Shown piece after piece: positions 1 through 64,000 of a stretch of DNA of 64,000 nt. This stretch comes from Collimonas humicola (lineage in GTDB: Bacteria; Pseudomonadota; Gammaproteobacteria; Burkholderiales; Burkholderiaceae_D): contig NZ_JAGQEE010000001.1 of assembly GCF_018304945.1 (NCBI RefSeq), forward strand, positions 310,001 through 374,000. Reading direction: 5' to 3'. Each line of letters starts with the position of its first letter. Within the stretch, counting starts at the first letter, position 1. Below the pieces are notes generated by a model. The model saw only the letters and a list, made by a program, of their open reading frames with translations. It was not told the DNA's origin and ran no database searches. The position numbers were made by a program, and so were the translations under genes.

Positions 1-1
1 C

Positions 2-3000
2 AGCCTGAGTAATCGCGGCAGCACCATCAGCGGCAATGACGTCGTGCTGAATGTGCAGAGTCTGAATAACGGCCGTTCCGACACCATCATCACCTCCAAG
101 ACCGCCACTTCGGTCAACCAGGGCGAACTCAACAGTTTCATGACGCAGTTGAATGCGCTGGGCACCAGCATCGTCGGCCAGCACGATGCGCCGTGCCCGG
201 GCGAGGCGCAGGGCGGTTGCACCTCGACCGTCTTGCCGGCGACACTGACGCCGACGCCGACCGCTAGTGTTATCGCACCAAGCACCGGCGGCACTACCAC
301 GGCGCTGGGCGTGCGCGGCCAGATCGTAGCGAACCGGGACCTGAGCATCAGCGGCGGCAACCTGGTCAATGCCGGCAATATCGTCGCCGGCCGGGACGTC
401 ACCTTCAACGTGGCCGGCCTGACCAATCAGGGCGAGACCAGCTACAACGTGATTACGCAAGGCAGCCTCGTAGTAGCCAATCCGACCGGGCCATTCTCGA
501 CCAGCGACAATTTCAATCCGCTGTCCCAGAGCATCACCATCACGCAAGATCCGGCGACCATCGTGGCCGGGCGTAACCTGGCGATCACCGCGGGCAATCT
601 CACCAATAACAATGCCAACCTGGCGGCCCTGGGCAATGTCAGCATTACCAGCCCGGGTGTCGTCAGCAACCAATCAGGGACAATCCAGGCGACCAATGGC
701 GACGTCAGCATCAATGCAGCGACCTTGAATAACGGACGCAGCGGCGGCACCGTCGGCCTGCAATCGCGCCAGACCACGTTTGCGGGGCAAACCGTGGCTG
801 ACCTGAACCAGGATTTCTTCGGCGTGACGGAACAGGCGGAAACGACCCAGGCGGGCGTCATCAATGGCGCGCGCAATGTCACGATCAACAGCGCAACCTT
901 GAACAACAACGGCAGCCTGATCAATGCCGGACAAAACGCCAATATCACGGTCACCAGCGCACTGAACAACAATGCGGATGTACTGGCGGTCACCAGCTAC
1001 CACAGCCACGTCGAAAACCATTGCAGCCTGGGTTCGTGCGACCATGTGCGCGAGAACGATCCGGTCAACAACAATACGCCGAACCAGTCCAACAGCATCA
1101 TCCAGGCCGCCGGCAGCCTGAACGTCAACGGCCAGGGCGGCCAGTACGCCGCATTGCAAAACACTGGCGCCATCACTGGCTACCAGGTCAACCTGACCGG
1201 CAGCAACATCACCAACGGCTATACCAACCCGCAAGTCATGACGCCGGCGGGTTCTACCCCGAAAAACATCATTCCGCTGGGACCGATCGGCGTGCCGACT
1301 GCAGCGACCAATGCCCAGAATGGCGCTAACCAGGCCGCGGGGGGCGGCGGCGCTACAGGTCAAGTCAACGCCAATCCGAATGTGGGGCCACAGGCATTGA
1401 TACCGGATCAGATTGCCATTGCCAGCAACGGTAGCGGTGCCACCTCCATCGCGCCCGTCGGTAGCCAGGGTTTCGCGACCGCGCCGACCTCCACGGTCGG
1501 TAACGGCAATTTCCACTTTACCGCCGGCACGCCAGCAGGGCAGAGCGGACTGCCGACGCAGAGCAGCGCCAACGATCCGAAATACGTGATCACCAACCCG
1601 GCCAGCAATGTGCTGGGAGGCTTGACGCCGCAGGTGCTGCTGAACAATCTGCCGTCGGCATTGCAGCCGAACGGGAACATTCCGTTCTATTTCGATCCCT
1701 TTACTGAAGGCCAGCAGCTGCAACAGGCAGCGCTGGCGCAGACCGGCAACGCCAGTTTTGTGAGTGGCGTGCAGTGGGACAGCAAGAATCAGGTAAGCCT
1801 GGCCGACCAGCAAAAAGCGGTCTTGTACAGCAACGCGATCAACTACGCGACTGAGAACCATATCCAACTGGGCCAGGCATTGTCGCAGCAGCAGATCAAT
1901 GCGCTGAATGCGCCGATGCTGTGGTACGTCGAACAGACCGTGCCGGATCCGAGTTGCAAAGCAACAGGCACCTTCCAATGCGGCACCATCAACGCTTTGA
2001 TGCCGCAAGTGTATTTGCCGCAAGCCACGCAAGGCGCGCTGGCCGGCGGTGTGATCCAGGGTAATCAGGTCACCCTGACGGCGACCGGCACCGGCGACGC
2101 CGATCATCCGAATGGCACGGTCACCAATACCGGCTTCATCAGCGCCCAACAACTGATCATCAATGCGCAGCAGCTCAACAACGAGGCGCGCAACGCCGAT
2201 ATCGGCGTACAGACCTACCGTACCGACAAGCAGGGCTATACCAAGGTCACCGGCGATGAAGTCCAGCCGGGCGGTTTCCTGTCAGCCGTCAATTACCAGC
2301 TCAACGTCGATCGCGTCAACAGCATTAGCGGCCAGTTCCAGCAGGTTAATGCCGACGGTACTGTCAACCAAGCTGGCAGCCAGGCTGTGTTGAACAACCT
2401 GCAGGCGCAGCTGGGCAGCGATTTCACGCAAAGTACTGCGCAGAACCACATCCAGCAGGAATGGGTACAGACCAAGAAGGCTGATCCGACCACGCAGATT
2501 GTGATCATTGCCGCAGCGATTGCGTTGAGTATCGTCACCGGCGGTACTGCCGGTGTCGCTCTGGCCGGCGCACTGGGAGCAACAGGCGTTGCCGGTGCGG
2601 CAGTGGTGGCAGCGGTTGGAGCGATGGCGAGTAGCGCCTTTACTCAACTCGCCACGACTGGCAGCCTGAGTCTCGGAACCACTCTTGAGGCTGGTGCCGT
2701 TGGCGCTATTACTGCGGGTCTGACCCAAGGCATTACCTACGATGGCGGCACTTTAGGCGTCACCAATGACCTGAGCAATCCGAACAGCTTAGCTAATCTG
2801 GGCGGAGCGCAAAGCGTAGGAAATGGACTGACTGGTAGCTCCGTGACGCAAGCCGGTACTTCGACCGCGACGACACTCGGAACGCGTGTCGGTGCGGCCG
2901 TGGCCGACAGTGCCATTAGTGCCGGGGTACAGACCATCATCGAAGGCGGCAGCTTTGGGAATGCGTTCAAGAATAATTTAATCGGCGCTGCAGCTGCAGC

Positions 3001-4240
3001 TGGCGCGAATTTCATTGGCAGTCAAGCCCCGGCCTATTCACTCGCAAATGTTGGCGAGCATGCATTGCTGGGTTGCGCAGCTGCTGCCTTGGGCGGCAAT
3101 AGCTGTGCTTCCGGGGCGATTGGTGGTGCGACAAGTGCGTTGGTCGCGCCTATGATTCGGGATGGTCTTTATGGCACCGATGCCCTGCATTACGATAATG
3201 CTCTCAATAATGCAGCGGTGATAGCGCTTGCGACATTGGCTGGCGGTGGTGTAGCTAACGCCGTGGGACTAAACGCAACGGTGGCCGCGAATGCCGCGAC
3301 CAATGAGGCGATCAACAATTCGTTATCAGATCCGATTAAAAAAATCGTCAATGCAGGAAGAAATTGCACCGATCAGCAATGCTTGCGTGCAGCACAAGCT
3401 CAAGTTGAAAAAGCTTATCAGACGGCGAGTGCCAATGTTGCTGCTTCTTGCGGTGGCAGTAATGACGCTGCTTGTGAACAAGCTCAGCAAGATCGCATTG
3501 GGTTATTGAATGAGCGTGACCGTTTGCATGTGGTTATCTCAGTAACGTCCAATTGTGCAAGTCCCACTTGCGTGGCGGCGACAACGGCTGGCTCGTATGC
3601 CTTAGGCGCTGCTCTTGGCTACGTGGCTGGTAAAGTAGTTGGCGCTGCGGCTAACGCTATTAAGGGACTCTGGGGTACTGAGGTTGATGCTGTTGCTGCT
3701 GGGGCAAATGCGAGTGTAGGGGCAGGTGAAGGCGCAGCAGCGGGCGACGGTAGCCGCAGCCTATCTGTGACCTTCACTGACCCGGCAACGGGTGCCGCAG
3801 CTGTCAATCCAACAACCTCTGTATCGGGATCACAAATTAGCCGGTTGTCTTCTAGTACAACTGCTAGCGCAAGCGAAATACAAACTGCTGCGCAGTTGGA
3901 AAATGCAACGGGTAGCACCATAAAGATGATTGATCCGCCGCCTAGCACTCCCGGTACTCCAACACCGAAGAGTCCAGATTTTGTGTTTCAAACTGGGCCT
4001 AATGCCGGGCAAACTGGTGATTTTATGTTCACGGCTGACTCAACATCAGTACCGAGTATGAATAAGTACTTTGATCAAAATTGGGCAAAAACAATGAGCA
4101 GTTTGGATGCCCACCTTACTAAGGCCGATATTGTTGTTCTTGATTTCCGAAACCTGACTCCAACGAATCAACAAACGGTTAACAATTGGATTAATATGCT
4201 GACATCAACGCAGCGTGGGCAACTATTGATTGTGAAATAA
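2..4240 (+). CDS. CdiA/FhaB-type contact-dependent inhibition exoprotein, C-terminal part (5' truncated by window)
   Basis: The frame is open from base 2, so the true start lies upstream. About 1,410 residues are visible. The first ~780 are Asn/Gly/Thr-rich with recurring NxG, NNGS and AGRD-type units, as in the beta-helical stalk of filamentous haemagglutinins. A hydrophobic Ala/Gly-rich stretch from about residue 800 (near base 2450) resembles the DUF637 pretoxin region. Cys-pair segments (NCTDQQC, SCGGSNDAAC, NCASPTC) follow. The last ~110 residues form a distinct, less G+C-rich tip. It has a Glu (LENATG), PDF, GDF and a hydrophobic strand (KADIVVLDF), an arrangement like the PD-(D/E)XK nuclease toxins of Burkholderia CdiA. 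The family role is two-partner secretion and delivery of the tip into neighbouring cells. The nuclease assignment is inference. The next gene starts 2 bp after the stop, as expected for cdiI. Confidence 0.85.
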   Translation, partial: SLSNRGSTISGNDVVLNVQSLNNGRSDTIITSKTATSVNQGELNSFMTQLNALGTSIVGQHDAPCPGEAQGGCTSTVLPATLTPTPTASVIAPSTGGTTTALGVRGQIVANRDLSISGGNLVNAGNIVAGRDVTFNVAGLTNQGETSYNVITQGSLVVANPTGPFSTSDNFNPLSQSITITQDPATIVAGRNLAITAGNLTNNNANLAALGNVSITSPGVVSNQSGTIQATNGDVSINAATLNNGRSGGTVGLQSRQTTFAGQTVADLNQDFFGVTEQAETTQAGVINGARNVTINSATLNNNGSLINAGQNANITVTSALNNNADVLAVTSYHSHVENHCSLGSCDHVRENDPVNNNTPNQSNSIIQAAGSLNVNGQGGQYAALQNTGAITGYQVNLTGSNITNGYTNPQVMTPAGSTPKNIIPLGPIGVPTAATNAQNGANQAAGGGGATGQVNANPNVGPQALIPDQIAIASNGSGATSIAPVGSQGFATAPTSTVGNGNFHFTAGTPAGQSGLPTQSSANDPKYVITNPASNVLGGLTPQVLLNNLPSALQPNGNIPFYFDPFTEGQQLQQAALAQTGNASFVSGVQWDSKNQVSLADQQKAVLYSNAINYATENHIQLGQALSQQQINALNAPMLWYVEQTVPDPSCKATGTFQCGTINALMPQVYLPQATQGALAGGVIQGNQVTLTATGTGDADHPNGTVTNTGFISAQQLIINAQQLNNEARNADIGVQTYRTDKQGYTKVTGDEVQPGGFLSAVNYQLNVDRVNSISGQFQQVNADGTVNQAGSQAVLNNLQAQLGSDFTQSTAQNHIQQEWVQTKKADPTTQIVIIAAAIALSIVTGGTAGVALAGALGATGVAGAAVVAAVGAMASSAFTQLATTGSLSLGTTLEAGAVGAITAGLTQGITYDGGTLGVTNDLSNPNSLANLGGAQSVGNGLTGSSVTQAGTSTATTLGTRVGAAVADSAISAGVQTIIEGGSFGNAFKNNLIGAAAAAGANFIGSQAPAYSLANVGEHALLGCAAAALGGNSCASGAIGGATSALVAPMIRDGLYGTDALHYDNALNNAAVIALATLAGGGVANAVGLNATVAANAATNEAINNSLSDPIKKIVNAGRNCTDQQCLRAAQAQVEKAYQTASANVAASCGGSNDAACEQAQQDRIGLLNERDRLHVVISVTSNCASPTCVAATTAGSYALGAALGYVAGKVVGAAANAIKGLWGTEVDAVAAGANASVGAGEGAAAGDGSRSLSVTFTDPATGAAAVNPTTSVSGSQISRLSSSTTASASEIQTAAQLENATGSTIKMIDPPPSTPGTPTPKSPDFVFQTGPNAGQTGDFMFTADSTSVPSMNKYFDQNWAKTMSSLDAHLTKADIVVLDFRNLTPTNQQTVNNWINMLTSTQRGQLLIVK

Positions 4241-4242
4241 GC

Positions 4243-4668
4243 ATGGGTAAACATTTGTGGATCAGCTCGGATGCAACCATTGTGTTTGAAGACAGGTCAT
4301 GGATAACTACGTCAATAGTTTTCAACAACATTTTTAGTCGGGTCGAAGCATTCTTTGTGCCATCAGAGTTGGCATGCAGGGAGGCGTGTTACTTCGACTG
4401 GGGCATGGATGGCATCGAGTTGAGCTACGTGGATAAAGAGTGCTTCAACATTTTTTATCTTCGCTGTAAACAGGCATTGATACATTACCCAGATAAAGAA
4501 ATGTTGGCATGGTTGGAGCGATTTCCGGATCAGCCTGAAAAACGGGATGGCTATATCAACGGAATTACCTTTGAATGGGAAGAAATTCTCAAACGGCTTG
4601 AACTTGACAAGCGTTACGACGCAGCTTGGATAGAGGGCTACCGAAGCAAGCGTGGAGAAGTTGATTGA
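4243..4668 (+). CDS. Putative CdiI-type immunity protein
   Basis: This 141-residue soluble acidic protein starts 2 bp after the stop of the upstream toxin-bearing exoprotein on the same strand. That is the standard position of a cdiI gene. It has no signal peptide or membrane segment and is rich in Trp, Tyr, Asp and Glu (for example WLERF, FEWEEI). The base composition is more A+T-rich than the flanking chromosome, as is usual for exchangeable toxin/immunity tips. I do not recognise a named immunity family in the sequence. Function is inferred from position: it should bind the cognate C-terminal toxin in the cytoplasm and block autoinhibition. A tRNA gene follows, so no second 'orphan' toxin cassette is present downstream. 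Confidence 0.7.
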   Translation: MGKHLWISSDATIVFEDRSWITTSIVFNNIFSRVEAFFVPSELACREACYFDWGMDGIELSYVDKECFNIFYLRCKQALIHYPDKEMLAWLERFPDQPEKRDGYINGITFEWEEILKRLELDKRYDAAWIEGYRSKRGEVD

Positions 4669-4784
4669 CGGCATTGATGTCCTACTGAGCATGGAAGCCA
4701 GGGTCAGATACCGTTTTGAATAGTAAGCCCCTCGACCCAAATTATTTGGTTCTTCACTGATTAGCGGGAAGTAACGTAGAAATG

Positions 4785-4810
4785 AAAAAGGCCAATCCGA
4801 AGATTGGCCT
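4785..4810 (-). terminator. Rho-independent terminator of tRNA-Pro
   Basis: A perfect 9-bp stem (AGGCCAATC / GATTGGCCT) encloses a TTCG loop when read on the minus strand and is followed by TTTTT. It sits 17 bp beyond the 3' end of the tRNA-Pro gene. It may also end convergent transcription from the immunity gene. Confidence 0.88.
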
Positions 4811-4826
4811 AAGTCATTGATTCAAT

Positions 4827-4903
4827 TGGTCGGGGCGAGAAGATTCGAACTTCCGACCCCTTGCACCCCATGCAAGTACGCTACCAGGCTGCGCTACGCC
4901 CCG
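4827..4903 (-). tRNA. tRNA-Pro (anticodon GGG)
   Basis: The reverse complement folds into a complete cloverleaf. The acceptor stem CGGGGCG pairs with CGCCCCG, the discriminator is A and the CCA is encoded. The anticodon stem CTTGC/GCAAG encloses the loop ATGGGGT, so the anticodon is GGG. The T loop is TTCGAAT. At 77 nt with CCA the length is normal. A TATAAT box lies just upstream on the minus strand and a strong terminator lies downstream, so it is a monocistronic tRNA gene. Confidence 0.97.
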
Positions 4904-4914
4904 ACAAGCCTGTT

Positions 4915-4945
4915 ATTATATCAGGCCTAGTTGCTTTGTTCCCAA
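4915..4945 (-). promoter_or_regulatory. Sigma-70 promoter of tRNA-Pro
   Basis: On the minus strand a perfect TATAAT (4915-4920) lies 11 bp before the first base of the tRNA. The best -35 candidate, TTGGGA (4940-4945), gives a long 19-bp spacer, so the -10 is clear and the -35 is tentative. Confidence 0.6.
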
Positions 4946-5070
4946 CGGAATGCAAAGAATCTAAAATTTTTTTCCACCGATTATCCTGCCTGTGTTGCCG
5001 CCGATCCTTGCGCCATTGTTCAGCTTGATTGGCCGGCGCATTTTGCTGATGATCCTCATCCAATAATCTT

Positions 5071-6192
5071 ATGTCAATAAAAATTAGCCAGCAGTTCGAC
5101 GCCGCCGCAATTGAAGTCGTGCGCGCGGATAGTCCTCAGCAGATTGAATTGAAAATCCGCAGCGATTCGCATGCCGATTTCACGCAGTGGTTTTATTTCC
5201 GCCTGCAGGGTGCGCGGGATGAGGATTGCAGCATCCGTTTCCTGAACGCCGGCGCCACGACCTATCCGAAGGGATGGGAAAATTACGAGGCGGTAGCCAG
5301 CTACGATAGGGAAAACTGGTTCCGCGTGCCGACCAGCTTTGACGGCCAGGTCATGACCATCAGTCATACGCCGGATTACGACAGCGTCTACTACGCTTAC
5401 TTCGAGCCGTATTCGTGGGAGCGTCATTTGGCGTTGCTGGGGCAGGCTGAGCAATCGCCATTGGCGCGCGTGCTTGATATCGGCAGCACGGTCGATGGCC
5501 GCGACATGAATGTGCTGGTGATCGGCAATCCCGAGGCTGCCAAGAAGGTCTGGGTCATCGCTCGCCAGCATCCGGGTGAAACCATGGCGGAGTGGTTCGT
5601 CGAAGGTATGGTCGACGCCTTGCTGGACAGCGCCAATCCGCTCGCCACCAAAGTCTTGCAGCACGCGGTGTTCTACATCGTGCCGAACATGAACCCGGAC
5701 GGCTCGGTGCGCGGCAATCTGCGCACCAATGCGGCAGGCGCCAACCTGAACCGTGAATGGATGACGCCGTCGCTGGAGCGCAGCCCGGAAGTGTTTGCGG
5801 TGAAAAACAAGATCCACGAAATCGGCTGCGATCTGTTCCTCGATGTGCACGGCGATGAAGCTTTGCCGTACATCTTCGTGGCCGGTTCGGAAATGTTGGA
5901 AGATTTCAGTCCGCAGCAGGCGCAGGAGCAGCAGAAGTTCATCGACGACTTCCAGCGCGCCAGCCCGGATTTCCAGACCGAGTTCGGCTATGCCGCGAGC
6001 AAGTACAGCAGCGATGTGCTGACCTTGGCGTCCAAGTATATCGGCCATACTTTCAAGTGCGTTTCGCTGACGCTGGAGCTGCCGTTCAAGGACAATGCCA
6101 ATCTGCCGGATGCGCAGGTGGGTTGGGACGGCGCGCGCAGCGCCCGGCTCGGCGAGGTGGTGCTGCAGCCGATCTTGCGTGCGTTTGAATAA
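5071..6192 (+). CDS. M14-family zinc carboxypeptidase (cytosolic carboxypeptidase-like)
   Basis: This 373-residue protein has an N-terminal beta-rich domain (about 1-120) followed by an M14 peptidase domain. The zinc ligands are visible as His167 and Glu170 in RQHPGE and His260 in DVHGDE. The substrate-binding segments NMNPDGS (206-212) and ANLNREW are present, and the C-terminal catalytic Glu lies in LTLELPF. This layout matches the cytosolic carboxypeptidase (CCP/Nna1-like) subgroup of M14. No signal peptide is seen, so action is cytoplasmic. Bacterial members are common in proteobacteria, but their substrates are not settled. A short hairpin follows the stop, suggesting a single-gene unit. 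Confidence 0.9.
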   Translation: MSIKISQQFDAAAIEVVRADSPQQIELKIRSDSHADFTQWFYFRLQGARDEDCSIRFLNAGATTYPKGWENYEAVASYDRENWFRVPTSFDGQVMTISHTPDYDSVYYAYFEPYSWERHLALLGQAEQSPLARVLDIGSTVDGRDMNVLVIGNPEAAKKVWVIARQHPGETMAEWFVEGMVDALLDSANPLATKVLQHAVFYIVPNMNPDGSVRGNLRTNAAGANLNREWMTPSLERSPEVFAVKNKIHEIGCDLFLDVHGDEALPYIFVAGSEMLEDFSPQQAQEQQKFIDDFQRASPDFQTEFGYAASKYSSDVLTLASKYIGHTFKCVSLTLELPFKDNANLPDAQVGWDGARSARLGEVVLQPILRAFE

Positions 6193-6205
6193 TCATGCGG
6201 TAATG

Positions 6206-6230
6206 AACGGCAGCCGAGGCTGCCGTTTCC
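6206..6230 (+). terminator. Putative terminator after the M14 peptidase gene
   Basis: AACGGCAGCC pairs with GGCTGCCGTT around a very short loop (effectively a CGAG tetraloop), followed by only three T. The stem is strong and the T-tract weak. Confidence 0.55.
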
Positions 6231-6273
6231 ATGATGCTGGTGCAATACGGTCCAAGAAGGCATTGTTTTTTCG

Positions 6274-7002
6274 ATGACGCAAAACATCTATGACGATCCG
6301 GCCTTCTTTGAAGGTTATAGCCGGCTTGGACGTTCGGTTCAGGGCTTGGCAGGCGCGCCTGAGTGGCCGGCGTTGCAGGCGATGCTGCCGCCGTTGCGCG
6401 GCAAGAGAGTGGTTGATCTCGGTTGTGGTTATGGCTGGTTTTGCCGCTGGGCGGCCGAGCAGGGCGCCGCACGGGTTGTCGGTCTCGATGTTTCCGAAAA
6501 AATGCTGGAGCGCGCAGTCGCCACCACGGCCGATGCCGCCGTCAGTTACGCGCGCGCCGACCTGGAGCAGCTGGAGCTGGCGGAAGCCGGCTTCGATCTG
6601 GTCTACAGTTCACTCACGCTGCATTACATTGTCGACCTGGCGGGTTTGCTGGCCGCTGCCTACCGTGCGCTGACGCCAGGCGGCAGGCTGGTGTTCTCCA
6701 TCGAACATCCGATCTACATGGCGTCGACACATCCGGGCTGGGTGGCCGATGCGCAGGGACGCAAGACCTGGCCGATCGACAGCTATCAGATCGAGGGGCC
6801 GCGCAGCACCAATTGGCTGGCCGAGGGCGTGATCAAGCAGCATCGCACCATCGGTACCTTGCTCAATCTGCTGATCGCTGCCGGTTTCACCATCAGCCAT
6901 GTCGAGGAGTGGGGGCCGAACGCTGAACAGCTGTTGGCGCGGCCGGAGCTGGAGGAGGAGCGCGACCGTCCGATGATGTTGCTGGTGGCGGCGCAGCGCT
7001 GA
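6274..7002 (+). CDS. Class I SAM-dependent methyltransferase
   Basis: This 242-residue Rossmann-fold methyltransferase has motif I VVDLGCGYGW at about residues 46-55. The acidic residue after strand 2 is in VVGLDVSEKM, motif II-like segments are in YARADLEQL, and the post-motif is FDLVYSSLTLHYI. This is the Methyltransf_11/25 type common in small-molecule and ubiquinone-like methyltransferases. The ligand cannot be read from the sequence. It stands alone: 81 bp after the M14 peptidase gene and convergent with the DUF2863 gene. Specific substrate names would be guesses. Confidence 0.85.
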   Translation: MTQNIYDDPAFFEGYSRLGRSVQGLAGAPEWPALQAMLPPLRGKRVVDLGCGYGWFCRWAAEQGAARVVGLDVSEKMLERAVATTADAAVSYARADLEQLELAEAGFDLVYSSLTLHYIVDLAGLLAAAYRALTPGGRLVFSIEHPIYMASTHPGWVADAQGRKTWPIDSYQIEGPRSTNWLAEGVIKQHRTIGTLLNLLIAAGFTISHVEEWGPNAEQLLARPELEEERDRPMMLLVAAQR

Positions 7003-7041
7003 ATTCGCGCTTTTTTCGGCATGCGCTCCGTGGCCGCTAAG

Positions 7042-7096
7042 TGGGGTCGGAGTGAAGTTTCTGCAAAAAGCGCGCAGAAAGTTCACTCCGACCCCA
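7042..7096. repeat. Long inverted repeat (REP-like palindrome)
   Basis: Two 23-nt arms, 7042-7064 and 7074-7096, are reverse complements except for one central mismatch and are separated by 9 nt. The outer part reads TGGGGTCGGAGTGAA. It lies between convergent genes, a typical place for REP-like elements, and could also act as a bidirectional terminator. No open reading frame is associated. Confidence 0.75.
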
Positions 7097-7134
7097 GTTA
7101 GCTACGTATATGAAGCGCGACGAAAACCGAAAGC

Positions 7135-8388
7135 TTAATGAAAATGCGCCGACCCGCTTGGCGTATCTTCCGGCGTCTCAGGGTGCACCAGATCGCCTTC
7201 GCGGTCGGGATAGAAGGGCGTGCCGCAGTCGTCGCAGAATTCCATTGCAAACAGATCGGTATGGCGCTGGATATCGTCGATGCCGCATTCGCGCAGCAGG
7301 CTCAGGATCTGTTCCAGCGGGGTTTCCGGTTCTGCCGCCGCTTCAATGCTGTCGCTGGAGCGGCTGATGATTTCCTCATTGGCTTCTTCCGGGCCGTACA
7401 GCGGCCACACTACTCCATAGATGATCTCGTTGGTCTGGCCGAGCGAGAAGCCGATGCGGTATTCATCCACGCGGCCGCTTTCCGGCTGCTCGCTGAAACG
7501 GCCGATGCTGGCGTGCAGGTCCTTGGAGGCGATGTCCAGCGTGTGCGACAGATAGTAGCTGGCGGCGCGCAGCGAGGCGGGGCGGATTTGCAGATCGGCT
7601 TCGCGGCAGGCGGCGTAGTAGGCCTCGGGAAGCAGCAGCTGGACGCCGCAGCCCGGCAGCAGGCGCGTCATATTGGGCGTTACCTGCTTGCGCCATTGTT
7701 CCAGCGCCAGTTCCTTGTCAGCGGCGATGTGGCCGGCTTGTCCGCGTGTCATCTGCCAGCGGAACAGCGGCATGCCGCTTGGCACCACCAGGGCCGCCAG
7801 CAGGTAGCGGGTATCGGCCAGGTAGGGCGCTGTCTGCGCCGGATTGGCCGGGCTGCGCACTGGCGCGGCGCTGAGCGCTGCATGCGACAACTGCTGCAGC
7901 AGGGCGAAGATGTCGGCATGGCTGCGCGGCAGCTGGTCGATGGCGTACAGCGAGGGCACGATGCCGGTCAGTACCTCGGGCGCCAGGATGTGGGCGTGCA
8001 GGTGGGCGCTGATGGCGGTCATGGTGTCAGCCGCAACCGGTCCCGAGCCGATCGAAAAGCGGGTCCATGCCAGCAGCGGAATGCCAATCAGCAGGCAATC
8101 GTACGGCTTGCCCTGGTAGTCGATGCTGCAGGATTCGCTGCAGGCTTCGACCACGTCCATCAGGGCGTCGTAAGCGTCGGGCTGGGCCGGGAACAGCTGT
8201 TCCAGGGCGCTGTCGATGGGTTCCTGGTGCTGGGCTTTGAAATGCTTGTTGAGCAACACTTCAATCTCGCGCTCCCATGCGCGCTCCTCAAGGCGGCTGG
8301 AGGCTTGAATCAATGCTTGCGCCAGCTCGGCCAGGCGATGGCTGTCGGCGGAAAATTTACGGGAAGGTTTTTTTGACGGACGGCGCAT
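7135..8388 (-). CDS. DUF2863 family protein
   Basis: I start it at the ATG giving MRRPSKKPSR (417 residues); a start 27 bp upstream is also possible. The protein is soluble, without signal peptide or membrane spans. It has a basic N-terminus and an acidic C-terminal region containing a CDDCG pair of cysteines (EFCDDCGTPFYPD) that could bind metal. The overall sequence resembles DUF2863, a family found mainly in Burkholderiales and of unknown function. It is transcribed alone toward the REP-like palindrome. The upstream gap contains its promoter, but no convincing boxes were picked out. Confidence 0.75.
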   Translation of the reverse strand: MRRPSKKPSRKFSADSHRLAELAQALIQASSRLEERAWEREIEVLLNKHFKAQHQEPIDSALEQLFPAQPDAYDALMDVVEACSESCSIDYQGKPYDCLLIGIPLLAWTRFSIGSGPVAADTMTAISAHLHAHILAPEVLTGIVPSLYAIDQLPRSHADIFALLQQLSHAALSAAPVRSPANPAQTAPYLADTRYLLAALVVPSGMPLFRWQMTRGQAGHIAADKELALEQWRKQVTPNMTRLLPGCGVQLLLPEAYYAACREADLQIRPASLRAASYYLSHTLDIASKDLHASIGRFSEQPESGRVDEYRIGFSLGQTNEIIYGVVWPLYGPEEANEEIISRSSDSIEAAAEPETPLEQILSLLRECGIDDIQRHTDLFAMEFCDDCGTPFYPDREGDLVHPETPEDTPSGSAHFH

Positions 8389-8740
8389 AGTGATTAAAGT
8401 AAGGGCTGACAACATATGGTCAATGTCTTACTGCGCGACCGTAGCGGATGCTCGCATCCAATGCCCGGCAACCGAGATGCTCACATATTCTTTACGAACA
8501 TGCTCCGCTGTTCTGCGCTGCCTTCTGGCCTACGACCGTTTGCTGTGAGTTTTTCTGGGACTCAGAGGCAGGAAGACTGCAAGATTCTATTGTAGTGGAT
8601 TTAATTGGTTATGGAATAAAACTGTTTCAAGGCGGCCAGGCAGGCGATGCGGGTTGCAGAAACGACAAACGCCGGCAATGCCGGCGTTTGTCATTCAGGC
8701 AAACTGCTGCCTGCTATTGTTTCTCGCTATCTGCTGTTGC
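8389..8740. other. Intergenic region between acnA end and DUF2863 start
   Basis: This 352-bp stretch has no supportable gene. It contains the hairpin downstream of acnA, a small GGATG-CTCG-CATCC stem near 8440, and presumably the DUF2863 promoter. Nothing else stands out. Confidence 0.6.
8664..8692 (-). terminator. Hairpin downstream of acnA
   Basis: A perfect 13-bp stem, GACAAACGCCGGC / GCCGGCGTTTGTC, has a 3-nt loop and lies 49 bp past the acnA stop. On the minus strand the following bases are only moderately T-rich (GTTTC), so termination is likely but not certain. Confidence 0.7.
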
Positions 8741-11452
<2,712 letters not shown>

Positions 11453-11477
11453 GATATCTCCTGAGATTTCAACTAAA

Positions 11478-11975
11478 TTACAAACTGTGTGCCGGGTCAA
11501 CTGGCGCCGGCGCCGGCATTTCTTCCTGCGCCGCCGATTTGCATTCGTTCGCCAACTGGTGTCCTGTCTTTGAATCCAGCAAAATGCCCTTGGCCGGGAT
11601 GCCGATCCAGAGCAGGCCGTATTTGCGGTTTTCGAAGCGGTTGGCGCCGGTGGTGGTCGGCACGCGGGTCAGGCGGTGCAGGGTCTTGCCCCAGCGCAGC
11701 GCGATATGCTTGTCGTCTTCTGCATTGGTGTATAGCGTCAGGCTGTTGCCCAGTTCGCACTTGTAGTCGACGGAAACGGCGGTCTTGACGTCTGGCGTGC
11801 CTTCGTCTTCACCGTCGTCCACTTCGGCCGGCGCAGCTTTTGCTGCCGGTTTCTTGGCCGCCTTCTTGGTGGTTTTCTTGGTGCTGGTCTGTGCTTGCGC
11901 CTGCGGTGCTGTAACCGCCAGGCTGGCGCACAGCAAGACCAGGGTTGACAAGCTCGTGGACAGAATCTTTCTCAT
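11478..11975 (-). CDS. Secreted MliC-like protein (C-type lysozyme inhibitor fold)
   Basis: This 165-residue protein has a signal peptide (MRKILSTS, then a hydrophobic core ending near AQA) and a low-complexity Lys/Ala linker ([17 protein letters not shown]). A C-terminal domain of about 90 residues (VDYKCELGN ... HQLANECKS) has a Cys pair and the beta-rich pattern of the MliC/PliC family. Members inhibit host lysozyme in the periplasm or outer membrane, but here no lipobox is seen, so it should be soluble periplasmic. GGAG lies upstream of the chosen ATG. Its place inside a TCA operon (56 bp after citE-like, 25 bp before acnA) does not fit that function in an obvious way. The lysozyme-inhibitor role is inference from the fold pattern. 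Confidence 0.65.
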
Positions 11976-12031
11976 TTCTATTGCTCCGTAGTGCATCCTG
12001 CTACTGTTCTTGAGTAAGCGGCAGGGCGCGG

Positions 12032-13009
12032 TTATAACAAGGTACTGGTGGTTTCGGGTAATGCGGCGCCGCTATTTTTTGCCCGCTGCAGGACGCTCCA
12101 GTAATAACGGTAACTGGCGCGGTCATGCAGCGTGCCCTCGTGTTGTATCGGTCCCCAATCCGCCTGCTGGGCTGCAAGCAGAATCTGTGCCGCAGTGGCT
12201 ATCTCGGACTGCGGCGGGGTAAATGCGTTCAGGATCGGCTTGATCTGCTGCGGGTGGATGCTCCACATCCGGGTATAGCCGAATTCCGCCCTGGCGCGGC
12301 CGGCATCGGCAGCAACGCTGGCGCTGTCCCTGATGTCGGTGGTGACGTTATGCGACGGCACCTTGCCGTGCGCATGGCAGGCGGCGGCGATTTCCAGCTT
12401 GGCGCGGGCCACCAGCGGATGGCTGAACTGGCCCGGCGAGTGCATCGCGGCGCTGGGAATCGCACCAAAATGGGCGGACACGAAATCCATGATGCCGAAC
12501 GACAGCGACTGCACCTGCGGCAGCGCGGCGATGGCGAAGACATCGGCCAGCGCGCCGTGGGTTTCTATCAATACATGGACCGGCAGGTCTGCGCGGCCGG
12601 CGTGCTTGCTGTGGTGTTCGATCAGGTCGATAGCAGCGCGCACTTCTGCCAGGTTTTCAGCCTTGGGCAGCATCAGGTAGGCCAGCCGGCTGGCGGCGCC
12701 GCTGTTGCCGCAGATGAATTTGATGTCTTGTTCGAAAAAAGCGCTGCCGCTATCGTGCACGCGGGCGCCGATGCGTTCAAAGCGGTTGTCGTCGCCGGCG
12801 ACGATGCTGGCAACCAGTTTTGCATGTGTTGCTTCATTACCGGCGCTGGCGCCGTCTTCGCAGTCCAGGGTGATGTCGAAGACCGGGCCCATTTCCTGCT
12901 GCAGGGCGATCGACTTGCGCATGAGCTTTTCAGCGCCGGCGTAATGATCGCAGACCGGTAGCGAGACCGGCTGTTGCTTGCCTAGGAATAAGACCTGGGT
13001 AGGGTGCAT
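12032..13009 (-). CDS. HpcH/HpaI aldolase / citrate lyase beta-like (CoA-ester lyase)
   Basis: This 325-residue TIM-barrel protein belongs to the CitE/malyl-CoA lyase superfamily. Recognisable pieces are FDITLDCEDGA (Mg/CoA region), the catalytic Arg/Glu segments RIGARVHD and HVLIETHGAL, and SFGIMDFVSAH. The family cleaves or forms C-C bonds in malyl-CoA, citramalyl-CoA or citryl-CoA. No CitD or CitF subunits are encoded nearby, so it is unlikely to be part of a true citrate lyase. It sits between mdh (107 bp upstream) and the MliC-like gene, so a C4/CoA-ester role linked to the TCA cycle, such as malyl-CoA metabolism, is plausible but not proven. Confidence 0.82.
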   Translation of the reverse strand: MHPTQVLFLGKQQPVSLPVCDHYAGAEKLMRKSIALQQEMGPVFDITLDCEDGASAGNEATHAKLVASIVAGDDNRFERIGARVHDSGSAFFEQDIKFICGNSGAASRLAYLMLPKAENLAEVRAAIDLIEHHSKHAGRADLPVHVLIETHGALADVFAIAALPQVQSLSFGIMDFVSAHFGAIPSAAMHSPGQFSHPLVARAKLEIAAACHAHGKVPSHNVTTDIRDSASVAADAGRARAEFGYTRMWSIHPQQIKPILNAFTPPQSEIATAAQILLAAQQADWGPIQHEGTLHDRASYRYYWSVLQRAKNSGAALPETTSTLL

Positions 13010-13116
13010 TGCGAAGTTTTTTAAAAAATTCAGAACAAACGAAAACGGGAAAGCAAATCAGGTCAAGCGCTGCATGGCAATGGCTGTGTCGCCATGCAGC
13101 TGCTTTCTGGCGGTGT

Positions 13117-14106
13117 TTAGCCGACCAGGTGTTTCACGCCGTCACGCTCTTCTTGCAGTTCTTTCAGCGTGAGGTTGATGCGCTCCTGCGAGAAGGCGTC
13201 GATTTCCAGGCCCTGGACGATCTTGTACTCGCCGTTTTCGGTGGTGACAGGGAAGCCGAACATGGTGCCTTCAGGGATGCCGTAGGAACCGTCCGATGGC
13301 ACGCCCATGGTGGTCCACTTGCCGTTGGTGCCCAATACCCAGTCGCGCACGTGGTCGATGGCTGCGTTGGCTGCCGATGCTGCCGACGACAGGCCACGTG
13401 CTTCGATGATCGCGGCGCCACGCTTGCCGACTGTCGGCAGGAATACGTCCTTGTTCCAGACCTGGTCGTTGATCAGGTCCTTGACCGATGCGTCGTCGGC
13501 TGTGGCGTAGCGATAGTCGGCGTACATGGTTGGCGAGTGGTTGCCCCATACGCACAGTTTTTCGATAGCGGAAACCGGTTTGCCGATCTTGGCCGCAACT
13601 TGCGACAGGGCGCGGTTGTGGTCCAGGCGCAGCATTGCGGTGAAGTTCTTGGCTGGCAGGCTAGGCGCCGATTTCATGGCGATGTAAGCATTGGTGTTGG
13701 CTGGATTGCCGACCACCAGCACCTTGACATTGCGCGAAGCGACGGCGTCCAGCGCCTTGCCTTGCACCGTGAAGATCTGGGCATTGGCTTCCAGCAGGTC
13801 CTTGCGCTCCATGCCTGGGCCGCGTGGGCGTGCGCCGACCAGCAGGGCGATGTCGGCATCCTTGAATGCAGTCATCGGATCGCTGTGGGCAGTGATGCCG
13901 GCCAGCAGCGGGAAGGCGCAATCGTCGACTTCCATGATCACGCCTTTCAGCGCTTTTTGTGCTTTTTCGTCAGGAATTTCCAGCAATTGCAGAATGACCG
14001 GTTGGTCTTTGCCGAGCAGGTCGCCGTTGGCGATGCGGAACAACAGTGAATAACCGATTTGACCAGCGGCGCCGGTAACGGCAACACGCAGAGGGGACTT
14101 AGCCAT
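13117..14106 (-). CDS. mdh: Malate dehydrogenase
   Basis: NAD-dependent oxidation of malate to oxaloacetate, cytoplasmic. The 329-residue length fits the cytosolic-type MDH common in betaproteobacteria. The dinucleotide-binding loop [10 protein letters not shown] is at 11-20, the substrate arginines are in [19 protein letters not shown] follows, and the catalytic His is in WGNHSPTMY. It is the first gene of the leftward operon mdh, citE-like, MliC-like, acnA and is divergent from the gntR regulator. The promoter lies in the 450-bp divergent region that also holds the palindromic operator. Confidence 0.97.
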
Positions 14107-14557
14107 GTTGAATCTCCAGAGAGGTGATAAAAATATTTGCGGAACAGCGTCGCTCGGATACGTTCAAGGGCCTGCAGAGCATGGCGGATTGCGCTTCCGT
14201 GCGGTCTTGTCCCTGGCCGTCTGATCCAAATAAAAAAGACGGTTAAATTACAAAAGTCCCAGCCAGATAAAAAGCGGTGACTCTATATGCAACCTCTAAT
14301 GATACCGGCGAAAAGCGCAACCGTCAGTTTGTTTCGCGTTGATCCGGCGGCTTGAAATTGTCGCCGGGATTGCAGCACGCAACTTCAGGGGCTTCAGCTG
14401 GTTCAGCCGGGAAAGCCGGTTGGCGCGCGGCGCAGGCCATCAAATAGTCCTAATGCCCGCGAGTTTAGGCTTGGCAACATGGTATGTCAATCAATATCTT
14501 ATGTCTTATATAAGACATATCATTGCGCAATTTTTGCTGGACGACAATGGGGGTTTT
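14107..14557. other. Divergent control region mdh / gntR
   Basis: These 451 bp hold promoters for both arms of the TCA cluster. The clear element is the 20-bp palindrome near the gntR side. An A-rich patch (around 14231-14275) lies on the mdh side. Reading frames open across this stretch lack family-like sequence and are not called. Confidence 0.6.
14500..14519. promoter_or_regulatory. 20-bp perfect palindrome, probable GntR operator
   Basis: TATGTCTTATATAAGACATA is perfectly self-complementary and lies 38 bp upstream of the chosen gntR start. It has the GT(N)nAC geometry of operators bound by HutC-type GntR regulators. Binding by the adjacent regulator, with autoregulation and control of mdh and/or sdh, is inferred. 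Confidence 0.7.
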
Positions 14558-15382
14558 ATGGTGAAATCCAAGGTTATGAGCTCCATCCCGTCCAATCCGA
14601 GTAGTGATCCTGCCAGCCCGAGCGCGGCAGCCCCGGGAGCGTCGCCGACTGCTTCCGCGGCAAGCTCCCCGACATTCAGTCCGCTCTATCAGCAAATCAA
14701 GGCGTTGATCATGCAGCGCCTGCAGTCCGGCGAGTGGAAGTCCGGTGAATTGATCCCCAGCGAAGTCGAACTTGGCAACCGTTTCAAGGTGAGCCAGGGC
14801 ACCGTGCGCAAGGCGATTGACGAACTGGCGGCGGAAAACCTGCTGGTGCGGCGCCAGGGCAAGGGCACCTTTGTCGCTACCCATCACGAAGCCCGCTCGC
14901 AATTTCGCTTCCTGCGCCTGATGCCGGACAGCGACCAACCCCAGGTTACCGATAAAAGAGTGATAGAGCTGAAACGCCTGCGGGCGCCGGCGGATATCGC
15001 GCGCCAGCTCGGCATGAAGTCGGGCGACTCGGTGGTGTATGTCAAGCGCGTGCTGGCGTTCGACGGGGTGCCGACGATACTCGAAGAATTATGGCTGCCA
15101 GGCGCCTTGTTCAAGGCTTTGACGCTGGAGCGGCTGGCGGAGTACAAAGGCCCGATGTACGGCCTGTTTGAAACCGAATTCGGCACACGCATGATACGCG
15201 CGACCGAGCAGATTCGTGCCGCCAGCGCCGATGCAGATGCTGCTGAATTGCTGGCCGTGGAAAAATCATCGCCTTTGTTGTGTGTCGAGCGCGTGTCTTT
15301 CACTTACGGCGACAAGCCGGTGGAAGTGCGGCGCGGGTTTTATGTCACCAGCCGTCATCATTATCAGAACGAACTGAGCTGA
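14558..15382 (+). CDS. GntR-family (HutC subfamily) transcriptional regulator of the TCA cluster
   Basis: The protein is 274 residues from the chosen ATG (MVKSKVMSS), which has a G-run upstream; upstream in-frame starts would encode an unlikely leader across the operator. After a Ser/Ala/Pro-rich linker comes a winged helix-turn-helix (about 46-112: LYQQIKALIM, IPSEVELGNRF, QGTVRKAIDEL, RRQGKGTFV). A UTRA ligand-binding domain follows (about 120-270). The HutC type binds small organic acids or sugars. Its position between mdh and sdhC argues for control of TCA genes. The effector is unknown. Confidence 0.88.
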   Translation: MVKSKVMSSIPSNPSSDPASPSAAAPGASPTASAASSPTFSPLYQQIKALIMQRLQSGEWKSGELIPSEVELGNRFKVSQGTVRKAIDELAAENLLVRRQGKGTFVATHHEARSQFRFLRLMPDSDQPQVTDKRVIELKRLRAPADIARQLGMKSGDSVVYVKRVLAFDGVPTILEELWLPGALFKALTLERLAEYKGPMYGLFETEFGTRMIRATEQIRAASADADAAELLAVEKSSPLLCVERVSFTYGDKPVEVRRGFYVTSRHHYQNELS

Positions 15383-15460
15383 CGGCTGCTGCGGAATTGA
15401 CGGTTGCGTGTGAGCGCGGCCGAGAGGTGGCAAAATGGCAAAGTTCGAGCGGCGAGGGCG

Positions 15461-15482
15461 ATTATTCGCAATAACGAATAAT
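15461..15482. promoter_or_regulatory. Inverted repeat in the sdhC upstream region
   Basis: ATTATTCG and CGAATAAT (8-bp arms, 6-bp spacer CAATAA) lie about 84 bp before the sdhC start. The symmetry and A+T-richness suggest a regulator site at the sdh promoter. The binding protein is unknown. Confidence 0.45.
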
Positions 15483-15565
15483 AACTATTGGTGTGCTGCA
15501 CAAAAATCGGCGAAAATTGCGGGATTGCGCTTGCAGTAAATTTTTAAACTGAGGAGAACCCTGTT

Positions 15566-15976
15566 ATGTCTGAAGCCGCGAAGCCCAATCGGCCACAGTT
15601 TCGTAATATTCACATTACTGAACTAAGCAGCTATCGTTTGCCATTGGCTGGCCTAGTTTCTTTCTTGCATCGTGTTAGTGGCTTGCTGATGTTTTTGCTC
15701 TTGCCTTTCATCTTGTTCATGCTGGATAAAAGCCTGGTATCTGAAAGCTCTTTCGAATATTTCAAAGGCTTTACGTCGGGCTGGTTCGTCAAGCTTGTCA
15801 TCCTGGCCCTGTCCTGGGCTTACCTGCATCATTTCTGTGCCGGCATCCGCCACCTCGTCATGGATAATCATATCGGCCTGACCAAGGAAAGCGCACGCAA
15901 GTCTGCTGCAAGCGTCCTGATCATCAGCGTGCCGCTGGCGCTGGTCGTTGCATTGAAACTGTTCGGAGCATTCTAA
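15566..15976 (+). CDS. sdhC: Succinate dehydrogenase cytochrome b556 subunit
   Basis: Membrane anchor subunit of complex II, which with SdhD carries haem b and the ubiquinone site. The 136 residues contain three membrane segments (about 27-53, 72-91, 110-134). The SdhC signature includes SFLHRVSG (32-39) and HFCAGIRHLVMD, whose His89 corresponds to the haem ligand. GAGGAG lies upstream of the ATG. The sdhD start codon shares the last base of the sdhC stop, so translation is coupled. Confidence 0.96.
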   Translation: MSEAAKPNRPQFRNIHITELSSYRLPLAGLVSFLHRVSGLLMFLLLPFILFMLDKSLVSESSFEYFKGFTSGWFVKLVILALSWAYLHHFCAGIRHLVMDNHIGLTKESARKSAASVLIISVPLALVVALKLFGAF

Positions 15977-16344
15977 TGGCTGATAACAATAACGTTGGCG
16001 CCAAGCGCCTGGTGGTAGGGGCCCATTACGGCCTGCGCGACTGGCTGGCGCAGCGCGTCACCGCCGTGGTCATGGCGGTCTACACCGTCATTCTGCTGGT
16101 TTCTTTCCTGACCGCCAGTAACTTCACCTATGAAGGCTGGGCGGGCCTGTTTTCTCACCAGTGGTTCAAGCTGGCTACTTTTGTAGCGCTGATGGCGCTG
16201 TTTTTTCATGCGTGGATCGGCGTGCGTGATATCTGGATGGATTACGTCAAGCCGGTCGCTGTGCGCCTGGTATTGCAAGTTGCCACAATCCTGTGGCTGG
16301 TCGGTTGTGCCGGATGGGCGGCGCAGATTTTGTGGAGAGTGTAA
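15976..16344 (+). CDS. sdhD: Succinate dehydrogenase membrane anchor subunit
   Basis: The second anchor of complex II has 122 residues and three hydrophobic spans (about 25-47, 63-80, 95-118). HAWIGVRDIWMDY carries His78, the expected second haem ligand, and the conserved Asp/Tyr near the quinone site. It overlaps the sdhC stop by one base and is followed after 2 bp by the GTG start of sdhA. Confidence 0.95.
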   Translation: MADNNNVGAKRLVVGAHYGLRDWLAQRVTAVVMAVYTVILLVSFLTASNFTYEGWAGLFSHQWFKLATFVALMALFFHAWIGVRDIWMDYVKPVAVRLVLQVATILWLVGCAGWAAQILWRV

Positions 16345-16346
16345 TC

Positions 16347-18125
16347 GTGTCAGCAATCAAATCCACAATTCCTACACGCCGCTTTGATGCGGTTATCGTT
16401 GGCGCCGGCGGATCCGGCATGCGTGCTTCGCTGCAGTTGGCGGAAGCTGGTTTGAACGTTGCGGTGCTGTCGAAGGTGTTTCCTACCCGTTCGCACACGG
16501 TGGCGGCGCAGGGCGGCATTGGCGCCTCGCTCGGCAACATGTCCGAGGACAGCTGGTACTGGCACATGTTCGACACCGTCAAGGGTTCGGATTACCTGGG
16601 CGACCAGGATGCGATTGAATTCATGTGTCGCGAAGCGCCCAAGGCTGTGTATGAGCTGGAACACTTCGGCATGCCGTTCGACCGTAACGCCGACGGCACC
16701 ATTTACCAGCGTCCGTTCGGCGGCCACTCGGCCAACTTCGGCGAAAAGCCGGTAGCGCGCGCTTGCGCCGCTGCCGACCGCACCGGCCATGCGCTGTTGC
16801 ATACGCTGTACCAGCGCAATGTGCGCGCCAAGACGCATTTCTTCGTCGAGTGGATGGCGATCGATCTGGTGCGCGATGCCGAAGGCGATGTCATCGGCGT
16901 GGTTGCGCTGGAAATGGAAACCGGCGATGTCATGATCCTGGAAGCCAAGACCACCGTGATGGCTACCGGCGGTGCAGGGCGCATCTGGGCGGCTTCGACC
17001 AATGCCTTTATCAATACCGGCGACGGCATGGGCATGGCGGCGCGTGCAGGTTTGCCGCTGGAAGACATGGAATTCTGGCAGTTCCACCCGACCGGCGTGG
17101 CCGGCGCGGGCGTGCTGATCACTGAAGGCGTGCGCGGCGAAGGCGGGATCCTGATTAACGCCAACGGCGAACGTTTCATGGAGCGCTATGCGCCAACCCT
17201 GAAAGACCTGGCGCCGCGCGACTTCGTTTCGCGTTCGATGGACCAGGAAATCAAGGAAGGCCGCGGCTGCGGTCCGCACAAGGATCACGTGATGCTGGAC
17301 CTGCGCCACATCGGCGCCGAAACCATCATGAAACGCTTGCCTTCGATTTTGGAAATCGGCCATAAGTTCGCTAACGTTGACGCTCTGAAAGAGCCGATCC
17401 CGGTTGTGCCGACCATCCACTATCAGATGGGCGGCATCCCGACCAACGTTTACGGCCAGGTTGTAGTGCCGAAGAACGGTATCCCGAACGCAGTGGTCAA
17501 TGGCTTGTACGCCATCGGCGAATGCGCCTGCGTTTCGGTGCACGGCGCCAATCGCCTGGGCACCAACTCGCTGCTGGACCTGGTGGTGTTCGGCCGTGCC
17601 GCCGGCAACCACATTGTCGACAGCAAGCTCAAGGAACGCAGCAACAAGCCGTTGCCGGCGGATGCCGCCGACTTCGCCCAGGCGCGCCTGGCCAAGCTGG
17701 AAACCAGCACCGGTTCCGAGCGCGTGCAAGACGTGGCCGGCGATATCCGCAAGACCATGCAGCACTACTGCGGCGTGTTCCGCACCGACGAGCTGCTGCA
17801 GCAAGGCTACAAGGAAATCATGGTGCTCGACGAGCGGCGCAAGCATGTTTCGTTCAAGGACAAGTCCAAGGTATTCAACACTGCGCGTGTCGAAGCGCTG
17901 GAACTGGACAACCTGATCGAAACCGCCAAGGCCACCATCACCTCGGCTGCAGCCCGCAAGGAATCGCGCGGCGCCCACGCGCACCGCGATTATGAAAAGC
18001 GTGATGACGAAAACTGGATGAAGCACACCTTGTGGTACTCCGAAGGTAATCGTCTCGACTACAAGCCAGTGGTCACCAAGCCGCTGACAGTTGATACGTT
18101 CAAGCCAAAGCCACGCACATTCTGA
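16347..18125 (+). CDS. sdhA: Succinate dehydrogenase flavoprotein subunit
   Basis: Oxidises succinate to fumarate with covalently bound FAD. I choose the GTG at 16347 because GGAGAG lies just upstream and it follows sdhD by 2 bp; an in-frame ATG 54 bp earlier would overlap sdhD. The 592 residues carry the FAD-binding GAGGSGM near residue 19, the flavinylated His50 in SHTVAAQGG, and the substrate-site segments HPTGVAGAG, GERFMERYAP and HGANRLGTNS. The C-terminal domain ends with a Tyr/Trp-rich tail. It is the third gene of the sdhCDAB operon and needs SdhE for flavinylation. Confidence 0.98.
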   Translation: MSAIKSTIPTRRFDAVIVGAGGSGMRASLQLAEAGLNVAVLSKVFPTRSHTVAAQGGIGASLGNMSEDSWYWHMFDTVKGSDYLGDQDAIEFMCREAPKAVYELEHFGMPFDRNADGTIYQRPFGGHSANFGEKPVARACAAADRTGHALLHTLYQRNVRAKTHFFVEWMAIDLVRDAEGDVIGVVALEMETGDVMILEAKTTVMATGGAGRIWAASTNAFINTGDGMGMAARAGLPLEDMEFWQFHPTGVAGAGVLITEGVRGEGGILINANGERFMERYAPTLKDLAPRDFVSRSMDQEIKEGRGCGPHKDHVMLDLRHIGAETIMKRLPSILEIGHKFANVDALKEPIPVVPTIHYQMGGIPTNVYGQVVVPKNGIPNAVVNGLYAIGECACVSVHGANRLGTNSLLDLVVFGRAAGNHIVDSKLKERSNKPLPADAADFAQARLAKLETSTGSERVQDVAGDIRKTMQHYCGVFRTDELLQQGYKEIMVLDERRKHVSFKDKSKVFNTARVEALELDNLIETAKATITSAAARKESRGAHAHRDYEKRDDENWMKHTLWYSEGNRLDYKPVVTKPLTVDTFKPKPRTF

Positions 18126-18130
18126 TTTGC

Positions 18131-18163
18131 CGCGGCAGGGCAGCGTTCCATGATCCTGCCGCG
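18131..18163 (+). promoter_or_regulatory. Intercistronic hairpin between sdhA and sdhB
   Basis: CGCGGCAGG pairs with CCTGCCGCG (9 bp, 15-nt loop) in the 60-bp sdhA-sdhB gap. There is no T-run, so it is more likely an mRNA-stability or partial attenuation element than a terminator. Confidence 0.5.
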
Positions 18164-18185
18164 CAATTAATAAAAAGGTATAGCC

Positions 18186-18899
18186 ATGTCATCACGTACT
18201 TTGAAATTCAAAATCTACCGCTACGATCCCGATAAGGATGCCAAGCCTTACATGCAGGACCTGACGGTGGAGCTGCTGCCGACCGACAAGATGCTGCTGG
18301 ATGCCCTGCAACGCATCAAGGCCGACGTCGACGATTCACTGGCGCTGCGCCGTTCATGCCGCGAAGGCGTGTGCGGTTCCGACGCCATGAACATCAACGG
18401 CAAGAACGGTCTGGCCTGCACCACCAACCTGAACGAGCTGAGCGAGCCTATCGTCCTCAAGCCGCTGCCTGGCCTGCCGGTGATTCGCGACCTGATCGTC
18501 GACATGACGCAGTTCTTCAAGCAATACGAGTCGATCAAGCCGTTCCTGATCAACGACAACATCCCGCCGGAAAAAGAGCGCCTGCAATCGCCTGAACAGC
18601 GCGAAGAGCTGGATGGCCTGTATGAATGCATCCTGTGTGCATGCTGCTCGACTTCCTGCCCGTCGTTCTGGTGGAATCCGGACAAGTTCGTCGGTCCGGC
18701 CGGCCTGCTGCAAGCCTATCGCTTCATCGCCGACAGCCGCGACGAAGCCACCGGCGCGCGCCTGGACAACCTGGAAGATCCGTATCGCCTGTTCCGCTGC
18801 CGTTCGATCATGAACTGCGTCGATGTCTGCCCTAAGGGTCTGAACCCTAACGCAGCTATCGGCAAGATCAAGGAATTGATGGTCCGTCGCGCTGTATAA
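18186..18899 (+). CDS. sdhB: Succinate dehydrogenase iron-sulfur subunit
   Basis: Carries electrons from the SdhA flavin to quinone. The 237 residues include the [2Fe-2S] domain with Cys58 and Cys63 (SCREGVCG) and Cys78 (LACTT). The C-terminal ferredoxin-like domain has ECILCACCSTSCP and CRSIMNCVDVCPKG, giving ligands for the [4Fe-4S] and [3Fe-4S] clusters. AAAAAGG lies before the ATG. The nested inverted repeat begins only 3 bp after the stop. Confidence 0.97.
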   Translation: MSSRTLKFKIYRYDPDKDAKPYMQDLTVELLPTDKMLLDALQRIKADVDDSLALRRSCREGVCGSDAMNINGKNGLACTTNLNELSEPIVLKPLPGLPVIRDLIVDMTQFFKQYESIKPFLINDNIPPEKERLQSPEQREELDGLYECILCACCSTSCPSFWWNPDKFVGPAGLLQAYRFIADSRDEATGARLDNLEDPYRLFRCRSIMNCVDVCPKGLNPNAAIGKIKELMVRRAV

Positions 18900-18901
18900 A
18901 A

Positions 18902-19027
18902 GTAGCCCTGATACCCGACTGCGCGACTCAATCTCTGGTCTGGGCTGTACTGAAGAAGTACAGCCGCGCTTCTCGACCAGGCCTTGAGCCAAGTCAGCAT
19001 AGCTGAGGCGACGGGTCTTAGGGCTAC
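18902..19027. repeat. 126-nt nested inverted-repeat structure between sdhB and sdhE
   Basis: The outer arms 18902-18917 and 19012-19027 are complementary at 13 of 16 positions. Inside are paired CTCAA/TTGAG (18927/18984), CTGGTC/GACCAG (18935/18975) and a perfect 9-bp hairpin GGCTGTACT-GAAGA-AGTACAGCC (18943-18965). The nesting is far beyond chance and gives one long cruciform or RNA fold. There is no coding potential. It could be a REP/BIME-type element or a functional intercistronic RNA. Confidence 0.75.
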
Positions 19028-19126
19028 CGATACGTCGGAGAAGGGCGGAAATCTTTTTCTGTCCTGCTTTTAGAACTGTTCGTCGACAGCGGCGAACAGC
19101 GATTTCAAATAGAATAAGTGCTTGCC

Positions 19127-19396
19127 ATGCCTATCACCCATCAAGCCGACCCCGCCAACCGAGCTCGACTGCGCTGGCGCGCAAGACGTGGTCTGCTTGA
19201 AAACGATTTGATACTGACCCGTTACCTGGATGCAAACGAAGCCAGCATGACGGATGACGACGTCGACGCTTTTTCGCGGCTGATGGAATTGTCAGACAAT
19301 GAACTAATGGATTTGCTACTAGTCCGCAAAGAGCCGGACGGCTTGCTTGATTTGCCGCAAGTGCATGCCCTGTTAGCCAGAATACGCACTGCTTAA
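19127..19396 (+). CDS. sdhE: FAD assembly factor SdhE
   Basis: A small (89-residue) SdhE/YgfY (DUF339) protein that promotes covalent FAD attachment to SdhA. The diagnostic RGLLE motif is in RARRGLLEND at about 19-28, and the helical Asp/Glu-rich segment DDDVDAFSRLMELSDNEL follows. I use the ATG; a GTG 9 bp upstream is possible and neither has a strong ribosome-binding site. Its place between sdhB and gltA is typical for betaproteobacteria. Confidence 0.92.
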   Translation: MPITHQADPANRARLRWRARRGLLENDLILTRYLDANEASMTDDDVDAFSRLMELSDNELMDLLLVRKEPDGLLDLPQVHALLARIRTA

Positions 19397-19505
19397 GCTG
19401 GTATCTTCGCATGCGGCGCCGGCCGCTGAAGAGGATGTTGGGCAGCTTGCAAATACGTCTTTTGTTTTTTTGATTTAGAGTCACCTTTTGATTGAGGGAA
19501 GAGCC

Positions 19506-20810
19506 ATGACCACCGCTGATACAAAAGCCACGCTATCGTTTTCCGATGGCAGCCCATCCGTAGAATTTCCTATTTACAAGGGCACCGTCGGCCCCGAAGT
19601 CATCGATATCCGCAAGCTGTACGGCGCCACCGGCAAATTCACTTACGACCCGGGTTTCATGTCGACGGCAGCATGTAATTCGTCGATCACCTACATTGAC
19701 GGCGACAAGGGCGAACTGCTGTACCGCGGTTACCCGATCGAGCAGTTGGCGGTCAACTGCGACTTCCTGGAAACATGCTACCTGCTGTTGAACGGCGAAC
19801 TGCCGACCGCGGCCGAAAAGGAAAAATTCGACGCCACCGTGACCCAGCACACCATGGTGCACGAGCAGATGCAATTCTTCTTCCGCGGTTTCCGCCGCGA
19901 CGCCCATCCGATGGCCGTGCTGGTCGGCACCGTCGGTGCCTTGTCGTCGTTCTACCATGACTCGCTGGACATCACCGATCCGCGCCATCGCGAAGTATCG
20001 GCGATCCGCCTGATCGCCAAGCTGCCGACCCTGGTCGCCATGGCGTACAAGTACAACGTCGGCCAGCCTTTCGTCTACCCGCGCAACGAGTTGTCGTACA
20101 GCGCCAACTTCATGCACATGATGTTCTCGACGCCGTGCGAAGAGTACAAGGTGAACGACGTGCTGGTGCGCGCGCTGGATCGCATCCTGACCTTGCATGC
20201 CGACCACGAGCAGAATGCTTCGACTTCGACCGTGCGCCTGGCCGGTTCGAGCGGCGCCAATCCGTTTGCCTGTATCGCTGCCGGCATCGCCTGCCTGTGG
20301 GGGCCTGCCCACGGCGGCGCCAACGAAGCGGCGCTCAACATGCTGAAGGAAATCGGTACGGTCGACAAGATCCCTGAGTTCATCGCCAAGGTGAAAGACA
20401 AGAATTCCGGCGTCAAGCTGATGGGCTTCGGTCACCGGGTCTACAAGAATTTCGACCCGCGCGCCAAGCTGATGCGTGAAACCTGCTACGAAGTGCTGAA
20501 CGAACTGGGCCTGCATGACGACCCGTTGTTCAAGCTGGCGATGGCGCTGGAAAAAGTGGCGCTGGAAGACGAATACTTCGTTTCCCGCAAGCTCTATCCG
20601 AACGTCGACTTCTACTCCGGTATCGTGCAGTCGGCACTGGGTATCCCGACCTCTCTGTTCACCGGGATCTTCGCCATGGCCCGTACCGTCGGCTGGATTG
20701 CGCAATGGAACGAGATGATTTCCGATCCTGAGCAAAAAATCGGCCGTCCACGCCAGTTGTTCGTCGGTTCGCCGACCCGTGATGTGCCTGCAATCGACAA
20801 GCGCGGCTGA
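19506..20810 (+). CDS. gltA: Citrate synthase (type II)
   Basis: Condenses oxaloacetate and acetyl-CoA to citrate. The 434 residues have the hexameric type II layout. The catalytic residues lie in [10 protein letters not shown] (His), [14 protein letters not shown] (His and oxaloacetate-binding Arg) and the Asp of VDFYSG. The chosen ATG is preceded by GAGGGA; a TTG 18 bp earlier is rejected. It sits 109 bp after sdhE and is followed by a rho-independent terminator, so transcription of sdh-gltA probably ends here before sucA. Confidence 0.97.
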
Positions 20811-20856
20811 TCCCGCCTCAGCAGGCAGGGTTCATTAACATCCTGATACAACACAA

Positions 20857-20884
20857 AAACAGCGAATCCACGGATTCGCTGTTT
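20857..20884 (+). terminator. Rho-independent terminator after gltA
   Basis: A 13-bp perfect stem (AAACAGCGAATCC / GGATTCGCTGTTT) with a 2-nt apex is followed by a T-rich run (GCATTTCTG). It separates gltA from the sucA leader. Confidence 0.8.
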
Positions 20885-21027
20885 GCATTTCTGCAGGTTA
20901 TGCTATGCTCCTGTTCTGTGCCGATTTTCAGGGCGCAGCGTAGTAAAAACATGTGGTGAGCGTGTTTTGAAGGGCAGCATAGGCAGTACCCGAATTTTTA
21001 AGTGGCAGTAAAAGAACACAGCAATAG

Positions 21028-21133
21028 AGCCCTTCCCCACAACTTGATGTGCAATCCGCTAACCGGTCAGGCCGTGTCGCGGAAGGTTATGTTAACCCGC
21101 TAATCTCGCGAAACGCGAAGAAAGGTGAGCAAG
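21028..21133 (+). ncRNA. Structured sucA leader, candidate sucA RNA motif
   Basis: The leader of sucA contains hairpin GGTTA-TGT-TAACC (21085-21097) extended by GCG/CGC (79-81 with 98-100), and hairpin TCGCG-AAA-CGCGA (21106-21118). The second ends just before the ribosome-binding site AAAGG. An upstream CCCTTCCCC (21030-21038) could pair with AAAGG. A cis-regulatory RNA called the sucA motif is established for Burkholderiales in exactly this position. Assignment to it rests on location and local stems, not on a model search. Confidence 0.6.
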
Positions 21134-23989
21134 ATGATGCAACAATACCGCTCTAATTCTTATCTCTTCGGAGGTAATGCACCGTACATTGAAGAGCTGT
21201 ACGAGTCATACCTCGACAATCCCGGTTCAGTTGCCGACAACTGGCGCGCATACTTTGACGCCATGCAGCACGTGCCTGCCGTTGACGGTTCCGACAAGCC
21301 TGACGTAGGTCACGCATCTGTCATCGCCTCGTTCGCCGAGCGCGCCAAGCAAGGTCCAATCCGCACCATCTCCGCTTCGGCCGACGCTGAAATGGGCTTC
21401 AAGCGTGTTGCTGTAACACAACTTATCGCTGCCTACCGCTACCTGGGTTCGCGCTGGGCCAACCTGGACCCGCTGCAGCGCCAGGAACGTTCCGCGCTGC
21501 CGGAACTGGAGCCGAGCTTCTACGGTTTCACCGATGCCGACATGGACATCGTGTTCAACATCAGCAATACCTATTTCGGTCCTGAAACGGCAACCCTGCG
21601 CGATCTGCTGAATGCGCTGCGCGAGACCTATTGCCGTTCGATCGGTACCGAATACATGTACATCAGCGATCCGACCGAAAAGCGTTGGATGCAAGAGCGC
21701 CTGGAGTCGACCCGCTCGGCGCCGGTATTCACCGCGGAAAAGAAAAAGCACATCCTCGACCGCCTGACCGCAGCCGAAGGCCTGGAACGCTACCTGCATA
21801 CACGCTATGTCGGCCAGAAGCGCTTCTCGCTGGAAGGCGGCGAAAGCTTCATCGTCTCCCTGGATGAGACCATCCAGCGCGCCGGCGAAAAGGGTGTGCA
21901 GGAAATCGTCATCGGCATGGCCCACCGCGGCCGCCTGAACGTGCTCGTCAATACCCTGGGCAAGATGCCGCAGGAACTGTTCGCCGAATTCGAAGGTAAG
22001 CACGCCGACGACCTGCCGGCCGGCGACGTCAAGTACCACCAGGGTTTCTCGTCCGACATCACCAGCCCTGGCGGCCCGGTGCATCTGTCGTTGGCGTTCA
22101 ACCCGTCGCACCTGGAAATCGTCAATCCTGTGGTTGAAGGTTCGGTCAAGGCCCGTATGGAACGCCGCGGCGATACCGACGGTTCGCAAGTGCTGCCGAT
22201 CCTGGTGCACGGCGATGCCGCATTCGCCGGCCAGGGCGTGGTCATGGAAACCCTGAACCTGGCGCAAACGCGCGGCTATGGCACAGGCGGCACGGTGCAC
22301 ATCGTGATCAACAACCAGATCGGTTTCACCACTTCCGATCCGCGCGATTCCCGTTCCACGCTGTATTGCTCGGACGTGGTCAAGATGATCGAAGCGCCGG
22401 TGCTGCACGTCAACGGCGACGATCCTGAAGCCGTGGTGTACGCCACCCAGATCGCGCTCGACTACCGCATGGAATTCAAGAAGGATATCGTGGTCGATAT
22501 CATCTGCTTCCGCAAACTCGGTCACAACGAACAAGATACGCCGGCGCTGACGCAGCCGCTGATGTACAAGAAGATCGGCCAGCATCCAGGCACCCGCAAG
22601 CTGTACGCGGACAAGCTGGCAGCCCAAGGCGCCATCGCCGCAGACGAAGGCGACGCCATGGTCAAGGCCTTCCGCGATGCGATGGATGTCGGCAAGCACA
22701 CGGTCGATCCGGTTATCTCCAACTTCAAGAGCAAGTATGCAGTCGACTGGCTGCCGTTCCTGAACCGCAAGTGGACTGACGCCGCCGACACCTCGGTGCC
22801 GGTGACTGAATTGAAGCGCCTGGCTGGCCGTATCACGACCGTGCCGGAAAACTTCAAGGTCCACGCGCTGGTCGAGAAGGTGTTGAACGACCGCGCCGCC
22901 ATGGGCCGCGGCGAACTCAACCTCGACTGGGGCATGGGCGAGCATCTGGCATACGCATCGTTGGTATCGTCGGGCTACGCCATCCGCCTGACCGGCCAGG
23001 ATGCCGGCCGCGGCACCTTCGTCCATCGCCACGCAGTGCTGCACGATCAAAACCGCGAGCGTTGGGATGCCGGCAGCTACATTCCGCTGCAAAACATCTC
23101 GGAACAGCAAGCGCCGTTCAAGGTGATCGACTCGGTGCTGTCGGAAGAAGCCGTGCTCGGTTTCGAATACGGTTATTCCACCGCGGAGCCAAACACGCTG
23201 ACCATCTGGGAAGCCCAGTTCGGCGACTTCGCCAACGGCGCGCAAGTCGTGATCGACCAGTTCATCAGCTCCGGCGAAGTGAAGTGGGGCCGTGCTTCCG
23301 GCCTGGTCATGATGCTGCCGCACGGTTATGAAGGCCAGGGTCCGGAACACTCGTCGGCGCGCCTGGAACGTTATCTGCAGCTGTGCGCGGACAACAACAT
23401 GCAAGTGGTGCAGCCGACTACCGCAGCGCAGATCTTCCATCTGCTGCGCCGCCAGATGATCCGCCTGTTCCGCAAGCCGCTGGTGATCATGACGCCGAAG
23501 TCACTGTTGCGTAACAAGGACGCCGGTTCGCCATTGTCCGACTTCAGCAAGGGCAGCTTCCAGACCGTCATCGGCGAAGTCGATGAGAAGATCGAAGCCA
23601 AGAAGGTCAAGCGCGTTATCGCTTGCTCAGGCAAGGTTTACTACGATCTGGTCAATGCCCGTAAAGAGCGCGGTCAGACCGATGTCGCGATTATCCGTCT
23701 GGAACAGCTGTATCCATTCCCGCACAAGGCGTTCGCTGCCGAACTGAAGCAGTTCCCGAACTTCAATGAGCTGGTGTGGACGCAGGACGAGCCGCAGAAC
23801 CAGGGCGCGTGGCTGCAGATCCAGCACAATATTTTTGAAAACCTGGAAGATGGTCAAAAGCTTGCGTATGCAGGCCGTCCAGCCAGCGCATCGCCAGCCG
23901 TCGGTTACTACGACAAGCACTATGCGCAGCAAAAAGCATTGCTGGACACTGCATTTTCCAAGCTCAAAGGCTTTGTTCTTACCAAATAA
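21134..23989 (+). CDS. sucA: 2-oxoglutarate dehydrogenase E1 component
   Basis: ThDP-dependent decarboxylase of the 2-oxoglutarate dehydrogenase complex. At 951 residues it has the usual length. The start MMQQYRSNSYLFGG is typical for the family, and AAAGGTGAG lies just upstream. Segments EIVIGMAHRGRLNVLVN, GGTVHIVINNQIGFTTS (ThDP/Mg region) and GHNEQDTPA are present. The C-terminal transketolase-like domain contains HGYEGQGPEHSSARLER. It is the first gene of the sucA-odhB-lpdA unit and follows the structured leader. Confidence 0.98.
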   Translation: MMQQYRSNSYLFGGNAPYIEELYESYLDNPGSVADNWRAYFDAMQHVPAVDGSDKPDVGHASVIASFAERAKQGPIRTISASADAEMGFKRVAVTQLIAAYRYLGSRWANLDPLQRQERSALPELEPSFYGFTDADMDIVFNISNTYFGPETATLRDLLNALRETYCRSIGTEYMYISDPTEKRWMQERLESTRSAPVFTAEKKKHILDRLTAAEGLERYLHTRYVGQKRFSLEGGESFIVSLDETIQRAGEKGVQEIVIGMAHRGRLNVLVNTLGKMPQELFAEFEGKHADDLPAGDVKYHQGFSSDITSPGGPVHLSLAFNPSHLEIVNPVVEGSVKARMERRGDTDGSQVLPILVHGDAAFAGQGVVMETLNLAQTRGYGTGGTVHIVINNQIGFTTSDPRDSRSTLYCSDVVKMIEAPVLHVNGDDPEAVVYATQIALDYRMEFKKDIVVDIICFRKLGHNEQDTPALTQPLMYKKIGQHPGTRKLYADKLAAQGAIAADEGDAMVKAFRDAMDVGKHTVDPVISNFKSKYAVDWLPFLNRKWTDAADTSVPVTELKRLAGRITTVPENFKVHALVEKVLNDRAAMGRGELNLDWGMGEHLAYASLVSSGYAIRLTGQDAGRGTFVHRHAVLHDQNRERWDAGSYIPLQNISEQQAPFKVIDSVLSEEAVLGFEYGYSTAEPNTLTIWEAQFGDFANGAQVVIDQFISSGEVKWGRASGLVMMLPHGYEGQGPEHSSARLERYLQLCADNNMQVVQPTTAAQIFHLLRRQMIRLFRKPLVIMTPKSLLRNKDAGSPLSDFSKGSFQTVIGEVDEKIEAKKVKRVIACSGKVYYDLVNARKERGQTDVAIIRLEQLYPFPHKAFAAELKQFPNFNELVWTQDEPQNQGAWLQIQHNIFENLEDGQKLAYAGRPASASPAVGYYDKHYAQQKALLDTAFSKLKGFVLTK

Positions 23990-24049
23990 TTGACGATAGG
24001 GCGGGTCTGGATGATCCGCCCGCCGCCGCACCATCTTACGGAGAATTAA

Positions 24050-25315
24050 ATGGCACTTCTTGAAGTAAAAGTTCCGCAATTGTCGGAATCCGTCGCCGAA
24101 GCGACTTTGTTGGCATGGCACAAAAAAGTCGGCGATGCAGTCAAGCGCGACGAAAACCTGATCGACATCGAAACAGATAAAGTAGTACTGGAATTGCCGG
24201 CCCCGGCCGACGGCGTCATCGTGCAGCTGATCAAGACCGACGGCAGCACCGTGGTGGCCGACGAGGTCATCGCCATCATCGATACCGATGCGTCGGCCAA
24301 GGTCAGCCCGATGGAAGTGGCAGCCGTGCCAGTGCCGCAAGCCGGCCACGCACCGACGCCGGTGGCAGCGCCTGAGTTGCAATCGAAATCGGCAGCAGGC
24401 ATCGCCATGCCGGCCGCAGCGAAAATGCTGGCGGAAAACAATATGTCGGCAACCCAGGTTGCCGGCAGCGGCAAAGACGGCCGCGTCACCAAGGGCGACG
24501 TCATCGGCGCGGTAGCCAACAAGGCAGCAACACCTGCGCCGGCGCCACTGGCAGCGGCGCCAGCCAAAGCACTGCTGCAGCAAGTTGCAGCGCCGACCAA
24601 GGCCAACCTGGACGACCGTCCGGAAGAGCGCGTGCCGATGAGCCGCCTGCGCGCCCGTATCGCCGAGCGCCTGGTGCAGTCGCAATCGACCAACGCCATC
24701 CTGACGACCTTCAATGAAGTCAACATGCAGCCGGTCATGGACCTGCGCACCAAGTACAAGGACAAGTTTGAAAAAGAGCATGGCGTCAAGCTCGGCTTCA
24801 TGTCGTTCTTCGTCAAGGCTGCGGTTGCCGCACTGAAGAAATACCCGATCGTCAACGCCTCGGTAGACGGCAACGACATCGTCTACCACGGTTATTTCGA
24901 CATCGGTATCGCGGTCGGTTCGCCACGCGGCCTGGTAGTGCCTGTATTGCGCGATGCGGATCAAATGTCGATCGCCGACATCGAAAAGAAGATCGGCGAA
25001 TTCGGCGCCAAGGCCAAGGACGGCAAGCTGACGCTGGACGACCTGACCGGCGGTACATTCTCGATCTCCAATGGCGGTACTTTCGGTTCGATGCTGTCGA
25101 CGCCGATCATCAACCCGCCGCAATCGGCGATCCTGGGCGTGCATGCGACCAAGGACCGCGCAGTGGTCGAAAACGGCCAGATCGTGGTGCGTCCGATGAA
25201 CTACCTGGCCATGTCTTACGATCACCGCATCATCGACGGTCGTGAAGCAGTGCTGGCACTGGTGGCGATGAAAGAAGCGCTGGAAGATCCGGCCCGTCTG
25301 TTGCTGGACCTGTAA
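24050..25315 (+). CDS. odhB: Dihydrolipoyllysine succinyltransferase (E2 of 2-oxoglutarate dehydrogenase)
   Basis: Core E2 component that transfers succinyl groups to CoA (gene also called sucB). The 421 residues begin with a lipoyl domain (1-77) whose lipoylated Lys44 is in ETDKVVLEL. An Ala/Pro linker, the peripheral subunit-binding domain (about 115-150: [18 protein letters not shown]) and another linker follow. The catalytic domain has the His-Asp motif [17 protein letters not shown] precedes the ATG, and it lies 60 bp after sucA. Confidence 0.97.
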
Positions 25316-25342
25316 GCTTCAAATCCGCCAAGGCTAGGCAGG

Positions 25343-25399
25343 CGCGCCCTGATTCTGTTTTTTGCCCTTTAGACGGTGCAGAAAGCAGAGCAGGGCGCG
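25343..25399 (+). repeat. Inverted repeat in the odhB-lpdA gap
   Basis: CGCGCCCTG (25343-25351) and CAGGGCGCG (25391-25399) are exact complements 39 bp apart, with an inner TCTG/CAGA pairing and a T6 run in the loop. This could fold in the transcript as a stability or attenuation element within the 227-bp gap. Confidence 0.5.
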
Positions 25400-25542
25400 T
25401 CGCTTAGGTGGCTAAGTAATGATAAGTAATTGATGAGCGCCTGGTCTCTTGTTGCAGGCGTTTGCTGGCAGCGGCGGCAATTGACCGCGCCGGCAGGCAA
25501 AGCGGCGGCGAGATGGCAAGGCAACAACTCCAAGGATGGAAA

Positions 25543-26970
25543 ATGAGCAAACAATTTGATGTCGTAGTGATCGGTGGCGGTCCTGGCGGTTACATTGCAG
25601 CAATCCGCGCCGCCCAGCTGGGTTTCAGCACTGCCTGTATCGATGAATGGAAAAACGCCAAGAACGGCCCGGCGCCGGGCGGCACCTGCACCAACGTCGG
25701 CTGCATTCCTTCCAAGGCGCTGCTGCAGTCGTCTGAGCATTTCGAGCATGCCGGCCATGCGTTCGCCGAGCACGGCATCAATGTCAAGGGCCTGGAGCTG
25801 AACCTGGGCCAGATGCTGGCGCGCAAGGACGGCGTTGTCAAACAGAATAACGAAGGCATCCTGTACCTGTTCAAGAAAAACAAGGTGTCCTTTTTCCACG
25901 GCCGCGGCTCCTTCGTCAAGGGCGATGCCGGCGGTTATGAAATCAAGGTTGCCGGCGCCACGGAAGAAACCATCAGCGCCAAGCACATCGTGCTGGCGAC
26001 CGGTTCCAACGCCCGTGAACTGCCAGGCGCGCCGTTCGATGAAAAACTGATCCTGTCGAATACCGGCGCGCTGGCAATTGACGCGGTTCCGGCTAAACTG
26101 GGTGTTATCGGTGCTGGTGTCATCGGCCTCGAAATGGGCAGCGTATGGCGCCGCCTGGGTGCGGAAGTGAGCGTGCTGGAAGCGCTGCCGACTTTCCTCG
26201 GCGCAGTCGATGAACAGATCGCCAAGGAAGCCGGAAAACTTTTCGCCAAGCAAGGTTTGAAGGTCAGCCTGGGTGTCAAGATCGGCGCCATCACGACTGG
26301 CAAGAATGATGTGACAGTGGAATATGTCGACGCCACCGGCGCCGCGCAGAAGGCCGTGTACGACAAGCTGATCGTTTCGATCGGCCGCACGCCGAACACG
26401 ATCGGCCTGAATGGCGAAGCGGTCGGCCTCAAGCTGGACGAGCGCGGTTTCATCGCGGTTGACGACGATTGCAAGACCAACCTGCCGAACGTCTGGGCGG
26501 TAGGCGATGTGGTGCGCGGCCCGATGCTGGCGCACAAGGCTGAGGAAGAGGGCGTTGCGGTTGCCGAACGTATTGCCGGGCAGCATGGCCATGTCAATTT
26601 CAACACCATTCCGTGGGTGATCTACACCTCGCCGGAAATCGCATGGGTTGGCAAGACAGAACAACAACTGAAGGCAGATGGAGTAGCATACAAGGCTGGC
26701 ACCTTCCCGTTCCTGGCGAATGGCCGGGCGCGCGCCTTGGGCGATACTTCGGGCATGGTCAAGTTCCTGGCGGATGCCAAGACTGACGAAATCCTGGGTG
26801 TCCATATTGTCGGTCCGATGGCGTCCGAGCTGATTTCGGAAGCCGTGGTGGCGATGGAATTCCGCGCCTCGGCGGAAGACATCGCCCGTATCTGCCATGC
26901 GCACCCATCCTTGTCGGAAGCGACCAAGGAAGCAGCGCTGGCGGTCGACAAGCGGTCTTTGAATTTTTAA
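25543..26970 (+). CDS. lpdA: Dihydrolipoyl dehydrogenase (E3)
   Basis: Flavoprotein that reoxidises dihydrolipoamide in 2-oxo-acid dehydrogenase complexes. The 475 residues from [10 protein letters not shown] start after AAGGA; longer in-frame starts lack family sequence. FAD-binding GGGPGGY is at 11-17, and the redox disulfide Cys49/Cys54 is in [13 protein letters not shown]. The NAD-binding [10 protein letters not shown] follows, and the C-terminal catalytic His is in [10 protein letters not shown]. It is third in the sucA-odhB-lpdA unit. Confidence 0.96.
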
Positions 26971-26982
26971 GAAAGAAGCAAG

Positions 26983-27423
26983 ATGCGTGTTCTGCAGCTG
27001 TTGCTGTCACTGTCGCTGACCCTGATGCTAGGCCTTGCGTTATCCGGTTGCGCCACTGTTGCGTCGGAGAACGGTCACGTGCTGATCGAAGCCAGTTCCG
27101 ACAGCCAGCAGCTGGAAGGGGCGCGCTGCGTGGTGAAAACCGACAGCAGCCGCTGGAATGTGGTGACGCCGGGCGATGTCCTGATCGTCGCTGCCGACGG
27201 CGACCTGCACGTAGTGTGCGACAAGCCCGGCTACCGCACTTCGGAAGTGGTGTACCGGGCGCCGCCCGGCTTGAACTCCCCTAGCGTCGGCATCGGCGCT
27301 GCGGGCGGCAGCGGCGGCGTCGGCGCCTCCGGCATCGGTATCGGCGTCAGCCTGCCGCTCAGTTTCGGCGGCAAGGAAAAAGCCTATCCCAGCCGCGTGC
27401 TGGTGGAAATGGGGCGGTCATAG
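26983..27423 (+). CDS. Predicted lipoprotein of unknown function
   Basis: This 146-residue protein has a lipoprotein signal: a hydrophobic core followed by the lipobox ALSGC (Cys around residue 24). The mature part has two Cys residues (ARCVVKT, HVVCDKPG), a PEGA-like turn (GDVLIVAADGDLHVVC), and a Gly/Ser-rich segment (GAAGGSGGVGASGIGIG). It starts 12 bp after lpdA and ends with a strong terminator, so it is likely cotranscribed with the 2-oxoglutarate dehydrogenase genes. No function can be assigned. Confidence 0.78.
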   Translation: MRVLQLLLSLSLTLMLGLALSGCATVASENGHVLIEASSDSQQLEGARCVVKTDSSRWNVVTPGDVLIVAADGDLHVVCDKPGYRTSEVVYRAPPGLNSPSVGIGAAGGSGGVGASGIGIGVSLPLSFGGKEKAYPSRVLVEMGRS

Positions 27424-27450
27424 TTGCTTGGCTGGTTCCTGAGTTGAAGT

Positions 27451-27482
27451 GGGTGAGCGAAAGCTCGCCCATTTTTATTTTT
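27451..27482 (+). terminator. Rho-independent terminator after the lipoprotein gene
   Basis: GGGTGAGC-GAAA-GCTCGCCC, an 8-bp stem with one T-G pair and a GNRA-type loop, is followed by ATTTTTATTTTT. It closes the sucA-odhB-lpdA-lipoprotein unit. Confidence 0.9.
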
Positions 27483-27620
27483 GGCTGCCTCCGAGCGTCG
27501 TGTTTCCCTCGTAAAACCACAGATATTTATCTTCTGTCAATGTCATTGCCGCGATATTGACAAATATGGAACGGATGACGCTTCGCGCATCGGCTCCGTG
27601 AATTTTTGAACTGAAAAGCC

Positions 27621-28718
27621 ATGAATGTATTAGAGTTTTACGAACAGGCGCTGACCCAGCGCGGCTTCCAGGCTGACGAGGCGCAACGGCGCGCAGTCGA
27701 TCGCCTGCAGCGCGCCTACGACGAATGGGTAGAGTACAAGGCGCAGCGTTCCAACTCCTTCAAGCGCCTGATCAACCGGCCGGACGTGCCGCGCGGCGTC
27801 TACATGTGGGGCGGTGTCGGCCGGGGCAAATCGTTCCTGATGGACAGCTTCTATTCGGTGGTGCCGGTGGTGCGCAAGACCCGCTTGCACTTCCATGAAT
27901 TCATGCGCGCCGTGCATCGCCAGCTGGACGAGCTGAAAGGCGTGGCCGATCCGCTCGACGAGGTCGCCAAGCGGGTGGCCAAGAAATACCGTCTGATCTG
28001 CTTCGACGAGTTTCATGTATCCGATATCGCCGACGCCATGATTCTCTACAACCTGCTGAGAGCCTTGTTCGATAATGGCGTGTCTTTCGTCATGACCTCC
28101 AACTACGAGCCCAGCACCCTGTATCCGGACGGCTTGCACCGCGACCGCATGCTGCCGACCATCAAGCTGTTGCAGGACAACCTGGACGTCATGAATATCG
28201 ACGCCGGCATCGACTACCGCAAGCGCGCGCTCGAGCAGGTGGAAACCTATCACTCGCCGCTCAACGCCGATACCGACCGCGCCTTGCGCCATGCGTTTGC
28301 CGGCGTCGCCGAAACCGCCGACGAAGATCCGCTGGTGGATATCGAAGCGCGTAAAATAACGGCCCTGCGCAAGGCCGGCGGGGCCATCTGGTTCGATTTC
28401 AATACCTTGTGCGGGGGGCCGCGCTCGCAAAATGACTATCTCGAAATTGCCAGCCGCTTCCATACGGTGATATTGTCCGGTATCCCGCAGATGTCGGCGG
28501 CCATGTCGTCCGAAGCGCGCCGGTTTACGTGGTTGATCGATGTGTTCTATGATCACAAGATCAAGCTGATCATGTCGGCGGCGGTGCCGCCGGAAGAGCT
28601 CTACACGCAAGGCATGCTGGCCAATGAGTTTCACCGTACCGTGTCGCGTATCATGGAAATGCAGTCGCGCGAATACATGGATAGCGAACGGCGCTCCGAA
28701 GCCGATTCCATCGTCTGA
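27621..28718 (+). CDS. zapE: Cell division ATPase ZapE (AFG1 family)
   Basis: The 365-residue AAA-type ATPase has Walker A GGVGRGKS at 64-71 and Walker B LICFDEFHVSD near 126-136. The AFG1-type segments include FHEFMRAVH and a C-terminal WLIDVFYDHKIKL. ZapE associates with the Z-ring and alters FtsZ bundling in E. coli; mitochondrial homologues are Afg1/Lace1. It stands 197 bp after the terminator, so it probably has its own promoter. It is cytoplasmic or membrane-associated. Confidence 0.93.
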   Translation: MNVLEFYEQALTQRGFQADEAQRRAVDRLQRAYDEWVEYKAQRSNSFKRLINRPDVPRGVYMWGGVGRGKSFLMDSFYSVVPVVRKTRLHFHEFMRAVHRQLDELKGVADPLDEVAKRVAKKYRLICFDEFHVSDIADAMILYNLLRALFDNGVSFVMTSNYEPSTLYPDGLHRDRMLPTIKLLQDNLDVMNIDAGIDYRKRALEQVETYHSPLNADTDRALRHAFAGVAETADEDPLVDIEARKITALRKAGGAIWFDFNTLCGGPRSQNDYLEIASRFHTVILSGIPQMSAAMSSEARRFTWLIDVFYDHKIKLIMSAAVPPEELYTQGMLANEFHRTVSRIMEMQSREYMDSERRSEADSIV

Positions 28719-28768
28719 GCCGGCTCTGCGGCAGTGTCTAAACAATGTATAGAAATGGATAGGTCCTA

Positions 28769-29575
28769 GTGGAATTTGCCTCTTTGAAATTGGCGCCGCG
28801 GCGTCTGGTGCCGGCGCTGGCCGCAGCACTGCTGGCCTTGAGCGCCGGCGCGCATGCGGCAGACGCCGTCCCGCTCAAACCGGTTGCCGAGCCGGCCGCC
28901 GAGCTGACCGCGCGCTACCCGCTGGAGTCGCTGAATTCGGTGGACGTTGCCAACAAGGCGCTGAACGACGTCGCCGACGCCAAGGCCGAGGTGGCGGCGC
29001 GCGATCTGGAGCAGCGCCGGGTCTGCTACACCAAGTTTTTCGTCAACCATTGCCTCGATGCCGCCAAGGAAGAGCGCCGCCTGGCATTGAAAGCGATCCG
29101 CCCGATCGACATTACCGCCAACGCCTTCTTGCGCAAGGATCGCGCCGACGAGCGCGACAAGGCGCTGGCGGCGAACGAAGCCAAGCGTCCGGCCGAGGAA
29201 ACGCAAAAGGCCCAGGACCAGAAGGAAAAAGAGTTGAGCAACGCCGAAAAGGTCAAGCAGGGCGCGGCCAAGGAAAAAGAAGTGGCAGCCAATACCCGCA
29301 AGCATCTGGGCGAGGCCGACAAGCGCGTGGCGGACCACAATGCGCGTGAACTGAAGGCGAAGCAGGACGCTGCCGTCAAGGAGTCGCAACGGGCTGCGAA
29401 TGTAGCCGCTTTCGAGAAAAAGGCGCAGGATTCGGCAGCGCGCCAGCGTGAAGTAGCAGCCAACAAGGCCGCCAAGGCCAAGGATCTGGCCGCCAAGAAG
29501 GCGGCTGAGACCAAAGCGCCGGCAGCGCCGCCTGTGACGCCCCCGGCTGGCGCCGCGCCGGCGTCAGCGCCGTAA
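28769..29575 (+). CDS. Secreted coiled-coil protein of unknown function
   Basis: The start is a GTG. The 268-residue protein has a signal peptide (LVPALAAALLALSAGAHAA) and a short region with two Cys (RRVCYTKFF, NHCLDAA). A long Lys/Ala/Glu/Arg-rich helix (about 110-245) is predicted to be a coiled coil, and the tail is Pro/Ala-rich. The composition resembles TolA-like or periplasmic spacer proteins, but no family motif is recognised. It follows zapE by 50 bp and could be cotranscribed. Confidence 0.68.
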   Translation: MEFASLKLAPRRLVPALAAALLALSAGAHAADAVPLKPVAEPAAELTARYPLESLNSVDVANKALNDVADAKAEVAARDLEQRRVCYTKFFVNHCLDAAKEERRLALKAIRPIDITANAFLRKDRADERDKALAANEAKRPAEETQKAQDQKEKELSNAEKVKQGAAKEKEVAANTRKHLGEADKRVADHNARELKAKQDAAVKESQRAANVAAFEKKAQDSAARQREVAANKAAKAKDLAAKKAAETKAPAAPPVTPPAGAAPASAP

Positions 29576-29610
29576 GCAAGAAGTCCTCTTGACACCGCGT
29601 CATTCGCGCC

Positions 29611-29686
29611 GTCGTTCCTGCGCATGCGGGGACCCATTTTACCGAGTCAGGCAACAAAAATGGATTCCCGCGTACGCGGGAATGAC
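29611..29686. repeat. REP-like imperfect inverted repeat
   Basis: Arms 29611-29640 and 29656-29686 are complementary over about 30 nt with a handful of mismatches. Each arm contains its own small palindrome (CGCATGCG, CCCGCGTACGCGGG). This is the layout of dispersed REP/BIME elements between convergent genes. Confidence 0.7.
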
Positions 29687-29711
29687 GGGGTCGCCTAGAC
29701 GGGGTCGCCTA
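29684..29711. repeat. Two tandem copies of a 14-bp unit
   Basis: GACGGGGTCGCCTA occurs twice in direct succession, and a fragment GTGTCGCCTAG follows at about 29731. It adjoins the REP-like element and looks like slippage debris. Confidence 0.7.
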
Positions 29712-29752
29712 GACGTGGCCGACGAGGCCTGTGTCGCCTAGATGAATGGGGC

Positions 29753-30652
29753 TTACACCGCGCGGCGCATCTTCTTGACGGTGTAGCTGGCGGCTTCCTT
29801 GGGCGGCGCCACCAGCTTGACGATGGCGAACGTGCAGTTGTCGGCAGCGTGGCCTTCGGCGCGCTTGCGCGTCTTGTTGATCAGCATTTCCGCCGCGTCG
29901 CGCGGCTTGTTCATGGCGATCGCCGCACCCATCTCATCTTCGGTGAAATAATGCCACAGCCCGTCCGAGCACAGCAGGAAGGCGTCGCCGGCTTTCAGGC
30001 CGGTATGGCGGCCGATGCTCACCTTCGGCGTATCGGTGCTGGACCCAAGCGCATTGAGCAGGATGTTGGACAGGTTGTGCGATTTCGCTTCGCTGCGCGA
30101 CAGCTTGCCTTCCGCCACCAGCTTTTCGACATAGGAGTGGTCGATGGTGTGTTCGGCAAAGTTGGGACCGTCGAAGCGGTACAGGCGCGAATCGCCGACA
30201 TGGCCCCAGGTTGCCGTGCCGTCCGGCGACAGCACCAGGATCACCATTGTGGTGTGCGGATCCTTGTCGTTGGAGAAGCCGCTCAGCTTGATCACCGTAT
30301 GGGTTTCCAGCGCAATGTTGTGCAGCATGGCTTCAACATTGTCGATCAAGGGCGAAAATCCCTCGAATATCTGCTTGGCGGTGCATATCACCTGTTCGGC
30401 GGCGAGCGCGCCGCCGCTGCGGCCGCCCATGCCATCGGCCAGCACGGCCATCATGTAGCCCGGCGCTTTCGGGGCGGTAAATAGTGCAGTGCGGTCCTGC
30501 TGTTCCTGGCGGTCACCTATATGCTGGCCGGTGCCGGCTTCGATCTTGTATTGGCTCATTCGTCTGGGTAGATTAAACTGCATCCTGTTCAATGTCGGTA
30601 ATTCCGGATTTGCCGGGCCTTGATCCGGCGTGAATACGTCGCTGATCGCCAC
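29753..30652 (-). CDS. PP2C-family serine/threonine protein phosphatase
   Basis: The 299 residues contain all the PP2C metal-site motifs: GDRQEQQDR, VLADGMGGRSGG, WGHVGDSRLYRF, LLCSDGLWHYF and DNCTFAIVKL. It has no membrane segment, so it is a cytoplasmic phosphatase of the Stp type. The longest frame begins with GTG. Internal ATGs (MQFNLPRR, or MSQYKIEAG right at the domain start) are plausible, because none has a clear ribosome-binding site. No partner kinase gene is adjacent. Confidence 0.88.
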   Translation of the reverse strand: MAISDVFTPDQGPANPELPTLNRMQFNLPRRMSQYKIEAGTGQHIGDRQEQQDRTALFTAPKAPGYMMAVLADGMGGRSGGALAAEQVICTAKQIFEGFSPLIDNVEAMLHNIALETHTVIKLSGFSNDKDPHTTMVILVLSPDGTATWGHVGDSRLYRFDGPNFAEHTIDHSYVEKLVAEGKLSRSEAKSHNLSNILLNALGSSTDTPKVSIGRHTGLKAGDAFLLCSDGLWHYFTEDEMGAAIAMNKPRDAAEMLINKTRKRAEGHAADNCTFAIVKLVAPPKEAASYTVKKMRRAV

Positions 30653-30765
30653 CTGCTTACCAATCCAGGATGAGAACGGTAAGAAGTTGATGGGAAATAT
30701 TATACGCAGGAATGATTTTCAAAGTGTTTCCACATGTTAACATTTTCCAACGCAAGAATCTGACC

Positions 30766-30966
30766 ATGATCGATCGAGAAGAAATCCTTCGTCGCATTAT
30801 AGAGCTTGAAGTCGAACATCGCGATCTCGATGCCGCCATTCATACCATGACCAACCAGGTCCTGTATGAGGAATTGCAGCTGCGGCGGCTGAAAAAGCGC
30901 AAATTGCAACTGAAGGACCAGATTACGCTGTTAAGAATGCAATTAATTCCTGATATCCCTGCCTGA
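30766..30966 (+). CDS. DUF465 (YdcH-like) small protein
   Basis: The 66-residue all-helical protein is rich in Leu, Arg and Lys. Segments EILRRIIELEVEHRDLDAAI and LRRLKKRKLQLKDQI are typical of DUF465/YdcH. I use the ATG at MIDREEIL; a longer reading adds 18 residues without family similarity. Function is unknown. It is divergent from the PP2C phosphatase and 77 bp upstream of the DinG-family helicase gene. Confidence 0.8.
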   Translation: MIDREEILRRIIELEVEHRDLDAAIHTMTNQVLYEELQLRRLKKRKLQLKDQITLLRMQLIPDIPA

Positions 30967-31043
30967 TAGCTCACCCCCGAGGCTGGTAGGATGCTCGTAG
31001 AACAGGCATCTATGCCGGCCGCCGCTTTATTAAGTAAGTTACC

Positions 31044-33107
31044 TTGACCCAAGATACATCCCCCCTTGCCGCCGAAATCGCCGTTGCCGGCGCAGCGAAC
31101 ATTCCCGCTCCCGGCGTCCACGACGCCGACGTCGATCGCCTGTTCGCCAGTTCCGGCCCGCTGGGCCAGGCGGTCGGCGGCTTTCGCCCGCGCCTGGCGC
31201 AGACTGAAATGGCGAAAGCCATCGCCGAAGCGATTGCACAGCAGCGCACCTTGATTGCCGAAGCCGGCACCGGCACCGGCAAGACCTTCGCTTACCTGGT
31301 CCCGGCGCTGCTGTGGGGCGGCAAGGTGATTGTTTCGACCGGCACCAAGAACCTGCAGGACCAGCTGTTCCTGCGCGACATCCCGACCGTGCGCAAGGCG
31401 CTCAGCGCGCCGGTCTCGATTGCACTGCTCAAGGGGCGCGCCAACTACGTCTGCCATTTCCATCTGGAGCGCACGCTGCAGAACGGCCGCATGACCTCGC
31501 GCGAGGATGTCGGCTACCTGCGCGAAATCTCGCGCTTCATGAAAACCACCTCGTCCGGCGACAAGGCCGAGCTGTCGATGGTGCCGGAAACCGCGCCGAT
31601 CTGGAACCTGGTGACCTCGACCCGCGATACCTGCATGGGCGCCGAGTGCCAGTATTACCAGGACTGTTTCGTCATGAAGGCGCGCAAGGAAGCGCAGCAG
31701 GCCGATGTGGTGGTGGTCAACCACCATCTGTTCTTTGCCGATGTGGCGTTGAAGGATACGGGCGTCGCCGAACTGCTGCCGTCCGCTAATACCGTGATCT
31801 TCGACGAGGCGCACCAGTTGCCCGAAGTCGCTACTCTATTCTTTGGCAATACCGTCTCTACCTCGCAGATCCTGGAGCTGTGCCGCGATGTGCTGGCGGA
31901 AGGCTTGTCGCATGCGCGTGACGGCGCCGACTGGGGGCAGGTCGTGCTGCCGGTGGAAAAGGCCGCGCGCGACCTGCGCCTGGCTTTCCCGCAAGACGTG
32001 GTGCGGCTATCGGTCAACCAGATTGCGCCATCGAGCATTTTCTTCCCGGCGCTGGAAACCATGCGCAGCCAGCTGCACGGCATGATCGCCGTGCTGGAAA
32101 AGCAGGCCGAACGGGCGGAAACCATCGAACAATGCCGCACCCGCGCAGTGGAGCTGGGCTACAAGCTGGACGGCTGGAACAGCGCGCCCGTAGCCGGCGG
32201 CGGCAAGAAGGCGGGCAAAGCGCTTGTCGCCGACGAAGGCGAGGGCAGCGTGTTGTGGGTGGAGGCGTTCTCGTCGTCGCTGCAGCTGCACCAGACGCCA
32301 TTATCGATCGCGCCGATTTTCAACAAGCAGCGCGAAGGCGTGGCGCGCTCATGGATCTTTACCTCCGCGACCTTGGCGGTCAAGAACGATTTCCAGCACT
32401 ACGCGGCGCAGATGGGACTGGACGACGAACCGGCGCAATCCTGGCCCAGTCCCTTCGACTACGGCCAGCAAGGCCTGCTATACGTGCCGCAGAACCTGCC
32501 GCAGCCGAATTCGCCGGACTACACCGACGCCGTGATCGATGCCGCGCTGCCAGTGATCGAAGCCTCCGGCGGCCGCGCTTTCCTGCTGTGCACCACCATC
32601 CGCGCCGTCAACCGCGCGGCGGAGCGCCTGCGCGCCGAATTCGAAGCGCGCCACCTGGATTTCCCGCTGATGGTGCAGGGCGAAGCCGGCCGTACCGAAC
32701 TGCTGGACCGCTTCCGCGCCGCCGGCAATGCGGTGCTGATCGGCAGCCAGAGCTTCTGGGAAGGCGTCGACGTGCGCGGCGAAGCCTTGTCGCTGGTGAT
32801 CATCGACAAGCTGCCGTTCTCGCCGCCGGACGATCCAGTGCTGGCGGCGCGCATCGAAGCGCTTGAATCCAAGGGCATGAACGGCTTCATGCATCATCAG
32901 TTGCCGGCCGCCATCATCAATCTGAAGCAGGGCGCCGGCCGCCTGATCCGCGATGAAAGCGATCGCGGGGTCCTGATGATCTGTGATCCGCGTCTGATCT
33001 CCAAAGGCTACGGCCGCCGCATCTGGCAAAGCCTGCCGCCGTTCAAGCGCACCCGCGAGCTGGATGCGGTGAAGGCTTTCTGGCGCGGCGACGCGGTTGC
33101 CGAATAA
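31044..33107 (+). CDS. DinG/YoaA-family ATP-dependent DNA helicase
   Basis: The start is TTG. The 687-residue superfamily 2, XPD-like helicase has Walker A EAGTGTGKT at 73-81 and the DEAH box VIFDEAH. It has iron-sulfur cluster cysteines (YVCHFH and DTCMGAECQYYQDC) and C-terminal helicase motifs (LLCTTIRAVNRA, GSQSFWEGVDV, QGAGRLIRDESDRG). The family unwinds DNA 5' to 3' and acts in repair and R-loop processing. The size and the Cys set fit YoaA/DinG; which of the two cannot be decided here. Confidence 0.9.
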   Translation: MTQDTSPLAAEIAVAGAANIPAPGVHDADVDRLFASSGPLGQAVGGFRPRLAQTEMAKAIAEAIAQQRTLIAEAGTGTGKTFAYLVPALLWGGKVIVSTGTKNLQDQLFLRDIPTVRKALSAPVSIALLKGRANYVCHFHLERTLQNGRMTSREDVGYLREISRFMKTTSSGDKAELSMVPETAPIWNLVTSTRDTCMGAECQYYQDCFVMKARKEAQQADVVVVNHHLFFADVALKDTGVAELLPSANTVIFDEAHQLPEVATLFFGNTVSTSQILELCRDVLAEGLSHARDGADWGQVVLPVEKAARDLRLAFPQDVVRLSVNQIAPSSIFFPALETMRSQLHGMIAVLEKQAERAETIEQCRTRAVELGYKLDGWNSAPVAGGGKKAGKALVADEGEGSVLWVEAFSSSLQLHQTPLSIAPIFNKQREGVARSWIFTSATLAVKNDFQHYAAQMGLDDEPAQSWPSPFDYGQQGLLYVPQNLPQPNSPDYTDAVIDAALPVIEASGGRAFLLCTTIRAVNRAAERLRAEFEARHLDFPLMVQGEAGRTELLDRFRAAGNAVLIGSQSFWEGVDVRGEALSLVIIDKLPFSPPDDPVLAARIEALESKGMNGFMHHQLPAAIINLKQGAGRLIRDESDRGVLMICDPRLISKGYGRRIWQSLPPFKRTRELDAVKAFWRGDAVAE

Positions 33108-33198
33108 CTGGCATGGCCGTTCTTGCCTCACCCATGACGGCGCGGCTGGCGCGATCCCTTATGATCGGCTAAGCTGGGCTGAGGAATGCCTCTCTGTC

Positions 33199-33216
33199 TT
33201 GTCATCAGCATGTAAT
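33199..33216 (+). promoter_or_regulatory. Possible Pho-box-like repeat upstream of ppx
   Basis: TTGTCAT-CAGC-ATGTAAT has the 7+4+7 layout of a PhoB box, but the second half-site matches weakly. It lies 94 bp before the ppx start. It is tentative, noted because ppx is linked to phosphate metabolism and a much better array precedes olsB. Confidence 0.3.
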
Positions 33217-33309
33217 AATCTGCCTCTATTGTCGCAGCTTGCATTTCGCAGGCCCCGCGCGCTGAGGGTGCGGGTTTTTGTCGAACGTTCGTTTGGATAA
33301 AGGTAAGCA

Positions 33310-34764
33310 ATGTTTGCAGCAGTGGATTTGGGGTCCAACAGTTTTCGTTTGCATATTGGCAAATATAATGGTGATGCGATCCGCGTCATCAAGAGTGCGC
33401 GCGACCCGATCCGCCTGGCTGCCGGCCTCGACAGCAAGGGTTACCTGACCGAACAGGCGATGCAGGTGGCGCTGGATTCGCTGGCGCGCTTCCGCAATAT
33501 CCTGGCCGACTACCAGCTGGAAGCGGTGCGCGTGGTCGCCACCAACACGCTGCGGGTGGCCAAGAACGCCGCCGAATTCCTGCCGATCGCCGAGCAGGTG
33601 ATCGGCTATCCGATTGAAATCATTTCGGGCGAGGAAGAAGGCCGCCTGATCTACATGGGCGTCGCCAGCATGCTGCGCCTGCCCAACGAAAAGCGGCTGG
33701 TGCTGGACATCGGCGGCGGCTCCACCGAACTGATCCTGGGCCGCGGCCAGCAGATCGAACGGGTCGAATCGTTCGGCATCGGCACGGTCAACCAAAGCCT
33801 GGCGTTCTTCGCCGACGGCCAGATCACCGCCGCCGCCTACGATGCCGCGGTGCTGTCGGCGCGCAGCCATTTCGAAGATGCCGCGCCGCCGTACCGGCCG
33901 CAGAACTGGAGCCATGCCTACGGTTCTTCCGGCACCATCCGTGCGATTGCCGAGACCATCGACAGGAACGGCCTGGGCGATCATCGCCTGTCTTACACCA
34001 GCCTGGAGGCCTTGCGCGCGCGCTTCGTCGAGTTCGGCCATGTCAGCCGCATCGACCTGCTCGGCATGAAGCCGGAGCGCGCTGCCGTCATGGTCGGCGG
34101 CCTGGCGGTGCTGATCGGCCTGATGCAGGAACTCGGCATCGAAGTGATCCAGCCGATCGAAGCCGGCTTGCGCATGGGCGTGATGTGGGATCTGCAGCTG
34201 CGCGGCACGCGGCTGGACCGGCGCGACCAGTCGGTGCACGATTTTTCGCAGCGTTTCCATGTCGACCAGCTGCGCGCCAGCCGTGTTGCGGAAACGGCAA
34301 CCTCGCTGTTTGAAATGCTCAAGCCGGCCAACGACGGCCTCAGCCAGTATCTGCACTGGAGCGCCTTGCTGCATGAGGTCGGACTGGTAGTGTCGCAAAG
34401 CGGCTATCACAAGCATGCCGCCTACCTGATCGAAAACGCCGACCTGTCCGGTTTCACCACCCGCGAGCAGCGCGCGATGAGCATGCTGATCCTGGGGCAG
34501 AAGGGCAACCTGCGCAAGATCAGCGACGCCTTGCTCGATCCGGATTTCTCCAAGGCGGTGCTGGCCCTGCGCCTGGCCGTCATGTTCCTGCATTCGCGCA
34601 TAGAGATCGATCTTGACGAACTGCGTCTGAAAATGAAGAGCAAGATCGAGCTCGACATCAAGCGCGACTGGATCGAGGATCATCCCACCGCGACCTACTG
34701 GATGGCCAAGGAGCAGGACTGGTGGCGCGAGATCGGTGTCGATTTCGCCATCCGCCGGACCTGA
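33310..34764 (+). CDS. ppx: Exopolyphosphatase (Ppx/GppA family)
   Basis: Releases phosphate from polyphosphate chains, or converts pppGpp in the GppA branch. The 484 residues have the ASKHA-fold phosphate loops DLGSNSFRL (6-14) and LDIGGGSTELI (about 137-147), EIISGEEEGRLIY, and a C-terminal HD-like helical domain (WSALLHEVGL). The length and domain set match Ppx. AAAGG precedes the ATG. A perfect hairpin follows the gene. No ppk is seen in the window. Confidence 0.9.
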   Translation: MFAAVDLGSNSFRLHIGKYNGDAIRVIKSARDPIRLAAGLDSKGYLTEQAMQVALDSLARFRNILADYQLEAVRVVATNTLRVAKNAAEFLPIAEQVIGYPIEIISGEEEGRLIYMGVASMLRLPNEKRLVLDIGGGSTELILGRGQQIERVESFGIGTVNQSLAFFADGQITAAAYDAAVLSARSHFEDAAPPYRPQNWSHAYGSSGTIRAIAETIDRNGLGDHRLSYTSLEALRARFVEFGHVSRIDLLGMKPERAAVMVGGLAVLIGLMQELGIEVIQPIEAGLRMGVMWDLQLRGTRLDRRDQSVHDFSQRFHVDQLRASRVAETATSLFEMLKPANDGLSQYLHWSALLHEVGLVVSQSGYHKHAAYLIENADLSGFTTREQRAMSMLILGQKGNLRKISDALLDPDFSKAVLALRLAVMFLHSRIEIDLDELRLKMKSKIELDIKRDWIEDHPTATYWMAKEQDWWREIGVDFAIRRT

Positions 34765-34795
34765 GCGGATTTTCTTCTCGAACCGTCCGCATCAT

Positions 34796-34830
34796 CGGCA
34801 ACGCCGGCCTCTTTGGAGCCGGCGTTGCCG
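34796..34830. terminator. Bidirectional hairpin between ppx and the ABC binding-protein gene
   Basis: A perfect 13-bp stem CGGCAACGCCGGC / GCCGGCGTTGCCG with a 9-nt loop lies between two convergent stops. There is no strong T-run on either side, so factor-independent efficiency is uncertain. Confidence 0.65.
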
Positions 34831-34847
34831 CTTGTGGCCACGTTTGC

Positions 34848-35972
34848 TTAATAGGTCAGCCCGCTGGCCTTGTTGAACAGCGCAATGTCGACATAATTGG
34901 ATAGATGGTTGCTGCCGGCGGTTTCACCCATCATATAGCCACCGATATCAAAGCCGCCGCCGGGGATGACGTATTCCGGCTGGCCGGCCACGCGCTTGGC
35001 GCCCGGCTGCAACAGGCGGATCCAGGTCTTGGCCGCGGCAAAGCCTTCCAGCGTCAGGGCTGACACCGGTTCATCGCGGTATTTGCGCATCATGTTGAGG
35101 TGTTCAAGCTGGATAGGCGAACTGCCGATGCCCGGATTCGGCACCACTTGCGAAAACACGGTCCATTCCACGGCTTTGCCGCCGGCCAGCTGGCGCAGGG
35201 TGGTCAGGTTGGTGAGGGAAGAACCGGCCACAAAAGTCTGCGGCGCCAGCCTGCGGAACTCCTTCAGGAACACGCCGGCGTTGACAGTGTCGGCCACCAT
35301 GATCACGAAGCCGGGCTTGGCTGCCGCCAGGGCGGCGGTTTCCTTGCCGATCTGATTTGCATCCTTGCTCAGGTGGACGGTGCCGCTGAGCTTGATGCCG
35401 CTTTCTTTCATCTGCTCCAGCAGGCGCTGGTAGGCATCGGCGGTAGCGGCCGTTTCCTGGTAGACGATACCGATATCCTTGATTCCCAGCTTGTCGAAAT
35501 GGGAAAATATGTGACGGATTTCCTGCTGGTAGCTGGGCCGCCAGAACAGGATCCTGGCGTCCTTCTGGTAGTCGGCGCCGGCCAGCGGCGCGTATAGTGT
35601 CAGGCCGCTGCGCTTGAAATCGGCGGAATTGAGCACCGCGCGCGTGACGTCGTCGCCGACGCCGCCGAACAGATAAGAGACGTGGGCCTGGTCGATCAGC
35701 TCGGCCACCGCCTTGACAGCCAGGTCGGCCTGGCCGCGGTCGTCGCGCACCAGGTACTGGATACGGCGGCCGTTGATGCCGCCCTTGGTGTTCAGCACGT
35801 CAAAATAAGTCTTTATGCCCGCCACATAGTCCCGTCCAAGATCGGCGTTAGGACCGGACAGGTCGATGGCCTGGCCGACCACGATGGTGTCGGCGGCATG
35901 CGTCAGCAAGGGCAGGAACAAAGAGAAAGCAGCCAGGCACTTGCACAAAATGCGTTTCAAGTTTAAGTTCAT
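34848..35972 (-). CDS. Periplasmic substrate-binding protein, branched-chain amino acid (LivJ-like) type
   Basis: I start at MNLNLKRIL, giving 374 residues with a clear signal peptide ending at THAAD; the longer frame adds a non-signal leader. The mature part is a type I periplasmic binding fold: IVVGQAIDLSGPNADLG, the hinge segments INGRRIQYLVRDDRG and FGGVGDDVTRAV, and GLTLYAPLAGAD. This family binds amino acids, amides or aromatic acids for an ABC importer. No permease or ATPase genes are adjacent, so it is an orphan whose partners lie elsewhere. Confidence 0.87.
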   Translation of the reverse strand: MNLNLKRILCKCLAAFSLFLPLLTHAADTIVVGQAIDLSGPNADLGRDYVAGIKTYFDVLNTKGGINGRRIQYLVRDDRGQADLAVKAVAELIDQAHVSYLFGGVGDDVTRAVLNSADFKRSGLTLYAPLAGADYQKDARILFWRPSYQQEIRHIFSHFDKLGIKDIGIVYQETAATADAYQRLLEQMKESGIKLSGTVHLSKDANQIGKETAALAAAKPGFVIMVADTVNAGVFLKEFRRLAPQTFVAGSSLTNLTTLRQLAGGKAVEWTVFSQVVPNPGIGSSPIQLEHLNMMRKYRDEPVSALTLEGFAAAKTWIRLLQPGAKRVAGQPEYVIPGGGFDIGGYMMGETAGSNHLSNYVDIALFNKASGLTY

Positions 35973-36166
35973 CAGAAAATTGAAATAAGGTGGCGGAGGA
36001 GTCGCAGTGTCCTTGTTTAATATGACCGCTTGATGAAATCGCGGCGTCGGCCGCCGTCCGGGTGTTGTATTGGCGGGGCTGGGAAGGGAACTCTTGATAA
36101 AGCGGTTCTTGCCGAAAGTCAAAGAATTGTATATATTATTTATACGATTTGTTAATGGAGAATTGA

Positions 36167-36694
36167 ATGGTTGCCAGTAAAATTGTTAAACGCGCTGTTA
36201 AAAAGCCGGTAGTTGCAGTCAGAGCGGCCGCCAAAGCCAAGCCGGCTGCACGGCCGGCAGTCAAGGCCAGCCCGAAGGCGGCGCCGGCGGTAAAGGCTGC
36301 GGCAAAACCTGCAGCGAAACCATCGGTGAAAGCGGCGGCCAAGCCGGGTCCGAAGCCGGCAGCCAAACCGGAATTGAAAGCCGCGCCGAAGCCGCTGATC
36401 GCTGCCAAGCCGCTGGCCGTCAAGCCGGCGCCAAGCCTGAAGTCTTTGCCGGACGCCAAAGCCAAGGTCAAGAAGGCCAAGCTGGTACGCGACAGCTTCA
36501 CCATGCCGGCCGATGAATACCAGGTGCTGGGCGACGTCAAAAAGACCTTCCTGAAGGCGGGCCTGGAAGTGAAAAAGAGCGAATTGCTGCGCGTCGGCGT
36601 TGCCCTGATCCGCGACCTGAACCTGGCAAACCTGAAGCTGGCCGTGGCCAGCCTGCCGCCAGTCAAGGCCGGCCGGCCGAAAAAAGAGAAGTAA
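36167..36694 (+). CDS. Histone H1-like protein with C-terminal ribbon-helix-helix-like domain
   Basis: The 175-residue protein has a Lys/Ala/Pro-repeat N-terminal half (about 1-100; repeating KPAA/KAAPK units) like bacterial H1/AlgP tails. A folded C-terminal part of about 70 residues has a strand (VRDSFTMP) and two helices (ADEYQVLGDVKKTFLKAG, KKSELLRVGVALIRDL). It ends in AGRPKKEK. The C-terminal pattern resembles a ribbon-helix-helix DNA-binding domain. DNA compaction or regulation is inferred from composition. A strong terminator follows. Confidence 0.75.
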   Translation: MVASKIVKRAVKKPVVAVRAAAKAKPAARPAVKASPKAAPAVKAAAKPAAKPSVKAAAKPGPKPAAKPELKAAPKPLIAAKPLAVKPAPSLKSLPDAKAKVKKAKLVRDSFTMPADEYQVLGDVKKTFLKAGLEVKKSELLRVGVALIRDLNLANLKLAVASLPPVKAGRPKKEK

Positions 36695-36774
36695 GCAGCG
36701 GCCTGCCAGGCAGCGAGGTCCGTGGCTTGCGCTGCGGCTCAGCGCACTGCCAGTGTTTTGATTCAGGACGCTAT

Positions 36775-36833
36775 AAACACGAAAAACATGAAATATCCTT
36801 CTGGTTATTTCCATGTTTTTCGTGTTTTTTTTG
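36775..36833 (+). terminator. Strong rho-independent terminator
   Basis: Arms AAACACGAAAAACATG(-)AAATA and TATTTCCATGTTTTTCGTGTTT pair over 21 bp with one bulge around a 10-nt loop and are followed by TTTTTT. It ends the H1-like gene and insulates the olsB operon that starts 117 bp later. Confidence 0.9.
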
Positions 36834-36842
36834 CCTTGAAAA

Positions 36843-36926
36843 TTGTCATTTCGCCACTGTTGCTATGTCATAAAACCGAAATAATTTTGTCATTTTCTTG
36901 AAGTAATCGGTGGTTAGGCTTGTCAT
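36843..36926 (+). promoter_or_regulatory. Array of Pho-box-like repeats upstream of olsB
   Basis: TTGTCAT at 36843, ATGTCAT at 36865 and TTGTCAT at 36887 are spaced exactly 22 bp apart. Weaker 7-mers (CCACTGT at 36854, CCGAAAT at 36876, TTGAAGT at 36898) lie on the 11-bp grid between them. A fourth TTGTCAT at 36920 is also in 11-bp phase. This is the 7+4 tandem geometry of PhoB boxes (consensus CTGTCAT with A/T-rich 4-bp spacers). A weak -10 (TAGGCT, 36915) would fall at the expected distance. PhoB binding is inferred. Confidence 0.7.
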
Positions 36927-36950
36927 CGTCACAATCTGAAAGGACGATGA

Positions 36951-37718
36951 ATGCAACTCCTAACTAATGCTGGCGCAGCGAGCTCAAGTGAAGCCAAGTT
37001 GACGGTTAGCCTGGCCAGCACGCAGGAAGAAGTGCGCGAAGTGCAGCGTTTGCGCTACAAGGTTTTTATCGAGACGATGGGCCTGTCTGCGCTGGCCAAT
37101 GCCGATGGACTCGACAGCGACGAGTTCGACGCTTATTGCGATCACCTGATCGTACGCGACACCAAGACGTTGCGCGTGGTCGGCACTTATCGTCTCATGA
37201 GCCCGCACGGCGCACGGCGCATGGGCCGCTATTACTCCGAACAGGAATTCGACCTGGGCCGGCTCGACAACCTGCGCAGCAGCATCGCCGAAGCCGGGCG
37301 CGCCTGCATCGATCCAGACTACCGCAGCGGCAGCGTCATCATGCTGCTGTGGGCCGGCCTGGCCGCATTCATGCGGCGCGAGCGCTGCGATTACCTGATG
37401 GGCTGCGCCAGCGTCAGCCTGGCCGATGGCGGCCACAATGCTGCAGCCTTGTATCACGCGCTCGATCAAAGCAGTTTCTCGCCCGCCGAATATCGGGTCA
37501 CGCCGCATGTGCCGTTTCCGGTCCATGAGCGCGAATCCGGCCACGTGGCCCAAATGCCGCCGCTGCTGAAAGGCTATCTGCGCAGCGGCGCCTGGGTCTG
37601 CGGCGATCCGGCCTGGGATCCTGATTTCCATTCCGCCGATTTTTTCCTGCTGCTGCCCTTGTCGAAACTGGACGGGCGCTACGCACGTCACTACTTGAAA
37701 GAAGCGAGGACGACATGA
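36951..37718 (+). CDS. olsB: OlsB-like ornithine acyl-ACP N-acyltransferase
   Basis: The 255-residue GNAT-fold protein has the Acetyltransf_5/OlsB pattern. VQRLRYKVFIETMGLSA is at about 30-46, RVVGTYRLM at 75-83, IAEAGRACIDPDYRSGSVIMLLWAGL at 115-140, and YLMGCASVSL follows. OlsB adds a 3-hydroxyacyl chain to ornithine to make lyso-ornithine lipid, a phosphorus-free membrane lipid; OlsA then completes it and is not seen here. AAAGGA precedes the ATG. It is the first gene of a three-gene operon with overlapping frames, downstream of the Pho-box-like array. Confidence 0.85.
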   Translation: MQLLTNAGAASSSEAKLTVSLASTQEEVREVQRLRYKVFIETMGLSALANADGLDSDEFDAYCDHLIVRDTKTLRVVGTYRLMSPHGARRMGRYYSEQEFDLGRLDNLRSSIAEAGRACIDPDYRSGSVIMLLWAGLAAFMRRERCDYLMGCASVSLADGGHNAAALYHALDQSSFSPAEYRVTPHVPFPVHERESGHVAQMPPLLKGYLRSGAWVCGDPAWDPDFHSADFFLLLPLSKLDGRYARHYLKEARTT

Positions 37719-38590
37719 AACCAGGCGAACAGTTTCTGGAAGCGGCTTTGTTCGGCGCCAATGCGGTCGCCGGCTCCACCTCGTCGAAGCGCGATCCGAT
37801 CCGCTTCCGCACGATCTGGATTTCCGATGTCCATCTGGGCACCACCGGCTGCCAGGCTGCTCGCTTGCTGGAATTCTTGCGCGCCACCGAATCGGATACC
37901 TTGTATCTGGTCGGCGATATCATCGATGGCTGGCAGTTGAAGCGGCGCTGGTACTGGGACCAGGTTCATAACAACGTGGTGCAGACGGTATTGAAAAAGG
38001 CCAAGAAGGGCACTGAAGTGATTTTCGTGCCGGGCAACCACGACGAAGCGGTGCGGCAGTTCATCGATCTCGATTTCGGCGGCATCCGCATCCGTGACGA
38101 GCTGGTGCATACCACCGCCGACGGCAAACGCATGCTGGTGCTGCACGGCGACCGCTTCGATGGCGTGATCGCCTGCGCCAAGTGGCTGGCGTATGTCGGC
38201 GATGGCCTGTACACCGTGATTCTGAAATTTAACCAGTGGTTCAACGGCTGGCGCGCGCGCGCCGGCCTGCCTTACTGGTCGTTGTCGCAATACCTCAAGC
38301 TGAAGGTGAAAAACGCCGTCAATTACATCTCTTCGTTTGAAGATGCATTGGCTGGCGAGGCGAAAAAGAAAGGACTGGACGGCGTTATCTGCGGGCACAT
38401 CCACAAGCCGGAAATCCGCGACATCGATGGCATCACCTATTGCAACGACGGCGATTGGGTGGAGAGCCTGTCGGCGCTGGTGGAAGAGGCCAGCGGCGCA
38501 CTGCGGCTGGTCACCTGGCAAGAAATCATGCAGCAGAAAAAGGCAGTTTCCAGCAATCAGATCAGAGACTTATGCGAATTGCCATCGTAA
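37715..38590 (+). CDS. Calcineurin-like phosphoesterase, PlcP/LpxH type
   Basis: The 291-residue metallophosphoesterase has the metal-binding motifs ISDVHLG (36-42), VGDIIDGW (66-73), VPGNHDE (105-111) and ICGHIHKPE. The family is usually named after LpxH (UDP-2,3-diacylglucosamine hydrolase). Its longer homologues include PlcP, which removes phosphate head groups from phospholipids under phosphate starvation. The overlap with olsB (ATGA) and with the glycosyltransferase favours a PlcP-like role. LpxH activity remains the alternative. It has no signal peptide. Confidence 0.82.
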   Translation: MKPGEQFLEAALFGANAVAGSTSSKRDPIRFRTIWISDVHLGTTGCQAARLLEFLRATESDTLYLVGDIIDGWQLKRRWYWDQVHNNVVQTVLKKAKKGTEVIFVPGNHDEAVRQFIDLDFGGIRIRDELVHTTADGKRMLVLHGDRFDGVIACAKWLAYVGDGLYTVILKFNQWFNGWRARAGLPYWSLSQYLKLKVKNAVNYISSFEDALAGEAKKKGLDGVICGHIHKPEIRDIDGITYCNDGDWVESLSALVEEASGALRLVTWQEIMQQKKAVSSNQIRDLCELPS

Positions 38591-39630
38591 CGGACGCCGC
38601 CCAGACCCAGATCAACGGCGTGGTCAACACGCTGCGTGCCACCACCGCCGGCCTGCGCAACAACGGCCATGAAGTATTGCTGCTCAGCCCGGACGATTGC
38701 CAGACCTTTGCCTGTCCCACTTATCCGGAAATTCGCCTGGCCTACAAGCCCTATGCCAGGGTCGCCGCCAGCCTGAAAGCGTTTGCTCCTGATTGCATCC
38801 ATATTTCCACGGAAGGTCCGATGGGGCTCGCCGCCAGGCGCTTCTGCCTGCGCCAGGGCATAGGTTTCACCACGGCCTACCACACCCGTTTCCCGGAGTA
38901 CCTGAGCGCGCGTTCCATGTTGCCCAAGGCGATCACTTATCGCTGGCTGCGCTGGTTCCACGGCCCTTCCAAGGCTGTCATGGTGCCGACCCCGCATGTG
39001 ATGCGGGAGCTGGAGCAGCGCGGTTTCCGCCATCTGGTGTTGTGGGGCAGGGGCGTGGATACGGAACGCTTCAAGCCGGTCGACGAGGACCGCGCCTGCA
39101 TCGTCCGTCCGCTGTATCTGTATGTCGGCCGGGTTGCGGTGGAAAAGAACATCGAATCCTTCCTGCAGGTCGATTTGCCTGGCACCAAATGGGTGATCGG
39201 CGACGGTCCGCAGCGCGAAGAACTGCAGCAACGCTATCCGCAGGTGCAATTCCTGGGCGCCAAGGCGCACCACGAACTGACCTCGTACTACAACTGCGCC
39301 GACGTCATGGTCTTCCCTAGCCATACGGATACCTTCGGCCTGGTCATGGTGGAAGCCATGGCCTGCGGCGTGCCGGTCGCCGCCTACCCGGTGCCGGGTC
39401 CGGTGGATGTGGTGGCGCACGGCCGTTCGGGGATACTGGACCACGACCTGACCTCGGCTTGCCTGATGGCGCTCGGCCTTGATCGCCGCGAGGTGCGGCG
39501 GCACGCACTGGAGTACTCGTGGGACACAGCGACCCTGCAGTTCCAGCATCATCTGCATCTGATCCATGGCGCCAAGGCGCGCCCCAAGAAAATCCTGACC
39601 AGTCAGTCGCGGCCGGCTTCCGGCCTGTAG
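38572..39630 (+). CDS. GT4-family glycosyltransferase, probable lipid glycosyltransferase
   Basis: The start at MRIAIVTDAA overlaps the phosphoesterase gene by 19 bp and gives 352 residues; the longer frame is not family-like. It is a GT-B fold GT4 enzyme. The N-terminal domain has QINGVVNTLRATTAGL and DCIHISTEGPMGLAARRFC. The C-terminal domain has VGRVAVEKNIESFL, VIGDGPQREEL and the nucleotide-sugar motif FPSHTDTFGLVMVEAMACG. Similar enzymes (SqdX, mannosyl- and Agt-type) glycosylate lipid acceptors. With PlcP making diacylglycerol, this would make a glycolipid. The sugar is unknown. Confidence 0.83.
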   Translation: MRIAIVTDAAQTQINGVVNTLRATTAGLRNNGHEVLLLSPDDCQTFACPTYPEIRLAYKPYARVAASLKAFAPDCIHISTEGPMGLAARRFCLRQGIGFTTAYHTRFPEYLSARSMLPKAITYRWLRWFHGPSKAVMVPTPHVMRELEQRGFRHLVLWGRGVDTERFKPVDEDRACIVRPLYLYVGRVAVEKNIESFLQVDLPGTKWVIGDGPQREELQQRYPQVQFLGAKAHHELTSYYNCADVMVFPSHTDTFGLVMVEAMACGVPVAAYPVPGPVDVVAHGRSGILDHDLTSACLMALGLDRREVRRHALEYSWDTATLQFQHHLHLIHGAKARPKKILTSQSRPASGL

Positions 39631-39636
39631 CCATGA

Positions 39637-39664
39637 AAAAAGCCCCGCAGTGCGGGGCTTTTGT
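39637..39664 (+). terminator. Rho-independent terminator of the olsB operon
   Basis: AAAAAGCCCCGC-AGT-GCGGGGCTTTT: a G+C-rich 7-bp core extended by A/T pairs and ending in TTTT. It closes the three-gene operon. Confidence 0.92.
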
Positions 39665-39693
39665 CTTGAAGCAGGATATCTATTCCCAGCGAC

Positions 39694-40521
39694 TTACCAG
39701 AATTTCCACCAGTGTTCTTTGGCCACGACCTTTTTGCCGTCGGTGCCGGTGCCGCCAACATAAATGCTGTTAGGGTAGGTTTTCTTCAGCACGCGCTCGG
39801 AGTCGTCGCGCAACTGCGTCATGCCCAGGGCGTCATACGATTGCACCATGATATGCAGCGCTTCTTCCACTGCGGGCGCGTCACGGTATTCCGAGATTGC
39901 GCTCTGGGCGCGATTGACGGAAGCAACATAGGCGCCGCGGCGGTAGTAGTAGCTGGCGACGTGGACGTCATACTGCGCCAGCGCATTCACCAGGTACTTC
40001 ATGCGGTCCAAGGAGTCCGGCGCATAAGTGCTGTTCGGGAAGCGCACCACAACTTGCTTGAATGCGTCGAATGCATCGCGTGCGGCTTTCGGATCGCGTT
40101 CGGTGGCGTCTTCGCTCGACAGGAAATCGAAAATGCTGACCTTGTCGTTGAAGTTCACCAGGCCGCGCAGGTAGTACATATAGTCGACGTTAGGGTGATT
40201 CGGATGCAGCTTGATGAAGCGGTCGATCGCCGCCAGCGCTTCAGGCTGTTCGCCCTGGCGGTAGTGGGCATAGGCGATATCCATCTGCGCCTGTTGCGCA
40301 TAGGTGCCGAACGGATAACGCGATTCCAGCTTTTCAAAGTACTTAATTGCCTTATCGTAGCCGCCGCTGTTCATTTCATCCTTGGCCTCCGAGTATAATC
40401 GGGGGGCGGACCAGTTTGCGGTTTCATCGACTTTGTCTGGCAGCAAGCCACACGCAGATAAGGATAGAACGAATGCCGCTGCAGCTAGTTTTAAGAGTCT
40501 TTTTTGCATAGTTTTTTGCAA
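39694..40521 (-). CDS. bamD: Outer-membrane assembly lipoprotein BamD
   Basis: The 275-residue lipoprotein has the lipobox SLSAC (Cys24). TPR-like repeats follow, with AKDEMNSGGYDKAIKYFEKL at about 45-64 and FGTYAQQAQMDIAYAHYRQG. It also has the BamD-specific HPNHPNVDYMYYLRGL and later TPR segments. BamD joins BamA in the beta-barrel assembly complex at the inner face of the outer membrane. It is transcribed away from rluD, which starts 68 bp upstream; this divergent bamD/rluD arrangement is conserved in many proteobacteria. Confidence 0.95.
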   Translation of the reverse strand: MQKTMQKRLLKLAAAAFVLSLSACGLLPDKVDETANWSAPRLYSEAKDEMNSGGYDKAIKYFEKLESRYPFGTYAQQAQMDIAYAHYRQGEQPEALAAIDRFIKLHPNHPNVDYMYYLRGLVNFNDKVSIFDFLSSEDATERDPKAARDAFDAFKQVVVRFPNSTYAPDSLDRMKYLVNALAQYDVHVASYYYRRGAYVASVNRAQSAISEYRDAPAVEEALHIMVQSYDALGMTQLRDDSERVLKKTYPNSIYVGGTGTDGKKVVAKEHWWKFW

Positions 40522-40589
40522 GATTGCGTATGTTTACCTGTAGTTACTGTGTTTGGGTAATTACTTTAACGATTGATCGATTATAGCCG

Positions 40590-41633
40590 ATGGGACTTCC
40601 TCTGATGTCATTTACCAAGCCAAATTTGGCTGAAAGTCTGCCAGAAGCTGATTTAGATGTCGATATCGAGTATATCGACGACGGCGACGCCGCTACGGCC
40701 AGCGCGCCGATAGTATTGCAATTAACGCCTGATGTGTGCGGAACGCGCCTGGATAAGGTGGTTTCGAGCCTGGTGCCCCAGTATTCGCGCAGCCGTATCC
40801 AGCAATGGATAGAAGCCGGCCACGTCACGGTGGACGGCAAGCCTGCCACCACCACCAAGATGACCACCTACGGCGACGAAACCGTAGTGGTGCTGCCGCA
40901 GCCAGCGCCTGACGAACAGGCTTTCACGCCGGAAGACATGCCGCTCGCCGTGGTTTATGAAGACGCGGCGATCATTGTGATCGACAAGCCGGCCGGCCTG
41001 GTGGTCCATCCGGCCGCCGGCAACTGGTCGGGCACCTTGCTCAACGGCCTGCTGTTCCGCTGGCCGGCGCTGGCCGGGGTGCCGCGTGCCGGCATCGTAC
41101 ACCGTCTGGACAAGGACACCAGCGGCCTGATGGTGGTCGCCAAGACGCTGGAAGCCCAGACCGACCTGGTGCGCCAGCTGCAGGCGCGTACCGTCAAGCG
41201 CCAGTATCTGGCGCTGGTGTGGGGCACGCCGCAGCTGAACGGCACCGTCGACAGCCCGATGGCGCGCCATCCGCGCGACCGCATCAAGATGGCGGTGTCC
41301 GATAGCCTGATCGCCAAGCCGGCCATTACGCATTACCAGCGCCTGGGAACCGGCTTGCTGGAGCGGCGTCCGGTCAGCCTGATGGGTTGTCGCCTGGAAA
41401 CCGGGCGCACCCACCAGATCCGCGTGCACATGCAGTCGCTCGGCTTTTCCCTGGTCGGCGACGCCTTGTACGGCAAGCAACATCTGATGCCGGCATTCCC
41501 GCGCCAGGCCTTACAGGCATCGCGCCTGGGATTGATCCATCCGACTACCGGCAAGCCTTGCGAATGGTTTGCGCCGTTGCCGCAGGATTTCGCCGAGTTG
41601 CTGACCCGCGCCGGCATGAGCGTGCCGGAGTAG
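40590..41633 (+). CDS. rluD: 23S rRNA pseudouridine synthase RluD
   Basis: The 347-residue synthase has an acidic N-terminal extension, an S4-like RNA-binding domain (about 50-110: CGTRLDKVVSSLVPQYSRSR) and the catalytic domain. The catalytic Asp is in GIVHRLDKDTSGLMVV near residue 173, and later motifs are LVWGTP and ETGRTHQIRVHM. RluD modifies helix 69 of 23S rRNA (positions 1911, 1915, 1917 in E. coli). A start 15 bp downstream (MSFTKPN) is equally possible. It is divergent from bamD and followed by a terminator and pgeF. Confidence 0.94.
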   Translation: MGLPLMSFTKPNLAESLPEADLDVDIEYIDDGDAATASAPIVLQLTPDVCGTRLDKVVSSLVPQYSRSRIQQWIEAGHVTVDGKPATTTKMTTYGDETVVVLPQPAPDEQAFTPEDMPLAVVYEDAAIIVIDKPAGLVVHPAAGNWSGTLLNGLLFRWPALAGVPRAGIVHRLDKDTSGLMVVAKTLEAQTDLVRQLQARTVKRQYLALVWGTPQLNGTVDSPMARHPRDRIKMAVSDSLIAKPAITHYQRLGTGLLERRPVSLMGCRLETGRTHQIRVHMQSLGFSLVGDALYGKQHLMPAFPRQALQASRLGLIHPTTGKPCEWFAPLPQDFAELLTRAGMSVPE

Positions 41634-41651
41634 CAGGTTTGTGGGAGAAAG

Positions 41652-41676
41652 CAGTCGCCGCTGGCGGCTGTTTTTT
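41652..41676 (+). terminator. Rho-independent terminator after rluD
   Basis: CAGTCGCC-GCT-GGCGGCTG (8 bp, one G-T pair) is followed by TTTTTT. It lies between rluD and pgeF. Confidence 0.85.
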
Positions 41677-41710
41677 ATGAGCAAAATGAAAAGCTGGGAA
41701 TGCTAAGCAG

Positions 41711-42496
41711 ATGCAACTGATTATCCCGAACTGGACGGGCGTTCCAGGCAACATCGGCGCTTTCGCTACTTTACGCGGCGGCGGCGTCAGCCAGGGAGCT
41801 TATGACGACGTCAACGGCGGCGGCGGCCTGAACCTTGGCGCGCACGTCGGGGATGCAGCGCAAGCTGTGGCGCAGAATCGCGCATTGCTGGATGTCTTGC
41901 TGCCGGCGTCGCCGCTTTGGCTGACGCAAGTGCATGGCCACGATGTGGTTGATGCAGGTGCGGCCGATGGCGCTGTGATTGAAGCGGATGCGGCGATTGC
42001 CACGCGTCCGGGAGTGGTTTGCGCAATCCAGACGGCCGATTGCCTGCCGGTCTTGTTTGCCGATGTGAATGGGCGCGTGGTCGGCGCCGCGCATGCCGGC
42101 TGGCGTGGCTTGCAGGGCGGCGTGCTGCAGAATACGGTGGCGCGCATGCGGGCTGCCGGCGCCGGAACGATCGTGGCCTGGCTGGGCGCGGCTATCGGTC
42201 CTGACAGTTTCGAAGTCGGCGCCGATGTGCTGCAGGCGTTTGTCGATGCGGTGCAGACTGGCGACGCCGATGCTGCAAGTCGCACGGCGCAAATCCAGGC
42301 ATGTTTCGTACCCATCGCGCAGCGGCCGGGGAAATACCTGGCGGATATCTACCAGCTTGCGCGAATTGCATTGAAACAGGCGGGCGTGGCACAGGTTTAC
42401 GGCGGTGGTTTGTGCACCGTGAGTGACCGGAATTGTTATTCTTATCGCAGGGACCGGGTGACCGGACGCATGGCGTCGCTGATCTGGCTGAAATAA
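41711..42496 (+). CDS. pgeF: Laccase-domain protein PgeF/YfiH
   Basis: The 261-residue protein has the Cu-oxidase_4/YfiH fold. Its metal-binding residues are His in QVHGHDVV, Cys in QTADCLPVLF and His in AAHAGWRGL. PgeF of E. coli corrects mis-incorporated Ser in peptidoglycan; LACC1-type relatives act on purine nucleosides. The downstream position to rluD is conserved in proteobacteria. Confidence 0.92.
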   Translation: MQLIIPNWTGVPGNIGAFATLRGGGVSQGAYDDVNGGGGLNLGAHVGDAAQAVAQNRALLDVLLPASPLWLTQVHGHDVVDAGAADGAVIEADAAIATRPGVVCAIQTADCLPVLFADVNGRVVGAAHAGWRGLQGGVLQNTVARMRAAGAGTIVAWLGAAIGPDSFEVGADVLQAFVDAVQTGDADAASRTAQIQACFVPIAQRPGKYLADIYQLARIALKQAGVAQVYGGGLCTVSDRNCYSYRRDRVTGRMASLIWLK

Positions 42497-42497
42497 G

Positions 42498-42761
42498 TTA
42501 CGGTTTTGCTTTTTCTTCCGGGGCTGGCTGCTGAGCCGCTGTGGCAGCGGCTTCCGCGGCTTTTTCCTGCGCCGCCAACCTGGCAGAATTTTCAGCTCGC
42601 TGTCGATTTCTCTTGCGCTGCGGCGTGCCCATCAGGTATAAAACAATTGTCAAAGGAAAAACTCCGTACAGCAAAAATGTCATTACACCGGCGACTGCGT
42701 TAGCTTCCGTTATTGCCATCATGAAGACGACGTAGATCCATGCGATGGCGACGATATACAT
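42498..42761 (-). CDS. Small membrane protein of unknown function
   Basis: The 87-residue protein has two predicted membrane helices (about 3-18 and 24-43: VAGVMTFLLYGVFPLTIVLY), then a basic turn (GTPQRKRNRQ) and an Ala/Gln/Glu-rich helical tail (AAQEKAAEAAATAAQQ). It is convergent with pgeF (1 bp between stops) and divergent from phaC. No family is recognised with certainty. Confidence 0.7.
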   Translation of the reverse strand: MYIVAIAWIYVVFMMAITEANAVAGVMTFLLYGVFPLTIVLYLMGTPQRKRNRQRAENSARLAAQEKAAEAAATAAQQPAPEEKAKP

Positions 42762-42829
42762 TGTGTTTCCTGCTTTAGAGTCAATCCGATAAAAGATACA
42801 CGAAAATACGCCAAATCAACGGTTACCGC

Positions 42830-44605
42830 ATGAATACGCCCCAATTTTCCGTCTTCGACCCTGCCGCCTTGCTGCAACTCTCGCAGCAGTTCAATCAAGC
42901 CTTCAATCCCCAGTTTCTCCGGCAGCTCAGCCATATCGGCGATCCCAATATGTTCCTTGGCGCGCTCAGCAATTCTGCGCATGGCCAGGGTGCCGCAATG
43001 GCGGCGGGACTGGGCGAACTGGGCATTGCGCTGAACCCGGCCGCGCTGGAAAAGCTGCAGGTGGAGTACACGCAAAAGCTGTCGGCCTTGTGGCAAGACA
43101 TGCTGGCGGCGCGCCTGCCGGCCATCGCTGACCGCCGTTTCAGCGCCGCCGCCTGGCATGGCAATCCGCTGTATGCCTTCAATGCCGCGGCTTACCTGCT
43201 GAATGCGCATTTCCTCAACGCCATGGTCGATGCGCTGGAAGCGCCGCCCAAGATCAAACGCAAGATCGGCTTTACCGTGCAGCAGATGATAGACGCCATG
43301 GCGCCCTCCAATTTCCTGGCGACCAATCCGGCGGCGCAGCAGAAAATCGTCGAGACCAACGGTGAAAGCCTGACCAAGGGCATCGCCCAACTGATCGCCG
43401 ACATGCACAAGGGCCGGGTTTCGCAGACCGATGAAACGGCGTTTGAAGTCGGCAAGGATGTAGCCACGACCGAAGGCGCGGTGGTATTTGAAAACACGCT
43501 GTTTCAGCTGATCCAGTACCGGCCGCTCACGGCCAAGGTGTTCCAGCGGCCGCTGCTGATCGTGCCGCCTTGCATCAACAAATTCTATATTCTCGACCTG
43601 CAGCCGCAGAACTCGCTGGTGCGCTATGCGCTGGAGCAGGGTCACAGCGTGTTCCTGGTTTCCTGGCGCAATGCCGACGAGTCGCTGGCGCATACGACCT
43701 GGGACCAGTACATCGACGACGGCGCCATCAAGGCGTTGGAACTGGTGCAGGAAATTTCCGGCCAGGACAAGGTCAACGCGCTCGGCTTTTGCGTCGGCGG
43801 CACCATCCTGTCGACGGCGCTGGCGAAACTGGCGGCGACCAAAGTCAATCCGGTGGCCAGCCTGACCTTGCTGACCGCTTTCCTGGATTTCAGCGATACC
43901 GGCATCCTCGACGTCTACATCGACGATATGCAGATCCGCATGCGCGAACAGGCGATCGGCCAGGGCGGCCTGATGCCGGGGCGTGAGTTCGGCTCGGCGT
44001 TTTCCAGCCTGCGGCCGAACGACCTGCTGTGGAATTATGTCGAATCGAATTACCTCAAGGGCGAGCAGCCGAGCTCCTTCGACTTGTTGTACTGGAACGC
44101 CGACAGCACCAATTTGCCGGGGCCGATGTTTTGTTATTACCTGCGCAATATGTACCTGGATAATTCGCTGAAGGACGCCGGCAAGCTGACCGTGGGCGGC
44201 ACAAAGATCGACCTCGGCAAGATCGACGCGCCGGCTTTCATCTACGCCTCGCGCGAAGATCACATCGTGCCCTGGACTTCGGCCTATGCTTCGCTGAGCC
44301 TGTTGAATCCGAAAAAAACGAAGCAGAACCGCTTCGTGCTGGGCGCCTCCGGCCATATCGCCGGCGTCATTAACCCCCCGGCCAAGAACAAGCGCAGCTA
44401 CTGGACCAACGACGGCAAGGCGGCCGATGCCGACGCCTGGCTGGCCGGCGCCGCCGAGCATCCGGGCAGCTGGTGGACCGAATGGGCGAAATTTTTATCG
44501 GAACATGCAGGAAAACAAGTGGCAGCGCCGCGCAAATTGGGAAATACTAAGCACGGCGTCATCGAAGCGGCGCCGGGGAGCTACGTCAAAGTCAGGGCAG
44601 AATAA
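42830..44605 (+). CDS. phaC: Class I polyhydroxyalkanoate synthase
   Basis: Polymerises 3-hydroxyacyl-CoA into PHA at granule surfaces. The 591 residues match class I length. The lipase-like box GFCVGGT holds the catalytic Cys (about 321), the Asp is in SREDHIVPW (about 476) and the His is in ASGHIAGVINPP (about 508). The N-terminal domain (1-200) is the PhaC_N type. It is first in phaC-phaB, with phaR following, and is divergent from the small membrane protein gene. Confidence 0.97.
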   Translation: MNTPQFSVFDPAALLQLSQQFNQAFNPQFLRQLSHIGDPNMFLGALSNSAHGQGAAMAAGLGELGIALNPAALEKLQVEYTQKLSALWQDMLAARLPAIADRRFSAAAWHGNPLYAFNAAAYLLNAHFLNAMVDALEAPPKIKRKIGFTVQQMIDAMAPSNFLATNPAAQQKIVETNGESLTKGIAQLIADMHKGRVSQTDETAFEVGKDVATTEGAVVFENTLFQLIQYRPLTAKVFQRPLLIVPPCINKFYILDLQPQNSLVRYALEQGHSVFLVSWRNADESLAHTTWDQYIDDGAIKALELVQEISGQDKVNALGFCVGGTILSTALAKLAATKVNPVASLTLLTAFLDFSDTGILDVYIDDMQIRMREQAIGQGGLMPGREFGSAFSSLRPNDLLWNYVESNYLKGEQPSSFDLLYWNADSTNLPGPMFCYYLRNMYLDNSLKDAGKLTVGGTKIDLGKIDAPAFIYASREDHIVPWTSAYASLSLLNPKKTKQNRFVLGASGHIAGVINPPAKNKRSYWTNDGKAADADAWLAGAAEHPGSWWTEWAKFLSEHAGKQVAAPRKLGNTKHGVIEAAPGSYVKVRAE

Positions 44606-44712
44606 AACAAGGCATGGCAATGTGCGGATGTGCAGAAGGCAGTAGGGCAGTTAGTGGGCTGTAAATGAATAGCAGATCGATTATTGAATTGTTTTTTTGA
44701 AGGAGACAAGAA

Positions 44713-45453
44713 ATGGCAAAGCGAATCGTTTATGTGACCGGGGGAATGGGCGGTATCGGCACCCCAATTTGTACTCGTCTTTGCACAGATGGTTTTACCG
44801 TAGTCGCTGGCTGCGGTCCGAATTCGACGCGCAAGGACAAATGGCTGGCCGACATGCGCGCCAAGGGTTTTGATATTCATGCCTCGGAAGGAAACGTATC
44901 CGACTGGGATTCCTGCAAGACGGCGTTCGATAAGGTCAAGGCCGAGATCGGTGAAATCGATATCCTGATCAATAACGCTGGCATCACCCGCGACGGCCAG
45001 TTCCGCAAGATGTCCAAGGCTGACTGGGATGCGGTGATCGACACCAATCTGAATTCGCTGTTCAACGTCACCAAGCAGGTAATCGATGGCATGGCCGACC
45101 GCGGCTGGGGCCGGATTGTCAATATCTCATCGGTGAATGGCCAGAAGGGCCAGTTCGGCCAGACCAACTATTCGACCGCCAAGGCCGGGATCCATGGTTT
45201 CACCATGGCGCTGGCCCAGGAAGTGGCAACCAAGGGCGTGACCGTCAATACCGTCTCGCCAGGCTATGTCGGGACCGACATGGTGCGTTCGATCCGGCCG
45301 GATGTGCTGGAAAAGATCGTGGCCGGGATTCCGGTCAAGCGTCTGGGCGAGCCGGAAGAAATCGCTTCCATCATCTCCTGGATCGTGTCGGATGAAGGCG
45401 GCTATGCCACCGGCTCCGACTTCTCGCTGAACGGCGGCTTGCATATGGGCTGA
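44713..45453 (+). CDS. phaB: Acetoacetyl-CoA reductase
   Basis: NADPH-dependent short-chain dehydrogenase that makes (R)-3-hydroxybutyryl-CoA for PHA synthase. The 246 residues have the cofactor loop TGGMGGIG (8-15), NNAGITRD, the catalytic Ser in NISSVNG and the Tyr-Lys pair in NYSTAKAG. GGAGAC precedes the ATG. There is no phaA thiolase between phaC and phaB, so that gene must be elsewhere. Confidence 0.96.
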   Translation: MAKRIVYVTGGMGGIGTPICTRLCTDGFTVVAGCGPNSTRKDKWLADMRAKGFDIHASEGNVSDWDSCKTAFDKVKAEIGEIDILINNAGITRDGQFRKMSKADWDAVIDTNLNSLFNVTKQVIDGMADRGWGRIVNISSVNGQKGQFGQTNYSTAKAGIHGFTMALAQEVATKGVTVNTVSPGYVGTDMVRSIRPDVLEKIVAGIPVKRLGEPEEIASIISWIVSDEGGYATGSDFSLNGGLHMG

Positions 45454-45521
45454 TCCAGCCCTTGCCGGACCCGTGCGGGCCGCATTGCAGGTCCGTACGG
45501 GCAGCTTGAATTGCTTGTCCA

Positions 45522-45596
45522 TATTGCAATGCAATAATTCTCCCTATAAAAGCCGGTTGCACATGTTTTGCGCAATATAATGAGGTGTTGCAGCAA
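45522..45596 (+). promoter_or_regulatory. Cluster of TTGC-GCAA palindromes upstream of phaR
   Basis: Three symmetric sites occur in 75 bp: TATTGCA-A-TGCAATA (45522-45536), TTGCGCAA (45568-45575) and TTGC-A-GCAA (45588-45596). PhaR proteins are known to bind TGC/GCA palindromes, so autoregulation by PhaR is a fair inference. Confidence 0.55.
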
Positions 45597-45652
45597 ATTG
45601 ATTGCGGCTCAGCACCTATAAGCGCGTTATAGCGCAGTAACCTGGGACAGAA

Positions 45653-46219
45653 ATGACTACTACAAAAAAGACGTCTGAACGCTTGATCAAGAAATATCCG
45701 AATCGGCGTTTGTACGATACGCAGACCAGCTCCTACATCACCCTGACCGACGTCAAGCAGCTGGTGCTGGACAACGAAGAGTTCGTGGTGCTGGACGCCA
45801 AGACCGACGACGACCTGACGCGCAGCATCCTGCTGCAGATCATCCTGGAAGAAGAGTCCAACGGCACGCCCATGTTCTCCAGCGCGGCGCTGTCGCAGAT
45901 CATCCGCTACTACGGCCACGCCATGCAGGGGATGATGGGCAACTACCTGGAAAAGAATATCCAGGCTTTCATCGACATCCAGAACAAGCTGGCGGAGAAT
46001 TCCAAGGGCCTGTACGAAGGCAAGCCTTTCAGCCCGGAGATGTGGACCCAGTTCATGAACGTCCAGGGGCCGATGATGCAGGGCATGATGAGCAACTACA
46101 TCGAGCAGAGCAAGGGCCTGTTCATCCAGATGCAGGAACAGATGCAGAACCAGACCAAGAACATGTTCGGCACCTTCCCGTTTGCGCCTCCGCCGCCAGC
46201 GGAAAAGAACAAAAAGTAA
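45653..46219 (+). CDS. phaR: Polyhydroxyalkanoate synthesis repressor PhaR
   Basis: The 188 residues begin with the PHB/PHA accumulation DNA-binding domain (about 8-70: LIKKYPNRRLYDTQTSSYIT, VKQLVLDNEEFVV). A granule-binding PHB_acc segment (about 75-120) and a helical Met/Gln-rich tail follow. PhaR represses phasin and its own gene and is titrated by nascent PHA granules. It is 199 bp downstream of phaB with its own operator-like region. Confidence 0.95.
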   Translation: MTTTKKTSERLIKKYPNRRLYDTQTSSYITLTDVKQLVLDNEEFVVLDAKTDDDLTRSILLQIILEEESNGTPMFSSAALSQIIRYYGHAMQGMMGNYLEKNIQAFIDIQNKLAENSKGLYEGKPFSPEMWTQFMNVQGPMMQGMMSNYIEQSKGLFIQMQEQMQNQTKNMFGTFPFAPPPPAEKNKK

Positions 46220-46328
46220 ACGCCCTGAGGAGTTCTTGATCCTGTGACAGGATTTTACGGTCCGTCACGGGTAACCATGGCGGTGGAAGGGGTACAATAG
46301 CGTCTTTGCTTTGACCCCACCTTCCGTC

Positions 46329-47723
46329 ATGTCCAATGTTATTTCCGCAGCGCCAGCTGCACCAGCTACCGCCCTGGCCACCGCCCCCAAAGTCGGTTTC
46401 GTCTCCCTTGGTTGCCCCAAGGCACTTGTCGATTCCGAACAAATCCTGACCCAGCTGCGCGCGGAAGGTTATGAAACTGCCAAGTCTTATGAAGGCGCTG
46501 ACCTGGTCATCGTCAATACCTGCGGCTTTATCGACGCCGCAGTGCAAGAGTCGCTGGACGCCATCGGCGAAGCCCTGAGCGAAAACGGCAAGGTCATCGT
46601 CACCGGCTGCCTGGGCGCCAAGAAAGACGCCGACGGCGACGACATCATCCAGAAAATCCACCCGAAAGTGCTGGAAGTGACCGGCCCGCATGCTGTCGGC
46701 GAAGTCATGTTCGCCGTCCACAAGCATCTGCCGAAGCCGCATGCGCCGTTCATCGACCTGCTGCCGCCGCAAGGCATCAAGCTCACCCCCAAGCATTTCG
46801 CCTACCTGAAGATTTCGGAAGGCTGCAATCACCGTTGCAGTTTCTGCATCATCCCATCGATGCGCGGCGACCTGGTGTCGCGTCCGATCGCCGACATCAT
46901 GATGGAAGCCGAAAACCTGTTCAAGGCCGGCGTCAAAGAGTTGCTGGTGATTTCGCAAGACACCAGCGCCTACGGCGTCGACGTCAAGTTCCGCATGGGT
47001 TTCTGGAACGGCAAGCCGGTCAAGACCCACATGACGCAACTGGTCACCGCACTGGGCGAGATCGCCGCCCAATACGGCGCCTGGGTTCGCCTGCACTACG
47101 TTTATCCATATCCGCACGTCGACCAGATCATCCCGCTGATGGCCGAAGGCAAGGTGCTGCCGTACCTGGACGTGCCGCTGCAGCACGCCCATCCGGATGT
47201 CCTCAAGCGCATGAAGCGCCCGGCCAGCGGCGAAAAGAATATCGAGCGCATCCAGGCCTGGCGCGCCATGTGCCCGGACCTGACCATCCGCTCGACCTTT
47301 ATCGCCGGCTTTCCGGGCGAGACCGAAGCCGAGTTCGAATACCTGCTGGACTTCCTCAAGGAAGCCGAAATCGACCGCCTCGGCTGCTTCGCCTATTCGC
47401 CTGTGGAAGGCGCGACCGCCAACGCCCTGGATAATCCGGTGCCGGAAGAACTGCGCGAAGAGCGCCGCGGCCGCGTCATGCAGCTGCAGGAAGAGATTTC
47501 CAAGAAGCGTTTGCAAGCCAAGGTCGGCAAGACCATGCGGGTGCTGATCGACTCGGTCGACCGCAGCGGCGGCGTCGGCCGTTCCAGCGCAGATGCGCCG
47601 GAAATCGACGGCGTGGTGTACGTCAAGCCGCCGTATGAGCCGCACAAGAAGCTGGTGGTCGGCGAGTTTGTCGATGTCACCATCACCGCCTCCGATGCGC
47701 ATGACCTGTGGGCAGCTGCATGA
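46329..47723 (+). CDS. rimO: Ribosomal protein S12 methylthiotransferase RimO
   Basis: Radical-SAM enzyme that methylthiolates Asp of ribosomal protein S12. The 464 residues from the ATG at 46329 (a TTG 18 bp upstream is less likely) have the N-terminal cluster Cys in [20 protein letters not shown] and VTGCLGAK. The radical-SAM CxxxCxxC is in GCNHRCSFC, and a C-terminal TRAM domain follows (about 390-460). The specific RimO pattern PKALVDSE separates it from MiaB. Confidence 0.95.
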
Positions 47724-48172
47724 CGGCAGGGAAAGTTGTCGTTGCGCTGACCTTATCGCTGGGGCTGGCTTCGGGCCTGGCACTGGCCGATAGCGATGCC
47801 GGCGCGGCGACGGTTTCCGCCGCGGCGCCTGCCGCAGCCAGCCTGTTCGCGAAGCCGCTGACCTTGCGCGGCACGCTGGGCAATGCCAGGATCGAAATGC
47901 ATCTGCAATTGAAACCGGATCCTACCGAAGGCATCGAAGGCAGCTACGTGATTGCAGGGCAGAGTACCAAGATTCTGCTGGCCGGCGAATCGGAAAACAC
48001 CGATGTCGTCATGGAAGAGTCGCTCAACGGCAAGGATGTCTCCGGCGAGTGGACCGGCTCCCTGGTCGGCAACACCTTCAGCGGCACCTGGTCGACCACC
48101 GACGATGCGGTGACCAAGCCATTCGTATTGGTGGTGCAAGCGCCGGTGCAGGCTGCCCATTCGGGTAAATAA
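47720..48172 (+). CDS. Predicted periplasmic protein of unknown function
   Basis: The ATG overlaps the rimO stop (ATGA), so translation is coupled. The 150-residue protein has a signal peptide ([19 protein letters not shown]). The beta-rich mature part has two similar G-rich hairpin units ([31 protein letters not shown]), as in small lipocalin-like or extracellular beta-sandwich domains. No family is recognised. Its stop lies inside a 12-bp tandem repeat. Confidence 0.7.
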
Positions 48173-48212
48173 TTCGGCAAATAATTCTTTAAGAAATTCT
48201 TCAAGAAATTCT
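48165..48212. repeat. Four degenerate 12-bp tandem repeats before metC
   Basis: Units GTAAATAATTCG, GCAAATAATTCT, TTAAGAAATTCT and TCAAGAAATTCT follow each other without gaps. They start in the last codons of the upstream gene and end 11 bp before the metC start. The last two units give overlapping AAGAAATTCTT palindromes. Replication slippage is the simplest origin; a regulator site is possible. Confidence 0.7.
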
Positions 48213-48222
48213 TCCAAGGCAT

Positions 48223-49386
48223 ATGGCAAAAAAGAATTTTCAAACCGCGGTGATCCACAGCGACTACCAGGCTCCGGCAGGTTTTGACGCCTTCCCGGTC
48301 GGCATACACCATGCATCCACAGTGCTGTTCAAGAATGTCGCGGCGATGCGGGCGCGCAACTGGCAGGAAAAGAACGGCTACACTTACGGCTTGCATGGCA
48401 CTCCGACTTCCTTCACGCTGGAAGCGCGCCTGGCGGAAATCGAAGGCGGCCAGCACTGCCTGCTGGCCCCCAGCGGCCTGGCGGCGATCACGATGGTCGA
48501 CCTGGCGTTGCTGAAGAGCGGCGACGACGTGCTGCTGCCGGATAATGTCTATAACCCGAACCGCGACCTGGGCAACTGGCTGGCGCGCGATTTCGGCATC
48601 AGCGCGCGCTATTACGATCCCTTGATCGGTGCCGGCATTGCCGCCCTGATCCAGCCCAATACCCGCCTGATCTGGACCGAGGCGCCGGGTTCGGTGTCGA
48701 TGGAAATGCCGGATATTCCCGCCATCTGCCAAGCCGCCCACGCAAGCAATGTGCTGGTAGCGATCGACAATACCTGGTCGGCCGGCCTGGCCTTGCGTGC
48801 TTTCGATCTTGGCGTCGATATCGTCATGCATGCCCTCACCAAATACCAGTCGGGCGGCTCGGATGTCCTGATGGGCGCGGTCATCACGCGTGACGTCGCC
48901 TTGAACCAGCGCCTGCAGACCGCCCATATGCGGCTTGGCTTCGGCGTCGGCATGGACGATGTTTATCTGGTGCTGCGCAGCTTGCCGACCATGAAAATGC
49001 GTTTCGAAGCACATGACGCTGCGGCGCGCAACATCGCGGGCTGGCTCAAGCAGCGGCCCGAGATCAGCCGGGTGCTGCATCCGGCCTTCCCGGACTGCCC
49101 TGGCCATGACATCTGGCAGCGCGATTGCAGCGGCGCCGCGGGTTTGTTTTCGGTGGTGTTCGACGAGCGTTACAGCGAAGAGCAGACCGACCGTTTCGTC
49201 GACAGCCTGCAGCTGTTCAAGATCGGCTACAGCTGGGGCGGCGCGAATAGCCTGTGCGTGCCTTACCGCATCCAGGCCATGCGCCAGAACTGGCAAGGCA
49301 AGGGCATCCTGGTGCGCTTCAACATCGGCCTGGAAGATCCGCAGGATCTGATTGCCGATATCGAACAGGCCTTGGCAGCCATGTAG
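48223..49386 (+). CDS. metC: Cystathionine beta-lyase (Cys/Met metabolism PLP enzyme)
   Basis: The 387 residues form a fold-type I PLP enzyme of the Cys/Met family. The early Tyr/Gly motif is YTYGLHGTPTS, the cofactor-binding region is LLAPSGLAAITM, IDNTWSAGL holds the conserved Asp, and the Schiff-base Lys is in HALTKYQSGGSD. The late SWGG segment (YSWGGANSL) is typical of MetC. It converts cystathionine to homocysteine, pyruvate and ammonia. A terminator follows. Other Cys/Met-family activities cannot be fully excluded. Confidence 0.9.
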   Translation: MAKKNFQTAVIHSDYQAPAGFDAFPVGIHHASTVLFKNVAAMRARNWQEKNGYTYGLHGTPTSFTLEARLAEIEGGQHCLLAPSGLAAITMVDLALLKSGDDVLLPDNVYNPNRDLGNWLARDFGISARYYDPLIGAGIAALIQPNTRLIWTEAPGSVSMEMPDIPAICQAAHASNVLVAIDNTWSAGLALRAFDLGVDIVMHALTKYQSGGSDVLMGAVITRDVALNQRLQTAHMRLGFGVGMDDVYLVLRSLPTMKMRFEAHDAAARNIAGWLKQRPEISRVLHPAFPDCPGHDIWQRDCSGAAGLFSVVFDERYSEEQTDRFVDSLQLFKIGYSWGGANSLCVPYRIQAMRQNWQGKGILVRFNIGLEDPQDLIADIEQALAAM

Positions 49387-49424
49387 CAGCTAATGCCTGG
49401 CACGACGTTCGTATAAGTATCATT

Positions 49425-49453
49425 AAAAGCCGGCCCGCCAGGCCGGTTTTTTT
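49425..49453 (+). terminator. Rho-independent terminator after metC
   Basis: AAAAGCCGGCC-CGCCA-GGCCGGTTTT is followed by more T (TTTTTTT in all). It is also positioned to end the convergent GNAT gene. Confidence 0.88.
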
Positions 49454-49471
49454 ATGGGCTGGCGAGGTCAG

Positions 49472-50005
49472 TTAAATCAGGCGCTGCAGCATATAAATCG
49501 CTGCGCGCTGGCTCCCCGGCATTTGGTAACTGTCGAGGTTTTCTTTGGCCGGAGAGCGCTCAACTTCGATCGCGGCGTAGCCAAGCGTGCCCCAGAATTC
49601 TTGCGATTGCTGCACCGACACCAGCGCGCTCCATGCCAGATTTTCTGCGCGCGCATGGTCGAGCGCTGCCGCGACCAGTGCATTGGCTGCACGCTGGCCG
49701 CGGGCGCTTGGCGCAACAGCCAGGTCATGCAGGTACAGGCAATCCGGCGGCACCGCCAGCTTGAACTGGGCGCCGAGCGGAGTGATGGCATCCTTGCGGG
49801 ACGGATAGCTGAATAGATAGGCTGCCGCGTTGTCAGGAGCCGGCGACCAGATCCAGCAGGTGGACGGCGTCAGCGCCAGGCGGGCGCGGAATACCTCTTC
49901 GGTTTCCTGCATCGACGACGGATAGCACTCGGCCTGGATCCGCATGACGGCCGGGATGTCGCAGGCAAGCATGAGCCGGACAGGTGAAGCGAGGGTGTTG
50001 CTCAT
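49472..50005 (-). CDS. GNAT-family N-acetyltransferase
   Basis: This 177-residue GNAT protein has the acetyl-CoA loop LAVAPSARGQRAANALV (motif A, Q/RxxGxG/A type), the preceding strand CLYLHDLAV, and a motif B segment FWGTLGYAAIEV. The acceptor is unknown and neighbours give no lead: metC is convergent, and the DUF4870 gene upstream is on the same strand 69 bp away. Confidence 0.85.
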   Translation of the reverse strand: MSNTLASPVRLMLACDIPAVMRIQAECYPSSMQETEEVFRARLALTPSTCWIWSPAPDNAAAYLFSYPSRKDAITPLGAQFKLAVPPDCLYLHDLAVAPSARGQRAANALVAAALDHARAENLAWSALVSVQQSQEFWGTLGYAAIEVERSPAKENLDSYQMPGSQRAAIYMLQRLI

Positions 50006-50040
50006 GCCGGAAAGTTATGTGAGGGAATGATGATGCCGCC

Positions 50041-50062
50041 GCTGCCCGCAACCGCGGGCAGC
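50041..50062 (-). terminator. Hairpin downstream of the DUF4870 gene
   Basis: GCTGCCCGC-AACC-GCGGGCAGC is a perfect 9-bp stem 13 bp beyond the DUF4870 stop. No T-run follows on the minus strand, so it may be a pause or stability element. Confidence 0.5.
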
Positions 50063-50074
50063 ATTGCGGCGAGT

Positions 50075-50437
50075 TCAGGCAGGCATTGCCTTGTTGTCGT
50101 TGAGGTCGACCAGGCCCTTGATCAGGCGGTAGGCCTTCCATAGCCAGGCCAGGCCCCACACCGCCAGCGCCAGCGGAATCCCGATCACCGTCAGGAATAG
50201 GGCTCCGCCGACGAACATCCACAGCAGATACCACCAGAACGAACGGATCTGCCAGTTGTGGTGGCTATACACAAACGTGTCCGCGGCATCCTGGCGTTTG
50301 ACGTAGTTGATGATCAAGGGGATCCAGGAAAGCGTCCCGAGCGAGAACAGCAGGCTGGCGGCGTGAGCGAAATAGAGCCACCAGGCCAGATTTTTCTCGG
50401 AGTGCAGCTTGTTATCGAAAACCAGTTCGTTGGCCAT
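50075..50437 (-). CDS. DUF4870-like integral membrane protein
   Basis: The 120-residue protein has three predicted membrane segments (about 18-45, 68-90 and 88-105). The segments LAWWLYFAHAASLLFSLG, IPLIINYVKRQDAADTFVYSHHNWQIRSF and GIPLALAVWGLAWLWKAYR are typical of DUF4870/YuzE-like small membrane proteins. Function is unknown. It lies between serB and the GNAT gene, all leftward. Confidence 0.75.
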   Translation of the reverse strand: MANELVFDNKLHSEKNLAWWLYFAHAASLLFSLGTLSWIPLIINYVKRQDAADTFVYSHHNWQIRSFWWYLLWMFVGGALFLTVIGIPLALAVWGLAWLWKAYRLIKGLVDLNDNKAMPA

Positions 50438-50497
50438 GTTTTTCCTTCTATGTGATTAAGGATTTAACGTTACCGTCGGCGCTGCATCCTTCAGGAG

Positions 50498-51358
50498 TCA
50501 CGCCAATATAGGCAAGATGCCATCCAAACCGACAAAATTCAAGGCCACGCTGGCTTTTTCTCTCACCACCGGCTTGGCTCGGAAGGCCACCGAGAGGCCG
50601 GCGATGCTCATCATGGCGAGGTCGTTGGCGCCGTCGCCCATGACGATCGCCTGGCTGGCGGCAATATTCAGCTCGGCGCAGACGCGCGCGACCGTGTTTT
50701 TCTTTTCCTCGGCGTTGACGATGCCGCCGACCACTTTGCCGGTCAGCTTGCCATCGACGATTTCGAGCACGTTGGAATGGGCGTAGTCGAGGCCGAGAGC
50801 ATCTTTCATGCGGTCGGTGAAGAAGGTAAAGCCGCCCGAGACCAGCAAGGTCTTGATGCCGGCCGCCTTGACCGCCGCCAGCATGGCTTGCGCGCCCGGC
50901 GACAATTGCAGCCGTTCGTCGTACACCCGCTGCAAGGCTGAGGCCTCCAGGCCCTTGAGCAAGGCAACGCGCCGCGTCAGGCTCTCGTTGAATTCCAGTT
51001 CGCCGCGCATGGCGGCTTCGGTAATCGCCGCGACTTGCGGCTTCAAGCCTTGCATGTCGGCGATCTCGTCGATGCATTCGATGGTAATCAGGGTCGAATC
51101 CATGTCCATGGCCAGCAATTTAAAGTCTGCCAGTTTCGCGCCCGGTTGCGGCGTCGCCGGCAGCCAGGCGCAATCGATGCGGGCGCCGTAGCAGGCGGCT
51201 TCGATCAGCGCTTTCAGGCTGGCGGAATAGGCGACGTCGGCGCAACGCCACGCATGGCGGCCGCCGCTGCTGATGTCTTCCGCCGTAGCGTCGGCCAGGC
51301 TGGCGATGCGGTCAATGGCGCTGCGGTCTGCGTCCAGGCTTTGCAAGATAAGATTCAT
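50498..51358 (-). CDS. serB: Phosphoserine phosphatase
   Basis: Last step of serine biosynthesis. The 286 residues have the HAD nucleophile motif LAMDMDSTLI at about 84-93, a SerB cap with ECIDEIADM, the Ser motif LLVSGGFTFF and the C-terminal GDGANDLAMM. It is on the same strand as mfd, 46 bp downstream of it. The enzyme is cytoplasmic. Confidence 0.95.
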   Translation of the reverse strand: MNLILQSLDADRSAIDRIASLADATAEDISSGGRHAWRCADVAYSASLKALIEAACYGARIDCAWLPATPQPGAKLADFKLLAMDMDSTLITIECIDEIADMQGLKPQVAAITEAAMRGELEFNESLTRRVALLKGLEASALQRVYDERLQLSPGAQAMLAAVKAAGIKTLLVSGGFTFFTDRMKDALGLDYAHSNVLEIVDGKLTGKVVGGIVNAEEKKNTVARVCAELNIAASQAIVMGDGANDLAMMSIAGLSVAFRAKPVVREKASVALNFVGLDGILPILA

Positions 51359-51404
51359 GGTTCGCTGTGGCTTTACTAAAATAGGAATAATCGGGTAAAC
51401 AAAC

Positions 51405-54400
51405 TCATCCCGCCAGGGCTTTGATGGTGGCTTTGACCTGGGTCAGGCGCGCCGCCAGGTCCGGCATGCTGACGGTAATCCGCAACTTGTCCTGGCCATT
51501 GAGCTTGATGTGGCGGTTCTTCTGGATCAGCTCGATGATGCGCATGGCGTCTATCGGCGGGTTCGGCACGAATTGCAGCAGTGCCGAATCAGTATGGGCG
51601 TCGATCTTGACGATGCCGATGGACCTGGCGGAAATCCGCAGCCGGTGCGTTTCGATCAGGGCCTTGGCCGGATCGGGCAGCTTGCCGAAGCGGTCGATCA
51701 GTTCTTCCTGCAGGTCGTCGATCTTGTCTTGCGCGTTGCAGTTGGCCAGGCGCTTGTAGATCGACAGCCGCTCGTGGACGTCGCCGCAATAATCGTTGGG
51801 CAGCAGGGCCGGCACATGCAGGTTGATCTCGGTGGTGCTGGCGAGCGGCGCCGCCAGGTCCGGCTCCTTGCCGTTCTTCAGCGAGCGCACCGCTTCATTG
51901 AGCATGTCGGAATACAGCTGGAAGCCGATCTCGTGCATCTCGCCGGACTGGTTATCGCCCAGGACTTCGCCGGCGCCGCGGATTTCCAGGTCGTGCATGG
52001 CCAGGTAGAAGCCGCTGCCCAGTTCTTCCATCTGCTGGATCGCATCCAGGCGGCGCTGCGCCAGCTTGGTCAGGCCTTGCACGTCATGCACCAGCAGATA
52101 AGCATAGGCCTGGTGGTGAGAGCGGCCGACGCGGCCGCGCAACTGGTGCAGCTGCGCCAGGCCGAACTTGTCGGCGCGGTGCATGATGATGGTGTTGGCG
52201 GTCGGCACGTCGATGCCGGTTTCGATGATGGTGGTGCATAGCAGGATGTTGAAGCGCTGGGCGACGAAATCGCGCATCACCTTTTCCAGGTCGCGCTCAT
52301 GCATCTGGCCGTGGGCGACGGCGACGCGCGCTTCCGGCAGCAGCGCTTCCAGCATGGCCTTGCGGTTCTGGATGGTCTCCACTTCATTGTGCAGGAAGTA
52401 GACCTGGCCGCCGCGTTTCAGTTCGCGCAGGCAGGCTTCGCGGATGGTCGATTCACCTTCGCTGCGGACGAAGGTCTTGATCGCCAGGCGCTTTTGCGGC
52501 GCCGTGGCGATGATGGAGAACTCGCGCAGGCCTTCGAGCGCCATGCCGAGCGTGCGCGGGATCGGCGTGGCGGTCAGCGTCAGCACGTCGACTTCCGAGC
52601 GCAGCGCCTTCAGTGCTTCCTTCTGGCGCACGCCAAAGCGGTGTTCCTCGTCGATGATGACCAGCCCCAGCCGCGAAAACCTGATATCGTCCGATAGCAG
52701 TTTATGGGTGCCGATCACAATGTCCAGCGTGCCGTCGGCCATGCCCTTGACGGCTTGCGTGATTTCCTTGCCGGAGCGGAAGCGCGACAGTTCGGCGATT
52801 TTCACCGGCCAGTCGGCGAAGCGGTCGGCGAAAGTCTGCGCATGCTGTTCCGCCAGCAGGGTGGTCGGCGCCAGGATCGCCACCTGCTTGCCGCCCAGCA
52901 CCGCGACAAACGCGGCGCGCAAGGCGACTTCGGTCTTGCCGAAGCCGACATCGCCGCAAATCAGGCGGTCCATCGGCTTGCCGCTGGTCATGTCCTTGAT
53001 GACGGCATTGATGGCGGCTGCCTGGTCGGCGGTCTCTTCAAAGCCGAAGCTTTCGGAGAAGGCTTCGTAATCGTGCGCCGAATATTCGAAGGCGTGGCCC
53101 TGGCGCACCGCGCGCCGCGCGTACAGGTTAAGCAGTTCGGCCGCAGTATCGCGCACTTGCTGGGCGGCGCGGCGTTTGGCCTTTTCCCACTGGCCGGAGC
53201 CGAGCGCATGCAGCGGCGCGTCTTCCGGCGAGGCGCCGGAGTAGCGCGAAATCACGTGCAGCTGCGAGACCGGCACGTATAGCTTGGTGTCCTTGGCGTA
53301 TTCCAGATGCAGGAATTCGGTCTCGCCTTCGCCCAGGTCCATGCTGAGCAGGCCCATGTAGCGGCCGATGCCGTGGTTGATATGCACGACCGGATCGCCG
53401 ATCTTCAGTTCGGAAAGATCGCGCACCATCGATTCGACCTGGGTCGCGCCTTCCTGCTTTTTCTTGCCTATCCTGCGGCCGGAACCTGCATACAGTTCGG
53501 TTTCGGTGATGAAGGTCAAGGCGGGCTGAGGCAGCTCAAAGCCAGCGTGCAGCGGCGCCACGCCCAGCATCAGCTTGTGTTTCGACGTGATGAAATCGGC
53601 ATAGCCGTCGCACAAGGCCAGCGGCAGGTCGTATTCATTGAAATACTGCTGCAAGGTCTCGCGGCGGCCGTTGGTTTCGGCGCAGATCATGACGCGGCTG
53701 CCGCTCTGCAGCAGATAAGCGCGCAGGTTGGTCAGCGGGTCGTCGATGCGGCGGTTGACGGCGATATTGGGAATCGGCGCAGACAGGTCGGAGGCGGCGT
53801 CGCTGTGCTGGATCACCCAGCGGCCGAAGGGTTTGGCCAGGCCGAAGAAGTTTTCGCCGGTCAGGAACAATGCTTCCGGCGCCAGCAGAGGCCGCTCGCG
53901 GTCCGATTTCAGGAATTTATAACGCGACTGGGTATCGCCCCAGAAGCGCTGGATGGCGCCATCGATGTCGCCCACCAGGGCGAAGGTGGCGTTCTCGGGC
54001 AGGTAGTCGAACAGGGTTGCGGTATCTTCAAAGAACAGCGGCAGGTAGTACTCGATGCCGGCCGAAGCGATGCCGTTGCCGATGTCCTTGTAGATCGCCG
54101 AACGCGAGGGATCGCCCTCGAAGACTTCGCGCCAGCGGCTGCGGAAGGCCGAGCGGGCGGCTTCGTCCATGGGGAATTCGCGGCCCGGCAGCAGCCGCAC
54201 TTCCTTCACCGGATAGAGCGAGCGCTGGGTGTCGGCATCAAAGGTGCGGATGGTTTCGATGGCGTCGCCGAACAGGTCGAGCCGGTACGGCAGCACCGAG
54301 CCCATCGGGAAAATGTCGATCAAGCCGCCGCGCACCGAGTACTCGCCGGGCGACATGACCTGGTTGACATGGCTGTAGCCGGCCAGCGTCAGTTGCGATT

Positions 54401-54851
54401 TCAGGCGCGCTTCGTCGAGCGTCTCGCCTTGCTTGAAAAAGAAGGTGTAGCCGGCCAGGAAAGAGGGTGGCGCCATCCGCACCAGCGCCGTGGTGGCCGG
54501 CACCAGCAAGACGTCGCACTGCCCGCTTTGCACCTCGTACAGCGTGGCGAGGCGCTCCGACACCAGATCCTGGTGCGGCGAAAAGGCGTCGTAGGGCAGG
54601 GTTTCCCAGTCCGGCAGCAAATGGCAGCGCAAGCCGTTGGGCTGCTCGCCGCTGGCCTGGAACCACGGGATTTCCGTTCGCAGGCGCTGGCCGGCGGTGG
54701 CGTCGGCCACCACCACTACCAGCATCCTCTGTTGCGGCTTGAGCGCCAGCGCTGCTTGCGCCAGGGCGTAGGCATCGGCCGAGCCGTGCAGGGCCGGCAG
54801 GGCGAAGCGCGTGGCCGGCTTGGGAAGCAATTTTTCTAGATCAAGAGACAT
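51405..54851 (-). CDS. mfd: Transcription-repair coupling factor Mfd
   Basis: The 1,148-residue translocase removes stalled RNA polymerase and recruits UvrA. Domains run from the UvrB-like N-terminal part (1-~350), through the RNA-polymerase-interacting domain (about 470-540, GDPVVHINHGIGRY), to the RecG-like helicase. The helicase has Walker A CGDVGFGKTEVALRA, DEEH in IDEEHRFGVRQ, and LRGRVGRSHHQAYAYLL. The C-terminal TRCF domain follows. The length and order are complete. Confidence 0.97.
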   Translation of the reverse strand: MSLDLEKLLPKPATRFALPALHGSADAYALAQAALALKPQQRMLVVVVADATAGQRLRTEIPWFQASGEQPNGLRCHLLPDWETLPYDAFSPHQDLVSERLATLYEVQSGQCDVLLVPATTALVRMAPPSFLAGYTFFFKQGETLDEARLKSQLTLAGYSHVNQVMSPGEYSVRGGLIDIFPMGSVLPYRLDLFGDAIETIRTFDADTQRSLYPVKEVRLLPGREFPMDEAARSAFRSRWREVFEGDPSRSAIYKDIGNGIASAGIEYYLPLFFEDTATLFDYLPENATFALVGDIDGAIQRFWGDTQSRYKFLKSDRERPLLAPEALFLTGENFFGLAKPFGRWVIQHSDAASDLSAPIPNIAVNRRIDDPLTNLRAYLLQSGSRVMICAETNGRRETLQQYFNEYDLPLALCDGYADFITSKHKLMLGVAPLHAGFELPQPALTFITETELYAGSGRRIGKKKQEGATQVESMVRDLSELKIGDPVVHINHGIGRYMGLLSMDLGEGETEFLHLEYAKDTKLYVPVSQLHVISRYSGASPEDAPLHALGSGQWEKAKRRAAQQVRDTAAELLNLYARRAVRQGHAFEYSAHDYEAFSESFGFEETADQAAAINAVIKDMTSGKPMDRLICGDVGFGKTEVALRAAFVAVLGGKQVAILAPTTLLAEQHAQTFADRFADWPVKIAELSRFRSGKEITQAVKGMADGTLDIVIGTHKLLSDDIRFSRLGLVIIDEEHRFGVRQKEALKALRSEVDVLTLTATPIPRTLGMALEGLREFSIIATAPQKRLAIKTFVRSEGESTIREACLRELKRGGQVYFLHNEVETIQNRKAMLEALLPEARVAVAHGQMHERDLEKVMRDFVAQRFNILLCTTIIETGIDVPTANTIIMHRADKFGLAQLHQLRGRVGRSHHQAYAYLLVHDVQGLTKLAQRRLDAIQQMEELGSGFYLAMHDLEIRGAGEVLGDNQSGEMHEIGFQLYSDMLNEAVRSLKNGKEPDLAAPLASTTEINLHVPALLPNDYCGDVHERLSIYKRLANCNAQDKIDDLQEELIDRFGKLPDPAKALIETHRLRISARSIGIVKIDAHTDSALLQFVPNPPIDAMRIIELIQKNRHIKLNGQDKLRITVSMPDLAARLTQVKATIKALAG

Positions 54852-55057
54852 TAGAGCCTGTTAACATGAAACGTAAGGCAAGCGATGGGATGCGCACGGC
54901 CTGCCGGTGGTCTTGCGTGGTCAAAAAAAGCCACAATACGCCTGATTTGACAGTTAAAATTCAGAGCCGCATTATAAACCACGGGCTCAATTGCCGATTT
55001 CCGCCACGGAATGCAGGCTATGCGCGGTTTTTGCCATTTATCTACATTATTCATGAC

Positions 55058-55789
55058 ATGTCTTCAGCAACTCCAGCGAGCCCATTGCGCATGAATGCAT
55101 CCTCTTATTTTGCGCTGATTCCCGCTGCCGGTGTCGGCGCCCGGCTGGGAGCGGCGGTTCCTAAACAATATATGCCTTTGGCCGGCCGGCCCATGCTGGC
55201 GCATGTCCTGACGACATTTGCCGCCGCCGGCGAGATCAGCCACGTATTCGTAGTGGTCAGCCCTGATGACGGTTATATCGCCGACCTGATGGCGGCAGCG
55301 CCCCATTTGCAGGGACGGGTGACGGTGCTGTTCCAGGGAGGCGCCAGCCGCCATGCATCGGTGCTGAACGGCTTGCAGGCCATCAAGGAGCAGGTGGGCG
55401 AGGAAGACTGGGTGCTGGTGCACGACGCTGCCCGGCCTGGCCTGACCCAAGGCTTGATCGCGCATCTGATCGCGACATTGAAAGATGACCGGGTGGGCGG
55501 CTTGCTGGCGCTGCCGGTGGTCGACACCCTCAAGCGCGGCGACCACAATGCGCGCGTGGCGCAAACCGTCGAGCGCAGCGGGTTGTGGGCGGCGCAAACG
55601 CCGCAGATGTTCCGCCATGGGCTGCTGGTGCGCGCCTTGACGCTGGCCGATGCTGTTACCGACGAGGCCGGCGCGGTCGAGTTGCTGGGCCTGCGGCCGC
55701 GCCTGGTCGAAGGCAGTCCGCGTAATTTCAAGGTGACGCTGCCGCACGATGTCGCCTTGGCAGAAATGTTTTTAAAGGAGCAGGTATGA
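55058..55789 (+). CDS. ispD: 2-C-methyl-D-erythritol 4-phosphate cytidylyltransferase
   Basis: Non-mevalonate isoprenoid pathway; makes CDP-methylerythritol. About 243 residues from this ATG; the next ATG (55091, MNASSYF) is equally plausible because neither has a good ribosome-binding site. The nucleotidyltransferase motif [32 protein letters not shown] and [13 protein letters not shown] are clear. Together with ispF it forms an operon, divergent from mfd. Confidence 0.93.
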
Positions 55790-55802
55790 AGGAGCGGGCA
55801 TG
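55775..55802 (+). repeat. 14-bp tandem duplication at the ispD/ispF junction
   Basis: AAGGAGCAGGTATG and AAGGAGCGGGCATG adjoin. Each carries a ribosome-binding site and an ATG. The first ATG overlaps the ispD stop and opens a five-codon reading frame ending on the ispF start; the second is the ispF start. Confidence 0.75.
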
Positions 55803-56285
55803 AATCAGCAGTTTCGCATCGGCCAGGGTTATGATTGCCACGCCTTGCAGGTCGGACGACCATTGATCATCGGCGGCGTGACGATTCCGCATAAAACCGG
55901 CCTGCTGGGTCATTCGGATGCCGACGTCTTGCTGCATGCGATCATCGACGCCTTGTTCGGCGCCGCTGCGCTGGGCGATATCGGCCGCCATTTTTCCGAT
56001 ACCGACGCGCAGTTCGCCGGCGCCGATTCGCGCAAGCTGCTGCGAGAAGCGGTGCGCTTGATCGGCGAAGCCGGCTATGCGGTCGGCAATATCGATTCGA
56101 CCATCATCGCCCAGGCGCCGAAAATGGCGCCGCATATCCCGCAGATGGTGGCCCACATCGCCGCAGATTGCGGCGTCGCCGTCAACCAGGTCAACGTCAA
56201 GGCCAAAACCAACGAGAAGCTGGGTTACCTGGGACGGGAAGAAGGCATTGCGGCGGAAGCCGTGGCCTTGCTGTTTGCACGCTGA
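55800..56285 (+). CDS. ispF: 2-C-methyl-D-erythritol 2,4-cyclodiphosphate synthase
   Basis: The 161-residue trimeric zinc enzyme has metal ligands in GQGYDCHAL (Asp, His) and in [12 protein letters not shown] (His). [24 protein letters not shown] and [11 protein letters not shown] complete the family pattern. It follows ispD with a duplicated start signal. Confidence 0.96.
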
Positions 56286-56297
56286 TTGAACAAAAGC

Positions 56298-57635
56298 TTA
56301 GCCCAGCTGCAGTTCAATCTGGCTCGACAAGCCGCCGCCTTCGCGGTTGCTGACGCGCAGTTTGCCGCCGTGCTGCTTGACGATGCGGCTGACGATCGCC
56401 AGCCCCAGGCCTGAGCCGTTGGCCTGGCCGCGGGCAACATCGAGGCGGGTGAACGGCCGCAGCAAGCGGTCTATTTCGCTATCGGGAATCCCGGGGCCAT
56501 GGTCGGCCAGGGTCACGACAGCCCGGTCCTGGCGCGCCTGGCAGCTGATATCGATGGCGACGCAGTCGTCGCCGTCCTTCTTGCCGTAGCGGCGGGAATT
56601 TTCGATGACATTGTTCAGCACGCGGCGCAGTTCGGTCTCGTTGCCGGAGACATGGATATCCGGCGCGATCTGAGTCTGGATACGGATATCGGACTGGCGT
56701 TCCGCCGCCTGCACCACATTCTCGATCAGTTCGCTCAGGTTGATCCGCTCGAAACTGCTGGTGTCGGTCGGCTTGGCGTAATGCAGGAACTGGCCGATGA
56801 TGCCATCCATCTGCGCCAGGTCGGATTGCATGCCGCTGCGGGCGTCGTCGGACAGGTTTGCCATTTCCACTTCCAGCAGCATGCGCGCCAGCGGCGTGCG
56901 CAGGTCGTGGGAAATGCCGGCCAGGATGATCGCGCGGTCCGATTCGATGCGCTGCAAATCGCTGACCATCTGGTTGAAGCTGCGGTTGGCTTCTTCAATT
57001 TCGGTCGGCCCGGTTTCCGGCAAAGGTTCCGGCTGCAAGCCCTTGGCTACCGCCCGGGTCGCCGCAGTCAGGCGCGACAGCGGCTGGTTGATCAGGGTCG
57101 AAATGAACATCGCGCCCAGCAGCGACAGTATCAGCGCGACGCTGGCCCATTGCAGCCATTGCACGCCGGAACCGCGCTCGACCCGTTCGCGGTCAAGCAC
57201 CAGCCAGTACTCATCGCCGTCGATCTTGAAACTGACCCAGAAACCGCCGATCTCGTTGACCTTGGAAGAAAAGCGGGTCTGGTTGCCGAGCCGGGCCCGC
57301 ACTTCCTTTTCCAAGTCGGGCATGATGGAATCGTCCACCGGCGGATCGATCTGGTCGGTGTCTTCCAGCGGATAGATGCGGATGCCCTCGTTGCTGGCCA
57401 GGTCGAACAGCAGCTCGCGCCGCAGGTCGGGCGCCGAGTGGGTGAGAGCGGCGCGGGTGATGGTGACGATCGAGATGATCTGCGCGGCCAGCTGCTGCGC
57501 CCGCGGGCCGCGCTCGACGATGCGGAAGCTGGCGACCCAGGCCACCATGCTGACCGTGATCAGGAACGCCAGCATGAAAAAGGTCCGCCATAGCAGGCCG
57601 CTTTTCAGCCAGGCCAGGCGGTTAGTGGCTACCAT
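56298..57635 (-). CDS. envZ: Sensor histidine kinase EnvZ-like
   Basis: The 445-residue inner-membrane kinase has two membrane helices (about 15-37 and 160-180) around a periplasmic domain of about 120 residues. HAMP follows (about 181-232), then the H-box ILAGISHDLRTPLARM, the N-box ENSRRYG, G1 DHGPGIP and G2 GSGLGLAIV. It is encoded 51 bp downstream of the OmpR-type regulator, and the pair is typical of EnvZ/OmpR of betaproteobacteria. The stimulus is probably osmotic or envelope-related. Confidence 0.9.
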   Translation of the reverse strand: MVATNRLAWLKSGLLWRTFFMLAFLITVSMVAWVASFRIVERGPRAQQLAAQIISIVTITRAALTHSAPDLRRELLFDLASNEGIRIYPLEDTDQIDPPVDDSIMPDLEKEVRARLGNQTRFSSKVNEIGGFWVSFKIDGDEYWLVLDRERVERGSGVQWLQWASVALILSLLGAMFISTLINQPLSRLTAATRAVAKGLQPEPLPETGPTEIEEANRSFNQMVSDLQRIESDRAIILAGISHDLRTPLARMLLEVEMANLSDDARSGMQSDLAQMDGIIGQFLHYAKPTDTSSFERINLSELIENVVQAAERQSDIRIQTQIAPDIHVSGNETELRRVLNNVIENSRRYGKKDGDDCVAIDISCQARQDRAVVTLADHGPGIPDSEIDRLLRPFTRLDVARGQANGSGLGLAIVSRIVKQHGGKLRVSNREGGGLSSQIELQLG

Positions 57636-57686
57636 GTGACCACGCGGTGCAACCTTCGCTGGAGAGCCATGCTGCGCAAACAGGCA

Positions 57687-58448
57687 TCAGCGCGGCTGGC
57701 CTTCCGGGATGAACACGTAGCCCAGTCCCCACACCGTTTGAATGTAAAGCGGGCTGGCCGGATCCGGTTCGATCAGCTTGCGCAGGCGCGAAATCTGCAC
57801 ATCCAGGCTGCGGTCGAAGACTTCATATTCACGGCCGCGCGCCAGTTCCATCAGCTTTTCGCGCGACAGCGGTTGCCGTGCATGGCGTGCAAATACCTTG
57901 AGCACCGAAAATTCGCCGGTAGTCAGCGGAATCGATTCGCCGTTCTTTTTCAAGGTGCGGGTCCCCAGATCCAGCACGAATTCGCCGAACTCGAAGGACT
58001 GCGGCGTTTCCGACGGCGCGCCAGGCAGTTCGTCCGGACCCTTGCGGCGCAATACGGCGCCGATGCGGGCCACCAGTTCGCGCGGGTTGAACGGCTTCGG
58101 CAGATAATCGTCCGCCCCCATTTCCAGGCCGACGATACGGTCCACGTCTTCGCCCTTGGCGGTCAGCATGATGATCGGCGTCTGGTCGCCGGCGCCGCGC
58201 AATCGGCGGCAGATGGCCAGGCCGTCTTCGCCCGGCAGCATCAAGTCGAGCACCAGCAGGTCGTAACGCTCGCGTATCCACAACTTGTTCATGGCCTGCG
58301 CATTCTCCGCCGTGACCACCTGGAAGCCTTGCTCCGTCAGATAGCGCCGCAGCAGATCGCGCAAGCGGATGTCGTCGTCGACCACCAGGATTTTATGTTG
58401 ATGGACAGTGGATGTTGGTGTTGGGGTGTTGATCGTATTCATGGTCAT
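57687..58448 (-). CDS. ompR: OmpR-family response regulator
   Basis: The 253-residue regulator has a receiver domain (about 18-132) with acidic pocket VVDDD, phospho-Asp in LVLDLMLPGEDG and Lys in LPKPFNP. A winged-helix DNA-binding domain follows (about 150-248: LTTGEFSVLKVF, SRLRKLIEPDP, QTVWGLGYVF). The similarity to OmpR is strong. It is upstream of envZ on the same strand. The region before it holds TTACAAA direct repeats. Confidence 0.92.
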   Translation of the reverse strand: MTMNTINTPTPTSTVHQHKILVVDDDIRLRDLLRRYLTEQGFQVVTAENAQAMNKLWIRERYDLLVLDLMLPGEDGLAICRRLRGAGDQTPIIMLTAKGEDVDRIVGLEMGADDYLPKPFNPRELVARIGAVLRRKGPDELPGAPSETPQSFEFGEFVLDLGTRTLKKNGESIPLTTGEFSVLKVFARHARQPLSREKLMELARGREYEVFDRSLDVQISRLRKLIEPDPASPLYIQTVWGLGYVFIPEGQPR

Positions 58449-58495
58449 ATGGTAACTTCAGAGTGCGCATCAAAAATACAGTTAGGACCCATGGA

Positions 58496-58521
58496 TTACA
58501 AAGTGTTACAAACTTTACCAA
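58496..58521. promoter_or_regulatory. Tandem TTACAAA repeats in the ompR upstream region
   Basis: TTACAAA occurs at 58496 and 58506, and the related TTACCAA at 58515: direct repeats with 10- and 9-bp spacing. Dimeric OmpR-family regulators bind such half-site tandems, so OmpR control of itself and/or of the divergent small gene is inferred. Confidence 0.5.
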
Positions 58522-58613
58522 AAACGTCTTATGGCGATTAGTGGGGGAGCTTACACTGAATTCGTGATGATTAATCTTACCCGCTATCCTGAACACACAG
58601 CAAAGAAGTCCAT

Positions 58614-58904
58614 ATGATGATGAAGTTTCGGAAAATCAGTGTTTGTTTATTGTTGCTGTCGGCAATGATGGGCGCCTCTGCACGTTCCGACCGGATGCCT
58701 GAGGAGCGTGGCGAGCGTCGTATGCCGCCTTCTCAGTATGAACCACGCCGTGGTCCTGCGCCAGATGAACAGTGGCAAGGCCGCGAACGCAACGCCGAAC
58801 CAGGTGAAGGCAATGCGCGCAACCGCATGTCGCCGGATGAGCGGCGCGCCCTGCGCCAGCAGATCGACAGGGCAGGCCGCGATATCTATCCGCAGCGGCG
58901 CTGA
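58614..58904 (+). CDS. Small secreted Arg-rich protein of unknown function
   Basis: The 96-residue protein has a signal peptide (MMMKFRKISVCLLLLSAMMGASA). The mature part of about 70 residues is rich in Arg, Glu, Pro and Gln (RMPEERGERRMPPSQ, RMSPDERRALRQQI), probably largely unstructured with one C-terminal helix. Similar short secreted proteins next to ompR-like genes occur in Burkholderiales; none is characterised as far as I can tell. The gene is divergent from ompR and ends with a terminator. Confidence 0.7.
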   Translation: MMMKFRKISVCLLLLSAMMGASARSDRMPEERGERRMPPSQYEPRRGPAPDEQWQGRERNAEPGEGNARNRMSPDERRALRQQIDRAGRDIYPQRR

Positions 58905-58938
58905 TTTCGACATGAAGTGCATGCGCTGCTTGCGCGAC

Positions 58939-58971
58939 AAAAACCGGTGATGAAAGTCGCCGGTTTTTTTA
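58939..58971 (+). terminator. Rho-independent terminator
   Basis: AAAACCGG ... CCGGTTTT with a 12-nt loop is followed by further T. It ends the small secreted-protein gene. Confidence 0.75.
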
Positions 58972-59075
58972 TTGGCGGCCGCTTTGCGCGCGGCGTCATC
59001 GCTGCATTTGTTTGAAGTTTGAAGTCCTTGTACGCAAATGCTCACAGGCCGTATGTTCCCATATGGAAATTATCT

Positions 59076-59486
59076 ATGCAAGTAGCTGATGGGATTGAAG
59101 CGCGACTGAGAAGCGGCATCAGGCTTCTGCTTGTTTCCGCCTCTTTTTTTTCGTTCTCCTGTTTTGCCGGTGTCGCTTATCGGGGGATACCCGACGACCA
59201 TACTGCCGCCGACAGACATGGCCTTTATGAGATCCGGGAAGAGGCGAGAAAATTTGTCGCGGTGGAGAATGCTCAAAACCTCAGCGCGTGGGAAATTCGT
59301 GATCCTAATTTAAAGATCGTGGTCCCCAGATGCGCGGTTCCTCTCAAAACGAAATGGACGCCAAAAGATCGCGGCTTATCGAGCAAAAGCGTTTGGGTAA
59401 TTTGTGAACTGACGGTAGACAAGCAGTACAAAAAATGGGACGTATTTGTACCGGTTGCTTTGCCTCGTCGGGCGGAAGCGAAGTAG
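59076..59486 (+). CDS. Predicted secreted protein of unknown function
   Basis: I use the ATG giving MQVADGIEARLRSG (136 residues); a TTG 57 bp upstream would add a leader. The N-terminus has a hydrophobic stretch (IRLLLVSASFFSFSCFAG) that looks like a signal peptide. The mature part has two Cys (VPRCAVP, VICELTVD) that could pair and a basic tail. No family is recognised. It is the last host gene before the attachment site. Confidence 0.6.
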   Translation: MQVADGIEARLRSGIRLLLVSASFFSFSCFAGVAYRGIPDDHTAADRHGLYEIREEARKFVAVENAQNLSAWEIRDPNLKIVVPRCAVPLKTKWTPKDRGLSSKSVWVICELTVDKQYKKWDVFVPVALPRRAEAK

Positions 59487-59603
59487 CTAGTCAAATTTGA
59501 TTCGGTTCAGATTGTTCGATGCGATCCGTGTTCACCGAATCATCAGATGAAGCCAATGCAGTGAGGTGCGATGGTGGTGCGAATAGGGAGATGTAAACCA
59601 GAA

Positions 59604-59636
59604 AGGGGCTGCAAGATTTCTCTTGCAACCCCTCGA
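59604..59636 (-). terminator. Terminator of the disrupted tRNA-Arg gene
   Basis: Read on the minus strand, AGGGGTTGCAAGA-GAAA-TCTTGCAGCCCCT forms a 13-bp stem with one G-U pair and a GAAA loop, followed by TTTC. The G-U pair is favourable only on the minus strand, so it belongs to the tRNA. Confidence 0.82.
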
Positions 59637-59641
59637 ATTAC

Positions 59642-59688
59642 TGGTGCGGCTGGCAGGAATCGAACCCACGACCCCTTGGTTCGTAGCC
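59642..59688 (-). other. 3' half of tRNA-Arg(ACG): prophage attachment site
   Basis: The reverse complement reads from the anticodon loop CTACGAA (anticodon ACG) through the 3' anticodon stem CCAAG and a T arm with loop TTCGATT, to acceptor CAGCCGC, discriminator A and CCA. No 5' half is present; upstream bases break pairing after two G-C pairs of the anticodon stem. A tRNA 3' fragment next to its own terminator at a prophage edge is the usual att remnant. Confidence 0.85.
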
Positions 59689-59868
59689 ATATCGAAAAAT
59701 AGCAATTCTTTATTAATCAAAGACTTAGCAATGCCCATTGCGTGGTTTTTGCAGGGAAGTGCAGGGGAGTGTTTTAGACGGTCACGCAAAAGTCACGCAC
59801 TAAATTGGATGGCAATGTTTCCGTAGTACAATTGTTTGACGGGCATGCAAATCTACTTGGGAGCGAAT

Positions 59869-60066
59869 ATGACCGAAGAACAGTTTGACCTGCTAATGGC
59901 AGCGCAGCTTACCCAAATCAATCTCCTGACCTCAATCGAGGCAAACCTCGGTATTCTCGGCCGGGCGGCCGCGCCGCACAACGGCGTCAATAAAAATTGG
60001 AAGGCGGCGATGGAAGAGCTTGCCAATGGAATGCCCACCTGGGACCATTTCAAGAAGAGGACTTAG
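59869..60066 (+). CDS. Small prophage protein of unknown function
   Basis: A 65-residue protein from the ATG at MTEEQFDLLM, with GGGAG just upstream; an in-frame TTG 33 bp earlier is less likely. It is helical (LTQINLLTSIEANLGIL) with an amphipathic C-terminal part. It is the only rightward gene of the visible prophage end and lies directly inside the attachment site, a usual place for lysogeny-expressed accessory genes. No function is known. Confidence 0.6.
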   Translation: MTEEQFDLLMAAQLTQINLLTSIEANLGILGRAAAPHNGVNKNWKAAMEELANGMPTWDHFKKRT

Positions 60067-60095
60067 GCCGCCGCGAGCACGACGGCTATCCGTGC

Positions 60096-60113
60096 CGATC
60101 GATCAGTCGATCG
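60096..60113. repeat. Short perfect inverted repeat between convergent prophage genes
   Basis: CGATCGA-TCAG-TCGATCG overlaps the end of the leftward small basic gene and lies 30 bp past the rightward gene. It could act as a weak bidirectional terminator. Confidence 0.5.
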
Positions 60114-60303
60114 ACAGTAGCCTGTCAGTGAGCCGGGCTTTAGCTTCACGGAGCTTTGCCGCCATCCGGCGCCGACCGAAGGCGCCGAACTCATCGGCCT
60201 TCACGGTCTTGCCGTTTCGAGCGTCAATTATCTTCCGGGCGGACTTGCCAAGCCCGCCCTCGGTATTTCGCTTCTTCGGCGCGACTTTACTTTTCACGGT
60301 CAT
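60103..60303 (-). CDS. Small basic prophage protein
   Basis: The 66-residue Lys/Arg-rich protein (KSKVAPKKRN, GRRRMAAKLREAKARL) starts 5 nt after a good GGAG site. It follows the holin gene on the same strand by 72 bp, so it is likely the last gene of the late operon. The composition suggests nucleic-acid binding; nothing more specific can be said. Confidence 0.6.
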   Translation of the reverse strand: MTVKSKVAPKKRNTEGGLGKSARKIIDARNGKTVKADEFGAFGRRRMAAKLREAKARLTDRLLSID

Positions 60304-60375
60304 CTTCTCCGGTATCGCGCCGTGGCCTCGGCGCCCAGAATTGCAGCCAAAAAGTGAAATAGAGCGGCGAGAACA

Positions 60376-60966
60376 TTACTGTGCTGGCGGAGTGGATTGA
60401 GCCAACAGCTCTGCCTGGCGTCCGCTATCGGATGTCGTGCCAAAATAATAGGCGCTTGCGGCTTTCGCCTCGGCGGCCAGATAGCCCGATATATTGCCAA
60501 TGAGTAGCCAGCCTTGCGGTGGGATTTTGGCCGTCATATCGGCCCACCCCATCAGCGCCGCCAGCTGGGCCAGGGACACGATGAAAAAGCCGCCTATGAT
60601 CGTGTATGCCAGGTGCGCCGGGGTCCGGTCCTTCACCTGTACCTCGCGGCTCCGTGCATCGCTGCGATCTGCGGTGACAACCTTGGCTGATTCGACATCA
60701 AGTTCAGCCAGCTTCAGATTGTTGTCGGCCAAATGTTGGGCCAACCCCAGCTCCGCCTGCTTGATGGCCACAACTTGATCGGCACTCAGCTGGCCTTTGG
60801 TGAGCGCTTCCTGAATCGCTTGCACTGCCGACCCGGTAGAAGCGACCGCATCGGGTGACATGCCGAGTGCCGGCGCCAAGAACTTGACGGCCAGGCCGGC
60901 GAACGGGCCGCCAAGCAGCGTTGCGGCTGTTGGCGCAAGTGCGCCGAGAACAGTTTTCCAGTCCAT
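60376..60966 (-). CDS. Phage holin, 3-TM GTA type
   Basis: The 196 residues from MDWKTVLGAL resemble the three-membrane-segment holin family first noted in gene-transfer agents. There is a hydrophobic N-terminal segment (APTAATLLGGPFAGLAVKFL), a helical middle (DNNLKLAELDVESAKVV), and two more hydrophobic segments (YTIIGGFFIVSLAQLAALMG, WLLIGNISGYLAAEAKA). It starts one base inside the endolysin stop (TAATG), so lysis genes are coupled. Longer starts are not supported. Confidence 0.8.
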   Translation of the reverse strand: MDWKTVLGALAPTAATLLGGPFAGLAVKFLAPALGMSPDAVASTGSAVQAIQEALTKGQLSADQVVAIKQAELGLAQHLADNNLKLAELDVESAKVVTADRSDARSREVQVKDRTPAHLAYTIIGGFFIVSLAQLAALMGWADMTAKIPPQGWLLIGNISGYLAAEAKAASAYYFGTTSDSGRQAELLAQSTPPAQ

Positions 60967-61376
60967 TATCCAGCCCTCATCATTGCGATCAGTCGTTGAG
61001 CGCGCGCACCAACTTGCGTAGCCCACTTTGAATTAGCCATGCCGTCGGCCGCACCCTGATAGTCGCCGGATCGCATCTTGGCGAGTGTGTTGGTGAATCC
61101 GAGCACCCCCTGAATTCCCATGTTGAACGTCATGTTGCACAGCACCTGCTGCCGCGCATCTGACAGGTTTCGCCACCACGGCAAATAGCGGTCAAGGTCG
61201 GAGCACGCGTCGTCAATATCCTCCGACAGCATTAGGTCTATGACGGCTTCCGATAGGCCTTTTGCGTCAAAGTTGTGGCCGACGCCGCCGGTCAATTTGC
61301 CGACGGTATCGCGGTACAGTTTGTTTTTTCGGCCTTCATCAATATTCAATTGTGCGGCCAACGCTGTCTTGTTCAT
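60966..61376 (-). CDS. GH24-type phage endolysin (lysozyme)
   Basis: The 136-residue T4/lambdoid-type muramidase has the catalytic Glu in DEGRKNKLYRD and GKLTGGVGHNF (Glu-8aa-Asp/Cys-5aa-Thr-type layout). RQQVLCNMTFNMG is the family's RQ...L..FNxG motif. No signal-anchor is present, so export depends on the holin next door. Its start overlaps the upstream membrane-protein stop (ATGA). Confidence 0.9.
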   Translation of the reverse strand: MNKTALAAQLNIDEGRKNKLYRDTVGKLTGGVGHNFDAKGLSEAVIDLMLSEDIDDACSDLDRYLPWWRNLSDARQQVLCNMTFNMGIQGVLGFTNTLAKMRSGDYQGAADGMANSKWATQVGARAQRLIAMMRAG

Positions 61377-61750
61377 ATCGTGTCCTTTGCGTCATTAATC
61401 ATTGCGGCAATATCCTTGTCGCGTCGATTCTGAAACCATAGGGCGACGGCGCGCGATATCCACCAGCCGGGTGCGCCCACCAGCAAAAACACCGCTCCGG
61501 CATGCCCGTCAGCATGCAGCCGCGGGAAATACTCCATCAGGATCGCAACTGCCCAATCCCCAAAAACAGTTGAGAACAGGCCGGCAACCGCCAGCCTTGC
61601 GACGAACTCGCGCCGATCAAACGTCCCATCTTTTTTTACCGGCGGGAGAACGAAATAAAGCAGCGCTGCGCCGATCATGCCGAATCCGACCTTGAGACCG
61701 TAGAACTTGAAAAATGCAATTCCGGCGAAGCTGGATGTGGGTTCTGACAT
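61373..61750 (-). CDS. Small phage membrane protein of the lysis cassette
   Basis: The 125-residue protein has two or three hydrophobic segments (VGFGMIGAALLYFVLPP, LAVAGLFSTVFGDWAVAIL, AVFLLVGAPGWWISRAVAL) and a charged tail. Position directly before the endolysin with a 4-bp overlap suggests a holin/antiholin or accessory lysis role. No named family is recognised. Confidence 0.7.
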   Translation of the reverse strand: MSEPTSSFAGIAFFKFYGLKVGFGMIGAALLYFVLPPVKKDGTFDRREFVARLAVAGLFSTVFGDWAVAILMEYFPRLHADGHAGAVFLLVGAPGWWISRAVALWFQNRRDKDIAAMINDAKDTI

Positions 61751-61817
61751 ATGAGTGATTTCCTTGGTTATTTTTTCAATGATACCAAAAAGGTAGTTTG
61801 TAAGGTCGAAAAAAAAA

Positions 61818-62270
61818 TTACTTCACGAACTCAGTAGGGAACGGGAGCATGAAAATATGCTGCGGAGTCAGCCGCTTGATAAACTCGTCCTTGAAGATCG
61901 GACTGCCGGATGCCTTCAGCGCTGAAGCAACCCATTCACTGCACCAGAACCGCGTTGCGCTGTCCCAATCCTTGTGAAAGGCCAGTCCCAGCGCGCCGAG
62001 GTAGTCGTACCTTGCGCCGGTCGTGGCTACGATGAAGTCTGTCAAGGATCTTCTGTCACGGCACGGCACGGTCATTAATGCAGCGCGACTGGAGCAGTCA
62101 ATCCGCTCCTTCATCGACTCCGAAACCACGCCTTTCAGCATTTCCGCTCCGATAACGTCGCCATTAACAACGACCTGGACATGAGAGTAGCCGCTCCAGC
62201 TGACCGCGCGGATGAGACTGGAACCCACCACTGGCTTTCTTGTGAATAACAACTGCACGCTGTCTGTCAT
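61818..62270 (-). CDS. Permuted papain-like (NlpC/YiiX-type) hydrolase of the prophage
   Basis: The 150-residue protein has His in SWSGYSHVQVVV and Cys in FWCSEWVASAL. Between them is ARYDYLGALGLAF, the order of circularly permuted NlpC/P60 (YiiX-like) amidases. GGAG lies before the ATG. In phages such proteins may cleave peptidoglycan or other amide/ester bonds during infection. The active-site reading is inference from spacing. Confidence 0.7.
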   Translation of the reverse strand: MTDSVQLLFTRKPVVGSSLIRAVSWSGYSHVQVVVNGDVIGAEMLKGVVSESMKERIDCSSRAALMTVPCRDRRSLTDFIVATTGARYDYLGALGLAFHKDWDSATRFWCSEWVASALKASGSPIFKDEFIKRLTPQHIFMLPFPTEFVK

Positions 62271-62273
62271 TTT

Positions 62274-62765
62274 TTATTCTCCGTAGATTTTTGGCCAACC
62301 TTGAGTTGCATCGAAGTTACTTGGATCGCTCAAAGCCATCATGGAAGCCTTGAGCTGTTCAGCATGCGCGAATATCGCCTGGTCACTTGTGGCCAGCGCC
62401 GTAAAAACTTGTGCAGCCAGCTGCTGGGTCATGGTGACAAACGAATTGTCATACAGCTTCCACTGAATGTCGGCAGGCAGATTTGCCCCCATCATTACAA
62501 GTGCAAGATATTGAATGCGACTGTTCGCGTCAGTTTGGAACCATGACTTGCCTACTACAACCCCTCCATTTTGTTTGACTGAGCGTAGGTTTTTTATGTT
62601 CGCCCAATTCTGCGCTTGCAGCTCCGCAAGAGAATAAATTGGTTCCGGCGTATTGCCTGCCGCAACCCAGATCAGGTAGTTTTGATAATCAATATTATCT
62701 GCGCATGCAGGAATCAAAGTATCGTCACTCAATCTTATGACACCTGAAAAACTTAGTTTGTACAT
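62274..62765 (-). CDS. DUF4376-like tail-associated protein
   Basis: The 163-residue protein has a tail-fibre-assembly-like N-terminal part (PIYSLAELQAQNWANIKNLR) and a DUF4376-type domain (GKSWFQTDANSRIQYL, WKLYDNSFVTMT). Such genes directly follow tail-fibre genes and probably act as fibre chaperones. It is 11 bp downstream of the fibre gene and 3 bp before the hydrolase gene. Confidence 0.8.
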   Translation of the reverse strand: MYKLSFSGVIRLSDDTLIPACADNIDYQNYLIWVAAGNTPEPIYSLAELQAQNWANIKNLRSVKQNGGVVVGKSWFQTDANSRIQYLALVMMGANLPADIQWKLYDNSFVTMTQQLAAQVFTALATSDQAIFAHAEQLKASMMALSDPSNFDATQGWPKIYGE

Positions 62766-62776
62766 ATGATCCTTTC

Positions 62777-64000
62777 CTAGAACTCTGCCGAGGCAGTCAC
62801 GTACAGATTTGGACCAACAACAGCATTGGCAGGTGGGTATGGTCCAAAACCAGGGGAATAGTATGCAACGACACTTACGGAATCTGGCGTCGCCAGATTT
62901 CCTGATGTGGCAAAGGCCCCGGGGTATGCTGTGTACGCAACACCCGGCTCAACGAACGCCCACTGACCACTTCCCGGTGGAGAGCCTATGTAGTTGCCTG
63001 GCACAAGGCCATTCGATACACTTGGGGTTGCCCTCATAGTGGCGGACATCGGGAAATTGATGTTCAAACTTCTCGCGCCCCCGTTTACGGCATATTGCCC
63101 TTGCCCCCAGATGTTGTAGTAGCGCCGGCACAATTGCAGCTCTTGTTGAGGCGACCTCACTTCAAAAGGGGTTGCTACAGTTCCAAGCTCCAATTGAATG
63201 TCTGTGAATATTACATATCTGCCCACAGTGTCGAAGATATTTGATGCTGATGAGTGGCTGAGATAACCGCCGGTAGCCCAAGTATTTAGTGAGGGAGCAT
63301 TGTTGGTTGTGCCGGCGGCCCCATAGAATCCCACCCACATACCGACGCCGTTATCATTCCTCCATGTGCCGGAAGTATCGCCTGGAACGGTGACAGAAAA
63401 TTTTTGTGCGGTTGTACCTACGGTCACTGTGGTTACATAGCTTCTATTCGTCGCCGCATTTCTAAACGACACTGGGACAACTGTGCCGGCGGCGCTGGCA
63501 ATCGCTGAAAACGACAATGTGAATGTTTTTGCGGTAGGGGTGCCAAGCAAAAAATCAGCTATATTATTTCCCTCAACTGCTTGAACCACTCCGAAAAAAT
63601 CCCCTGCGGCCAATGATGTTTTTTGCGCGTCGCACTGGATATACACGTTATTATTCCCACCCATCGCTGAAGGGAGGGTTGTGCTTCCGGTGCCCACCCC
63701 ACCTGTAATTACCCCCGAAATACTTGCTCGCATCCGATCTATAGGGAGCATGGCATCGGCCGTAACTCTAGGGTTTATGTATTGCTGAACCCTCATGGAG
63801 CCGTTGATGATGCGATTCTTGAACGCCATCGCGCCACCATTGCCAATTTGAGATTTTATTGCCCCAATACCGCTGTAATCATTCACTGTCCACTTGGTTG
63901 TGTCCGAAACCAGCTCAACAGACTCGCCAGCGCTCAATGTAAATACGTTGGCCGACAAAAAACCCGAGTCCATGTTTTCAGAGGCGTTGGCTTTGATGGT
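62777..64000 (-). CDS. Phage tail-fibre / receptor-binding protein (5' end beyond window)
   Basis: The frame stays open to the window edge, so the 407 visible residues are the C-terminal part; an internal ATG at 63973 is not the likely start. The sequence is Gly/Asn/Thr/Ser-rich and beta-strand-like, with FKNRIINGSMRVQQY and FTDIQLELGTVATPFEVRS leading to LQLCRRYYNIWGQG. The 'LC.RYY' segment is common in tail-fibre receptor-binding tips. The C-terminus should decide host range. Confidence 0.85.
   Translation of the reverse strand, partial: TIKANASENMDSGFLSANVFTLSAGESVELVSDTTKWTVNDYSGIGAIKSQIGNGGAMAFKNRIINGSMRVQQYINPRVTADAMLPIDRMRASISGVITGGVGTGSTTLPSAMGGNNNVYIQCDAQKTSLAAGDFFGVVQAVEGNNIADFLLGTPTAKTFTLSFSAIASAAGTVVPVSFRNAATNRSYVTTVTVGTTAQKFSVTVPGDTSGTWRNDNGVGMWVGFYGAAGTTNNAPSLNTWATGGYLSHSSASNIFDTVGRYVIFTDIQLELGTVATPFEVRSPQQELQLCRRYYNIWGQGQYAVNGGARSLNINFPMSATMRATPSVSNGLVPGNYIGSPPGSGQWAFVEPGVAYTAYPGAFATSGNLATPDSVSVVAYYSPGFGPYPPANAVVGPNLYVTASAEF

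Follow-up and report, generated by a model that had tools for sequence, protein, structure and literature searches.

Do the TGTCAT hexamers repeated in front of an olsB-like gene of Collimonas humicola mark a PhoB-dependent promoter, and what would the genes behind it do to the membrane? We have analyzed the locus within a window of 64,000 nucleotides (the whole stretch of DNA examined, positions 310,001 to 374,000 of contig NZ_JAGQEE010000001.1, whose numbering starts at 1 in all coordinates below), and in comparison with related genomes. Judging from sequence comparison, the operon is very probably activated by PhoB and would serve phosphate-sparing membrane remodeling. A first-pass annotation had proposed Pho regulation, and at the level of sequence this proposal is supported by an E. 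coli matrix, by boxes in front of orthologues, by a geometry shared with pstS, and by Pho genes neighboring the operon genes in relatives. The analysis shows directly how the genes are ordered, the sequence, conservation and geometry of the boxes, the protein families and the neighborhoods of the genes; we infer the transcription response, the enzyme activities, the lipid products and the sugar, and with them a swap of lipids in C. humicola.

Three overlapping genes between two terminators

The features of the locus are collected in Table 1. The overlapping gene trio flanked by strong terminators that had been described earlier is borne out both by the coordinates and by the fold energies compared with shuffled sequences. 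The upstream region (36774-36840) folds at -26.0 kcal/mol (z -8.3) and the downstream region (39628-39672) at -21.8 kcal/mol (z -4.8), and for each of them 0 of 200 shuffles were equally stable. The upstream terminator presumably belongs to the preceding gene for a lysine/alanine-rich protein (36167-36694). A simple terminator scan had neither flanking terminator in its output, and Rfam, run over 36700-39800, reported 15 matches at E ≤5, all under the gathering score.

Table 1. Features of the operon, its promoter region and its surroundings, in window coordinates.
Feature	Coordinates	Strand	Remarks
ppx (exopolyphosphatase family)	33310..34764	+	PF02541, 1.4e-65
Rho-independent terminator upstream of the operon	36775..36832	+	fold, and T run after the stem
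First TGTCAT	36844..36849	+	not conserved, not PhoB-box-like
Distal predicted PhoB box	36866..36887	+	units TGTCATAAAAC + CGAAATAATTT
Proximal predicted PhoB box	36888..36909	+	units TGTCATTTTCT + TGAAGTAATCG
Predicted -10 hexamer TAGGCT	36915..36920	+	spacing shared with pstS, by eye
Fourth TGTCAT	36921..36926	+	past the -10; shares bases with the left arm of the inverted repeat
Inverted repeat TCATCGTC-N12-GACGATGA	36923..36950	+	position of the predicted start site and the Shine-Dalgarno region
olsB	36951..37718	+	ornithine N-acyltransferase homologue, 255 aa
plcP-like phosphoesterase gene	37715..38590	+	291 aa; ATGA overlap with olsB
GT4 glycosyltransferase (Agt-like) gene	38572..39630	+	352 aa; 19-base overlap with the plcP-like gene; start is a chosen ATG, the listed ORF begins further upstream
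Operon terminator	39637..39664	+	fold

What the three enzymes would do

The product of the first gene fits an OlsB homologue. It matches PF13444 (4.1e-35), and its top NCBIfam models are two OlsB equivalogs (158 and 154 bits against cut-offs of 320 and 350; equivalog match 2.7e-46, under the curated cut-off). These scores are under half of the equivalog cut-offs, and the enzyme might therefore use lysine or some other amino acid. The olsA homologue of the genome is unlinked (contig C24); its best matches are OlsA models (127 bits against 300), and the matrix scan finds no predicted box in front of it.

The third gene encodes a protein matching PF13439 and PF13692, which fits the kind of glycosyltransferase that often follows plcP. 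GT4 enzymes carry an E-x7-E motif; here the first motif residue is D in 64 of 69 sequences (D-x7-E) and E in 5, and the second E is present in 69 of 69. GT4 homologues lie directly beside plcP in many Burkholderiales loci. The two genes are co-directional neighbors in 14 of the 20 loci of a neighborhood set that was hand-picked to be diverse rather than random. In the named set, 79 loci from the best 80 of at least 581 relatives, they are arranged in this way in 43. In four loci of the family the GT4 place is occupied by an unrelated GT28 homologue of MGDG synthase, and one locus has both; a GT28 in the GT4 slot therefore points to diacylglycerol as the acceptor. C. humicola also has a GT28 homologue, in whose locus no box scores >9. 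This natural exchange of GT4 and GT28 in one slot offers a direct test of glycosyltransferase function.

Could the operon be Pho-regulated and make other products, namely lysine or other amino lipids, with a GT4 that acts on another lipid or adds a sugar that one would not expect, for instance glucuronic acid? The OlsB scores under the equivalog cut-offs would agree with this, as would the available text on Acinetobacter, in which ornithine lipids and lysine lipids alike require OlsB (PMC11828411), and on Agt enzymes, among which the sugar donor varies (PMC8528852). But in 16 of 31 other-family loci the next gene after olsB is olsA-like (one member of this cluster was domain-scanned, and is PF01553), and the glycosyltransferase that can replace GT4 behind plcP is of MGDG-synthase type. 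We consider such other products unlikely, though they are the strongest competitor to ornithine lipid and glycosylated diacylglycerol.

The phosphoesterase, which matches PF00149, fits a PlcP-type, non-LpxH enzyme. Its solved-structure matches are LpxH-type hydrolases in 9 of 9 cases (best E 1.4e-6), and the top NCBIfam models of the GT4 are far under cut-off and of mixed function, with lipid glycosyltransferases ranking first. One could then propose a second LpxH-like enzyme next to an envelope polysaccharide GT4, in an operon for lipid A or surface glycans. We find this very improbable. The identity with LpxH is rejected because the protein reaches 46 bits against the LpxH model, under the cut-off of 190, while the genome encodes a separate LpxH at 275 bits, and because its motif reads GNHD instead of the GNRD of LpxH. 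The GNHD motif is invariant in 25 sequences, as are D38, H40, D68, N108, H144, H228 and H230, which we take to be the metal ligands. Also against a glycan operon are the predicted Pho boxes, the linkage to olsB, ppk and ppx, and the GT28 exchange. The separate LpxH gene agrees with the earlier PlcP-like reading of this phosphoesterase.

A tandem of 11-bp units in front of olsB

The TGTCAT copies start at 36844, 36866, 36888 and 36921, in steps of 22, 22 and 33; the first-pass annotation had reported real copies, each placed one base low (36843, 36865, 36887 and 36920). Within the window the pattern TGTCAT-N16-TGTCAT with up to 2 mismatches is not above chance (5 found, 3.5 expected). Its exact form occurs only twice in the 5.62-Mb genome, both times inside the array of this operon; the remaining 10 genome matches listed have one mismatch each, and a reversed control pattern gives 6.

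Scoring the array with a PhoB matrix, as had been suggested, singles it out. The matrix was trained solely on E. coli Pho promoters, and among 127,964 window positions it ranks 36865 first (score 18.0) and 36887 ninth (11.8), with the match at rank 12 likewise in 11-bp phase. By this prediction, 36866-36909 is a tandem of 11-bp PhoB units, and the "22-bp array" is its visible half. The 22-bp pair claimed earlier is real, but the true period is 11 bp, with the alternate unit degenerate in the genus. In alignments, this second unit of the distal box reads TGACAT in many family relatives, and a genuine 22-bp array for another protein is ruled out because the middle 11-bp unit is intact in many relatives. 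The proximal box is near-identical across the 14 genus loci, and recognizable in many loci of the family.

The first and fourth TGTCAT, formerly counted as members of the array, are rejected as PhoB boxes on matrix, position and conservation. Of the 14 genus loci, the window's own is the only one with an exact copy at 36844, and the register of this copy is absent from the 8 best matrix positions of a 120-bp stretch. The copy at 36921 is present in 14 of 14 genus loci, and by eye it is not seen at the equivalent place outside the genus in the family alignment.

PhoB of E. coli recruits RNA polymerase at promoters without a normal -35. The spacing from the last unit through 3 nt to GTTAG is identical, by eye, at the olsB and pstS promoters of the genome, and the -10 hexamer reads TACGCT in many family relatives. 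A strict box-to-minus-10 pattern is found at 14/14 genus, 12/49 family and 0/31 other-family olsB loci. The inverted repeat in the leader, a candidate for a conserved regulatory RNA hairpin, has a fold z of about -2; transcription may in fact start only after its left arm. Start-adjacent stems occur in 17 of 80 olsB leaders compared with 4 of 90 control genes (18 of 80 and 8 of 90 for stems anywhere in the last 50 bases); they are enriched, but the majority of olsB leaders are without one. Covariation in an alignment of 20 hand-picked leaders, weighted toward a clear -10, is weak, its score being matched or exceeded in 46 of 500 shuffles.

Conservation of the boxes and Pho context

Are the boxes retained in front of orthologues? 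The genome set for olsB comprised 106 of 109 genomes (the weak matches G102, G110 and G135 were left out), and the upstream tests took in every one of the 14 genus loci, together with 80 of 95 other genomes with an olsB match. A TGWCAY pair at 22 bp is present in 14/14 genus loci, 17/49 loci from the rest of the family and 2/31 from other families, compared with a shuffle average of 0 to 0.03 loci. The comparison with relatives that had been proposed thus finds the 22-bp pair in every sampled genus locus and less often outside the genus. The matrix score exceeds that of dinucleotide-shuffled sequence (p ≤0.01) in 13/14, 34/49 and 13/31 loci, respectively, and misses this threshold upstream of olsB in 15/49 family and 18/31 other-family loci; three loci (L061, L065, L066) carry olsB-plcP without a recognizable box at p ≤0.01. 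As a positive control, 24 of 27 pstS loci pass the matrix test (27 of 30 were used). Among the best 80 of at least 581 relatives, the E. coli matrix gives p ≤0.01 for 1 of the 6 olsB-plcP-GT4 units that lie outside the family, and for 13 of 37 plcP-GT4 units.

Elsewhere in the genome, pstS and ppk carry boxes like those of olsB, and phoR (above cut-off) and a phoB-like gene (271 bits, curated cut-off 296.2) lie about 4 kb from pstS. We give very little credence to another OmpR-family regulator acting on the repeats in answer to a different stress: direct-repeat sites are common for this family, and many of the 59 genome matches to the PhoB model are other response regulators, but with the E. 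coli PhoB matrix no position of the window scores higher than this site, pstS has similar boxes with the same -10 spacing, and ppk has boxes.

Neighbors of the operon genes in relatives include olsA, ppk, ppx and sixA. Several relatives have ppx adjoining olsB, and the ppx of the window is possibly a remnant of that Pho neighborhood. The fullest form among the matches listed is olsA-olsB-plcP-GT4-ppk-sixA (locus L321), where the E. coli matrix recognizes no PhoB box. One may tentatively picture, with more doubt than confidence, a phosphorus-economy island of Burkholderiales under PhoB, its order shuffled and its members kept together, with phosphate banked as polyphosphate. Its membership, equally tentative, might be plcP for lipid stripping, either of two exchangeable glycosyltransferases acting on diacylglycerol (GT4, or GT28 plus a small membrane partner), olsB (sometimes joined by olsA) and the polyphosphate genes ppk, sixA and ppx. 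If this is true, phosphate recovered from phospholipids would be stored as polyphosphate. With the ppk-linked forms of relatives one can test whether membrane turnover is connected to the storage of polyphosphate.

Proposed mechanism

Under PhoB control, the operon would work as follows. At low phosphate, PhoR would phosphorylate PhoB, which would occupy both boxes, with their four 11-bp units in tandem, and bring RNA polymerase to a promoter lacking a normal -35. OlsB would N-acylate ornithine, and the unlinked OlsA homologue would finish ornithine lipid. PlcP would strip phospho-head groups from phospholipids to leave diacylglycerol, on which the GT4 would put a sugar. Two phosphorus-free lipids would thereby replace phospholipid, and the freed phosphate would be reused.

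Comparison with known systems

Operons of plcP and agt are known from Pseudomonas aeruginosa (PA3219-PA3218), Methylosinus trichosporium OB3b and SAR11 (PMC8528852, PMC9239053, PMC4796936). In P. aeruginosa, plcP-agt1 lies behind a Pho box and Agt1 makes MGDG (PMC8528852). The likeness, as far as the available text of these papers goes, is plcP beside a diacylglycerol glycosyltransferase, with a Pho box upstream in Pseudomonas. The available text does not report olsB as a member, whereas in C. humicola olsB is the promoter-proximal gene, and both lipid arms would therefore depend on the same promoter. Likewise, the six marine types of plcP neighborhood place plcP near genes for phosphorus-free lipids and Pho boxes, as here, and their account in the text names neither olsB nor ppk as a neighbor (PMC4796936).

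For olsB, the available text reports Pho boxes upstream in Burkholderia sensu lato, and in P. xenovorans a replacement of phospholipids when phosphate is low (PMC7814305). In Acinetobacter it describes olsB as Pho-regulated and olsA as unlinked and not induced (PMC11828411). The PhoB boxes upstream of olsB in both groups resemble those predicted here (PMC7814305, PMC11828411), and Acinetobacter olsA is unlinked and box-less as in C. humicola (PMC11828411). Unlike in C. humicola, the available text for either group mentions neither plcP nor a glycosyltransferase downstream of olsB.

We found no description of a joined olsB-plcP-agt operon in the open-licence literature, in agreement with an earlier remark that none has been characterized in Oxalobacteraceae. 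Remodeling by PlcP and Agt has so far been described, in the sources available, for marine bacteria, Pseudomonas and alphaproteobacteria; the C. humicola locus would place both phosphorus-free lipid arms of a betaproteobacterium behind a single PhoB-type promoter. Each part of the operon is of a known kind.

Promoter architecture

The three genes overlap, as the first-pass annotation had them, and the terminators it placed on both flanks of the operon are far stabler than shuffled sequence. The four TGTCAT copies it described before olsB are present, each one base further on than claimed.

Coordinates of the features in the window
Feature	Position	Remark
TGTCAT copies	36844, 36866, 36888, 36921
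PhoB matrix hits	36865, 36887, 36876	ranks 1, 9 and 12
PhoB boxes	36866-36909
Predicted -10	36915-36920
Leader inverted repeat	36923-36950	covers predicted start site and Shine-Dalgarno region of olsB
olsB	36951-37718	+ strand
plcP-like phosphoesterase gene	37715-38590	+ strand
GT4 glycosyltransferase gene	38572-39630	+ strand
Palindrome ATGTCTTATATAAGACAT	14500-14519	scored by the PhoB matrix on either strand

We scored both strands of the window (127,964 positions) with a 19-column PhoB matrix that draws on six promoters of E. coli K-12 (phoA, phoB, pstS, ugpB, phoH and phoE; 10 boxes in total) and includes zero sequences from the window's clade. This check, proposed with the original reading, put the best position of the whole window inside the array, as the first of three hits in 11-bp phase; of the eight best positions in the 120-bp stretch around the array, none begins at the outermost TGTCAT copies. 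The palindrome is probably a different operator.

The 22-bp spacing that was first noticed is real, but the underlying format is one of 11-bp PhoB units, the second of which has decayed. Read by eye, the element in many other members of the family is approximately TGTCATnAAAC-TGACATGnAnC-TGTCATTTTGC-TGAAGTAATCG-nnn-GTTACGCT. It thus comprises four 11-bp units, a format given for PhoB in the part of a review that we drew on (PMC4415409). As read from these sequences, the window's 22-bp spacing is the outcome of the second unit decaying to CGAAATAATTT. Pairs at 22 bp with up to 2 mismatches are not enriched in the window (5 vs. 3.5 expected), and exact TGTCAT-N16-TGTCAT occurs twice across the 5.62-Mb genome, both times within the olsB array. 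Our genus sample has 15 genomes, 14 of them with olsB; TGTCA at -85, -63 and -30 is kept in all 14 loci, and the distal copy is exact solely in the window's own genome.

The pstS promoter of the same genome reads CGTCATAAAGC-TGTCATAAATC-TTG-GTTAGAGT and that of olsB TGAAGTAATCG-GTG-GTTAGGCT, so that the last unit is equally far from the -10 in both. A strict pattern for this spacing is found in 14/14 olsB regions of the genus, 12/49 of the rest of the family, and 0/31 of other families. Tandem boxes also precede ppk, which is divergent from pstS. About 4 kb from pstS lie phoR (395 bits, above its cut-off) and a PhoB-like regulator gene (271 bits, below its cut-off of 296.2).

Conservation of the box

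The suggested comparison with relatives took the best matrix score in the 200-base region preceding olsB against dinucleotide shuffles. At p<=0.01 a box is present in 13/14 genus loci, 34/49 other loci of the family, and 13/31 loci of other families; the positive control, pstS, gives 24/27. L061, L065 and L066, where olsB-plcP is present, are among the loci in which the E. coli matrix recognises no box. Among named loci, the same matrix and threshold find a box in 6/9 olsB-plcP units without an adjacent glycosyltransferase, 1/2 with GT28, 1/6 with GT4, and 13/37 plcP-GT4 units. Outside the family, therefore, either PhoB regulation is less certain or the box is different.

The first reading was right in substance, and regulation of the operon by PhoB is well supported by the sequence evidence.

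Leader inverted repeats

Inverted repeats are enriched in olsB leaders (17/80 vs. 4/90 control genes), and their sequence differs from genus to genus. Covariation is weak, and the left arm lies directly against the -10 at several loci; the repeat could be either an RNA hairpin or a DNA operator. Past the -10, the leader of the genome's own pstS (L147, L020; C11:1286703) has a long inverted repeat, ~12 bp, around GTTGTGAAA and TTTCACAAC; similar repeats are visible in congeners.

The encoded proteins

The enzymes are likely to act as OlsB, PlcP and GT4. OlsB matches PF13444 (E 4.1e-35), and its top NCBIfam models are the two OlsB equivalogs, both scoring under half of their cut-offs. PlcP is calcineurin-like and scores 46 bits on the LpxH model (cut-off 190), on which a separate gene of the genome scores 275 bits; the motif is GNHD in PlcP vs. 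GNRD in that LpxH. The predicted metal-binding residues do not vary across 25 sequences, the window's and 24 homologues at 47-85% identity to it. The GT4 protein has two GT4 domains, with D-x7-E replacing the usual E-x7-E in 64/69 sequences. An olsA homologue lies unlinked on contig C24, with no PhoB box found in front; the relevant part of an Acinetobacter study likewise has olsA unlinked and without a box (PMC11828411).

Gene neighbourhoods

Of 148 relatives, 109 have olsB and 82 have plcP (E<=1e-40). Both occur together in 75 genomes (from 106 with olsB and 82 with plcP); in 47 of these the two genes are within 10 kb of each other, and in 31, 14 of which belong to the window's genus, within 1.5 kb. 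The reduced-genome congener G001 (1.7 Mb) has no match to olsB, plcP or GT28 at the thresholds applied. At 20 plcP loci hand-chosen for spread, GT4 stands beside plcP in the same direction in 14 and divergently in 1, GT28 is adjacent in 1, and neither in 4. An olsA-like gene (one member scanned, PF01553) directly follows olsB at 16/31 loci of other families and 3/49 of the family. Two genomes, G018 and G090, have pstS within 7 kb of olsB.

Many loci carry ppk, ppx and sixA close to olsB or plcP. The 80 named plcP loci, the best 80 of 581 relatives, include a GT4 match anywhere in 50 (some weak and distant), olsB in 27, ppk in 20, sixA in 17 and GT28 in 9; GT4 directly follows plcP in 43/79 of them. 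Five of these 80, L320, L321, L326, L335 and L342 (Acidovorax), have olsB-plcP-GT4-ppk-sixA on one strand, preceded by olsA in L321; the GT4 stop is immediately followed by the reading frame of ppk in L321, L326 and L342. Such loci physically link lipid remodelling with polyphosphate synthesis.

Exchange of GT4 and GT28

At four family loci (L064, L089, L092 and L094) the place after plcP is taken by a GT28-type MGDG-synthase homologue (PF06925, scanned for L089 and assigned by similarity for the others), accompanied by a small protein that by eye looks membrane-bound. L084 has both GT4 and GT28, and plcP and GT28 lie within 5 kb in 12/35 genomes having both. This replacement of one enzyme by a non-homologous one is the strongest indication from sequence that the slot would serve diacylglycerol glycosylation.

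GT28 is present in 14/15 sampled genus genomes, and in some other genera it sits behind plcP. In the window's genome (L226, G000:C17:376367) it is followed by a 168-aa protein with no Pfam or NCBIfam match, and no Pho box was found nearby.

Comparison with known systems

From all this we infer a swap of phospholipids for ornithine lipid and glycosyl-diacylglycerol at low phosphate. Ornithine lipid is reportedly described in a phosphate-limitation study of Herbaspirillum seropedicae. In our searches of open-licence papers we found no description of a joined olsB-plcP-agt operon.

The single pieces are already known, going by the parts of the sources we used. P. aeruginosa has plcP-agt1 with a Pho box, and MGDG and GADG were demonstrated (PMC8528852); a methanotroph has a plcP-agt operon (PMC9239053). 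In Burkholderia s.l., Pho boxes precede olsB in 21/43 genomes, or 43/43 with a second matrix ("data not shown"), and P. xenovorans replaces phospholipids at low phosphate (PMC7814305). PlcP and OlsAB are Pho-dependent in a Pseudomonas, where plcP and olsAB are encoded apart, going by locus tags (PMC5082522). Six plcP neighbourhood types have been described, in a section that leaves olsB unmentioned (PMC4796936), whereas here olsB shares the plcP operon. What seems new is their combination under a single PhoB-type promoter, along with the exchange of GT4 for GT28 and the forms linked to ppk.
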